42,890 bases of DNA from Planctomycetaceae bacterium (GTDB taxonomy: Bacteria; Planctomycetota; Planctomycetia; Planctomycetales; Planctomycetaceae), in contig JAKFWA010000100.1 of the NCBI GenBank assembly GCA_021732995.1, forward strand, positions 1 to 42,890. The letters are read 5' to 3'. Positions 1 to 42,890 of this stretch are shown piece by piece. The notes beneath the pieces were generated by a model. The model did no database searches. It saw only the letters and a list, made by a program, of their open reading frames with translations, and was not told the origin of the DNA. The translations under genes and the position numbers were made by a program. How positions within the stretch are numbered: the stretch's first letter is position 1; each line of letters starts with the position of its first letter.

Positions 1-671
1 ACATGGCAAGACGACTGAGCTTCATGGAAAGACTCCTTACAGGGCGCGACGAACGACTGGCTGTTCGCCACAGATGTGTTTTGTGGGAGGGGTGGGAGGT
101 AGTGCTGTGCTGAAACGGAATGGACAGAACAGAGACGGCCCGAAGCGGACAGGAAGGGTGCGTGAGACGGTGCTGAATTGCGCGGAACAGCAACGCATCA
201 AGCGGTGCCGGATTGAGAAGCCGGCGAGGCGGGAGACATTGGACAGGCTGAATTGAGGGGACGCGTCGTTGCTCGCAAGAGCGTTGATCGCGGGGCGGAG
301 TCTATTCAGGCCCCGAATACGGTCAATGTGCACTTGAGGACACATTCACCCAGGCTCGCGGTTTTGTGAACTTTACAACGGTTCGAGCGTCTAACGCTTG
401 TAATTTCTGCAATCGACGCCGTCCGGGCGTCGACCGTCTGCAAATTTTCCAAAATGAGCATGAGTCCGCCGTGGTACTTCATCTTGTAGGCAGTCGCAAT
501 CTTCTCACTAGATATTGTGGACTCAAAGGCGAAGCGAGCGCATCACGCCCCATCCATTTCCGAGCGAGGGAAAATTGGAATCGTGTTTGCTTAGTACCAC
601 TCCTTAGCTTGCTACTTCGTAAGCCGCATGGGCAAGGCTGCCTGTGAACCAGATTCAAGGACGACTTCTTT
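1..671. other. Intergenic stretch, no supported gene
   Basis: Short open frames exist on both strands, but none has a convincing start, a ribosome site or a protein-like composition. The only structure I see is a perfect 8-bp stem with a 5-nt loop at 413-433 (arms TCGACGCC and GGCGTCGA), preceded by a small palindrome at 386-398 (AGCGT-cta-ACGCT). Neither has a T-tract, so they are not obvious terminators. The end of a gene lying left of the window could reach the first bases, but I cannot show it. Confidence 0.5.
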
Positions 672-1946
672 ATGCCATTGAGCCTAAAGTTACTGGTCTT
701 GTTTTCCGCTCTCGCTTCGATGGGAGCCAAACATGTGACTCCCAATTTTGTCGTCGAAGCTCCAACGGCCGAACTCGCTCAGAAGGTCGCCGTAACCGCT
801 GAATATCATCGTGAGCAACTGGCCATTGCCTGGCTGGGCAAAGCGATGCAGCCATGGGCGAATCGTTGCGTCGTCACGGTCGATGCGGGACCGAATAAAG
901 GTGCCGGTGGTCGCACGAAGTTCAAGTTCGATCAGGGCGAAGTCTACGGCTGGGACATGCACGTGCAGGGTTCCGTCGAACGCATCCTGGACTCCGTCAT
1001 TCCGCATGAAGTCAATCATACGATTCTGGCCTGCCACTTCCGCCGCCCTTTGCCCCGTTGGGCAGATGAAGGTGCGGCATCGCTGATCGAACATGATTCA
1101 GAGAAGCAGAAACAGCAGGATCTCATCAACAAGCTCGTGTCTGAAGGCCGCCGCATTCCTCTGCGTGTCCTCTTTGATATGGCGGAATATCCGCACGACA
1201 TGAACGACACTTTGGCCTTGTATGCCGAAGGGTACTCGCTGACTCAGTTCCTGGTGCAACTCGGTGGTCGCGAGGCCTTCCTGCGATTCCTCAGCGATGC
1301 ACCTCATCGAGGTTGGGATGCGGCAGTCCGAACGTTCTACGATCGCAAAAATTTGGAATTGCTGGAGCGTGAGTGGACTGAGTGGGTCATGGCCGGCAGT
1401 CCTAGTTTGAACCTGCCTGAAGGCCAGATCTTTGCAAAGCGGGAGTCTCGTCCGGCCCCCGCGAGCGCCAACGGAGCAGTGGTTCGATCACAGAATCCGG
1501 ATGGAAACACGGTTGGTCGCGCTGCTCAGATCGAGCAGGCTCGCCAGGCTTTGAAGAACCAGCCGCTGACGGCTTCCGCGGACGAACTGGAAGCCCCGAA
1601 CCCGCGCCAGCGATCCGGCCAGACTCCGGCTCAGCCCAAGGAAGAACTCTTCGTTCCACGCCCAGGCCCGAAAGCCGCAACAGCCAAGCAGAACTCTGCT
1701 CGGAACGAAATCCGTCCGCTGGAATTGGTGCGTGTTGATGAGCACGCATCGTCGTTGCCTTTGCCTAAACGTGCTCAGCCAGCAGCTCTCCCGTCCTTGC
1801 AACTGACGGTAGACGAACCAGCTAGCTCATTGCCCTCCGCTCGCGAGATGTTTCAGGAAACCGAACTGCGAGCCTCCGACCGCCGTCCTACTCGAACCAC
1901 CGACCGCACCCGCAACTGGGCAGTCTTCCCCGCACGCACGCGATAG
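672..1946 (+). CDS. Secreted peptidase MA-like (gluzincin) zinc metalloprotease
   Basis: This 424-residue protein starts with a short hydrophobic segment (about residues 5-18), probably an export signal. Residues 112-116 read HEVNH, a match to the HExxH zinc-binding motif, and WADEG at 130-134 follows about 17 residues later, supplying the glutamate expected as third zinc ligand in gluzincin peptidases. These motifs resemble the peptidase MA family. The C-terminal 170 residues are rich in P, A, Q and R, look disordered and carry no recognisable domain. The start is ATG 672, with AAGGACG about 10 bases upstream. The gene stands alone and converges with the minus-strand hydrolase at 2044. The metal-binding prediction is firm from the motifs; substrate and true proteolytic activity are inference. 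Confidence 0.8.
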   Translation: MPLSLKLLVLFSALASMGAKHVTPNFVVEAPTAELAQKVAVTAEYHREQLAIAWLGKAMQPWANRCVVTVDAGPNKGAGGRTKFKFDQGEVYGWDMHVQGSVERILDSVIPHEVNHTILACHFRRPLPRWADEGAASLIEHDSEKQKQQDLINKLVSEGRRIPLRVLFDMAEYPHDMNDTLALYAEGYSLTQFLVQLGGREAFLRFLSDAPHRGWDAAVRTFYDRKNLELLEREWTEWVMAGSPSLNLPEGQIFAKRESRPAPASANGAVVRSQNPDGNTVGRAAQIEQARQALKNQPLTASADELEAPNPRQRSGQTPAQPKEELFVPRPGPKAATAKQNSARNEIRPLELVRVDEHASSLPLPKRAQPAALPSLQLTVDEPASSLPSAREMFQETELRASDRRPTRTTDRTRNWAVFPARTR

Positions 1947-1958
1947 AAGAAGGTAGTA

Positions 1959-1975
1959 GGCACATTCCATGTGCC
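1959..1975. repeat. Short intergenic palindrome (7-bp stem, 3-nt loop)
   Basis: Arms GGCACAT (1959-1965) and ATGTGCC (1969-1975) are perfectly complementary around TCC. A second pairing follows nearby: ACTCTC at 1979-1984 with GAGAGT at 2000-2005. Together they fill the gap between two convergent genes (stops at 1946 and 2044). It may act as a bidirectional transcription end or be one copy of a dispersed palindromic repeat; there is no clear T-tract. Confidence 0.55.
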
Positions 1976-2043
1976 GTAACTCTCAGCGGACGGCACTCGG
2001 AGAGTACATGCTGCTTTTCGGCCACCTTCTGGTGAGAGCGACT

Positions 2044-4512
2044 CTACTTCTTCTCCGGCCACTTCAAGTGCTTGTGCAGGAAGCGGTAGGTGCCCTGGCC
2101 ATTGATGGTGTGGGGACCGATGAAGAACTCAATCTCAGCATTGTCGCCGAGGCCGATCTTGTCGTAGTGCCGCTTCACCTTGGCGAACTCCCAGGCGACC
2201 CACTCATCGGGAGCAACGCCGTCATCGTGGCCGCGTTCGACCATGAACGGACGCGGCGTCATCAGGTAGCTCAGTTCGGCGTAGTTGGCGACGTGACCCA
2301 TGTTCCACTCGAAGATTTCGTACTCGCCGGTGAAGACATAGCTGTAGCCGTCTTCGTTGCTGGTGTTCTTCTTCACCCATTCGTTGTAGTCCGCCGAGCA
2401 GATCGACAGACAGTAACCGGCCTTGCCGTTACGCGGAGGCAACATGGGAGGAACTCGCACAGCGGTCTTGCCGCCGTAAGACAAGCCGTAGAACGCAAGC
2501 CGGTCCTTGTCGACGAACGGCAGCGAGGCCAGCCATTCCAGCGTGCGGTCGTGCTGCGGGATGATGTAGCTGAAGAGCGAACGCTTCATCACGTTCGACT
2601 TCCGCTGCAACGTGCGGAACAGATCTTTGCCGCGATACGGATTCTGCGGTGCATAGACGATGAAGCCGCGCTTGCAGAGTTCCGCGCTAAAGGCTTTGTA
2701 GGGCGGATAGCCAGACGAACCAGGACCGCTGATGGTGTCCATCGGCGTGCCTTCAAGTCCGTGCTGGCAGACGACGACCGGCCGCTTTTCATTCGGCTTG
2801 AGATCCTTCGGCAGCAGCAACATGCCAGATGCGATGACGTCTTCGTAGACATCGAGCACGACTTCGTAAGTATCGAAGGCGCCCTCATGGCCCTTCAGCC
2901 AATCAGCCGACTCGATCAATCGGGTCCGAGGATTGAGCGGCATCGTCGATTGCGGCAGACGGCCGATCAGTTCGTCGTAGACCCAATCGCGAACGGGTTC
3001 GACAGTCGCCGCCCACTTCTCAGGCGTTGAACGGTCCGCCTTCGCCCACTGCTTGTCGCGGACCTTGTTGCTGAGTCGCAGCAAGTTCTGCACATGCCGC
3101 TGCATCTCATCCAACTGCCGCTTCTCTCGCGCTTTCGGCTCGTTGGGAGCGATCACTCCGGGTACCAGAACCGGTGCAGGCTTCGATGCACCAACTGGTT
3201 TCAAAAAGGGTGAATCGACCGACAAAGCCTTCGCAAACGCAGTCAGTGCGCGAGGTGTCCCCGCCGGACCGTCACCTTCGCCGCTGGCGGACAGAGTGAG
3301 TTTGTCAGTCGCTTTGAGCGCATCGTAGAACCGTTTCGCGCGGTCGTGTTCGAGTCGCACGGAAGCGAGTGTCGCGGTCTCAATCTTACCCGGTGCCGCA
3401 CCCGCGCCGCGTCCTGCCTTGGGAGTCGGAGGTCCCGGAATCTCGGTCACGCCCGAGGCTTCGATGGTCAGTGCTCGCGGCGCGATCATGCCAGCGATTT
3501 CCGCGTCGCCGAATTCGGTCAGCAACCCCCACACGTTGCGATAGATCGGTTCCGCCCACACACCGTCGCGCTGCCGGAAGTAACCGCTAACGAGCGTCGA
3601 ACTGATTCGCGGATCAACGGCTGCTGCGTACATCGCGATCAAGCCGCCTTCGCCGACACCGACAACTCCCACCGGCAGATTGGCTTTCGCTCGCTCATTG
3701 CCCTGCGTGAGAATATCCACCGCCGCGAGCACCTTCTGCACTTCATAACCAATGACGTGCCGACCCATTTCAAAGGCTTGGCGATAAATGAACTCGCGAT
3801 GCGTTTGATTGGTGTAGCGGACGTAGGGGCTGCCGGAATGCTCGTCGCTGCGGCTGATGAGCATCGGGATGATGACTCCAAATCCTTCAGCGACGAGCCG
3901 CTTTGGCAACTGAGCTTGCGGAGCGACCCCGTCCGCCAGACCGCAGAACATTTCAGGAGTCCAATCGGCGTCGGGCAGCACGACGACGTGGCCTTTCAAG
4001 ACTCCGCTTGAAGGATTGAGCAGCAGCCCTTCGGCCGTCACGCCATCCAGGACGTTCCAGCGTACGGCGTGAATGGTTGCGCCATCGATGGGACCGACCA
4101 TAGAGACGGGTTCAATCGAACCCACGAGATGTGCGCGCTGCACGCCGTCGAGGAACTCGATCACATGCTTGTGCGGCTCAGTAGCAGTCACTCGCGTATC
4201 GACGGCTCCGATGTACTCAGCGAACTTGGCTCGCCGGGCTGCAATCGTTTTGTCCCAATCGGTCGCGTTCGCGCCATCCAGTTTCCAAAGTTGTTCACGC
4301 CGAGCGGGCGATGCCGCGATCTCACGCAGCGCGAACTTGTCGATACCAGCGACCATCACCTCGTCGAGCGGTTGCTTGATGGTCAGAGGCTGCGTGCCCG
4401 GCAACACCTTCTCGGCAGCAAAGACACTGCTGGCGAGCAGGCTGAGACTCAAGGACGTCACAACACCCAGCTTCGACGCGGCAAATCGACGCGCACAATG
4501 TCGCAGCAACAT
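2044..4512 (-). CDS. Secreted tandem alpha/beta hydrolase (acetylxylan esterase / dienelactone hydrolase-like)
   Basis: I start this gene at ATG 4512 (822 residues) rather than the upstream in-frame ATG 4572, because GAGGAA lies 6 bases before it and the protein then opens with a normal signal peptide (basic start, a long L/S-rich core, cleavage near SVFA-AEK). Two alpha/beta hydrolase domains follow. The C-terminal one is intact: nucleophile elbow GLSYGG with Ser678, an acid candidate in GHDDGVAPDEW and a histidine in GPHTI. The N-terminal domain keeps the fold pattern but its elbow reads GVGEGG, with Gly287 where the serine belongs, so it is probably non-catalytic. Likely a cell-envelope or periplasmic esterase for decorated polysaccharides; the substrate is inferred. 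A palindromic element and the DUF58 gene lie upstream on the same strand. Confidence 0.8.
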   Translation of the reverse strand: MLLRHCARRFAASKLGVVTSLSLSLLASSVFAAEKVLPGTQPLTIKQPLDEVMVAGIDKFALREIAASPARREQLWKLDGANATDWDKTIAARRAKFAEYIGAVDTRVTATEPHKHVIEFLDGVQRAHLVGSIEPVSMVGPIDGATIHAVRWNVLDGVTAEGLLLNPSSGVLKGHVVVLPDADWTPEMFCGLADGVAPQAQLPKRLVAEGFGVIIPMLISRSDEHSGSPYVRYTNQTHREFIYRQAFEMGRHVIGYEVQKVLAAVDILTQGNERAKANLPVGVVGVGEGGLIAMYAAAVDPRISSTLVSGYFRQRDGVWAEPIYRNVWGLLTEFGDAEIAGMIAPRALTIEASGVTEIPGPPTPKAGRGAGAAPGKIETATLASVRLEHDRAKRFYDALKATDKLTLSASGEGDGPAGTPRALTAFAKALSVDSPFLKPVGASKPAPVLVPGVIAPNEPKAREKRQLDEMQRHVQNLLRLSNKVRDKQWAKADRSTPEKWAATVEPVRDWVYDELIGRLPQSTMPLNPRTRLIESADWLKGHEGAFDTYEVVLDVYEDVIASGMLLLPKDLKPNEKRPVVVCQHGLEGTPMDTISGPGSSGYPPYKAFSAELCKRGFIVYAPQNPYRGKDLFRTLQRKSNVMKRSLFSYIIPQHDRTLEWLASLPFVDKDRLAFYGLSYGGKTAVRVPPMLPPRNGKAGYCLSICSADYNEWVKKNTSNEDGYSYVFTGEYEIFEWNMGHVANYAELSYLMTPRPFMVERGHDDGVAPDEWVAWEFAKVKRHYDKIGLGDNAEIEFFIGPHTINGQGTYRFLHKHLKWPEKK

Positions 4513-4518
4513 GAGAAG

Positions 4519-4524
4519 TTCCTC
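4519..4524 (-). promoter_or_regulatory. Ribosome binding site fixing the hydrolase start
   Basis: On the minus strand GAGGAA sits 6 bases before ATG 4512. No comparable site precedes the in-frame ATG at 4572, so this site supports the shorter start that leaves a clean signal peptide. Confidence 0.65.
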
Positions 4525-4635
4525 GAAAGCGTGATCAACGGAAGCGGTGAGCTTCCCGCAGCGCAAATCCATCGACGTTTTCTAATGGGTTCGCCCGGCG
4601 ATGAAAGGGAGCACGCGAGAATCGGCCTCATCAAT

Positions 4636-4715
4636 GGCGAGCGGGGGATGTCAATCCCCCGAGATCTTGAGCCGCAATTCGAAGCAACTCGGGGGATTGA
4701 CATCCCCCGCTCGCC
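4636..4715. repeat. Perfect 28-bp inverted repeat made of two small hairpins
   Basis: Left arm 4636-4663 and right arm 4688-4715 are exact reverse complements separated by 24 bases. Inside each arm lies a complete hairpin: GGGGGAT-GTCA-ATCCCCC at 4643-4660 and GGGGGAT-TGAC-ATCCCCC at 4691-4708. The two 4-base loops are complementary to each other. The element starts 8 bases beyond the DUF58 stop codon and precedes the hydrolase gene, so it could end or stabilise the DUF58 transcript. It has no T-tract, and its design resembles a REP/MITE-like repeat more than a plain terminator. Confidence 0.85.
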
Positions 4716-4722
4716 GAAGGCG

Positions 4723-5622
4723 CTACTTGCCACGCGTGCGGGCGTCGAGGAAGGCGCCGAGAGCCTTTTGATAGGGCTCGGATGTGCGAAGCTTGAGGTG
4801 ATCGATGCCGAGTCCGCCGCAGCGGCGCGCGAGTTCTTCGCAGAATTCGCGATACTGCTTCAGATAGAGCTTACGTAACCGGTGCGGATCGACCAGCAGG
4901 CGATGGTTCGATCGCTCGAAGTTGCGGAACTGAGTCGGATTGTGGAACGGAAACTCTTCCTCTTCCGGTGCGACGATCTGCATCAGCATCACTTCATGCC
5001 GAGCGTGACGGATGCGCTTCAAGGCCGCGAGCAGCGACTCAACCTGATCGAAGCAGTCACTCAGCACGATAACCAGGCTGCGGCGCTTGATCGTCGACAT
5101 CGCCTGCTCCATGACCTGAGCCAGGCTCGTCTCGCCGCCCGGCTTGCAGTTTTCGAGCTTGCTGGCCAGCAACTGAAAGTTGCGAGGACTCGTCGCTGGC
5201 TCGAAGCGATCACGGACTTGCGTATCAAACGCGATCATGCCAACCGCATCGCGCTGCGACAGCATCAGGTAACCGAGCGTCGCGGCCAGTTGACGGGCGA
5301 AGTCGAACTTGGACAGCGTCTTCCCCGCATAGGCCATACTGCCCGAGCAATCGACGACGAGATAGCACCGCAGGTTGGTCTCGTCTTCGTACTCCTTGAT
5401 GTAGTACTTGCCGGTCTTGCCGTAGGCCCGCCAGTCGATGTGGCGAATCTCATCGCCCGCGTAGTACTGCCGGTGCTCGACGAACTCGATGCTCGAGCCT
5501 TTATAGGGGCTCTTGTGCTGCCCGATGATGTAGCCTTCAACCAGCAGCTTGGCGACGACCTCCAGCCGCCCGAACTTCGCGAGTGCCGTCGGATCTTCCA
5601 GCGGCGGTGGTGAAGTGGGCAT
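4723..5622 (-). CDS. DUF58 domain protein with vWA-like MIDAS
   Basis: This 299-residue cytoplasmic protein carries the DUF58 signature at about 47-83 (EFVEHRQYYAGDEIRHIDWR and the following GKTGKYYIKEYEDE), then a von Willebrand A-like metal site DCSGS at 91-95. DUF58 proteins usually accompany MoxR-type AAA+ ATPases and are thought to act in chaperone-like or envelope maturation systems; no MoxR gene lies in this window, which is unusual. There is no transmembrane segment, matching the short soluble branch of the family. The ATG at 5622 is the first good start, although its ribosome site is weak. It lies 45 bases downstream of argS on the same strand and may be cotranscribed with it. Its 3' end abuts the paired-hairpin repeat. 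The family call is secure, the function is not. Confidence 0.9.
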   Translation of the reverse strand: MPTSPPPLEDPTALAKFGRLEVVAKLLVEGYIIGQHKSPYKGSSIEFVEHRQYYAGDEIRHIDWRAYGKTGKYYIKEYEDETNLRCYLVVDCSGSMAYAGKTLSKFDFARQLAATLGYLMLSQRDAVGMIAFDTQVRDRFEPATSPRNFQLLASKLENCKPGGETSLAQVMEQAMSTIKRRSLVIVLSDCFDQVESLLAALKRIRHARHEVMLMQIVAPEEEEFPFHNPTQFRNFERSNHRLLVDPHRLRKLYLKQYREFCEELARRCGGLGIDHLKLRTSEPYQKALGAFLDARTRGK

Positions 5623-5667
5623 GGATGAAGCTCTTGCGAAGAGTGACCGGAACGCGAAGCATCCGTG

Positions 5668-7605
5668 CTACATCTGCTGCGGCGCCGCGATGCCCAGCAA
5701 CGAGAGCCCTAGTGTGATGGCTCGCGAGCTCAGATCGCAAAGCAATAACCGGCTGCGGCGAATTTCCGCGTCCTCTTCCTTCAGCACCGGACTGTCCTGA
5801 TGGAAGGCTGTCGCGCGATTGGCAGTCTCGAAGAGGAACTGCGTCAGGATGCTCGGTCGCAGATCTGCGAGGGCCGCATTCAAAGCGTCTTCAAACGAGA
5901 GCAACTGCAGCAGCAACGCTCGTTCGGATGCGTTGGTGAGCACGATCTTCTGCGGTCCAGCGGCCAGTGATGCGCGGTCGATCTGCCCTTTGCGGAAAAT
6001 GCCGTGCATGCGCGCGTTGGCGTATTGAATGTAGGTCGCGGTGTCGCCACTGGTGGCGAGCATCTTGTCCCAATCGAACTTGTAGTCGCTCTCTCGATTG
6101 TGATGCAGGTCCGCGTACTTGATGCCGCCAATGCCGACCGCGTCGGCCACGGTCTGACGAGTCGTCTCATCAAGACTCGGGTTGTTTTCGGACACAATCT
6201 TGAGCGCACGGGCGACGGCTTCGTCGAGCAGGCTTTCAAGGCCGACTGTATCACCCGCTCGCGTCTTGAACGGCTTGCCGTCGTTCCCGAGCACCGTTCC
6301 AAAGCTGACGTGATGGAATTCAACGCCACTAAATCCCCAGCGTCGAGCCGTCTCGAACAGCAACTGGAAATGTTCCGACTGCCGCTTGTCGACAACGTAC
6401 AGCATCGCCTGAGTTCCGAACTGTTCGACTCGATATCGCACCGTCGCGAGGTCTGTCGTGGCGTAGGTGAAGGCTCCGTTCTTCTTCTGCACCATGAAGG
6501 GCGCTTCGTTGCCTTCAATGAACACGCACGCTGCGCCTTCGCTGTCACGAGCCATGCCTTTGGACTTCAGGCTCTCAACAACGTCCGCCAGGAACGGGTT
6601 GTAAAAACTCTCACCCAAGGTTTTGTCAAACTTGATACCGAGCTTCTCATAGACGCCTTGCAGAGCGTCGAGGCACTTCGGCATGAACTCGTCCCACAGG
6701 CGCTGATTCTCTGCATCACCCGCGTGCAGCTTCGCAGTCTCTTCCCGCGACGCCGTGACGATGTCCGGAAACTGCGCGGCCAGTTGGCTCAACGCGGGGC
6801 CCGTCTTGATCGCTTCGATTTTCTTCTGGGCGCTCGACAGGGACTCCTTGAGTTCCGTGTGCTCTTGCTGCAGTTTCTTGAGTTGCTGCTTCAGCTGCTT
6901 CGGGTCACCGCCGTCCGCTTCTGCTCGTTGAATCTTCGCCACTTGCTGTGCAAGTCGAGTTTCGAGCTTCGGTGCTTCTTCCAGTGCCTCGTGATAATCG
7001 CAGAGCTGATTCACCAGCCGATAGAGCCGCGCCAGTTCGGCGACCGGTTGAGCCTGATACGCTGCTGGATCTACAAAATTCTTGTAGCCGAAAATGATCA
7101 TGCCAAACTGGGTGCCCCAGTCGCCGATGTGATTATCTGAGACCACCTCATGACCGGCAAAGCGCAGCATGCGGTCCAGAGCGTTACCGATCACGGAGCT
7201 CCGCAGATGACCGACGTGCATCGGCTTGGCGACATTCGGCGACGAGTAGTCGATGACATACTTTCGCGCCGGCAGTTTTTGATGCCCCAGACGATCGTCA
7301 GACAGCAGGCTTGTTGCGGCCTGCTCCAGCCAGGATTGCTTCAGTCGCAAGTTGATGAAGCCCGGACCGGCGATTTCCAGCGGCTCACAGAGATCATCGA
7401 GCTGTACCTGATCCGCGACTTGCTGAGCGACCTCGCGCGGTGGCTTGCCCGCAGCCTTTGCCAAGGACATCGCGAAGTTGGCCTGGAAGTCACCGAACTT
7501 GGCATCTTGTGCCGGCTTGATCATTCCCAACGCGGCATCGACGTCTGCAGTCAGCCCGGCCAAGGCAGGCCGGAACCGATTTCGAATCTCAGTCAGAACG
7601 CTCAT
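5668..7605 (-). CDS. argS: Arginyl-tRNA synthetase
   Basis: This class I synthetase charges tRNA-Arg with arginine using ATP in the cytoplasm. Order of domains: an N-terminal additional domain (about 1-105), the catalytic core with SSPNVAKPMHVGH at 121-133 (the HIGH motif), the region GKPFKTRAGDTV replacing KMSKS as is usual for ArgRS, and a C-terminal anticodon-binding domain ending in LLGIAAPQQM. At 645 residues it is longer than the roughly 580 of E. coli. Much of the excess is a charged K/E/Q-rich segment around 205-290, inserted in the catalytic domain and likely a coiled coil. The start is ATG 7605 with only a weak purine stretch upstream. The gene sits between rsfS, upstream across a palindromic repeat, and the DUF58 gene 45 bases downstream. 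Confidence 0.97.
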   Translation of the reverse strand: MSVLTEIRNRFRPALAGLTADVDAALGMIKPAQDAKFGDFQANFAMSLAKAAGKPPREVAQQVADQVQLDDLCEPLEIAGPGFINLRLKQSWLEQAATSLLSDDRLGHQKLPARKYVIDYSSPNVAKPMHVGHLRSSVIGNALDRMLRFAGHEVVSDNHIGDWGTQFGMIIFGYKNFVDPAAYQAQPVAELARLYRLVNQLCDYHEALEEAPKLETRLAQQVAKIQRAEADGGDPKQLKQQLKKLQQEHTELKESLSSAQKKIEAIKTGPALSQLAAQFPDIVTASREETAKLHAGDAENQRLWDEFMPKCLDALQGVYEKLGIKFDKTLGESFYNPFLADVVESLKSKGMARDSEGAACVFIEGNEAPFMVQKKNGAFTYATTDLATVRYRVEQFGTQAMLYVVDKRQSEHFQLLFETARRWGFSGVEFHHVSFGTVLGNDGKPFKTRAGDTVGLESLLDEAVARALKIVSENNPSLDETTRQTVADAVGIGGIKYADLHHNRESDYKFDWDKMLATSGDTATYIQYANARMHGIFRKGQIDRASLAAGPQKIVLTNASERALLLQLLSFEDALNAALADLRPSILTQFLFETANRATAFHQDSPVLKEEDAEIRRSRLLLCDLSSRAITLGLSLLGIAAPQQM

Positions 7606-7698
7606 GCTTCAAGGATCCATACACGAATGAGCCGTGGCAATCAGTGCCGCGAAGCTTGAATCGATACCGATGTGAAGTTGCTGCCAACAAGTTGTAGG

Positions 7699-7744
7699 GC
7701 GGACAATCCTGTCCGCCAGCGTTGCCGCGGACAGGATTGTCCGC
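7699..7744. repeat. Perfect 18-bp inverted repeat made of two small hairpins
   Basis: Arms 7699-7716 and 7727-7744 are exact reverse complements separated by 10 bases. Each arm folds alone into a 7-bp stem with a 4-nt loop: GCGGACA-ATCC-TGTCCGC and GCGGACA-GGAT-TGTCCGC. The loops are complementary. It lies between the rsfS stop (7796) and the argS start (7605), both on the minus strand. The architecture equals that of the element at 4636-4715 although the sequence is unrelated. It could serve as an rsfS transcript end or processing hairpin. Confidence 0.85.
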
Positions 7745-7795
7745 TGTACACCAATAGCCGATTGATTGCGAAAGGTTCCGTGAGATCCGACCGCA

Positions 7796-8329
7796 CTAGC
7801 TTTCGAGAGTGAAAGACTCGTCTTCGTCGTCTTCAGGCACCGACGGAATTGCTGCGTGGTCATCTGCGGATTGAACCGGGCGCCCCGGCTCTTGCCAGTG
7901 CACGCGGGGAGCGTCAGCCCAGAGATCTTCCAACCGATACAGGTCGCGGCCTTCGGGCGTGAAAACGTGCAGCACGAAATCGCCGAAATCGTAGAGCAGC
8001 CAGTGCGAACCGGCTTCTTCGCCTTCGTTGCCATACAGCTTGACGCCGCGCAGTTTCATCACCCGCCGCGCTTCCTCGGCGATACCGATCATCTGGCGGT
8101 TACTGCCGGCCGTAGTGACTACAAAATAGTCGACCAGCGGTGTCAGCGAGCGCATGTCGAGCAACAGCGTGTCTTTGCCTTTGAAATCGTCAGCAATGCG
8201 AGCAACCAGGGTGGTTTGTTCCAGGATCTTGGCATCAATGTCGGCAGCAACGGCCGTGCTCTGATTAGCTTCTGCGGTAGCAATCATCTGGGATTCTTGT
8301 GGGGAACTCGGTTCAGACACTTTCACCAT
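7796..8329 (-). CDS. rsfS: Ribosomal silencing factor RsfS (Iojap family)
   Basis: RsfS binds ribosomal protein L14 (uL14) on the large subunit and blocks subunit joining when nutrients are scarce. The 177-residue protein shows the family core at about 35-140: TLLLDMRSLTPLVDYFVVTT, the following SNRQMIGIAEE, and GSHWLLYDFGDFVLHVFTPE with RDLYRLEDLWADAP. N- and C-terminal tails are longer than usual (E. coli has about 105 residues); the tail is acidic (PEDDEDESF). The start is uncertain: ATG 8329 gives the longest frame, but ATG 8287 (Met15) is possible, and neither has a clear ribosome site. It is not next to nadD, its common partner. The following minus-strand gene is argS, beyond a palindromic repeat. 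Confidence 0.93.
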   Translation of the reverse strand: MVKVSEPSSPQESQMIATAEANQSTAVAADIDAKILEQTTLVARIADDFKGKDTLLLDMRSLTPLVDYFVVTTAGSNRQMIGIAEEARRVMKLRGVKLYGNEGEEAGSHWLLYDFGDFVLHVFTPEGRDLYRLEDLWADAPRVHWQEPGRPVQSADDHAAIPSVPEDDEDESFTLES

Positions 8330-8668
8330 CCAATTGGATTGAGACGAGACGGGGGTGCCGAACCTTTCTCGCCGAGAGGACGGACACGATCGTCCCGAAG
8401 TTGTTCGCAGACTTCAAGCTAACGTGCTCACCTGACAGTTTGCCACAGGCAGTTTGAACGTCGCCGACCGGATCTGTGATTCAATTGGCATCTGCTGCCG
8501 GGCCGGAGCGGCAGAAATGCCGACTGTGCGGGTCGCACGTACCACCCGCCTCGACTTTCCCGCGTCAATTTGGCGGTGCGATTTCTGGCTCGAAAACGGG
8601 TAAATCCGGGGGATAGGTTCATGACGATTGATTGATGAGTTCAAGTCCTAACCCGTTGCGCACAAACG
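8330..8668. other. Divergent spacer between rsfS and the deacetylase gene
   Basis: No gene is supported here. It should hold the promoters of both flanking divergent genes, but I see no convincing -35/-10 pair. An interrupted hairpin lies at 8487-8521 (GGCAT and CTGCCG pairing with CGGCAG and ATGCC), without a T-tract. Confidence 0.4.
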
Positions 8669-9700
8669 ATGCCACGCCTGTTTCCATCACGCTCGAACAT
8701 GCTAAAAGCCTTGGCGGCGACCGGCGGATTGTCGGTGCTGCGGCGGCTTCCCGCATGGCGCGGATTGGTGACGGTGAATTACCACCGCATCGGAGAGCAC
8801 GGCGATTCGCTGCTGGACTGGGATTTGTGGAGTGCCACCCAGGATGACCTGAACGAGCACATCGCCAGCCTGAAACGCGATTCGGACGTCATCAGCCTCG
8901 ACGACCTGTCGGGAATTCTCAGCTCCCGCCGAGGACTCAAGTCCGGCCGCTTCGTCCTGATCAGTTTTGATGACGGTTACCGGGACAACTACGACATCGC
9001 GTTACCGGTTCTGAAATCACACAACGTCCCGGCCGCCTTCTTCATCGCAACGGGTTTCCTGGACCAGCGGAACATGGCCTGGTGGGACGAAGTCGCCTGG
9101 ATGGTGCGTTCCTCGCGACGACAAGGACTCGCGGGACCGGCCAAGCATCTGCCGCACAACGTCTCATTCGACGAACCACATCGCGAGCACGCCGTCCGCC
9201 GTTTGCTTCGAGCCTGTTACGCCCTGGATGCTCAAACGCGTACTGAATTCATTAACGAACTCGCCGAGGCCACCGGCAGCGGTCGCGCATCGCACCAGTT
9301 GTCCGAAGAGACCTGGATCACCTGGGACATGCTCCGCGAGATGCGAGCCGCTGGCATGAGCATTGGGGCTCACACGGTAAGCCATCCGGTGCTCGCGCGT
9401 TTGACCTATGAAGAGCAGCTTTTCGAACTCACGGAATCTCGCTTGCGATTGGAAGCGGAACTCGGCGAACTCGTAACCGCATTCAGCTATCCCGTCGGGC
9501 GTCGAGACAGCTTCAACGCCGACACGCGATCCGCCCTGCTGGCCGCCGGTTATGATTGGGCCTTCAGCTTCTACGGCGGCTACGCCAAGAGCTCACAAGT
9601 CGACCGCTTCGACATCCCGCGTGCGGCAATCGAAAGCAGTTTTTCGCTGACCCAGGTGCGATCGCTCACTGCCCTGCCTCAGCTGTTCGCGGCTCACTAA
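8669..9700 (+). CDS. Polysaccharide deacetylase (NodB homology domain)
   Basis: The 343-residue product belongs to carbohydrate esterase family 4, metal-dependent enzymes that remove N- or O-acetyl groups from polysaccharides. Visible motifs are SFDDG at 99-103 (catalytic base and metal-binding aspartates), HTVSHP at 235-240 (two metal-binding histidines) and a later FSYPVGRRDSF segment. An 80-residue insertion (about 135-215) between the first and second motifs resembles the extended deacetylases of exopolysaccharide loci. Near the N-terminus YHRIGEHGD is typical of this subgroup. There is no clear signal peptide. ATG 8669 lacks a good ribosome site, and ATG 8699 (Met11) is an alternative. 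It stands alone on the plus strand, convergent with the HD-GYP gene. Confidence 0.92.
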   Translation: MPRLFPSRSNMLKALAATGGLSVLRRLPAWRGLVTVNYHRIGEHGDSLLDWDLWSATQDDLNEHIASLKRDSDVISLDDLSGILSSRRGLKSGRFVLISFDDGYRDNYDIALPVLKSHNVPAAFFIATGFLDQRNMAWWDEVAWMVRSSRRQGLAGPAKHLPHNVSFDEPHREHAVRRLLRACYALDAQTRTEFINELAEATGSGRASHQLSEETWITWDMLREMRAAGMSIGAHTVSHPVLARLTYEEQLFELTESRLRLEAELGELVTAFSYPVGRRDSFNADTRSALLAAGYDWAFSFYGGYAKSSQVDRFDIPRAAIESSFSLTQVRSLTALPQLFAAH

Positions 9701-9795
9701 GAGTCCGCTACAGAGCCAACCGTCGGATACGCCCGGAACGACCTCAGAATGGGTAACAACCGAGTCTCAGACTTACGGCAATTGATACCACCAGG

Positions 9796-9836
9796 AAAAA
9801 GCCAGTAGCACGGATGATCTACCCGTGCTACTGGCT
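9796..9836 (-). terminator. Rho-independent terminator of the HD-GYP gene
   Basis: A perfect 14-bp stem (arms 9800-9813 and 9823-9836) with a 9-nt loop is followed, in minus-strand reading, by TTTT at 9799-9796. It lies about 30 bases after the HD-GYP stop codon. In the plus direction there is no T-run after the stem, so it mainly serves the minus strand. Confidence 0.85.
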
Positions 9837-9867
9837 GCTCTCTATCTCTGGTTTGCCGATTTACCGC

Positions 9868-11478
9868 TCAGGAAGACCAAGCGGACTTGCTGCCGACTTG
9901 AGCGATCCGATCGCGAGCCGCGAAGTAGGCGGCAATGACGTCCGGGTCCCACTGAGTTCCGGCGCCCTCGCGGAAGATGTTTTCCACTTTGGCGAGCGGC
10001 ATGCCTTTGCGGTAAGGACGGTCGCTCCGCATCGCGTCGTAAGCATCAGCCACGGCCAGGATGCGAGCCAGCAGCGGAATGTCACGACCGCGCAGCCGAT
10101 CCGGGTAACCGTTGCCTGAGTATTCTTCATGGTGATTGCGCACACCCGGCAGCAGCTTATGGAACAGCTTCAGGCCCCGCAGGATGCGATAGCCGATCAG
10201 CGGATGCTGCTTGACTTCATCGAATTCGGCCGGATCCAGCGCCGACGGCTTCTGCAGGATGGCATCGTTGATACCGATCTTGCCGATGTCATGCAGCAGA
10301 CCTGCCGTATGAATGTCCTTGATATCCTGAGCACTCAACTGCAGCTCTTCGCCGAGTTCGCGAGCGATCGCGGCGACGCGTTCGCTGTGACCGCGGGTGT
10401 AGCGATCCTTGGCATCGAGCGTTGAAACCAGTGAGCCGACGAACTGCAACACGAATTCTTCCTGCTCTTCGTATAACTGACGATTGCAGTAGTGAGTCGC
10501 CAGCAACGCTGCGACGGTGCTCGTCATGCGGGCTTCGCCGGTACCGAATTCACGACCATCTGGCAGGTTGCCGAGGAACACCCATCCGATATGGCGATTG
10601 CCGTCCGTAATTGGATGCAGCAGGAAATTGCGCAGCTCAGGGAACTCATCCGAGATCAATCCGCCCGCGACATGATTTCGTATAATCGAATCGAACGCCG
10701 TCGTGCCTTCGAAGTAGTCGAGCAGCAGTTCGAATTTCTTGGTGCCAAACGGCAGACGGCCGAAGCTGTACTCCTGCCACTGACCGTGCCAGTCGTTGAC
10801 CGCCAGCACGCACGCTTCCGCGCCGACCTGCTGCTGCAGGCTTTCGACGCAACTGCGAGCCAGCTCCGTCGGGTTCTTCGACAGCACCAGTCCCGAAGCG
10901 AGACCATCCACAAAACGCATCTGCGATTGAACTCGTTCCACGCGGGCACTGAGTTCGCCTGATTCTCCCCGCAGTTTGGATTCACGCTGGTCGGCTTCAT
11001 ACACATTGCACAGCAACCGCTCGAGCAATTCCGGCGAGCAGCATTTCTGCTGCGTGCACCAGTCGCTCAAGTGATGTGGCGGCCAGTGCAATTCGTCGGC
11101 CAGCCGCTGCAGTTCTTCCGAGATCCGACCGCGATGATTCAGCACATAGCCGCAGCCGACTGTCTGGAGATCGTCCATATCGTGTAGCGGAACCGCGTAG
11201 AAGACCAGTCCCGAAGCGAGTTCCCAGACGCGGGGTTCTGTCACATATGTTAATTGCGAGACGACAAGACTCGGCAGAATCTCGACCAGGTCGGGATCTG
11301 TCTTGGCAAGCACTGTGCCCGACGCCGCATCGAGGCACACGAACGCCAGTCCGGTCGCCGCCGCGTAATGTCGGAGCAGACGAATGGCGGGCTCGTCGCT
11401 GTCGAGGGTGTAGCTATAACGCTCCCCCAGCGACCAGCGCGGTGCGCACAATTCGGTGCTCAGAAATGTTGTCGTCAT
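9868..11478 (-). CDS. HD-GYP domain signalling protein with GAF-like sensor
   Basis: HD-GYP proteins are metal-dependent phosphodiesterases that degrade cyclic di-GMP. From ATG 11478 (536 residues) I see a first sensor-like domain (about 30-125), a short cysteine-bearing linker with CTQQKCC, a coiled helix (about 160-190), a GAF-like domain (about 195-335) and a C-terminal HD-GYP domain with HDIGK at 396-400 and HHEEYSGNGYP at 449-459, all key residues present. No membrane helix or receiver domain is visible, so it is probably cytosolic. An in-frame TTG lies one codon upstream, but GGGGGAG five bases before the ATG fixes the start. The response regulator at 11778 lies 300 bases upstream on the same strand. 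It ends at a strong terminator; a palindrome at 11524-11545 may control it. Confidence 0.93.
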   Translation of the reverse strand: MTTTFLSTELCAPRWSLGERYSYTLDSDEPAIRLLRHYAAATGLAFVCLDAASGTVLAKTDPDLVEILPSLVVSQLTYVTEPRVWELASGLVFYAVPLHDMDDLQTVGCGYVLNHRGRISEELQRLADELHWPPHHLSDWCTQQKCCSPELLERLLCNVYEADQRESKLRGESGELSARVERVQSQMRFVDGLASGLVLSKNPTELARSCVESLQQQVGAEACVLAVNDWHGQWQEYSFGRLPFGTKKFELLLDYFEGTTAFDSIIRNHVAGGLISDEFPELRNFLLHPITDGNRHIGWVFLGNLPDGREFGTGEARMTSTVAALLATHYCNRQLYEEQEEFVLQFVGSLVSTLDAKDRYTRGHSERVAAIARELGEELQLSAQDIKDIHTAGLLHDIGKIGINDAILQKPSALDPAEFDEVKQHPLIGYRILRGLKLFHKLLPGVRNHHEEYSGNGYPDRLRGRDIPLLARILAVADAYDAMRSDRPYRKGMPLAKVENIFREGAGTQWDPDVIAAYFAARDRIAQVGSKSAWSS

Positions 11479-11483
11479 CAAAG

Positions 11484-11490
11484 CTCCCCC
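11484..11490 (-). promoter_or_regulatory. Ribosome binding site of the HD-GYP gene
   Basis: GGGGGAG on the minus strand ends five bases before ATG 11478, which favours this ATG over the adjacent upstream TTG. Confidence 0.65.
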
Positions 11491-11523
11491 AACTCATGGC
11501 CTGCGGTAGAAGCGTAGGTCATG

Positions 11524-11545
11524 AACGTCAGGTGGTAATGACGTT
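11524..11545. promoter_or_regulatory. Candidate operator palindrome upstream of the HD-GYP gene
   Basis: Perfect half-sites AACGTCA (11524-11530) and TGACGTT (11539-11545) are separated by 8 bases and lie about 45 bases before the start codon. The size and symmetry suit a dimeric regulator or a small hairpin in the leader. No copy is obvious elsewhere in the window. Confidence 0.4.
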
Positions 11546-11777
11546 TGGCGAGGTGGCGAGAAGCCGCCTGTCAATACAAGCGAAACCCTGCGCCGTCTGG
11601 AGTATTTACCTCAAGGAGAGCATTCGCCGGGAGGTTCTGATACCGAAATTTGACGCACCTGCGACACGCATGTACCGCTAGGAAAAGAACCCGGATAACG
11701 CAGTCTGATTTCGGAGTTCTGGCGGTAAAACTCTTACCTTGATGCAGGTCGCGGATGCGGTCTGCGGTCTGCAACGA

Positions 11778-12428
11778 TTACTCCAGTTGATACCCCTGCC
11801 CGCGGCGTGTGGTTATAAAGTCTTTACCGATCTTGCGGCGGATATTCGATATGTGAACGTCCAGGAGATTCGACAGGCTGTCGTCATCTTCATCGAACAG
11901 GTGGTCGTAGAGCGTTGACCGCGAGACCACCTTGCCCAGATGTAGCGCGAGGAATTCAACGATTGAGTACTCGCGGGCGGTGAGGTCGATCGTCACTTCG
12001 TCGCGAGTGACGGTTTTGCCGGCGGTATCAATGGTGACGTCACCGATCTCGATCACGCTGCTGGCTTGACCAGCGCTGCGACGGATCAGAGCCCGGATGC
12101 GAGCCTTCAGCTCTTTGAGTTCAAACGGTTTGACGAGGTAGTCGTCCGCGCCGCCGTCGAGCCCCTTGACACGATCTTCGACGGCATCGCGGGCAGTCAA
12201 CATGAGCACGGGAGTCGGCTTCAGCTTGCGAACCTCGGCCAGCACGCTCCAGCCGCTGCGTTTGGGCAACATCACATCGAGCACGATGACGTCGTAGTCC
12301 CAGCTCTTGGCTTTGTAGAGACCTTCTTCACCGTCCTCGGCCACGTCGACTGCGTAACCCTCTTCGCGCAACGACGTCGACACGATGCGGGACAGGTCCA
12401 GTTCATCTTCAACAACAAGTAGTCGCAT
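11778..12428 (-). CDS. OmpR/PhoB-family response regulator
   Basis: This 216-residue DNA-binding regulator has a receiver domain (1-115) with acidic residues E7/D8, phospho-acceptor Asp51 and the conserved Lys100 in LVKPF, then a winged-helix domain (about 128-216) with DLTAREYSIVEFLALHLGKV and the recognition region DVHISNIRRKIG. The frame stays open upstream to 12650, but the receiver family begins with MRLLVVEDE, so ATG 12428 is the start. No histidine kinase is adjacent; the nearest classical one is at 18653, about 6 kb away on the other strand, and could be its partner. The HD-GYP gene follows downstream on the same strand. The family assignment is secure; the regulon is unknown. Confidence 0.95.
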   Translation of the reverse strand: MRLLVVEDELDLSRIVSTSLREEGYAVDVAEDGEEGLYKAKSWDYDVIVLDVMLPKRSGWSVLAEVRKLKPTPVLMLTARDAVEDRVKGLDGGADDYLVKPFELKELKARIRALIRRSAGQASSVIEIGDVTIDTAGKTVTRDEVTIDLTAREYSIVEFLALHLGKVVSRSTLYDHLFDEDDDSLSNLLDVHISNIRRKIGKDFITTRRGQGYQLE

Positions 12429-12735
12429 GAGTGGCCTACATCCGGAAGTCACATTCGTTGCAGCACCCGCCTGATGACAAACAGTCAGCACGGGCGCGTC
12501 GCCGTTCACTCGCGAACCGAAAGCAGAGATCGGCTCGCCGTGAGAACGGCGGCTTGATCTTAAGGACGCTCGGCGGGCGTAAACCAGCCCCGCGGAAGAA
12601 TCGTCTCCCGCCACAGCGGTTTCAGGGCAGATACCTGAGGAAAGCGCCAACTCGCCGGGGCACGAAGTCGTCAGACAACGTTCCCGTGGGAAATGATCCG
12701 AGGCACTGGAACGGGCTGACGCAAACCGCAGAACC
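12429..12735. other. Gene-free spacer
   Basis: The spacer holds the upstream region of the response regulator and the 3' flank of the small minus-strand gene. I find no stable hairpin with a T-tract and no supportable short gene. The open frame that runs into it from the regulator is probably chance. Confidence 0.4.
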
Positions 12736-13224
12736 TCAGTCGAGTCTCGGATGCAGCCGAATGCCGTTCATGTTGATCTGGACCAGGCATTGGCGGACGG
12801 TGTCCGCACAGTGTCCGTTGCCTTGCGCCCACCAGATGATGTTGAAGTTTTCCTTGCCGGACCGGTACTGCTCGATGACCTCGTAGGTCAGAGCGTTCTG
12901 CTCGTAACCGTCCCGAAGAATTCCGAAAGACTTCTGATTGAACTCGCTCCAGATCTGCTCGCCGATGAGGTGCTCAATGTGCCGATACCGCAGGAACGTG
13001 TTCCAGTAGCGGCGATACCAGTCATAGAAGGCCGCGTTGCCCAAGTCACGCCGGGCAAACTGGCTTTCCAGCCATTGGTGACGGCAGGCTTCGTGGTAGG
13101 CGGCTTCAAACAGGCTGGGGGCGGAAGTACCGGCGGGCTGCGTGCAGATCTGTGTGATCAAGGTCGATTCCGTTGTCGGGGACGGTTCGAACGGGGCGTG
13201 GCAATCACCCTTGACTTCATTCAC
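12736..13224 (-). CDS. Small W/Y/H-rich conserved hypothetical protein
   Basis: The 162-residue product begins at a GTG. About residues 40-105 are dense in aromatic and charged residues (EAAYHEACRHQWLESQFARR followed by DLGNAAFYDWYRRYWNTF), strongly amphipathic helical in character. This resembles a small soluble family I associate with planctomycete genomes, of unknown function. The opposite strand has a longer open frame here (12751-13284), but its composition is bland, while the minus frame is rich in W, Y and H in a regular pattern, so I prefer the minus strand. No signal peptide or membrane helix is visible. The gene lies 307 bases upstream of the response regulator on the same strand, with no obvious operon link. 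Function unknown. Confidence 0.7.
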   Translation of the reverse strand: MNEVKGDCHAPFEPSPTTESTLITQICTQPAGTSAPSLFEAAYHEACRHQWLESQFARRDLGNAAFYDWYRRYWNTFLRYRHIEHLIGEQIWSEFNQKSFGILRDGYEQNALTYEVIEQYRSGKENFNIIWWAQGNGHCADTVRQCLVQINMNGIRLHPRLD

Positions 13225-13520
13225 AACACATGCATCGGGCGCGATGCGACCGGCGAGAGTAGTAGATCCCTCCCACTTGGGTGAAGAATAGACCGCGAAC
13301 TTTTTTTCAGAGTTTCACAAATCCCGCCCGAGTCCCGGTGAAATCGGGAGATCACGTTCTCCATGGATTCAAAGAATTACTATCGATCCATGCGATCAGT
13401 ATTTCGCACAGCGCACTTCGTCCGCCAAGAGTCTTGTTTTAGCACCGAACCACCTGGGCGCGTCGCTTGAAGCCAACTGGAAACATCACACGTTCGATGG
13501 CCAACTGCAGCTTGAAAAGG
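13225..13520. other. Spacer without a gene
   Basis: This gap between two minus-strand genes contains a T-run near 13301-13307, a weak TCCCG/CGGGA stem near 13332-13350 and an ATGGAT/ATCCAT pairing downstream. None forms a convincing terminator. Confidence 0.35.
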
Positions 13521-16500
13521 CTACTTGATCTCGCTGAACGTGCCTGAGTTGGTGTCCAGAACCCAAAACGAGCGTTTTTCGCTGGAAGCGACGGCGACCT
13601 TCTTCCCCCCGGCAAGGATGGCGAGCTGGGAGATGTTGAAATCATCGGCTGGAACTGACCAACGATCTGACTTTTGAGACGCCAGATCAAATCGCAGCAC
13701 CGTATCTCCTTGCCAACCTACGATGAGTCCTTCACCGACGAATCGATAAGGAGTCGCATTGGCGGTGGCATCAAGTTTTTTGACTTCCGATTCGCCCCGG
13801 CTGACGAGCAAGACTTCTTGGGGTTTCGAGACGATGCATTTTCGTCCCGAGTGGTCCAGCGCAGGGCTGCCGGCGTCTAGAAAGTTGAACTCGTTCTGCT
13901 CGAGTAACTCCCCGTCGCCCGTTCCAAACCACTGCAATCGCTTTGAATCGGGCGGGAGCGCAGCAGCGATAGCGCCATCACCACTGAGTGCCACGCGGCT
14001 TTTGGGATCCAAAGCGAGGTTAGCCATCTGTTTCCGAGCAACAAGGTCCCACGTCGCAATTCCCTGTTTGGAGCGAACCAACGCGACCTTGCCGTCAGCA
14101 CTGAGTTGCACATCAAGCGCTCCGCCGGCGAGGTTGATCGCCGCGTTGTCTGCGAGCCGATCTGATGACTGATGCTTCCACGGTGTAATACGTCCCGACC
14201 GCAGGTCAAGACACGCTGGTTGATCCCCTAACGTCGTCAGCGAGGCGTTTCCTTCGACACGAATTTCTTTGACGAGTTTGCTGGTAGCGGTGTCCCAAAT
14301 CTCAACTTCGCCCTTAGATCGCGCTAACCCAACTTCGTCTCCTTCTCCCAATCGAACCAATCCGACGACGAACCCTCTTGTGTCGACCTGCACAGATCGA
14401 TTTGCCGAAGACCTTGCGATGAAAAAGAAACCTGCCAGGACAAACACGCCGACGATCGTCCCTAACCCCACGACCAGCGAACGTCCAGGCAGACTTCCGG
14501 CAATGGCATCGGGCAACATTCTTTCGATGGCCTTAGCGACACGTTTGGAGAATGAAGCGCGTTGCTTCTCCACTCCAAGATCTTCCAGCGCCTTTTCGGC
14601 TCCGCGTTGGACCATGGAATCGGGGTCCTCCAGCAGAGCCTGAATTGCACTGACGGCGGACTTGGCTCCAAGTTTTCCCAAGGCACAGACCGAGTGATAG
14701 CGCACTTCCGGTGCTGAGTCGCGCAGCATGGCGACGAGTGCTGGAGTAGCATTGATGTTGCCCAACAGTCCCATAGCGATCACGGCACTACACCGAACCA
14801 CGGACTCATCTTTCAAGGCCGTCTCCAAAACTGGCAGCACATCCTTGTTGCCAATTTTTCCAAGAGCTTTCACGGCCGCGGCGCGAACCTCAAAAGACGC
14901 GTCACGAGTGACGAGTGCCTTGAGCGTTTCGCACGTGTTTGCCTGTGCGATTTCCCCAAGGGCATCCACGATATGACGTCGAATGACTGGTTTTGCGTGT
15001 TCCAGCATATCCAGCAAGAGCGGGACCGCTTCGGCAGACTTCACTTTCTTGATGCCAAGCAAGATCTTTGCTTGCTGCTCTGGAGAGGATTGCTCAAGCA
15101 ACGGCAGCAGTGCGTCGATGGCTGGCGCGTCACCAATCTTCACGAGCGCATCAACCGCCGATTCAAGAAGCGTACCAGTTGCTTCGGGTAGAAGCTCGAG
15201 AATTGGAGGGACAGCTCTGGAGTCGCCAATCTCCCCCAAAGCGTCCAGCGCTCGACGACGCAATTCTTCGTCAACTACGGAGAGAAAGGGCAACAACGAG
15301 CGAACGGCACGTGGATCACCAATCTTGCCTAATGCAACAATTACATTGAGCTGAATGATTTCGTCATTATCACTGAGCTGCTCCACCAATTTGGAAGTCG
15401 CGCGCTTGTCGCCAATGCGCCCCAGAGACTCGATGGCATAGGCGCGAATTGGTCCGGAGGTATGCTCGATCGTCGTGAGCAAAGTCATGACAGCCGACTC
15501 GTGGCCAATCTTCCCCAGTAGAATAATGGCATCCAGCAACATGCCTTTATCCCGATGTTGCACCACGTCCAGCAATGTCGGAACCGCAACGGCGCCGATC
15601 TGCCCGACAGCCTCCGCGACATACAATTTCAAATGGGGATTTACCAATCCGAGTCGCAGCAATGGTCTCACCGCGTGTTCGGAGTTCAAGGCCCGCAGAG
15701 CTTTAATGCCTTCGTGGACAACCTCATTCGATTGATCCAGTAGCGAGCGTAAGACAATCGGCAATCCGCGCGGATCTCCAAGTATACCGAGCGCGCGAAT
15801 GAGGCCAGATCGCACATGATCCCAACCTTCCGACTCAATCGGCGCGATCAACTCAAACACACGCACGTCGCGGGATTCGCCGAGTTCCAGCAACGCCATG
15901 CGACGCTGTTGCGCTTCTCCCTGGTCGAGCGGATTACGCTCGCGAAGTTGTTCCTTCAGCTTCTTCAGCTTGATCGCGGATAATGTCTTTTTCAGATCAA
16001 TCGATGGGTTGGATGGAAGTTGACTAATAGCATTATCAACACACTGTTTGAGCTGCCTGATCTCCAAATCAGAGGTCGAGTCCTCAACTTCCGGAATCAG
16101 TACCGGCTGTGAACATTTTTTGCATTTCCGATACTTGCCAGCCCATTCCTGCTTTACTTTCAGTTGAGTTCCGCATTGGCATGTGGCCGTAATCAGCCTT
16201 GGGGAACTCTCCGTCGACGCTGATGCAGTTGTTGTCTTGGGCTGCGTCGGTTCTACCTTCTTAGTCGCGGAGATCCCCTCGGCAGGCACGCTGCTTGAGC
16301 CAGGCGAAGGCCGCGCGGCCACCGTTGGTGTTTGAGCAGCAGCAGTAGAACCGGATCCAGTCGCGATTGCCGGATCGGAATTGGTGCTGCGAGTCTTCGG
16401 GGCACCAGAGTCTCGCGAGGCCAGGGAATTCCTGCTGGCAGAGGCTTGGGCTGGCGGATTCAACTGCGGCTTCGGCTTGACGAGGGGGCGATCCGGCAGT

Positions 16501-16679
16501 GGGGTCCGCGTTGATTGGAGTATAAGAGTATCTCCGCCATTCGTTGAGTCTTCGCTAACCGATACGCGAGCTGGTACCAAACCGGAGGGCATTCGCGTGC
16601 CACATTCAATGCACTTCATCATGGCAGGCTTCATCGCTGCCCCGCAGGCCGAGCAAACTCGTTCGGTTGCAGACATCAT
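13521..16679 (-). CDS. Giant zinc-ribbon / HEAT-repeat / beta-propeller-like membrane protein
   Basis: This 1052-residue protein has four parts. (1) A zinc ribbon with cysteines 9, 12, 23 and 26. (2) A low-complexity S/T/P/A linker (about 30-160) leading to a second zinc site, C167-x-C169 and C186-x2-C189. (3) About 14 HEAT or PBS-lyase-like helical repeats (about 240-720), seen as recurring units such as ALGEIGDSRAVPPILELL and SLGRIGDKRATSKLVEQL. (4) A transmembrane helix at about 734-757, then a 290-residue beta-rich region with WD-like units (GEVEIWDTATSKLVKEI, QGIATWDLVARKQMANL). The topology suggests cytoplasmic zinc ribbons and HEAT solenoid with a propeller outside the membrane. HEAT solenoids bind proteins, so a scaffold role is likely, but the partner is unknown. 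ATG 16679, with a second ATG one codon in. A monocistronic arrangement is likely. Confidence 0.88.
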   Translation of the reverse strand: MMSATERVCSACGAAMKPAMMKCIECGTRMPSGLVPARVSVSEDSTNGGDTLILQSTRTPLPDRPLVKPKPQLNPPAQASASRNSLASRDSGAPKTRSTNSDPAIATGSGSTAAAQTPTVAARPSPGSSSVPAEGISATKKVEPTQPKTTTASASTESSPRLITATCQCGTQLKVKQEWAGKYRKCKKCSQPVLIPEVEDSTSDLEIRQLKQCVDNAISQLPSNPSIDLKKTLSAIKLKKLKEQLRERNPLDQGEAQQRRMALLELGESRDVRVFELIAPIESEGWDHVRSGLIRALGILGDPRGLPIVLRSLLDQSNEVVHEGIKALRALNSEHAVRPLLRLGLVNPHLKLYVAEAVGQIGAVAVPTLLDVVQHRDKGMLLDAIILLGKIGHESAVMTLLTTIEHTSGPIRAYAIESLGRIGDKRATSKLVEQLSDNDEIIQLNVIVALGKIGDPRAVRSLLPFLSVVDEELRRRALDALGEIGDSRAVPPILELLPEATGTLLESAVDALVKIGDAPAIDALLPLLEQSSPEQQAKILLGIKKVKSAEAVPLLLDMLEHAKPVIRRHIVDALGEIAQANTCETLKALVTRDASFEVRAAAVKALGKIGNKDVLPVLETALKDESVVRCSAVIAMGLLGNINATPALVAMLRDSAPEVRYHSVCALGKLGAKSAVSAIQALLEDPDSMVQRGAEKALEDLGVEKQRASFSKRVAKAIERMLPDAIAGSLPGRSLVVGLGTIVGVFVLAGFFFIARSSANRSVQVDTRGFVVGLVRLGEGDEVGLARSKGEVEIWDTATSKLVKEIRVEGNASLTTLGDQPACLDLRSGRITPWKHQSSDRLADNAAINLAGGALDVQLSADGKVALVRSKQGIATWDLVARKQMANLALDPKSRVALSGDGAIAAALPPDSKRLQWFGTGDGELLEQNEFNFLDAGSPALDHSGRKCIVSKPQEVLLVSRGESEVKKLDATANATPYRFVGEGLIVGWQGDTVLRFDLASQKSDRWSVPADDFNISQLAILAGGKKVAVASSEKRSFWVLDTNSGTFSEIK

Positions 16680-16763
16680 ACGACTCTCACAAATCTAAAA
16701 GTCTGTCACTAGCTGTGCGGACGATGTATTCGACTGTTATCAAAACCTCGACCTCTAGTCAGC

Positions 16764-16816
16764 GACAAAAGCCCGGACGCCGACAACTGGTTGTTGTGGC
16801 ATCCGGGCACTTTGTC
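16764..16816 (-). terminator. Long hairpin terminator of the DUF1559 gene
   Basis: An interrupted stem pairs GACAAA (16764-16769) and GCCCGGA (16771-16777) plus GCC (16779-16781) with GGC (16798-16800), TCCGGGC (16802-16808) and TTTGTC (16811-16816). In minus-strand reading the GC-rich core is followed directly by TTTT, the pattern of an intrinsic terminator, about 130 bases after the DUF1559 stop. Confidence 0.8.
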
Positions 16817-16948
16817 AGTTCGACAGCAAAGACCTGACCGGGAACCTCGCTATGTAGCCATCACATTATGCAGACTAAGAATAGTAACACAGTCCACACC
16901 TACTCTTGTGCCGTATAGCAGGTCGTTCCAGGAATCGGTCAGACCGCC

Positions 16949-18226
<1,278 letters not shown>

Positions 18227-18652
18227 TCTTTCTTTCTCCTGAATGAACCTAAAAAAGTTGAAATTTCCCAACGATGTTTCGTATTCCGTCACGCGCCGCG
18301 ACGCATCCTTTGCGCCTCAACCCAATTGATGCCCAAGCACCTCCTGTCAAACACGTCGCTAGCGATGTTGGAAGTCAGCCGTGTGCACGGAGAGGAGTAT
18401 TGGACCCCCTCGTCAACAACACGTGTGAGCCCCGTGAAGACTCAGTGAAACCGTCAGATTCAAGTTCCTCGACCTGTTCGATTTGGGAGTTCGTCGCAAT
18501 AGACTGCCAAACCTGATCGAGAAGCTGACGACGCTCAGCCAAAGCACCCCCCGCGAGTGACTGAAGCTCGCCGGGCAGCGTTATCGGCGTCGTTTGTGAG
18601 GAAACTGTGAAGGCCCTATCAATGGTTTGCGAACCCTGTGGAGTGACTCAGC
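18227..18652. other. Divergent regulatory spacer between DUF1559 and sensor kinase genes
   Basis: The 426 bases must contain promoters for both divergent genes. On the minus strand TTGACA occurs at 18350-18345, but no good -10 box sits at the expected distance, so I do not call a promoter. I see no gene or stable hairpin. Confidence 0.4.
18236..18240 (-). promoter_or_regulatory. Ribosome binding site of the DUF1559 gene
   Basis: AGGAG on the minus strand lies nine bases before ATG 18226 and decides between this start and the upstream in-frame ATG at 18292. Confidence 0.7.
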
Positions 18653-20422
18653 GTGACATCACCTAAGGGACGTAGCCTGTTGAAGCCGCTTGTGGTGCTC
18701 AGCATTGTTGGTCCGCTGGCATTGGCGCTGTTGATCGCAACTGTCCAAAGCGTGCAGCAAACGTCCCTGCTGCGTGATCTGACGCTCGCGCATCTGCGTG
18801 AAGTTGCTGCTGCCGTTGTCGACTCAGACCTGCCTCGGGACTTCCGGGATATCGCCAAACGAACGCGTACGGAGATCTTCCTGCTGGACCAGGAAGGTCT
18901 TGTCATCGCAGACAGCACGGATCGGTTCGTCGGGAAGTCGGTTGCCACGGAGACCGACGTGTACCTGGCTCGGAACTACGACTCAGGCGCGGCTCATGTT
19001 CGGCGGGATGGAGTCGAGTACGGAGCGGTAACGCTGAAGATCGATGCCAACGGCGAGCCGCCGAATTACATGCGCGTGATGGAGTTGAACTTCGGCAGTA
19101 ACGACCACACCGGATCTGTGCCGGGGCGAATGGTCACCGCGGGCTGGTTTTGGTTCTGCGTGATCGGGGCGACCCTGCTGTTCTGGTTCGCCGCTCACCA
19201 GTTAGCTCGTCGCATCCGACGCCCTCTGCAACAGGTGACGAACGCTCTGGACCAGCTCGGTGCGCTGACGTGGGAAGGTAGCGTGGACGTCACGGGACGC
19301 GGTGAGATTGAGCAGCTCAGCGAAGCGTTCAATCGTGCCGCGGAATCAATTGCGGTCGAAGTGCAGAACCTGAAGCGCCAAAGCATTGATCTCGAACGGA
19401 CCGCCCACTTTCTGGAGACCGTGCTGGGCGCGATGGTCGAAGGCGTGATTGCCGTCGATCCGCGGCATTGCGTTATGTATGCCAATCAGGCCGCGGTGAA
19501 CCTGCTGGCTTCGCGCATCAAGCCCAGCGAACTGCCGGGTCGCCAGTTGCTCGAAATGGCCCGGCATCAAAGCATCGACCGGGCAGTGCGACGGGCGTTG
19601 GCTGGCGAAGACCGGGTGCGTCTGGAGTTCGAACTCCCTGCTTCGGGGCGGTTCATCAGCCTCCTGGCGACTCAACTGGTGGAAGGTTCCCACGCCGGCG
19701 CCGTGCTGGTGCTGCACGACGTTACGGATCTGCGACGCCTGGAACGCCTGCGCCGCGAGTTTGTTTCGAATGTTTCGCACGAACTCAAGACACCGCTCGC
19801 TGCGATTCAGGGTTATGTGGAAACGTTGCTCGACGGCGCGGTGGATGATCCCAACGTCAACCGCCGCTTCCTGACGGGAGTTGCGACGCAAGGCAATCGA
19901 CTGCACGCCATGATTCAGGACCTTCTGCAGCTAGGCCGCATCGAAGCTGGCAACGAAGCGTTCAACATCCAGGACGTGGGGATCAGCTCGATCATCAATT
20001 CGGTCGTCGAAGAGAATCTGCACGTGGCAGAGGCTAAAGGCTTGCGCTGCGAGGTCGAGGCACCTGCCAACGACATCATCGTGCGGGCCGACGCCAAAGC
20101 TCTACGCACGATTATCGAGAACCTGCTGACGAACGCGGTGAAATACACGGCTGCCGGAACCGTGCGCATCGCCTGGCGCGCTGAACGCAGGCAGTTGCGA
20201 ATTGATGTCAGCGATACCGGAGTCGGTATCGCCAGGGAACATCAACCGCGCATCTTTGAACGGTTCTATCGCGTTGACGAAGCCCGCTCGCGCGACGCGG
20301 GCGGAACCGGCCTGGGGCTGGCGATCGTCAAGCACCTCTGTCAGGTCTTCGGCGGCCGCGTGAATGTGCACAGCGAACTTGGCAAAGGCAGCACGTTCTC
20401 CGTGTTTCTGCCGATGGCGTGA
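18653..20422 (+). CDS. PhoR-like membrane sensor histidine kinase
   Basis: The 589-residue kinase starts at GTG 18653, with GGAG about nine bases upstream. Order: TM1 (about 12-30), an extracytoplasmic sensor segment (about 31-160) with the Cache/PAS-like string EIFLLDQEGLVIADSTDRFV, TM2 (about 164-184), HAMP (about 185-240), a PAS domain (about 255-350, LGAMVEGVIAVDPRHCVMYA), HisKA with phospho-His376 in SNVSHELKTPLAAIQ, and HATPase with NLLTNAVKY, DTGVGI, FERFYR and GGTGLGLAI. All catalytic boxes are intact. The architecture matches PhoR-type phosphate or stress sensors, but no pst/pho genes or adjacent regulator are present. The OmpR-type regulator at 11778 is a candidate partner. It ends one base from the convergent agmatinase-family gene. 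Confidence 0.95.
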   Translation: MTSPKGRSLLKPLVVLSIVGPLALALLIATVQSVQQTSLLRDLTLAHLREVAAAVVDSDLPRDFRDIAKRTRTEIFLLDQEGLVIADSTDRFVGKSVATETDVYLARNYDSGAAHVRRDGVEYGAVTLKIDANGEPPNYMRVMELNFGSNDHTGSVPGRMVTAGWFWFCVIGATLLFWFAAHQLARRIRRPLQQVTNALDQLGALTWEGSVDVTGRGEIEQLSEAFNRAAESIAVEVQNLKRQSIDLERTAHFLETVLGAMVEGVIAVDPRHCVMYANQAAVNLLASRIKPSELPGRQLLEMARHQSIDRAVRRALAGEDRVRLEFELPASGRFISLLATQLVEGSHAGAVLVLHDVTDLRRLERLRREFVSNVSHELKTPLAAIQGYVETLLDGAVDDPNVNRRFLTGVATQGNRLHAMIQDLLQLGRIEAGNEAFNIQDVGISSIINSVVEENLHVAEAKGLRCEVEAPANDIIVRADAKALRTIIENLLTNAVKYTAAGTVRIAWRAERRQLRIDVSDTGVGIAREHQPRIFERFYRVDEARSRDAGGTGLGLAIVKHLCQVFGGRVNVHSELGKGSTFSVFLPMA

Positions 20423-20423
20423 G

Positions 20424-21353
20424 TTACGACTGCTTGCCAAGTGCCATCAACGAGAGAAACTCGAACGCCAGATTCGCGGCGAGGATCGATGTGATCTGCG
20501 CAGCATCAAACGGCGGCGACACTTCGACGATGTCTCCACCGACAATGTTGAGTCCTCGCAGTCCGCGGACCAGTTGCAGCATCTGATGGCTCGTGAAACC
20601 GCCGACCTCAGGAGTCCCCGTCCCCGGCGCGAAGGCCGGATCGACCGAATCAATGTCGAGCGTGATATACGCCGCGCGCGTGCCCACCCGCTGACGGATT
20701 TCGTTGACCACTGTCTGTGCGCCGCTGTTAAGTGCTTCATCAATCGTGATGAGCCGGGCTCCGAGTTGTTTCGCATCCAGGTAGTCCTGAGGCCCTGCCG
20801 TCGGTCCACGGATGCCGATCTGGAGATAGGCATTGGTATCGATGAGTCCCTCTTCAATCGCACGTCGAAACGGTGTGCCGTGGCTGTAGCGATGAGACTT
20901 GTATTCCTCATCCCATGTGTCGGGATGGGCGTCGAAATGAATCACAGCCAACGGGCCATGTTTCTTCGCGTGGGCTCGCAGCAACGGCAGGCTGATGGAG
21001 TGCTCGCCGCCCAGAGTGACCAGGCGGCAGTTCTGTTTCAGAATCTGGCTGGCTTCGGTTTCGATCGCAGCATGGGTGGCCATGATGTCAACGGGCACGA
21101 CATCGACATCGCCGTAGTCGATCACTTTGAGTTTCTCAAACGGCGCCACCTGCAGCGCGTTGTTGTAGCCCCAAAGCAGCAGCGACTGCTCGCGAATGCC
21201 TCGAGGGCCAAACCGCGTGCCACTGCGATACGACACCGAACCGTCATAAGGCACGCCCAGAATCGCGACGTCTGCACCAGTTGCGTCCCGCGTATGTGGC
21301 TGATGTCCGAACGTTGCGATGCCTTGATACGGTTGAAATGAGAAGCTGCTCAC
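20424..21353 (-). CDS. speB: Agmatinase / ureohydrolase family enzyme
   Basis: Ureohydrolases use two Mn(II) ions to split guanidino compounds; agmatinase yields putrescine and urea. All six metal ligands can be placed: His118 in GGEHS, Asp141, His143 and Asp145 in HFDAHPDT, and Asp233 and Asp235 in TLDIDSVDPAFAPGTGTPE. The N-terminal pattern SYRSGTRFGPRGIR and the C-terminal EVSPPFD fit the agmatinase group, and 309 residues is the usual length. Agmatine as the exact substrate is inference: guanidinobutyrase and related enzymes share these motifs. The start is GTG 21353, supported by GAGGAGA seven bases upstream. The stop lies one base from the stop of the convergent sensor kinase, with no room for a terminator between them. 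No other polyamine gene is nearby. Confidence 0.9.
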   Translation of the reverse strand: MSSFSFQPYQGIATFGHQPHTRDATGADVAILGVPYDGSVSYRSGTRFGPRGIREQSLLLWGYNNALQVAPFEKLKVIDYGDVDVVPVDIMATHAAIETEASQILKQNCRLVTLGGEHSISLPLLRAHAKKHGPLAVIHFDAHPDTWDEEYKSHRYSHGTPFRRAIEEGLIDTNAYLQIGIRGPTAGPQDYLDAKQLGARLITIDEALNSGAQTVVNEIRQRVGTRAAYITLDIDSVDPAFAPGTGTPEVGGFTSHQMLQLVRGLRGLNIVGGDIVEVSPPFDAAQITSILAANLAFEFLSLMALGKQS

Positions 21354-21360
21354 TCTTATG

Positions 21361-21367
21361 TCTCCTC
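21361..21367 (-). promoter_or_regulatory. Ribosome binding site supporting a GTG start of speB
   Basis: GAGGAGA on the minus strand is seven bases before GTG 21353, a near-ideal site, which makes the GTG start secure. Confidence 0.75.
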
Positions 21368-21554
21368 AGCGGTGGTGTCCGACAGCACTTCTGTATGTGT
21401 TACGTCGAAGGCGCGTCGCGGAGATGATTCAGGTACGGTTGCGGCCAGAATCAGCTCGACGATTGTCCGAGAGTCTGGTCGCTCGCCGGCATCCGCCCAA
21501 GATCAAACCGTCCGCACGACAAGTCTCCTGTCCGTTCCCTCTGGAGTCCGCACG

Positions 21555-23294
21555 ATGACGAGACGTTCCCTTCGGACTCTGTGCTTGTTAGGAGCCAGTA
21601 TGCTGCCGCAGCTTGTGCCGATCATCACTCCGGAGCCGGGACTGTGTGGCGACTACGATCGCACGGTGGGTAAGCCGCATCAAAGCCGGTCGGTGGTGGT
21701 CGCTCGCAAAGGGATGGTAGCCACAAGTCATCCGCTGGCGGCTCAAGTGGGCATCGACATCCTGAAAGCCGGAGGCAACGCCGCCGACGCCGCGATTGCC
21801 ACGAACGCGATGATGGGTCTCGTCGAACCGATGAGCTGCGGTATCGGCGGTGATCTGTTCGTGATCTATTGGGACGCCAAGACTCAGAAACTGTACGGAC
21901 TCAACGCCAGCGGCCGCAGTCCGTATGCCCTCAATCGCGAAGTCTTCAGGTCGAAAGGCATGACCGAGATTCCATCCTACGGTCCGCTGAGTTGGTCAGT
22001 TCCCGGTTGCGTCGATGGTTGGGACGAACTACGCCGCCGCTTTGGAACCATGCCTCTGGATCACCTGCTGAAGCCATCGATTGGGTACGCTGAAGAAGGC
22101 TTCGCGGTTCCGGAAGTCATCGCGAGCTACTGGAAAGGTTCCGCGAAGAGCCTCAGCGAATGGCCAGATTCTGCGAAGACGTATCTTCCGGGCGGCAAGC
22201 ATCCCACGGTCGGTCAGGTCTTCAAGAATCCGTGGCTGGCGAAGTCGTATCAGGCGATTGCCAAAGGCGGTCGCGATGCGTTCTATCGTGGAGACATCGC
22301 GCGGCAGATCGTGGCGTTCAGCGAGAAGCACGGCGGCTATTTCGCTATGAAAGATTTTGAGGACCACACATCGGAGTGGGTAGAACCGGTCTCGACGAAC
22401 TACCGCGGCTATGATGTCTGGGAACTGCCGCCGAACGGTCAGGGGATCGCGGCTCTGCAGATGCTGAACGTGCTGGAAAAGTATGATTTGAAATCGCTCG
22501 GGCATAACTCGGCGGAAACGCTGCATTTGCTGGTCGAATCCAAGAAGCTCGCGTTCGCCGATCGATCGAAGTTTTACGCCGATCCTGCCTTCAACAAGTT
22601 GCCGGTCAAAGAGTTGATTTCAAAGGAATACGCTGACCGGCAGCGGCAGCGCATCAAGCTCGATCAGGCCGCGAAGGATGTGCCGCCCGGTGACCCGAAG
22701 CTTGGCCACGGTGACACGATCTATCTGACAGTGGTCGATGAGAACCGCAACTGCTGCTCGTTGATTCAAAGCATCTATTACGGCTTCGGCTCACAGGTGG
22801 TGCCGGGCGACGTCGGGTTCGCGATGCAGAACCGCGGGCAACTCTTCGCCCTGGACGATCAGCATCTGAACCGTCTTGAACCGCACAAGCGACCGTTCCA
22901 CACGATCATTCCGGCGTTCGTCACGAAGGACGGCAAGCCTTACTTCTGTTTCGGAGTCATGGGTGGCGACATGCAGCCTCAGGGGCACGTGCAGATTCTG
23001 GTCAACATGATCGACTTCGGCATGAACGTGCAGGCTGCGGGAGATGCCGCGCGATTCAGCCACTACGGATCACAGAGTCCCACCGGCGATCCGCTGGATC
23101 CGGACGGCGGGACAGTCGGAATTGAATCGGGCGTCAGTCCCGAAGCCGCGCGTGGACTGCAGCAGCGCGGCCACAAGCTGGTCCGTTCGCCGGGAGGCTA
23201 CGGCGGCTATCAGGGCATTTTGATTGATTCGGAGAACGGCACTCTGCACGGAGCGACGGAACCTCGGAAGGACGGCGCAGCCTTGGGCTACTAG
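21555..23294 (+). CDS. ggt: Gamma-glutamyltransferase, secreted
   Basis: The 579-residue protein belongs to the Ntn-hydrolase family that cleaves gamma-glutamyl bonds (glutathione and related peptides) in the periplasm, after self-cleavage at a threonine. I start it at ATG 21555, with GGAG eight bases upstream and a signal peptide directly after it (basic MTRRS, then LCLLGASMLPQL); the frame is open upstream to 21372, but that extension looks non-coding. The large-subunit signature is present (ILKAGGNAADAAIATNAMMG; EPMSCGIGGDLF). The predicted nucleophile is Thr388 in GHGDTIYLTVVDE, at nearly the same position as Thr391 of E. coli. The stretch after it (NRNCCSLIQS) departs from the common SVT-type sequence, so acceptor preference may differ. 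The LptF/G gene follows 134 bases later. Confidence 0.92.
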   Translation: MTRRSLRTLCLLGASMLPQLVPIITPEPGLCGDYDRTVGKPHQSRSVVVARKGMVATSHPLAAQVGIDILKAGGNAADAAIATNAMMGLVEPMSCGIGGDLFVIYWDAKTQKLYGLNASGRSPYALNREVFRSKGMTEIPSYGPLSWSVPGCVDGWDELRRRFGTMPLDHLLKPSIGYAEEGFAVPEVIASYWKGSAKSLSEWPDSAKTYLPGGKHPTVGQVFKNPWLAKSYQAIAKGGRDAFYRGDIARQIVAFSEKHGGYFAMKDFEDHTSEWVEPVSTNYRGYDVWELPPNGQGIAALQMLNVLEKYDLKSLGHNSAETLHLLVESKKLAFADRSKFYADPAFNKLPVKELISKEYADRQRQRIKLDQAAKDVPPGDPKLGHGDTIYLTVVDENRNCCSLIQSIYYGFGSQVVPGDVGFAMQNRGQLFALDDQHLNRLEPHKRPFHTIIPAFVTKDGKPYFCFGVMGGDMQPQGHVQILVNMIDFGMNVQAAGDAARFSHYGSQSPTGDPLDPDGGTVGIESGVSPEAARGLQQRGHKLVRSPGGYGGYQGILIDSENGTLHGATEPRKDGAALGY

Positions 23295-23428
23295 CCCGCG
23301 CGCAGCAGCGGGAATTCCTGCGGTTCGAGAACTCGCCTTGACCTCGCAAAAAAGATTGTCGTACGACGACTCTTTGCCGCCGCATTTCGCGGCCGTTTGT
23401 CAGTCAACGTCTCGCCACCGCCGGTCCG

Positions 23429-24616
23429 ATGCATCTACTTCAACGATATATCCTGAAGGAGCTTGTGCGAGTCCTCGTACTCGTGCTGTCGTTGCTGACG
23501 GTGCTGCTGGTGTTCGTGGGCGTGTTTCGTGAAGCGACGGCCAGCGGGCTGGGTCTGGCGGAAACGCTGTCAATCATTCCGTACATCGTGCCCAGCATGC
23601 TGCCGTACACGATTCCGTCGACGATGTTGTTGACGGTGTGCATGGTCTATGGCCGGCTGGGTGCCGACTACGAGATTACCGCCGCGAAAGCCTCTGGGAT
23701 CAGCGTGATCTCACTGCTGATGCCGGCTTTCGTGCTCAGCGGCGTTCTGAGCGTGTCCACTCTGCTGCTGTGCGATCAGGTCATCCCCTGGTCGGTGGCG
23801 AAGATTCAACGCGTGATTTCACTCGCGATGGAAGACATCTTCCTCGACATGCTGGCTTCGCAAAGTGCTGTCAAAGATCGCGAGCGTGGGATGGCGATTT
23901 CGGCGGTACGAGTCGATAAAGCCGAGCATCGGCTCGTGAAGCCGAATATCCGGTATTCGCCTTCGGGGAAGGAACCGGTGGTCGTGCAGGCTGATGAAGC
24001 CACGGTGCGGATTGATGTCGACCAGCAGACCGCCATCATTCATTTCAAACAGGCGTGGATTGACGCTCCGGGCGGTGTGACGCTGAAACTGGACGATCAG
24101 GAGTTCGCCTTCCCGATGGCGGGACTACGCAAGAATGAGGTGCGGTCGCGCAATCTCAATTTGAACGCGATTCAGCGGCAGTTGGTGGAGCTCAAGGAGC
24201 AGTCGCAGGCCGCAGAGGAACAGCGGGCGATCTCTACCGCGTTCACGCTGGCGCTGGGCCACTTCAATGAGTTCACCGAGGTGCCGTTTCAGCACTATCA
24301 CGAGCGGCTGCGAATGAACGTCATTATGACCAACAAGCACCGCACTGAAGTGCAGAATCGTTTTGCTTTGTCGTGCAGTTGTATCTTCTTCGCGTTGCTG
24401 GGCAGTCCGTTTGCCGTGCTGCAGGCTCGCAGTCAGTTCCTGACGAACTTCTTCTTGTGCTTCTTGCCCATCCTGCTGGTGTACTACCCGGTGGTCTTGC
24501 TGATGATGAACCTGTCCATCACGGGCAAGGTGAATCCCGCGATTGCGATGTGGTTGGGGAATTTCTTGCTGTTTATCGGTGCCAGCGTTGTGTTAAAGAA
24601 GGCGATCCAACATTAG
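23429..24616 (+). CDS. LptF/LptG (YjgP/YjgQ) family LPS export permease
   Basis: The 395-residue membrane protein has the layout of LptF/LptG, the permease half of the ABC system that extracts LPS from the inner membrane: an N-terminal MHLLQRYILKELVRVL amphipathic start, three helices (about 12-33, 50-75, 95-118), a periplasmic beta-jellyroll region (about 125-300) and three C-terminal helices (about 310-390) with RFALSCSCIFFALLGSPFAV. I cannot decide between LptF and LptG. Only one such gene is seen here; LptB and the second permease must lie elsewhere. No clear ribosome site precedes ATG 23429. Same-strand neighbours include KdsD and a giant OstA-like protein about 5-6 kb downstream, which supports an envelope role. 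Confidence 0.9.
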   Translation: MHLLQRYILKELVRVLVLVLSLLTVLLVFVGVFREATASGLGLAETLSIIPYIVPSMLPYTIPSTMLLTVCMVYGRLGADYEITAAKASGISVISLLMPAFVLSGVLSVSTLLLCDQVIPWSVAKIQRVISLAMEDIFLDMLASQSAVKDRERGMAISAVRVDKAEHRLVKPNIRYSPSGKEPVVVQADEATVRIDVDQQTAIIHFKQAWIDAPGGVTLKLDDQEFAFPMAGLRKNEVRSRNLNLNAIQRQLVELKEQSQAAEEQRAISTAFTLALGHFNEFTEVPFQHYHERLRMNVIMTNKHRTEVQNRFALSCSCIFFALLGSPFAVLQARSQFLTNFFLCFLPILLVYYPVVLLMMNLSITGKVNPAIAMWLGNFLLFIGASVVLKKAIQH

Positions 24617-24685
24617 GTTGGAGCAGTCGTTGTCAGCGGCCCTGACGATGAGGCGTGCGCCTTTGAATCTCCCCGGAAGCACATC

Positions 24686-26311
24686 ATGGCTGAAGTGTCG
24701 ACGCAGTGCCCGCACTGCGAAAAGGTGATGAAGCTCAAGTCATCCGCAATGCTGGGCAAGAAAGTTGCGTGCCCGAAATGCGGCGAGTCTTTCACCATTA
24801 AGCGCTACAAAGAGCCTGAAGAAGTCGAAGAATACGACGACGCAGAAGAAGACTACGGCGAGCCTGCCGAAGACTACGAGGACTATGAAGAGGACGCTCC
24901 GCGCCGCCGTTCGGCCAGTTCCTCATCGCGCCGCTCCAAGGGTAAGACGGCAAAGAAAAGTCGCGGGACGCCCACTTGGATCGCGCCGTTAATGATCGGC
25001 ATTGTGGTTGTGCTGGGACTGGGCGGGGTCATCGCCGGTGGCGTTTACATCATTCCGAAGCTCAGCTTTGGCAGCAACATCGTCAACATGGCGTACCTGC
25101 CGGCAGAAACTGAGATGGTGATTCACGTGCGTCCGCAAGAGATCTGGAACGCCGCACTGCTGGCTCCCATTCGAGATAACCCACAGCTCAAGCAACTCGT
25201 CGCGCAGCAGGCCGCGAATGGAATGCAGATTGAGGCTACCGATATTCAAAGCTTGACGATGGGATTCACCGGCATTGCCGAGAAGCGGCGCGTCAATCCC
25301 TTCGGGGGTGGCTTAGGTCCTGTTGTTCGCCCATCCAACGAGAAGTTCGTCGGTGTCATGCGGCTGTCGAAAGACGTTACGGAGGACCTGCTACAGAAGA
25401 TTCCCGGCAGTTCCAAAGAGGCTCATAACGGCCAGTCCGTCTACACCAGCGCGCAGCGCGGAAGGTCCGTCGGGATGTGGCTGGCGGCACCGCGCGCGAT
25501 GGTGTTTGGCGACGCAGCAGAGGTCAAAAAGGCAATTGATCGGGGAGCGACCGAGCCGCGGTTGAAACGTTTTGACTTTGCCAACGCGAAACAACATTTC
25601 TTCATCGCTCTCGCGCCGGAAAACCCGGTGTCCTCGGGGAACGTACCGGCGGTTGGCACGCCCGATCAGAAGTTGACGGCGTCGCTCGACAAGAACGCGA
25701 AAGGCTTTTGCTTCGGGATGTCGGTGACATCAGATATTGCCATGCAGGTCCAGGTGCCCTGCTTTGATTCCGCTGGCGCCAAGGCGCTGCACACCGACAT
25801 TGAAGCCATTCTGACAGATGCCAAGAGCAAGATGGGCAGCCAACCCGCGCCGCCCATTCCGCTGCTCCAAAGCCTGATGGACGTCGGCAAGGAAACCATG
25901 AATTCCATGGCGGCAACTCAGAGCGGTTCGATGGTCACCGTGAATGGTCGAGTTCCCGCCAAGCTGGGTGACGTCATCAAAGAGGGCATGGCGAATCCCA
26001 TGTTCCAGGGAATGATGGGTGCAGCGGCAGCGGCCAACCCGGCTCCGACGATTCCGCAGACAACGCCCGGACTGATTCCACCGCAGGCGGGTGCCCCGGT
26101 ACGTCTGCAGTTCAACACGGCGGGAGTGCAGGGCTCGAATCACCAGCAGATCGCGATGGAAGTCCTCAACCGAGTGAACCCTCGCCCGACCGACATCAAG
26201 GTCTATCAAGTCGGTGGCCCGAACGTGCTGTTCGTCGAAGTTCCCGCCGGCAGCAACGTAGACGCCATCAAACAGGAGATGCAGAAATCCGGTTTCCAGC
26301 CCCTGCCTTGA
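24686..26311 (+). CDS. Zinc-ribbon, single-pass membrane protein of unknown function
   Basis: The 541-residue protein starts with a four-cysteine zinc ribbon (C8, C11, C29, C32), followed by a highly acidic E/D/Y run (about 43-70), a basic S/R/K patch (about 73-93) and one transmembrane helix (about 98-122). The remaining 420 residues form a non-cytoplasmic domain of mixed alpha/beta character with strings such as NMAYLPAETEMVIHVRPQEI that I cannot assign to a named family. A late P/A/G-rich hinge (about 440-475) precedes a small C-terminal domain (about 478-541). The domain order (ribbon, charged linker, helix, extracytoplasmic domain) parallels the HEAT-repeat protein at 13521. ATG 24686 follows GGAAG. 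It lies 69 bases after the LptF/G gene and may be cotranscribed. Function unknown. Confidence 0.85.
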   Translation: MAEVSTQCPHCEKVMKLKSSAMLGKKVACPKCGESFTIKRYKEPEEVEEYDDAEEDYGEPAEDYEDYEEDAPRRRSASSSSRRSKGKTAKKSRGTPTWIAPLMIGIVVVLGLGGVIAGGVYIIPKLSFGSNIVNMAYLPAETEMVIHVRPQEIWNAALLAPIRDNPQLKQLVAQQAANGMQIEATDIQSLTMGFTGIAEKRRVNPFGGGLGPVVRPSNEKFVGVMRLSKDVTEDLLQKIPGSSKEAHNGQSVYTSAQRGRSVGMWLAAPRAMVFGDAAEVKKAIDRGATEPRLKRFDFANAKQHFFIALAPENPVSSGNVPAVGTPDQKLTASLDKNAKGFCFGMSVTSDIAMQVQVPCFDSAGAKALHTDIEAILTDAKSKMGSQPAPPIPLLQSLMDVGKETMNSMAATQSGSMVTVNGRVPAKLGDVIKEGMANPMFQGMMGAAAAANPAPTIPQTTPGLIPPQAGAPVRLQFNTAGVQGSNHQQIAMEVLNRVNPRPTDIKVYQVGGPNVLFVEVPAGSNVDAIKQEMQKSGFQPLP

Positions 26312-26618
26312 GGCAAGCAACACTTGGAATCAGCGATTAGAACGCCTGTTCTATCCATGAGTCGCATGGTGGTGGCGCGGTCAAATCGGTCTTACCTTAG
26401 TCGCCAAATTGAGCGATGATTCGCCGTGGGCCTGGAGCCGACGTCGGCATCAATTCTTGCCAGTATTGATGCGTATGCTTCGACAGAAAGCATCGTCCAA
26501 CGTTCTGCGACGGCTTGCGCCGCTCGTTAGGCTGGCCCGCAACGAGATTGACCGAGGTTCGCGCTCGATGTCCTCAGGCAGAACCGTTCTTCAAGGATGA
26601 AGGATTCAGGACGCAGGC
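26312..26618 (+). other. Spacer upstream of the methyltransferase gene
   Basis: The 307 bases hold no supported gene. A perfect 12-bp palindrome GCCGACGTCGGC lies at 26437-26448, and AGGACGCAGG just before ATG 26619 can act as ribosome site. No terminator is visible after the preceding gene. Confidence 0.4.
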
Positions 26619-27875
26619 ATGGAAGAAACCACTTTTAGCCAGCCCGAGATCGTCGACATCGCGTGTCGTTCCTGCGGAAACAGCAGCCTCCACAAGGTGC
26701 TCTCGCTGGGCAACGCCCCCGCTGTCAACACCCTGTTAAATCAAGCTCAAGTGCGGCAATCAGAACCCACCTGGCCGCTGGACCTGATGTGGTGCTCCGA
26801 ATGCTCGCTGGTGCAGATCATCGACGCATTGCCGGCCGATACAGCGTGCCGCGATGTCGCCTACTTCGCTTCCTTCTCGGAAACACTGGTCCGGCACGCT
26901 CAAGAAATCGCCGCGGACTTGACGGGCGCGTTGAAGCTGAATTCACAGAGCCTCGTCATCGAAATCGGTAGCAACGATGGCTACCTGTTGCAGTGGTACC
27001 AGCGGGCTGGCGTACCGGTCCTGGGCATTGAATCTGCCAAGAACATCGCTCGCATGGCCGAAGTCCAGAAGGGCATTCCGACGATCACGGAATCCTTCGC
27101 AGTCGCCCTGGCCAGACGCCTGAAGAAAGAGAACCGGCAGGCGGATGTGGTGCACATCAACAACGTGCTGACTCGCGAAGCCAACCTGAACGAAGTCGCT
27201 GCCGGTTTGAAACTGTTGATCAAGCCCGATGGCGTCGTTATCGCCGAGGTCCCCTACCTGAAGGACCTGATTGATCGCTTCGAGTTCGACACCATCAATC
27301 ACGGCACTCTGAACTACTTTTCGTTGACGGCGCTAGACCGTCTGTTCCGCCGGCACGGCTTGATGGTCTCCGAAGTTGAGACGTTGAGCATTCATGGCGG
27401 GTCGCTAAGGCTCTATGTGCGTCATCTCGCGAGTGGCCGTCCTGCGATGTCGGTGGTACGCATGCTGGCCCATGAAGACGAATGGGCCTACCGCGCTGCG
27501 TATTACCGAGAATTCGGTCAGCGAGTGGAACACGTGCGCGCCGATCTGGTGACCATGCTGACGAAGCTGAAAGCTCAGCGGAAACGTATCGCCGTGTACG
27601 GGGCATCGGCCAAAGGCAGCGCCCTGCTGAACTACCTGGGCATCGGCCCCGAAACGCTCGACTATGTGGTTGATCGCAACACCCTGAAGCACGGTCAGTT
27701 CATTCCGGGAACTCACCTGAAGATCTGCAGCCCGGATCACCTGCTGAAGGACAAGCCGGATTACTGTCTGCTGCTCAGCTGGTTCGCCGCAGACGAGATC
27801 CTCGCGCAACAGCAGACCTACCGCGAGCAAGGTGGCAAGTTCATCATTCCGATGCCGAACATCCGAGTTGCCTGA
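26619..27875 (+). CDS. C-methyltransferase-fold protein with altered catalytic residues
   Basis: The 418-residue product has the three-part layout of sugar C-3 methyltransferases such as TylC3 and TcaB9: an N-terminal zinc-binding domain with C16, C19, C59 and C62, a Rossmann SAM-binding domain with EIGSNDGYLLQW (115-126), and a C-terminal domain with IAVYGASAKGSALLNYLG. However, the catalytic motifs differ. Where the family usually has NVLAH, this protein has NVLTR (Arg186), and where the family has YHEH before the SYFS segment it has NHGT (227-230). The SAM site looks intact, so it may methylate another substrate or act as a binding protein. Family homologues modify deoxysugars of surface glycans; the LPS-type genes around it fit that only loosely. 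Confidence 0.85.
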   Translation: MEETTFSQPEIVDIACRSCGNSSLHKVLSLGNAPAVNTLLNQAQVRQSEPTWPLDLMWCSECSLVQIIDALPADTACRDVAYFASFSETLVRHAQEIAADLTGALKLNSQSLVIEIGSNDGYLLQWYQRAGVPVLGIESAKNIARMAEVQKGIPTITESFAVALARRLKKENRQADVVHINNVLTREANLNEVAAGLKLLIKPDGVVIAEVPYLKDLIDRFEFDTINHGTLNYFSLTALDRLFRRHGLMVSEVETLSIHGGSLRLYVRHLASGRPAMSVVRMLAHEDEWAYRAAYYREFGQRVEHVRADLVTMLTKLKAQRKRIAVYGASAKGSALLNYLGIGPETLDYVVDRNTLKHGQFIPGTHLKICSPDHLLKDKPDYCLLLSWFAADEILAQQQTYREQGGKFIIPMPNIRVA

Positions 27876-27912
27876 TACGAGGAATTTTGCCTAATGACTT
27901 CGCCTCAGGGGC

Positions 27913-28365
27913 ATGAAGTTTCGCCACGCGACGTTCTTTGAAGAAGGGCTGAGGATGTTCCGCAAATCCCGACTCATACGTTGGTGGATGTTCCTGCCCT
28001 ATCTACTGCCTGTTGTCTGGTTTGCCTGGTTGAATCTCGGAGACAGACTGAATTACGACTTGTTTCCCAGTCCCGATGGCTACGACGAGTCGTTGAAGCG
28101 TGCTCCGTGGTTCGAATCCACATACTTCTCGGTGTTTGGTTTGCTCAGCTTTGCTCAGATTCCAAGTATGTTGGCTTATTCGATGCTCTGCGAGATTGGG
28201 ATCAATCCATATGCTGGCAGCCGTCTGCTTCTGCTTCCTGTCGTTCTGGTGAGTCCAACTCTCTACAGCGGCGTGCTCTGGCTATTTCATTGGAACTGGC
28301 TTGAGGGTCGCGAGCACCTTCGAGATGACGCGCCTGCCCCACTTGTCGAGGGTGAACTGGCGTGA
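27913..28365 (+). CDS. Small integral membrane protein, unknown
   Basis: The 150-residue product has about three hydrophobic segments: about 23-42 (RWWMFLPYLLPVVWFAWLNL), 71-92 and 103-125, ending in an acidic tail (DDAPAPLVEGELA). I recognise no family. ATG 27913 follows AGGGG at a close 3-base distance; ATG 27955 (Met15) is an alternative with purines upstream. It begins 37 bases after the methyltransferase stop and could be cotranscribed with it. A perfect 12-bp hairpin encloses its stop codon. Confidence 0.6.
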   Translation: MKFRHATFFEEGLRMFRKSRLIRWWMFLPYLLPVVWFAWLNLGDRLNYDLFPSPDGYDESLKRAPWFESTYFSVFGLLSFAQIPSMLAYSMLCEIGINPYAGSRLLLLPVVLVSPTLYSGVLWLFHWNWLEGREHLRDDAPAPLVEGELA

Positions 28366-28379
28366 TGAGTTCACCCTCG
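28347..28379 (+). terminator. Hairpin enclosing the stop codon of the small membrane protein gene
   Basis: Arms 28347-28358 (CGAGGGTGAACT) and 28368-28379 (AGTTCACCCTCG) form a perfect 12-bp stem. The 9-nt loop contains the TGA stop at 28363-28365. Only a weak T-rich stretch follows, so it may be an intrinsic terminator or an mRNA-stabilising stem ahead of kdsD. Confidence 0.55.
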
Positions 28380-28585
28380 TTGCTTCAGTCGTTCTCGCGA
28401 CGTATTGCAAGCGACCTCCGGATCCGCATTGCTGCTTTTTGAGGGGCAGGCGTATAACCCCCGTTCGAGTTTTAGCCTCGGGTTCTAGGGGATACTGCGC
28501 CCGGGCTAAGAGTCGAACGGCTTCCGCAGCACGATGGATCTGTTCTGCGGACCGCACGCTGGCTCATTAGACAGGGACGTCGATC

Positions 28586-29617
28586 ATGGGTGCCTCGCCG
28601 GTCAAGCAGGCCATTCCCTTTACGCAGTTCGATCAGCTTCGCGAAGCGCGAGACATCGTGCGGCAGGAAGCCGATGCGCTGACAGAACTTGCGAAGCGCC
28701 TCGACACGCGGTTCTGCGATGCCGTCGAGCTGATCATGTCCTGTTGCGGTCGAGTGGTCGTCACCGGTATCGGCAAGGCTGGGCACATCGGCCAGAAGCT
28801 GACAGCGACGCTCAGTTCCACCGGCACACCCGCCCATTTTCTCCATCCCGCCGAAGCCATGCACGGCGACTTTGGCAGCCTCGGCGCGGGCGACGTAGTG
28901 CTCGCCCTGTCGAACAGCGGTGAGACGCCCGAGATCTGCTCGCTGCTGGGTACCTTTCATCATCTGCGAGTGCCGATCATCGCCATCACCGCGACCGCGA
29001 CGAACTCATTGGCGCGTCAGGCCGATGTGGTGCTCGAAATCGGCCGCCAGCCGGAAGCGGGCATCCTGGGACTCGCGCCTTCGACCAGCACCACCATGAT
29101 GCTCGCACTGGGCGATGCTCTGGCTCTCGTCGTCAGCCGGTTGAAGGGGTTCACGGCTCAAGACTTTGGCATCTTCCATCCGGGTGGCAATCTCGGCCGG
29201 CAACTGACTTCGATTCGCGATGTCATGCGCTGCGGCTCGGAGCTCCGCATTGCCCAGGAACACGAGACTGTCCGCGAGACATTGCGTCGCTTGAGTTCGT
29301 CCGGCCGACGGACGGGAGCCATCCTGATTGTCGATGCGGAAGGGCAACTCACCGGACTGTTCACCGACAGTGATCTGGCTCGCCTGCTGGAACGCCATCG
29401 CGATGAACAACTCGACCGCCCGATTCAAGAAGTGATGACCCGCAGCCCGACGACCATCCGTGACACCGCGTTCCTCAGTCACGCGGTCACGTTGCTGACC
29501 GAGCGGAAGATCAGCGAACTGCCCGTTGTCGATGGGAGCGGCGTCCCGATCGGCCTGATCGACATCACTGACGTCATTGGACTAACCGCGCCCCCTGATC
29601 CTCGAACCAGCAAGTAA
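28586..29617 (+). CDS. kdsD: Arabinose-5-phosphate isomerase (KpsF/GutQ family)
   Basis: The enzyme interconverts ribulose-5-phosphate and arabinose-5-phosphate, the entry step to Kdo, the inner-core sugar of LPS. The 343-residue protein has an SIS sugar-isomerase domain (about 40-185; VVVTGIGKAGHIGQKLTATL, HGDFGSLGAGDVVLALSNSG) and two CBS domains (about 215-335), the standard KdsD arrangement and length. The PGGNLGRQL motif joining the two parts is present. ATG 28586 has AGGGACG upstream at good spacing. The next gene, 68 bases downstream, is the OstA-like bridge candidate; kdsD next to lptC/lptA is a conserved order in Gram-negative bacteria (kdsD-kdsC-lptC-lptA-lptB in E. coli), although kdsC and lptB are missing here. 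Confidence 0.95.
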   Translation: MGASPVKQAIPFTQFDQLREARDIVRQEADALTELAKRLDTRFCDAVELIMSCCGRVVVTGIGKAGHIGQKLTATLSSTGTPAHFLHPAEAMHGDFGSLGAGDVVLALSNSGETPEICSLLGTFHHLRVPIIAITATATNSLARQADVVLEIGRQPEAGILGLAPSTSTTMMLALGDALALVVSRLKGFTAQDFGIFHPGGNLGRQLTSIRDVMRCGSELRIAQEHETVRETLRRLSSSGRRTGAILIVDAEGQLTGLFTDSDLARLLERHRDEQLDRPIQEVMTRSPTTIRDTAFLSHAVTLLTERKISELPVVDGSGVPIGLIDITDVIGLTAPPDPRTSK

Positions 29618-29685
29618 CCCGGAGATTCTTTCGGCCTGAATTTCGGAACCTGAATCTGAACCACCTGACCCTTACGATCGCCGTC

Positions 29686-32600
29686 GTGCTGATGCTCGCC
29701 GCTGCGTATTTTCCATACGCGTGGGGAGTCGGGGTCCTGGTGCGCAATCAGCAGGTCGAACAGCAGCAGCCGGAAGACGAACCATCAACTCCGGAACCCA
29801 AAGCTCCACGACAACTGGTTGAAGCCGAGCGGATCGCATTGCAGCACCTCAGCAGCCAGCCGTGGGCGCAGAACGCGAACATTCAATTCCGCGACGGCAA
29901 TGAATTCTTCTTCTATGCGGAAAAGTTCGAGCAGACAGACACCAAGGAAGCGATTCGCTTCGAGCCGATCGCACTGGTCATGTTCTCAAAAGACGGACCG
30001 CTGACCATTGTGGCAGAATCTGCGCTGGTGCAGTTTCAGGGTGAGTTGCGGCTCAACAATCCGAAGCCGGGGCGAGTCATCAACGCTCGTCTGGAAGGCG
30101 CCGTCGAGATTCGTGGCGAACGCAATCTGGCCATCAACGGCAGGCAGTTCTTCTATTCGGAAAAGGCCGCCCGGATCTGGTCCGACAATCCGGCACAGTT
30201 CAGTTACGAAGATCATCGCGGCGAGTCCGATCAGGGTATTCAGATCGACCTGAGTATCTCCGAAGTCGATCTCCCCGGCCGTCAGCTAAACATTGAAGGC
30301 GTGCAGCGCGTGCAGTTGTTCCAGCACGTCTTCATGGAGCTGGCATTACCAGGTGAGCAAGGTCGCGAACCGAAACCGCTCTCCGTGCAGTGCGAAGGCA
30401 GCTTCAGGTTTGAATGGAAAGACAAAGGTCAGTCAGCGCTCGCGATCTTCGAGGACAAAGTCAAAGTCCGGCAACCAACGTCACCGACCGAGATGGATGG
30501 CATCGACTGTGACCGGCTGGATGTGTCGTTCGGTCAAGTGGCCGTCGCGCCGGAAGGTGTTGCGCAGAACAACAAAGATTCGTTGGCGCTGCGGACGCAG
30601 TTGCAACCGAAGTCGTTCGTCGCACGTGGTGCGCCGATCGTGGCGACTTCAGATCGCAGTCAGTTGCGCGCGACGCTGGGCTATTTGCGTTACGACGTCG
30701 AACAACGTGCCCTGGCGATGGCCGGTTCCGAGAACAACGCCACGCTGACCCGGCGCGGGAGCACGGCGAAGTCGAAACCCATCCGGATCACTCAGGCCAA
30801 CAGCGAAATCGAATCGCAACAGATCGCTCTGAAGCACGACGCGGACCGCAACCTCAAGGAAGTTGTGTGTCGCGGTGAAGGCTGGCTGACGTACCTCGAC
30901 CCGAAGACGCAAGAACCTGCGATGATCGTTGAATGGGTCGATCAGTTGCGGAAGTATCCAGATTCAGCCTCGCCGCTGGACATCGTGGACCTCACCGGCA
31001 ACGCCAGCGTCAAACAGCCGCAGCAACGCACCGGTCTGTCCGCAAACTACATCAAGCTCTGGATGGACCCACTGCAGCCCGCGATACCTCAAGCCGGAAA
31101 AAAGGCGACGCTCGATCCGCAACCGCATCGCATGTTGGCTCTCGACAACGTGACGCTGGTCAGCCCCGAACTGAAGGGTACGACCACTCAACTGCAGGTC
31201 TGGTTTGATGACGTGAAGCTGAAGCGCGAACCGTCTTCCCCGACCGGGCCGCTCAAACAGGCGTCACTTCGCACACCACAACGTACAGATGTCGCATCAA
31301 CGGGACGCAAGCCCAAAGATCCCGGCATGCGGATTCAGCCTGCGGGCGGCGAACTGCAGGAACCTGAGACACTGCCGGCCGACGAGGAAGATCCCATCCC
31401 GGCGCCGAAAGCCAAAATCAAAGAGCCGCTGGTCGTGAACTCGAAGTTGATTCGAGTTCTGGTCGCGGGGCGCGGTCCGAACAGTAAGCCCGAAGTCTCC
31501 GAAGTCTGGACCGAGGGCAACGTGCATGTGTCGCAGAATCGTTTGCCGGGACAGGCGCCGTTGGAACTGTTTGCCGACCAACTGCACATCAAAAATGAAG
31601 GCGATAACGATCAGGTCATCCATCTGCTGGGTCAACCCGCGCGGATCGATGATCCCTCGTTCGGGCTAGTCGGTCGCGAAGTCTTCCTGAATCGAGGCCG
31701 CAACGTGATGTGGGTCGACGGCGAAGGCGAACTGAGTCGCCTGATTGACCGCGACTTCGAAGGCCGACCGCTCGCCTCGCCGACTCAGTTCACGGTGCAC
31801 TGGGATGAGCAGATGGTCTTTGACGGACTCATCGCGAAGTTCAATGGTCGCGTGCACGCGGCGATGCAGGACAGCTCGATGAAGTGTCGCCAGATGGAAG
31901 TTCAGATGAAACGCCGCGTGTCCTTCCAGGACAGCGAGCAGGCTCTGGAGAAGGATCTGGTTGAGCGCGTTGTGTGTCGCTACTCGGTCGAAGTGATCTC
32001 GACGGAAGGTGGTAAGGACGGTGCTCCGGCACACGAATACCGTCGCGGGCGGTTTGTCGAATTTGCGATGGATATGACTAAGGGAATCGCGGCGGCCAAA
32101 GGCCCCGGCACGTTGCAGATCTGGCAACGGGGCCGAGGCAAGCTGACTGGTCTGGCTCCTTCAGGTGTCAGCGGCGCCAATCAGGCCATGCGTCCGCGCG
32201 ATGTCGGTTGGGACTATACGCAGATCGAATTCAACGACGTCATGAACCTGAAGTCTCAACGCGAGTCGCACGCCCGGTCGGCAGTGGCGGCTCAACAGAA
32301 CAAGTCCGGCATGGACCGTTATGCCAGCACTGCCACATGCACGGGGCAGGTGCGAGTAACCTACGGGCCGGTCGACGAACCTCTGACATCGTTCAACACC
32401 GACCGCCTGCCGAAGGATGCGGTGCTGCTTTCCTGTGATGACTTTCAGGCGGCTCAACAGCCGCCGAAGGCTCCGGGTGGTAAGCCGACCGTCGAGTTCA
32501 TTGCCGAGAAGAACGCCCGCGTCGAAGGGCACGGCTTCAACGGTCAGGGCGATTTCATTTCGTTCGATGGTGCGAACGACTTGTTCACAATCCGCTCGCT

Positions 32601-32742
32601 GGGCGATGCGGATTCCATGTTGCAACGCGAAGCTCGACCCGGTGCGGGGGGAGTTCCAGTGGTCGCGAAGACCATTCGGTTCAGTCGCACCAGGAACAAG
32701 ATCGATATTGGCGACGCGTCGTTCGCGGAGGGGATTCAATGA
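29686..32742 (+). CDS. Giant LptC/LptA (OstA)-like periplasmic protein
   Basis: From GTG 29686 the protein has 1018 residues: a hydrophobic N-terminus anchoring it in the inner membrane, then two long beta-rich stretches (about 60-520 and 580-1010) separated by a P/E/K-rich linker (about 530-580). Repeated strings are OstA-like: the ladder RVINARLEGAVEIRGERNLA then INGRQFFYSEKAARIW, and HLLGQPARIDDPSFGLVGRE then VFLNRGRNVMWVDGEGEL. LptC and LptA are each under 200 residues in E. coli, so this looks like several such units in one chain. Location directly after kdsD supports an Lpt role; the family call rests on motif style and context. The start is doubtful: hydrophobic sequence continues upstream in frame to a CTG at 29656 preceded by GGAA. 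It overlaps the lipoprotein gene by ATGA. Confidence 0.72.
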   Translation: MLMLAAAYFPYAWGVGVLVRNQQVEQQQPEDEPSTPEPKAPRQLVEAERIALQHLSSQPWAQNANIQFRDGNEFFFYAEKFEQTDTKEAIRFEPIALVMFSKDGPLTIVAESALVQFQGELRLNNPKPGRVINARLEGAVEIRGERNLAINGRQFFYSEKAARIWSDNPAQFSYEDHRGESDQGIQIDLSISEVDLPGRQLNIEGVQRVQLFQHVFMELALPGEQGREPKPLSVQCEGSFRFEWKDKGQSALAIFEDKVKVRQPTSPTEMDGIDCDRLDVSFGQVAVAPEGVAQNNKDSLALRTQLQPKSFVARGAPIVATSDRSQLRATLGYLRYDVEQRALAMAGSENNATLTRRGSTAKSKPIRITQANSEIESQQIALKHDADRNLKEVVCRGEGWLTYLDPKTQEPAMIVEWVDQLRKYPDSASPLDIVDLTGNASVKQPQQRTGLSANYIKLWMDPLQPAIPQAGKKATLDPQPHRMLALDNVTLVSPELKGTTTQLQVWFDDVKLKREPSSPTGPLKQASLRTPQRTDVASTGRKPKDPGMRIQPAGGELQEPETLPADEEDPIPAPKAKIKEPLVVNSKLIRVLVAGRGPNSKPEVSEVWTEGNVHVSQNRLPGQAPLELFADQLHIKNEGDNDQVIHLLGQPARIDDPSFGLVGREVFLNRGRNVMWVDGEGELSRLIDRDFEGRPLASPTQFTVHWDEQMVFDGLIAKFNGRVHAAMQDSSMKCRQMEVQMKRRVSFQDSEQALEKDLVERVVCRYSVEVISTEGGKDGAPAHEYRRGRFVEFAMDMTKGIAAAKGPGTLQIWQRGRGKLTGLAPSGVSGANQAMRPRDVGWDYTQIEFNDVMNLKSQRESHARSAVAAQQNKSGMDRYASTATCTGQVRVTYGPVDEPLTSFNTDRLPKDAVLLSCDDFQAAQQPPKAPGGKPTVEFIAEKNARVEGHGFNGQGDFISFDGANDLFTIRSLGDADSMLQREARPGAGGVPVVAKTIRFSRTRNKIDIGDASFAEGIQ

Positions 32743-33311
32743 TCGGGCAAAGGTGTTTCCGGACACTGGCATGTCTGCTGTTATTATTCAGTCTGACCGC
32801 GCTGACCGGCTGCGTCAGCACGATGCAGCCCTGCTCGAATCCGCTCTTCGTGCGCGCCAACAACTGTGAAGATGTCTGGGAACGCACGGTCGACGTGCTG
32901 CACGCGTATCAGTTCCCGATCGATCGCGAGAACAAACTCGATGGCACGATCGAGTCCAAATACAAGATCGGCTCTGGAGTTCTCGAACCGTGGCACGCGG
33001 ATTCGGCGACTTTCGAAGACCGCCTCGAAAGCTCGATGCAAACCATCCGCCGCCGGGCGACGTTCATGATCTACCCCGGTGAAGGCGGCTACTTCGTGAC
33101 CTGCGAAGTCCAGAGGGAAATCGAAGACCCGGATCACCTGCTGTTCAATTCACCCGGCTACGCCACCTTCCGCGAGACCACTCCGCTGCAACGCCAACTG
33201 GACGTCGTCATCGGCCCCTCGACCCCCGACGGCTGGATTCCGCACGGCCGAGACCCCAACCTCGAAGCATCGATGCTCTCCGCGCTGCGACACGCACTCA
33301 CGCATCCGTGA
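32739..33311 (+). CDS. Lipoprotein coupled to the OstA-like gene
   Basis: The 190-residue protein has a textbook lipoprotein signal: basic MIGQRCFR, hydrophobic LACLLLLFSLTA, and lipobox LTGC at 22-25, so Cys25 should be lipidated after cleavage by signal peptidase II. The mature part is a small alpha/beta domain of unknown family (VWERTVDVLHAYQFPIDREN; RRRATFMIYPGEGGYFVTCE). Residue +2 after Cys is Val, not Asp, so by the E. coli rule it would go to the outer membrane; whether planctomycetes follow that rule is not known to me. Its ATG overlaps the stop of the preceding OstA-like gene (ATGA at 32739-32742), which implies translational coupling and a shared task. It could be the outer-membrane end of the same transport path, by inference. 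It ends 11 bases from the convergent regulator gene. Confidence 0.88.
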   Translation: MIGQRCFRTLACLLLLFSLTALTGCVSTMQPCSNPLFVRANNCEDVWERTVDVLHAYQFPIDRENKLDGTIESKYKIGSGVLEPWHADSATFEDRLESSMQTIRRRATFMIYPGEGGYFVTCEVQREIEDPDHLLFNSPGYATFRETTPLQRQLDVVIGPSTPDGWIPHGRDPNLEASMLSALRHALTHP

Positions 33312-33322
33312 GCATTCGCTCG

Positions 33323-33970
33323 TTAGACCAACCGTTCGCGGAGTGCGGTGGCGACGGCTCCGGCGCGGTTGTTGACGTGCAGCTTTTGATAGATGTTGCG
33401 CAGGTGGGAATCGACGGTGTGCTGGCTGAGGTCCAGGCGGGCGGCGATTTCTTTCTTGGTGAGGCCATTCACAACGTGGCGCAGAACGTCGAGTTCGCGC
33501 TCGGTCAGGCCCTGATCGCCTTGCTTGGGTTTCTGGCCGGAGAAGAGATCAAGCACTTTGCGGGCGATCTCGGGATTCATCGACGCGCCACCGCGTGAGA
33601 CTTCGCGGATGGCTTCGCTGATGCGCTCCATCGGAGACGTCTTCAGCAGGTAACCATCGGCACCGGCGCACACAGCGCGGAAGACTCGATCGTGATCATC
33701 GAAGACCGTCAGGATCACAATCTTCACGGCGGGCGCGACCGCTCGAATGCGCGGCAGGCCGGCAATGCCATCGATGCCCGGCAGGCCAATGTCCAGGAGG
33801 ATGATGCCTGGCGGCGAGTGCGCGGCGATATACGCCAAGGCCGGTTCGACCGCGCCGAAGTCTGCGTCGCAATACAGGCCGGGCATCGCATTGATCGCCG
33901 TCGCCAGCGTCTTGCGCAGGCGTTCGTTGTCTTCAATCAACCAGACTCGAACTGCGGATGAGTCGATCAT
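33323..33970 (-). CDS. NarL/FixJ-family response regulator
   Basis: The 215-residue protein (from ATG 33970; a GTG two codons upstream is possible) has a receiver domain with acidic residues in LIEDNE, phospho-acceptor Asp60 in IILLDIGLPG, and Lys in LLKTSPMERI. A LuxR-type helix-turn-helix follows (about 148-212; LTERELDVLRHVVNGLTKKE, then SQHTVDSHLRNIYQKL). It lies 66 bases downstream of the discoidin-domain sensor kinase on the same strand, the usual order of a two-component pair, so that kinase is its probable partner. Targets are unknown; the kinase's carbohydrate-binding-type domains suggest a glycan-responsive regulon. Confidence 0.95.
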   Translation of the reverse strand: MIDSSAVRVWLIEDNERLRKTLATAINAMPGLYCDADFGAVEPALAYIAAHSPPGIILLDIGLPGIDGIAGLPRIRAVAPAVKIVILTVFDDHDRVFRAVCAGADGYLLKTSPMERISEAIREVSRGGASMNPEIARKVLDLFSGQKPKQGDQGLTERELDVLRHVVNGLTKKEIAARLDLSQHTVDSHLRNIYQKLHVNNRAGAVATALRERLV

Positions 33971-34036
33971 TTCCACGTTTCTTTGTTGATGCCCATATGG
34001 ATCATGCAGAGTGACGTCTGCTGTATTACCTTCGCT

Positions 34037-36190
34037 TCAGGACGTTCGTTTGAACCGTCTCAGCACTTTTCCGGTCAGGGGCGCCTTGATGTGGACAGTC
34101 GTGCCTTCGCCAGGAGAACTCACAACGTCCACCGTACCGTTCAAAACATCCAGTCGCTTCTTGAGGTTGCCCAAGCCGTAACCGCCGTCCGTCGGACCGG
34201 CAATGATACCGGTGCCGTTGTCTGTGACTTCAATGTTGAAAACCCCGTGCTCAATACGCACGACGATATCCAGCTTGGAGCCCTTACTGTGCCGCACGGC
34301 GTTGTACAGGGCCTCTTTGAACGACAGGAACACATTCCGGCGCCAGGCCAGATCGACGAAGTAGACTGGTACTGGATCGGGAGAAGTGAACTGCGTCTCG
34401 TAGCCCTGCGTCATGCGACTGTTGATGACACGCATGCGGCCGATGAACTCGTCGAGTCCCGTCGACAGCCCGCGCATCAACCACAGGATGTCACGCATCG
34501 CGTCGCCTGTCTCTAACGCGATCGTGCGAATCTCCGAAATATTGAGCTGAACTTCTTCAAAGCTGCCCTTCACACCGAACGTCTGACACAGCAGAGCGAT
34601 CGTGCCCAGGTTACTGCCGATGTCATCGTGCAGGTCACTGGCGATCTGGCTGCGGAGACGTTCGGTCTGTAGTTGCAGGCGATGATGCTGCCGCCACACG
34701 ACAAACGCCACGAACGAAGCGACGCCGAGCATCAACGTGCCTACCGCCCAGCGAGCTCGCTGCCAGAAGCGGCTGACGGCGGCCTGAAATTTCTCGTCGG
34801 AGAGAATCAGTTGCTCTTCAATATCGCGCCGCCTCGCGATCTGGGACAGCCATTCCACCGGTGATGCCAGTTTGTGCGAACTGGAGAAGTCGTCTACCAG
34901 AAAGGCCGGTGACCAGCGTTGCCCGTATTCGGAGCCTGCGGCGTCCGAGGCCGTCACCGGTCGCCCGAGTGCCACATTGGTATTCTCGGACCAGACTTGA
35001 ATCTCAGCGAGGGCCAGGTAGTTCGGGGCGTTCCGCGAATCCAGCCGCGAGGTGGTCAGCTTGACGTAGCGACCGAACAAGGACCCCGAAGGAAACGGAA
35101 AGCGAACACCGTCCGCCGGTGCCACATCGCCCCGCGAAAACGCCTGCCTGAGATCCGCGGGAAGCACGAGCGCCTGATTGGCTTCATGCCTGACCCGTGC
35201 CTCGGAAAAGTCGCACAAGGGCTGCGCATCCGAGAAATCCGGGCTGTTGGCGACTTCAATGCGGAAGCTCTGCGGTACGCCCCAACCCGGAATATCCGGC
35301 CGATCCACCGGCCGTGCAGGGATCAGACGGACTTCATCGATGTGAAAGCCGCGCTGCAGATCGATCTGAATCCATTTTTCCGCTGTCGGCGAATCCGAGG
35401 CCGCTGACAGGTAGCCATTGGTTCGACTGACTTCGCGCGTCGTCGGCACCGGCAGAATGGAGAGCTCATCGACGAGATACTGCTTTGACCAGCGGGATTC
35501 AGCTTCGATGGATGACGATGCCGACACCGGTCGCCACGACGCGATGTTGCGGTCGCCGGAGATCACCATCAACTCGCCCAGCGCAAAGAACGGGCTGAGT
35601 CCCGCCACCGCCAGCTTGGTGCAGGTGACTCGTACATAGCGGCCTTGCACGTTCAGCCCCGCGAACTCGCAAGGGTACTTGCCCGGATTGGGGAAGTCCG
35701 CCGCAGTCTGATCCGCAACCAGTGAGGACTGTCGGAAGTCAGGGTCAACCGAAACCTGCACGCGAAAACGCAACGGAAATCCATAGCCGTTCTGCACGAC
35801 GCTTTCCTGCACGATGCTCACCGGCACCAGTGCAATGGACTCGATGTCGACCACATGGCCCAGATCCACCTGCACCCACTGTGGATCGAGACTGGACTTC
35901 ACAAACTGGCTGTGAAAGCCAGCTCGCCCACCCGTCTGGGCTGCGAACTCCGGCAGCACGCCGAGTCGAATACGGTTGCTGCGACGCTCGAACAACAGGT
36001 CGCCGATTTCCGGACTCAGGAAGAGCACCACGTTGTCGACTTCGGGATCCTTGTACCGATCCAGAGTCTGCGCCGCCGAACTGCCCGCCATTAGCCAAAG
36101 CAGCGCGATCGCGATGACAGCGGGGTGACTCAGCAGGCGGTTCGGGCGCATGATGGCGGTGGTCTTTTCTTTTTGAGCAGCAGCTCTCAT
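34037..36190 (-). CDS. Sensor histidine kinase with discoidin-type sensor domains
   Basis: The 717-residue kinase has a signal peptide or first helix (about 20-40), a large periplasmic part (41-460) built from F5/8 type C (discoidin)-like units, one transmembrane helix (about 482-502), a HisKA_3 dimerisation domain with phospho-His521 in ASDLHDDIGSN, and an HATPase with DNGTGI and GYGLGNLKKRL. I see two full discoidin-like units (about 45-205 and 210-405; markers NIASWRPVSASS, WIQIDLQRGFHIDEVRLIPA, GRYVKLTTSRLDS) and the opening of a third (NVALGRPVTASD, near 412). Such domains bind sugars or polymers, so this may sense extracellular polysaccharide. ATG 36151 (Met14) is an alternative start. 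The NarL-type regulator follows on the same strand. Confidence 0.92.
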   Translation of the reverse strand: MRAAAQKEKTTAIMRPNRLLSHPAVIAIALLWLMAGSSAAQTLDRYKDPEVDNVVLFLSPEIGDLLFERRSNRIRLGVLPEFAAQTGGRAGFHSQFVKSSLDPQWVQVDLGHVVDIESIALVPVSIVQESVVQNGYGFPLRFRVQVSVDPDFRQSSLVADQTAADFPNPGKYPCEFAGLNVQGRYVRVTCTKLAVAGLSPFFALGELMVISGDRNIASWRPVSASSSIEAESRWSKQYLVDELSILPVPTTREVSRTNGYLSAASDSPTAEKWIQIDLQRGFHIDEVRLIPARPVDRPDIPGWGVPQSFRIEVANSPDFSDAQPLCDFSEARVRHEANQALVLPADLRQAFSRGDVAPADGVRFPFPSGSLFGRYVKLTTSRLDSRNAPNYLALAEIQVWSENTNVALGRPVTASDAAGSEYGQRWSPAFLVDDFSSSHKLASPVEWLSQIARRRDIEEQLILSDEKFQAAVSRFWQRARWAVGTLMLGVASFVAFVVWRQHHRLQLQTERLRSQIASDLHDDIGSNLGTIALLCQTFGVKGSFEEVQLNISEIRTIALETGDAMRDILWLMRGLSTGLDEFIGRMRVINSRMTQGYETQFTSPDPVPVYFVDLAWRRNVFLSFKEALYNAVRHSKGSKLDIVVRIEHGVFNIEVTDNGTGIIAGPTDGGYGLGNLKKRLDVLNGTVDVVSSPGEGTTVHIKAPLTGKVLRRFKRTS

Positions 36191-36330
36191 CTTGCCTGCA
36201 CATCGTACAGAATGCGACCAGTTGGCGGGGGCAAGTTCCCCTGCTCAGCATCCATCATCCGGGTAACTGAACCGTCTCGCCAGTATCAGTCCGCAAGACT
36301 CGTCGCAGGAAGGCGTCAAAGGGATTCAAT

Positions 36331-37449
36331 TTGTCACGTTTCGCGTACCACCTCGACCATCAGGATGCACACACTGCCGCGCGACTCGGCCGCTGGATCA
36401 CGCCACACGGCCCGGTGGAGACCCCGGCCTTCATGCCCGTGGGAACTCAGGCTTCTGTCAAAGGACTGACCCCCGAACAACTGAAACGCGTCGGCGTCCA
36501 GAAAGTGTTGGCGAATACCTATCACCTCGCCCTGCGCCCCGGCTCGGAACTGGTGGCTGACATGGGCGGCCTGCACGGTTTCATGGGCTGGGACGGCCCC
36601 ATCCTCACGGACAGCGGCGGCTTCCAGGTTTTCAGTCTGGCCCAGTTGCGACGCATGTCCGAAGACAGCGTGGTGTTCAAATCCCACTTGGACGGCAGCC
36701 TGTTTGAACTGAGTCCGGAACGGGCGATGCGAATTCAGGAGCAGCTCGGTGCGGACTGCATCATGTGCCTCGATGAGTGTCCGCCGGCGGACGTTCCACA
36801 CGAAAAAGTGCTGGCGGCGGTCGACCTCACGACCCGCTGGGCTCGCCGGTGCCGCGATTCTCATCAGCGTTCCGATCAGGCTCTCTTCGGAATCGTTCAA
36901 GGTGCGACGTTCCCTGATCTGCGCGAGCGATCGGCCAGAGCACTGCTCGAACTGGACTTCCCCGGCTACGCGGTGGGCGGCTTGAGCGTCGGCGAGAGTC
37001 CAGAGCAAATGTACGCAACCTTGGACGTCACCGTACCGTTCCTGCCAGCCGATCGACCGCGCTATCTGATGGGTGTCGGACGCCCTGAAGACCTGCTTGA
37101 GGCTGTCTGCAGGGGCATTGATCTGTTCGATTGTGTCATGCCGACGCGTAACGGACGCAACGCGTTAGCCTTCACCAGTCAGGGCAAAGTGCGGCTCCGC
37201 AACGAATCCTTGAAGCGGGATTCCTCGCCGCTGGACCCCGAATGCGAGTGTCCAACCTGCCAACAGTTCTCGCGGGCGTACCTGAGACACCTGTTCGCCG
37301 CGAAGGAGATGCTCGGCCCGATTCTGGTGTCGTGGCACAACATCGCATTTTACCAGAGGTTGCTGCGCGATCTCCGAACCGCCATCCGTGAGGACCGGGC
37401 GGCTGAGTTCCGGGCGTCTCAACTTGCCCGGTGGGGGGGCGATTCCTAA
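36331..37449 (+). CDS. tgt: Queuine tRNA-ribosyltransferase
   Basis: Tgt exchanges guanine-34 in the anticodon of tRNA-Asp, -Asn, -His and -Tyr for the queuosine precursor preQ1. The 372-residue protein has all key elements: general acid/base Asp94 in [11 protein letters not shown], nucleophile Asp267 in [14 protein letters not shown], and the zinc site CECPTC with a later histidine in SWHN. Length is normal. Translation starts at TTG 36331: no ATG or GTG precedes the conserved N-terminus, and AAAGGGA lies six bases upstream. It heads the tgt-yajC-secDF block, an order found in many bacteria, although queA is not seen here. About 200 bases separate it from yajC. Confidence 0.96.
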
Positions 37450-37649
37450 TCTACGGCCCCTTACCCGCTGGATCTTGCACGGCGGCGCCCGTTGGCGCGC
37501 CCGCTTGCCATCGACGCTCTGGCAGTCGCTTTGTACGACTGTTCGCTCGCGATCAAATCTGGCGGGATTTCTTGATCGTTTTCGTGATCACGGCGTTGAC
37601 CCCACATTGAGGCCGTATCGCAATTCATTCGTACGACAGATTTGTATCT

Positions 37650-38000
37650 ATGTTTGAACTCCTGGCGTTTCTGAATCTGGTGGCTGCGGAAGAGCGGCGT
37701 GAGCCTGGTTGGCAAGCCATGCTGGTCTTCTTGGGCCCGGTCGTGGTCCTGTTCTACTTCATGGTCTTGCGACCAGCGACCAGCGAGCGGAAGAAGCACT
37801 CCGAAATGCTGAACGCACTGAAGAAGAACGATCGTGTCGTGACGATTGGTGGCATTCTTGGAACGGTGGCCAGCATCTCGGACGACAGGAACGAGGTCAC
37901 GATAAGGTGCGAAGACAATGTCCGTATCAGGTTTCTGCGGAGTTCCATCAGCCGCATTCTGACGGACGAGAAGAAAGACGAATCGCCCGCCAAGAGCTGA
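37650..38000 (+). CDS. yajC: Preprotein translocase subunit YajC
   Basis: YajC is a small single-helix partner of SecDF in the Sec translocase. The 116-residue protein has one transmembrane helix (about 24-42; MLVFLGPVVVLFYFMVLRP, the last three residues being the family's LRP/RPQ position), then a cytoplasmic domain with LKKNDRVVTIGGILGTVASI. The family pattern is clear. About 20 residues precede the helix, slightly more than usual. ATG 37650 lacks a strong ribosome site. It lies 60 bases upstream of secDF. Confidence 0.95.
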   Translation: MFELLAFLNLVAAEERREPGWQAMLVFLGPVVVLFYFMVLRPATSERKKHSEMLNALKKNDRVVTIGGILGTVASISDDRNEVTIRCEDNVRIRFLRSSISRILTDEKKDESPAKS

Positions 38001-38060
38001 GTGTTCGCTCGCCCTGGTGGTCTCGATGATTCATTGCCATAGCGCAAAGGACTGAGTTCG

Positions 38061-41000
38061 ATGTTGGAACTGCTCGCGCAAACGTCTCAGATGACAGCTC
38101 AAGATCCTGGTGCCCCGCAATCGGCTAACGGTCTGGTCATCTTTGCCTTGTTCTTGATGATCCTGATCGTTCCGCAGATTGTGAGCTACTTCGCCTGCAA
38201 GTGGCTGAAGAGCCCGGATCTGACGGAACGTCTGGCCGCAGTGCTCACAGCCCTGCTCGCGGCCATTACTCCCATGTGTTATCAGTTGGTCGCCTACCCG
38301 GATAAGTCCTTCGGCGACTTGTTCCGGCTGGGCGTGGACCTCGCTGGTGGTACGAACCTCGTCTATGAGATCAAGCAGGGCGAGCGTGAGAAGATCGAAG
38401 CCGCTGGCGAAAAGAGTTTCGACCAGATCATGAACAATCTGGTCGGCGCTGTTTCTCGCCGGGCGAATCCTTCGGGTGCTGAAGACGTGACCGTTCGTCG
38501 CGTCGGCCAGGACCGCGTGGAAGTCATCGTGCCGGGCGCTGACCAGGCCTACATTCAGGAAATGAAGGAGCGGATCAGCAAGGCGGGTACGCTGGAGTTC
38601 GAGATTCTGGCGACCAAGGATCACCCGGAGCACAGGCGGCTCATTCAGCTTGCCCGGCAGTTGCCTAATAATCAGGACACGGTTTACGAAGGGAATATTC
38701 CTGCCGCGCGCTGGGTTGAACCGGAAGCAGGCGCTCCAGTCGAAGCTGGCGGGGGCGAGACACTGCCAGCCGAATCCCGTGCAGCAACTCGCGATGGCAA
38801 CCAGATCAAGCAGTGGCTGCTGATTCTGACCGCACCTCATGAACGAGTCACCGGCGATCTGCTGGTGCGCGCGACTCCGCAGACGGAGTCGACCACCGGT
38901 GCCCCATCGGTGGGATTCCAGTTCGACACGGCGGGAGCTGTTCGGTTCAGTAAACTTACGACCAAGTATCAACCACTGAAGGATGGCAGCAAGTTTCGCC
39001 TCGCCGTGGTGCTGAACGGCCAGATTCAGTCGGCTCCAAGACTGCAATCAGCCATCGGCGCTCAGGGGCAGATCACCGGCAGCTTCACAGCGAAGGAAGT
39101 CCAGAAGCTGGTTGATATCCTCAATGCAGGTGCGTTGGACGTGCCGCTCAATGATGCGCCCGTCAGCGAATTCACCATCAGCCCGCTGCTCGGTCAGGAC
39201 GTTCGCACCAAGGGTATCAATGCCTGCATCGGCTCCGCAGTAGTCGTCTTCCTCTTCATGGGGGTTTACTACCGCCTGTCCGGCATGATCGCGAACTTGA
39301 GCCTGGTACTCAATATGTTCCTGACGATCGCCATCATGGTCTTCGTACAGGCGAGTTTCACGCTCCCCGGTCTCGCGGGTATGGCTCTCACGATCGGTAT
39401 GGCAGTTGACGCCAATATTCTGATCTACGAACGCATGCGTGAAGAAGTGGCGCGCGGTGCAAGTATCAAGATGGCGATCTTTAACGGCTTCGACAAAGCC
39501 TTCTCCGCCATCTTTGACTCCAACGTCACAACTTTGATTTCAGCCGTGATTCTTTACATGGTCGGTACGGACCAGGTGAAAGGTTTCGCGGTAACGTTGT
39601 TCGTCGGTATCGCCACTTCGATGTTCTGTTCCCTCTACTTCGGTCGCCTGGTGTTCGAGTTGCTGGAACGCAAGCGGTTCCTCAAGAAGCTCAACATGAT
39701 GGAAGCCATCAAGACGCCGTCTGTGAACTTCCTGGGCAAGATCAGGATCGCTGCGATCGCATCCACCGTCTTGATCGTCGTGTCGCTCGGCATTGCCATC
39801 AAACGCGGTGCGGAGAACTTCGATATCGACTTCCGCGGTGGAACGATGATCACGCTGCAGTTCAAGGAGCCCAGGAAGAGCGATGAGTTCAAAGCGAAGC
39901 TGAACGAGAAGTTCGGTTCGTCCCTGTCCCTTGAACAGTTGACCGTGCCAGGCGAGTCCGGCGATGCCAGCACTCGTTGGCGCGTGCGTGTGACGAACGA
40001 GAAGCCGGACGAGGTCTCCAAAGATCTGGCTGCGGCGCTGGAGTCGTTTGGGCTGCGTAAAATCACGGTGAAGCCGTCTGAAGTAACGGCGATCCCTGAA
40101 GCCACCGAAGAGCAGCAAAAGACGCTCAGCGACCGTCAACTGGCGCTCATGGGCGGCAGCGAGTTCAAGCTCACCTTCAGTGAGCCAGTCACCACCACGA
40201 CCGCACGGCAGGCCATTGTGGAGGGTATCGGCGAACTCCCGAACGGCAAGGAGAAGTACAAAGGCGCCGGTGACATGATGGAGGTCGTCGGAGTCAGTAC
40301 GGCTGAAAGTGCTCCGAAGGCCAGCGAAGTCCAACGCTTCCTGGATATCACGGTGAAGGTCCGCAAGGACATTCCGAAGGAAGACCTCGTCACAGCTCTG
40401 GTGGCCGTTGAAAAGAAGATGGCCAGCACGCCGCTGTTCGAGGAACTGACGAACTTCTCCAGCGCGGTTGGTAAGCAGACTCAACAGCAGGCCTTGCTGG
40501 CGATTGGCTTGAGCTTGATCTCCATTCTGATCTACGTGTGGTTCCGGTTTGATAGCTGGTCTTATGGCATCGGAGCCATTGTCGCGTTGTTCCATGACGT
40601 TATCGTCGCCGGGCTGGCCTTGCCTGTGGCTGCGATGCTCTCGGGCACGCCGATTGGATCCATCTTTGGGTTGGAAGACTTCAAGGTAAACCTGCCGGTC
40701 ATCGCGGCGCTGCTGACGATCGTGGGCTTCTCGATCAATGACACCATCGTCATTTTCGACCGGGTGCGCGAAATCAAAGGCAAGAGCCCCAAGCTCACCC
40801 GTGACATGGTCAACCTGGCCCTGAATCAGACGCTGTCACGCACCATTCTGACCTCGCTGACCACGGGTATGACGACGCTGGTTCTGTATATTCTGGGTGG
40901 TGAGTCCATTCACGGTTTCACCTTCTGCATGTTGATCGGCTTCATCTCTGGTGTGTACAGCACGATCTACATCGCCAGCCCGGTGATGCTGTGGGTTATC

Positions 41001-41063
41001 GACATGGAGCAGCGTCGCCAGGACGCCAAGCTGACTAAGAAGCCCGCGATTGCGAAGAAGTAG
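38061..41063 (+). CDS. secDF: Fused protein-export membrane protein SecDF
   Basis: SecDF uses the proton gradient to pull secreted proteins through SecYEG. The 1000-residue protein fuses SecD (about 1-560) and SecF (about 565-1000). SecD signatures are GVDLAGGTNLVYEI and the P1 domain; then GLAGMALTIGMAVDANILIY in the helix bundle. SecF shows NFDIDFRGGTMITLQF and the later VGFSINDTIVIFDRVRE. Two hydrophobic segments (about 27-48 and 55-75) precede P1, one more than in canonical SecD, so the N-terminus may lie outside. The periplasmic region of the SecF half is long (about 590-790). ATG 38061 has AAAGGA nine bases upstream. A perfect terminator follows. Fused SecDF occurs in other planctomycetes and in Bacillus. 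Confidence 0.96.
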   Translation: MLELLAQTSQMTAQDPGAPQSANGLVIFALFLMILIVPQIVSYFACKWLKSPDLTERLAAVLTALLAAITPMCYQLVAYPDKSFGDLFRLGVDLAGGTNLVYEIKQGEREKIEAAGEKSFDQIMNNLVGAVSRRANPSGAEDVTVRRVGQDRVEVIVPGADQAYIQEMKERISKAGTLEFEILATKDHPEHRRLIQLARQLPNNQDTVYEGNIPAARWVEPEAGAPVEAGGGETLPAESRAATRDGNQIKQWLLILTAPHERVTGDLLVRATPQTESTTGAPSVGFQFDTAGAVRFSKLTTKYQPLKDGSKFRLAVVLNGQIQSAPRLQSAIGAQGQITGSFTAKEVQKLVDILNAGALDVPLNDAPVSEFTISPLLGQDVRTKGINACIGSAVVVFLFMGVYYRLSGMIANLSLVLNMFLTIAIMVFVQASFTLPGLAGMALTIGMAVDANILIYERMREEVARGASIKMAIFNGFDKAFSAIFDSNVTTLISAVILYMVGTDQVKGFAVTLFVGIATSMFCSLYFGRLVFELLERKRFLKKLNMMEAIKTPSVNFLGKIRIAAIASTVLIVVSLGIAIKRGAENFDIDFRGGTMITLQFKEPRKSDEFKAKLNEKFGSSLSLEQLTVPGESGDASTRWRVRVTNEKPDEVSKDLAAALESFGLRKITVKPSEVTAIPEATEEQQKTLSDRQLALMGGSEFKLTFSEPVTTTTARQAIVEGIGELPNGKEKYKGAGDMMEVVGVSTAESAPKASEVQRFLDITVKVRKDIPKEDLVTALVAVEKKMASTPLFEELTNFSSAVGKQTQQQALLAIGLSLISILIYVWFRFDSWSYGIGAIVALFHDVIVAGLALPVAAMLSGTPIGSIFGLEDFKVNLPVIAALLTIVGFSINDTIVIFDRVREIKGKSPKLTRDMVNLALNQTLSRTILTSLTTGMTTLVLYILGGESIHGFTFCMLIGFISGVYSTIYIASPVMLWVIDMEQRRQDAKLTKKPAIAKK

Positions 41064-41097
41064 TCCAGCATCAACGCCGACAACGTGTGTCTGACAG

Positions 41098-41130
41098 TGA
41101 GAGACGGTAGCCCCGTCTCTCACGTCTTTT
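41098..41130 (+). terminator. Rho-independent terminator after secDF
   Basis: A perfect 10-bp stem (arms 41098-41107 TGAGAGACGG and 41113-41122 CCGTCTCTCA) with a 5-nt loop is followed by CGTCTTTT at 41123-41130. It lies 35 bases beyond the secDF stop and marks the end of the tgt-yajC-secDF unit. Confidence 0.85.
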
Positions 41131-41156
41131 CCGGACCCTGCTCACGCGATGTCAGC

Positions 41157-41930
41157 TCAATCAGCAATTGTCCATTCCAGAAACGGAGTGGAAATCTGAG
41201 TGATCTTGTCGTCGGGTGAGTTCGTCAGCTTGTCTTCAACGTTTCCGACGGCCTCGAACTTCACATCGACCTTGATGTATGGGCACTCGTGATAGCAGTA
41301 CCGGCGCTGGAGCCGGTTCGAAAGACCGCCTTCTTCCGGTTTGAAGACTTTTAGTAGTTCACGCCGAGTTGCACCGGCCTTGATGGTCTGCATTTCACGC
41401 AAACCCTTGGCAATCCATTCCGTGTGGTCGGCTGGCGTGTCGGCGAGTTTACCTTCGGTATCAAGTGCGTTCTTAAGACGCTTATCTGCACGAGGATCGT
41501 CTCCCTTGAAGAAGTCCGCGCCCGGATATCCAAGCTGGATCCGCAACTGGTTGGCTTTCAGCTTGGGGTCGATCGCCGCCATGTCGATTACGATTGTCAC
41601 AGTAGAAAGCGTTCGAGACGAGCTGCAGGACGTGAACTTACCCTTGTAGATCGCCTGCCCGTCGACGGTCATGGCAAAGGGAATTCCGGAGATGATCTGC
41701 GAATCCCTGATGAGCTTCTTGCTGAGTTCATCCCTCACCTTCGGCGCGAGCGTCAGCGTATGAGTTGCCCAGTCGTAGGAGCGGATCTGATCGGCCGCGA
41801 TCACGACTTTCCCGTCCTCAGAGCGGATCTCAACCTGATTCACAGGCTCGTCTGCCGCACACGGTTGTGAACTGAGTGCAACGAGACAAACCAGAGCCCA
41901 CGACGCGCGAGGCATTCTTGCGATGGTCAT
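41157..41930 (-). CDS. Secreted hypothetical protein
   Basis: From ATG 41930 the product has 257 residues with a signal peptide (MTIARMPRASWALVCLVALS, cleavage near PCAA-DEP). The frame is open upstream to 42047, but GAGGAG six bases before 41930 and the signal peptide fix this start. The mature part seems to have two regions: residues about 30-125, beta-rich (EIRSEDGKVVIAADQIRSYD; GIPFAMTVDGQAIYKGKF), which resembles a small extracellular beta-domain, and about 165-257, containing IKAGATRRELLKVFKPEEGG and a CYHECPYIKVDVKFEA strand pair typical of SmpA/OmlA or BLIP-like folds. I cannot assign a family. It converges with secDF. Function unknown. Confidence 0.8.
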   Translation of the reverse strand: MTIARMPRASWALVCLVALSSQPCAADEPVNQVEIRSEDGKVVIAADQIRSYDWATHTLTLAPKVRDELSKKLIRDSQIISGIPFAMTVDGQAIYKGKFTSCSSSRTLSTVTIVIDMAAIDPKLKANQLRIQLGYPGADFFKGDDPRADKRLKNALDTEGKLADTPADHTEWIAKGLREMQTIKAGATRRELLKVFKPEEGGLSNRLQRRYCYHECPYIKVDVKFEAVGNVEDKLTNSPDDKITQISTPFLEWTIAD

Positions 41931-41936
41931 CACAAA

Positions 41937-41942
41937 CTCCTC
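41937..41942 (-). promoter_or_regulatory. Ribosome binding site deciding the start of the secreted hypothetical protein
   Basis: GAGGAG on the minus strand ends six bases before ATG 41930, which supports the shorter start over the in-frame ATG at 42047. Confidence 0.7.
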
Positions 41943-42131
41943 AATCTGAACCAGTTCAGGACGTAGGCAACGCTTTAGCACGTAGCGATCACTGCAAGCG
42001 GGAGAACAACAACGGCCCAGACAAGTTTGTCTTAGGCGAATCGCCAAAAGCCGCCGGTGCGTCAGCCTGCAGGTCGGTCTTGGAGCACTGTCGACCGGCG
42101 GAGCCTTCGTCGTTCAACAAGTCGAGTGACC

Positions 42132-42890
42132 TTATTCGGCAGCTCTTTCGGGTGGTTTGCCGAGCACGAAGCCGAGGTCCAAGGCTTCAACCTCACCGGA
42201 GTCGCCACCATGTGACCTCCAAGGTTCTCCAAACGGGGCCGGTTGAACTCGTTCTTTGATGTCTCCACCATCATCAACGCCATTGAGACCAATGCTCCAG
42301 ACCTTGATGGAAGAATCGTTGCGCTGATAACGCAATTGCGTCTTCGGGGCTGCGAACAAATCTTCCAGGAGAATGGCCGGCACGTTGGGCGTGAGTTGCT
42401 CAAGGAGTTCGGGATAGTCGCCGTGCTCGCGTCTGAAGAGTTCGAGTTCCAGCATCAACCGCAGAAGCTGGTACTCCATCGCCATCTCATCGACAATATT
42501 CAGCAAGTGCGGAACCACTGCTATCAGTTCGTCAACCATTAGCGTCCGAGTAAGGAGTCGTTCCAGTTCGCCGGTCGTAACATGCACAATAGGATGAGAC
42601 GGGTGGAACTCGTACAGGTAATATCCACCGGAAGCTGGCTGTCGATCTGGTCGGCGTTTGGCGGCTTCTGGCAGAATACTCGCCAGGCAGTGCCGGTACA
42701 CTCGCAGATCGAATTGCGGTTGCCCTGTAACATATAGCTTAATACCTTCAAAAGCAGATGCGTCTGAGAATTCCCTCAGCCCTTCCGCTGCTACCATGTC
42801 AACAAACGCCATATAGAACATCTGCATGCTGCCGACTGCCGGATTGTCACGAAGGCTCTCTTCCTGTTGAAGGTCTTGCAACGCCCGTAG
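42132..42890 (-). CDS. Hypothetical protein, 5' end beyond the window
   Basis: The minus-strand frame is open to the last base of the window, so the N-terminus is missing; at least 252 residues are visible. The visible part has an alpha-helical region and a late block reading LELELFRREHGDYPELLEQL, LRYQRNDSSIKVWSIGLNG and VDDGGD. That block is a frequent ending in planctomycete proteins (helix, a HGxYPxxL turn, a small beta-hairpin, then GxNGxDDGG) and resembles the pseudopilin GspG C-terminal pattern. The complete protein is probably a membrane or secreted protein of the same lineage-specific type, but this cannot be judged without its start. It lies 200 bases upstream of the secreted hypothetical gene. 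Function unknown. Confidence 0.8.
   Translation of the reverse strand, partial: LRALQDLQQEESLRDNPAVGSMQMFYMAFVDMVAAEGLREFSDASAFEGIKLYVTGQPQFDLRVYRHCLASILPEAAKRRPDRQPASGGYYLYEFHPSHPIVHVTTGELERLLTRTLMVDELIAVVPHLLNIVDEMAMEYQLLRLMLELELFRREHGDYPELLEQLTPNVPAILLEDLFAAPKTQLRYQRNDSSIKVWSIGLNGVDDGGDIKERVQPAPFGEPWRSHGGDSGEVEALDLGFVLGKPPERAAE

What the first reader, a model, noticed from the sequence alone, without database searches (positions are those of the whole stretch)
28586..33311. KdsD, giant OstA-like protein and coupled lipoprotein: a possible one-chain LPS bridge
In model bacteria LPS crosses the periplasm on LptC and several LptA copies. Here a single chain of about 1000 residues with OstA-like beta ladders sits at the lptC/lptA position after kdsD and is translationally coupled to a lipoprotein. 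It may form a continuous bridge suited to the wide planctomycete periplasm, with the lipoprotein as outer-membrane anchor.
Basis: inference. Interest (0 to 1): 0.7.

Follow-up and report, generated by a model that had tools for sequence, protein, structure and literature searches.

The report
One-chain LPS bridge in planctomycetes
Planctomycetes appear to carry the lipid part of their outer membrane across the gap between their two membranes on a single very long protein, a natural fusion of two parts (LptC and several LptA-like units) that are separate proteins in model bacteria.

Summary
KdsD (28586-29617), a ~1,030-residue single-TM protein (29656/29686-32742) and a lipoprotein overlapping it by ATGA (32739-33311) are there. 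The giant is a conserved family: 54 of 59 genomes by one sequence. In its class it follows kdsD and/or kdsC within 2 kb in 58 of 58 non-duplicate loci with upstream DNA present, the place of lptC in E. coli. Homologues from other planctomycete classes (635-1,283 residues) carry LptC (11 of 16) and LptA/LptD_N (13 of 16) Pfam domains, both in one chain where checked; their profile hits only LptC, LptA/LptH and LptD in the PDB (14 of 14). The window family aligns to them almost end to end, and AlphaFold models of two members resemble LptC, LptA and LptD locally. The window genome has LpxC, LptB, two LptF/G, LptD and LptE; no separate LptA or LptC was found. Most likely a natural LptC-LptA(n) fusion: a one-chain Lpt bridge. 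The lipoprotein is not a conserved neighbour (0 of 40 other loci), and nothing shows that the length suits a wide periplasm. A continuous groove and LPS transport remain inferred.

The parts
28586..29617 (+). kdsD (arabinose-5-phosphate isomerase: SIS + 2 CBS)
   Evidence: Pfam SIS 7.4e-25, CBS 1e-18; kdsD and/or kdsC upstream of the giant within 2 kb in 58 of 58 non-duplicate class loci with upstream DNA present
29656..32742 (+). single-chain LptC-LptA(n)-like bridge protein (start inferred; first ATG/GTG/TTG is GTG 29686)
29656..29745 (+). N-terminal transmembrane helix (residues 3-32 counted from CTG 29650)
   Evidence: AlphaFold helix 3-32; 19-mer hydropathy peak 1.91
29881..30342 (+). LptC-like jellyroll (approximate limits)
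   Evidence: hhalign of the LptC segment of A4 against A1, prob 89.5, best at profile 121-212; strands 78-231
30379..30909 (+). LptA-like module 1 (approximate limits)
   Evidence: hhalign prob 97.3 at profile 249-415
30910..31779 (+). LptA-like module 2, holding a disordered linker (approximate limits)
   Evidence: hhalign prob 97.3 at profile 411-678
31228..31419 (+). disordered linker, residues 527-590
   Evidence: pLDDT < 50; variable in length in A1
31792..32712 (+). LptA-like module 3 and C-terminal strands, proposed to meet LptD (approximate limits)
   Evidence: hhalign prob 99.3 at profile 687-977
32739..33311 (+). lipoprotein overlapping the giant's stop (ATGA); conserved family, but not a conserved neighbour
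23429..24616 (+). LptF/LptG permease, about 4 kb upstream of kdsD
   Evidence: PF03739 2.5e-46

Best explanation
The giant is the planctomycete form of the Lpt periplasmic bridge: a membrane-anchored LptC-like domain fused in one polypeptide to about three LptA-like beta-jellyroll modules. The N-terminal helix and LptC-like jellyroll dock on LptB2FG in the inner membrane. LPS pushed out by the ABC transporter slides along the hydrophobic face of the chain, and the last module hands it to the N-terminal jellyroll of LptD/LptE in the outer membrane. Shown: the gene, its conservation, its place after kdsD/kdsC, the LptC and LptA domains in distant homologues, the predicted fold, and the rest of the Lpt set in the genome with no separate LptA or LptC found. 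Inferred: a continuous groove, the contacts with LptF and LptD, LPS as cargo, and that one molecule spans the gap alone.
For: Family and locus: 54 of 59 genomes (of the five misses G011, G037, G042, G052, G054, three match by profile); kdsD and/or kdsC upstream in 67 of 80 non-duplicate loci, 58 of 58 in the class where upstream DNA is present, 9 of 17 in other classes. Domains: other-class members, 13 of 16 LptD_N (best 4.5e-61), 11 of 16 LptC (best 1.1e-18) at E<=0.01; L150, L152 and L156 carry both in one chain; PDB sequence search, 14 of 14 hits at E<=0.01 are LptC, LptA/LptH or LptD. Link to the window family: hhalign prob 100 over 728 columns; domain segments prob 89.5-99.3 against at most 0.2 in 50 column shuffles each. 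Fold: LptC TMt 0.68-0.69; in the second model LptA mostly 0.62-0.71 and LptC 0.66-0.68. Missing parts: no PF06835 or PF03968 at E<=0.001 and no PF13100 at E<=10 in the own genome; the weak PF03968 hit at E 1.31 there is a cyclophilin. LptB, LptF/G x2, LptD, LptE and LpxC present. The seven best PF03968 hits in the 59 genomes (E up to 0.001) fall in the giant; the next, G021 C365, is an LptD. LptC-domain frames in the phylum: 46 of 50 are at least 522 residues long.
Against: Pfam finds no LptC/LptA in the window protein itself, and A1 against the PDB gives LptA only at E 0.13-0.21. pTM is 0.54-0.59, so domain arrangement is uncertain. The long Foldseek alignments to LptD have TM about 0.2 and rmsd about 40 A and count as local likeness only; other large beta-rich proteins (Rhs, teneurin up to prob 0.85, LPD-3 up to 0.75) rank above LptA and LptC by E-value. 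Module limits are soft: each LptA segment of A4 matches several places of A1, and two LptA structures fit the LptC region of A4 best. Strand alternation is modest: z 3.0 on the alignment, 1.8 on the single sequence. A 64-residue disordered linker splits the ladder. 8 of 17 other-class loci lack a kdsC/kdsD call upstream (one near a contig edge). Two genomes of the phylum have short LptC-like ORFs at this locus, 174 and 330 aa. In one genus of the class a 421-422 aa protein with a weak LptD_N hit (E 0.0062 and 0.068, below cut-off) exists besides the giant: a possible extra LptA-like protein there (G056, G038). The own LptD call is weak: 22.1 bits as a whole protein against a cut-off of 22.4, 22.6 in the genome search.
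Confidence: 0.85

Rival explanations
1. The giant is an enlarged LptC that only starts the bridge; still undetected LptA copies, or several giants end to end, complete it.
For: LptA-type folds diverge fast: the window protein itself escapes Pfam, so a small LptA could too. A 421-422 aa protein with a weak LptD_N hit exists in one genus of the class (G056, G038). The groove is not shown to be continuous.
Against: In other classes recognisable LptA domains are inside the same chain. The family profile finds only one place in the window genome. No PF03968, PF06835 or PF13100 protein was found elsewhere in it at the thresholds used.
Confidence: 0.1
2. It is a bridge-like lipid transfer protein of the TamB/AsmA/VPS13 type that carries phospholipids, not LPS.
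For: Long all-beta single-TM chain; the LPD-3 complex (9cap) appears among Foldseek hits (prob 0.30 and 0.75).
Against: LptD ranks first and LptD, LptA and LptC mostly have prob near 1; sequence profiles hit only Lpt proteins; the locus is KDO/LPS synthesis (kdsD, kdsC).
Confidence: 0.03
3. One reading: the coupled lipoprotein is the outer-membrane anchor of the bridge.
For: ATGA overlap in the window; the lipoprotein family is nearly universal in the class sample (56 of 59).
Against: Not in any of 40 other giant loci nor in 88 loci of all kinds; no other protein is shared by four or more of 19 homologues within 1.5 kb; LptE is encoded separately.
Confidence: 0.05

Closest known systems
LptC + LptA of the Lpt machinery (E. 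coli, PF06835 and PF03968)
   Same: Same fold class, same genomic place after kdsD-kdsC (E. coli order recalled), N-terminal TM helix on the LptC part, same partners LptB, F, G, D, E in the genome
   Different: One polypeptide of about 1,030 residues instead of LptC plus an unknown number of LptA copies; sequence past Pfam recognition in the window
N-terminal jellyroll of LptD (PF03968)
   Same: Top Foldseek matches are LptD, and the same Pfam model matches 15 of 23 relatives
   Different: No LptD barrel domain called; N-terminal TM helix; a separate LptD exists in the genome (C5)
LetB, a one-polypeptide transenvelope lipid tunnel, contrasted with Lpt in PMC8727689 (passages read)
   Same: Single-polypeptide bridge concept
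   Different: MCE fold (recalled), not jellyroll; different pathway
TamB/AsmA/VPS13-type beta-groove proteins
   Same: Long beta-groove idea
   Different: No sequence match found here; genomic setting and profile hits are Lpt

Membership tests
LptC (PF06835) | Pfam LptC match over the curated cut-off | tested here: not met
   None in the window protein; 1 of 23 family members at E 0.0041, below cut-off; 11 of 16 other-class homologues at E<=0.01
LptC (PF06835) | single N-terminal TM helix followed by a periplasmic jellyroll | tested here: met
   AlphaFold helix 3-32 then strands; Foldseek to LptC 3my2, TMt 0.68, rmsd 2.6 (where in the chain it aligns is not reported)
LptC (PF06835) | kdsD-kdsC-lptC gene order | tested here: met
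   kdsD directly upstream in the window; kdsC between them in many other families
LptA (PF03968 LptD_N) | Pfam match over the curated cut-off | tested here: inconclusive
   None in the window protein; 15 of 23 family members at E<=0.1; of 9 shown singly, 6 are over the cut-off
LptA (PF03968 LptD_N) | about 16-strand jellyroll fold (strand number recalled) | tested here: met
   Foldseek to LptA 2r1a, prob 1.00, TMt 0.40-0.43 in model 1, mostly 0.62-0.71 in model 2, one chain 0.38
LptA (PF03968 LptD_N) | soluble, separate periplasmic protein | tested here: not met
   Behind a TM helix in one chain
Lpt bridge (by function) | binds and passes LPS from LptB2FG to LptD | not testable with these tools
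   No binding or transport data
Lpt bridge (by function) | continuous hydrophobic groove | tested here: inconclusive
   Strand alternation z 3.0 on alignment, 3 of 2000 shuffles as high; z 1.8 on the single sequence; no coordinates to measure a groove
TamB/AsmA | match to these families | tested here: not met
   No such Pfam hit; TamB not among the 50 Foldseek hits listed for each model

The most novel reading that the evidence does not exclude
Planctomycetes build the whole periplasmic LPS bridge from one covalent chain of fixed length that alone joins LptB2FG to LptD. It would act as a molecular ruler, so LPS export happens only where the two membranes lie about 13-20 nm apart and not across the enlarged periplasm; chain length (174 to about 1,400 residues at the same locus) would be tuned by lineage.
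Probability: 0.5. Interest if true: 0.75.

Novelty: new variant of a known kind. Interest (0 to 1): 0.62.

Why it matters
A published survey lists the Lpt system of Planctomycetes as largely reduced (PMC8871954, passages read). This gene would fill the gap. How many LptA copies make one bridge is still called unknown for E. coli (PMC10094684 and PMC8727689, passages read); a one-chain bridge has a fixed number of modules, so length, stoichiometry and the link between bridge length and membrane spacing could be tested directly by adding or removing modules in a tractable planctomycete.

Tried and rejected
Rejected: (1) lipoprotein as LptE: a separate LptE (PF04390, 38.8 bits, C22) exists, and the lipoprotein has no PF04390 match at E<=1. 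(2) Lipoprotein as conserved partner: 0 of 40 other loci, 0 of 88 loci of all kinds, six of them duplicates; within 1.5 kb of 19 homologues no other protein is shared by four or more loci, only frames overlapping the lipoprotein gene itself. (3) Hidden separate LptA/LptC in the own genome: none by three Pfam models at the thresholds used; the weak PF03968 hit on C21 is a cyclophilin. (4) Global fit to LptD: TM about 0.2, so only local likeness is claimed. (5) Short-LptC exceptions (4 of 50 rows in open frames under 500 aa): G084 is cut by a contig edge, in G277 a second overlapping frame also matches, and G083 (174 aa) and G073 (330 aa) look real but may be deep lineages or bin errors; not resolved. 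(6) Weak PF03968 hits outside the giant: seven frames were scanned. L183 is LptD, L182's is a GAPDH, L093's is a cyclophilin, L177/L178 (421-422 aa, one genus) stay possible LptA-like proteins, L179 and L181 (E 0.0077, 0.058) lie opposite long frames and are undecided; L180 (G018) was fetched but not scanned, and other weak hits were not taken up. (7) Rows left out of alignments: A1 took the 22 loci of the window's own family plus the window, of 41 loci then in hand; A4 took 16 of the 19 loci that held a giant (left out: L163, contig edge; L160, L161, same class as the window).

Led nowhere: VIA-align not on the machine; paper search was badly formed (whole-word stem) and returned nothing; A1 against PDB sequences was not significant. 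No paper describing a natural LptC-LptA fusion was seen in the 10 searches; that library holds openly licensed PMC papers only, and most hits were seen as listings. Cyanobacterial LptC without LptA was recalled as a possible parallel and not verified.
Full report
Observation. The giant's frame is open upstream and the family's TM helix begins before GTG 29686; compared by eye, the codon CTG 29656 aligns with an ATG of the same-genus sequence L094, so the start is not settled. Models and residue numbers below count from CTG 29650.

Family. With the window sequence alone, 54 of 59 genomes (own genome included) have a match. A profile of 23 members finds 130 of 391 genomes of the phylum: 61 listed rows are of the window's own class (own genome included), 69 of other classes. 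The 20 no-match rows shown are all from other classes, and 241 further no-match rows were not shown, so a full count for the class is not claimed. Of the five misses, G037, G042 and G054 match by profile; G011 and G052 do not appear among the matches, and whether they were in that draw is not shown. Full-length members align from the N-terminal helix to the last strand. Named relatives include Gimesia, Planctomicrobium and uncultured Planctomyces, so the window is very probably from a planctomycete near these.

Gene order. In 41 loci inspected first (window and 40 relatives) KdsD was near in 41 of 41, while phmmer with the window protein saw the giant in 37 of 41; the other four were found by profile. 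Over all loci with a giant frame over 400 aa, kdsD and/or kdsC lie upstream on the same strand within 2 kb in 72 of 86. In the class, 58 of 63 non-duplicate loci have it and the five misses (L095, L097, L123, L124, L126) start at a contig edge; L094 and L095 are two pieces of one gene. In other classes 9 of 17 have it; of the eight misses one (L163) is near a contig edge. Many members outside the window's family show kdsD-kdsC-giant, the order kdsD-kdsC-lptC of E. coli (recalled).

Domains. Pfam finds nothing in the window protein, but 15 of 23 relatives match LptD_N at E<=0.1 (best 8.3e-9) and one LptC at E 0.0041, with LptD_N stretches in both halves of the chain. In other classes the case is open: 13 of 16 chains match LptD_N (best 4.5e-61), 11 of 16 LptC (best 1.1e-18), 3 of 16 OstA_2. 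L150 and L152 (658 and 660 aa, after kdsD-kdsC) have LptC at the N-terminus and two or three LptD_N stretches behind it; L156 (894 aa, after kdsC) has LptC, LptD_N and OstA_2. The profile of these 16 chains against all PDB sequences gives 14 hits at E<=0.01, all LptC, LptA/LptH or LptD. LptC fits profile 61-201; LptA entries fit 235-361, 391-512 and 542-597, but two LptA entries fit 114-158 best, inside the LptC region. The window family aligns to this profile with probability 100 over 728 columns. Segment by segment the best probabilities are 89.5 (LptC part) and 97.3 to 99.3 (three LptA parts), against at most 0.2 in 50 column shuffles of each; each LptA part also matches other places of the chain, so module limits are approximate. 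The window family also aligns to itself with a shift of about 145-175 columns (probability 97). hhalign E-values here are for one comparison and are not used as significance.

Fold. AlphaFold with 20 rows: mean pLDDT 75.3, pTM 0.59, helix 3-32, then strands 78-520 and 594-1021 with a disordered linker 527-590. A second model of a Gimesia member: pLDDT 73.4, pTM 0.54, same layout; all 19 rows of its alignment were also in the first, so it is a repeat, not an independent test. Long LptD alignments have TM about 0.2 and are only local likeness. Rhs proteins, teneurin (prob up to 0.85) and LPD-3 (up to 0.75) also appear, with better E-values than LptA and LptC. Hydropathy alternates along 39 strands of six or more residues more than in shuffles (3 of 2000 as high, z 3.0; single sequence z 1.8). 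That fits two-faced strands but does not show an open groove.

Rest of the machine. The own genome has LpxC, LptB (299.9 bits, cut-off 240), LptF/G in the window and on C21, a 1,034-residue LptD (22.6 bits, 22.1, cut-off 22.4; phmmer 1.9e-293 to the G021 frame that carries both LptD_N and LptD hits) and LptE (38.8 bits). It has no LptC at E<=0.001, no LptD_N at E<=0.001 and no OstA_2 at E<=10. In 59 genomes the seven best LptD_N hits (E up to 0.001) lie inside the giant. Weaker ones fall in the giant, in LptD-sized frames and in a few shorter frames; among these a 421-422 aa protein in one genus (G056, G038) with E 0.0062 and 0.068 could be an additional LptA-like protein. Across 244 genomes of the phylum, 50 have an LptC domain, none of them of the window's class; in 46 of the 50 the open frame is at least 522 residues. 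Of the four shorter, one is cut by a contig edge, one has a second matching frame overlapping it, and two (174 aa in G083, 330 aa in G073) may be true short forms at the same kds locus. So LptC-led chains from 174 to about 1,400 residues (1,392 in L161) sit behind kds genes, as if LptC had grown by taking up LptA modules; the direction of change was not tested with a tree.

Lipoprotein. Its family is found in 56 of 59 genomes but in none of 40 other giant loci and none of 88 loci of all kinds, and no neighbour is shared by four or more of 19 homologues within 1.5 kb. In G038 and G056 it lies about 7.5 kb upstream of the giant on the same contig. The overlap was seen only in this window.

Mechanism. 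The N-terminal helix and LptC-like jellyroll would sit on LptB2FG, LPS would move along the inner face of the chain, and the last module would meet LptD. Length: 56 strands in two sheets at 4.8 A give about 13 nm; 819 ordered residues at 159 residues and 38 A per LptA (geometry recalled) give about 20 nm. Both are crude. This is about one ordinary envelope gap (recalled), not the enlarged periplasm that PMC5394234 describes as variable (passages read).

Literature. PMC8871954 (passages) scores Planctomycetes as having a largely reduced Lpt system; PMC3422733 (passages) reports LptD and BamA in all planctomycete genomes then available; PMC5007114 (passages) describes two separate ~200 aa OstA proteins in diderm Firmicutes; PMC10542722 (passages) lists separate LptA and LptC in verrucomicrobial methanotrophs. 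No paper on a one-chain Lpt bridge was seen in the ten searches, in an openly licensed library only.

Verdict. A new variant of a known kind: a natural LptC-LptA(n) fusion that probably is the planctomycete Lpt bridge. Identity as the Lpt bridge protein is well supported; one-molecule span and LPS passage are inferred.

Noticed in passing
window 29650-29686: The giant seems to start at a non-standard codon: the family's TM helix begins upstream of GTG 29686, and CTG 29656 aligns by eye with an ATG in the same-genus genome.
   Followed up: partly
window 32739-33311; homologues L131-L149: Orphan lipoprotein family in 56 of 59 genomes of the sample with no conserved neighbours seen; function unknown, faint NlpB/BamC likeness (PF06804, E 0.025, below cut-off).
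   Followed up: partly
L172 (G083), L174 (G073): Short LptC-like ORFs (174 and 330 aa) after kdsD/kdsC in two genomes of the phylum: possible unfused or early forms, or bin errors.
   Followed up: partly
L177 2114-3376 -, L178 2093-3358 -: A 421-422 aa protein with a weak LptD_N hit in two genomes of one genus of the class: possible extra LptA-like protein.
   Followed up: partly
window 28586-29686; L031-L046 compared with L049-L051: kdsC lies between kdsD and the giant in other planctomycete families but not in the window's own family; whether kdsC is elsewhere in the window genome was not tested.
   Followed up: no
window 33323-36190: Two-component pair on the minus strand whose histidine kinase carries two F5/8 type C (discoidin-like) stretches.
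   Followed up: no
window 36331-41063: tgt, yajC and a single-chain SecD-SecF protein (1,000 aa) in a row.
   Followed up: no
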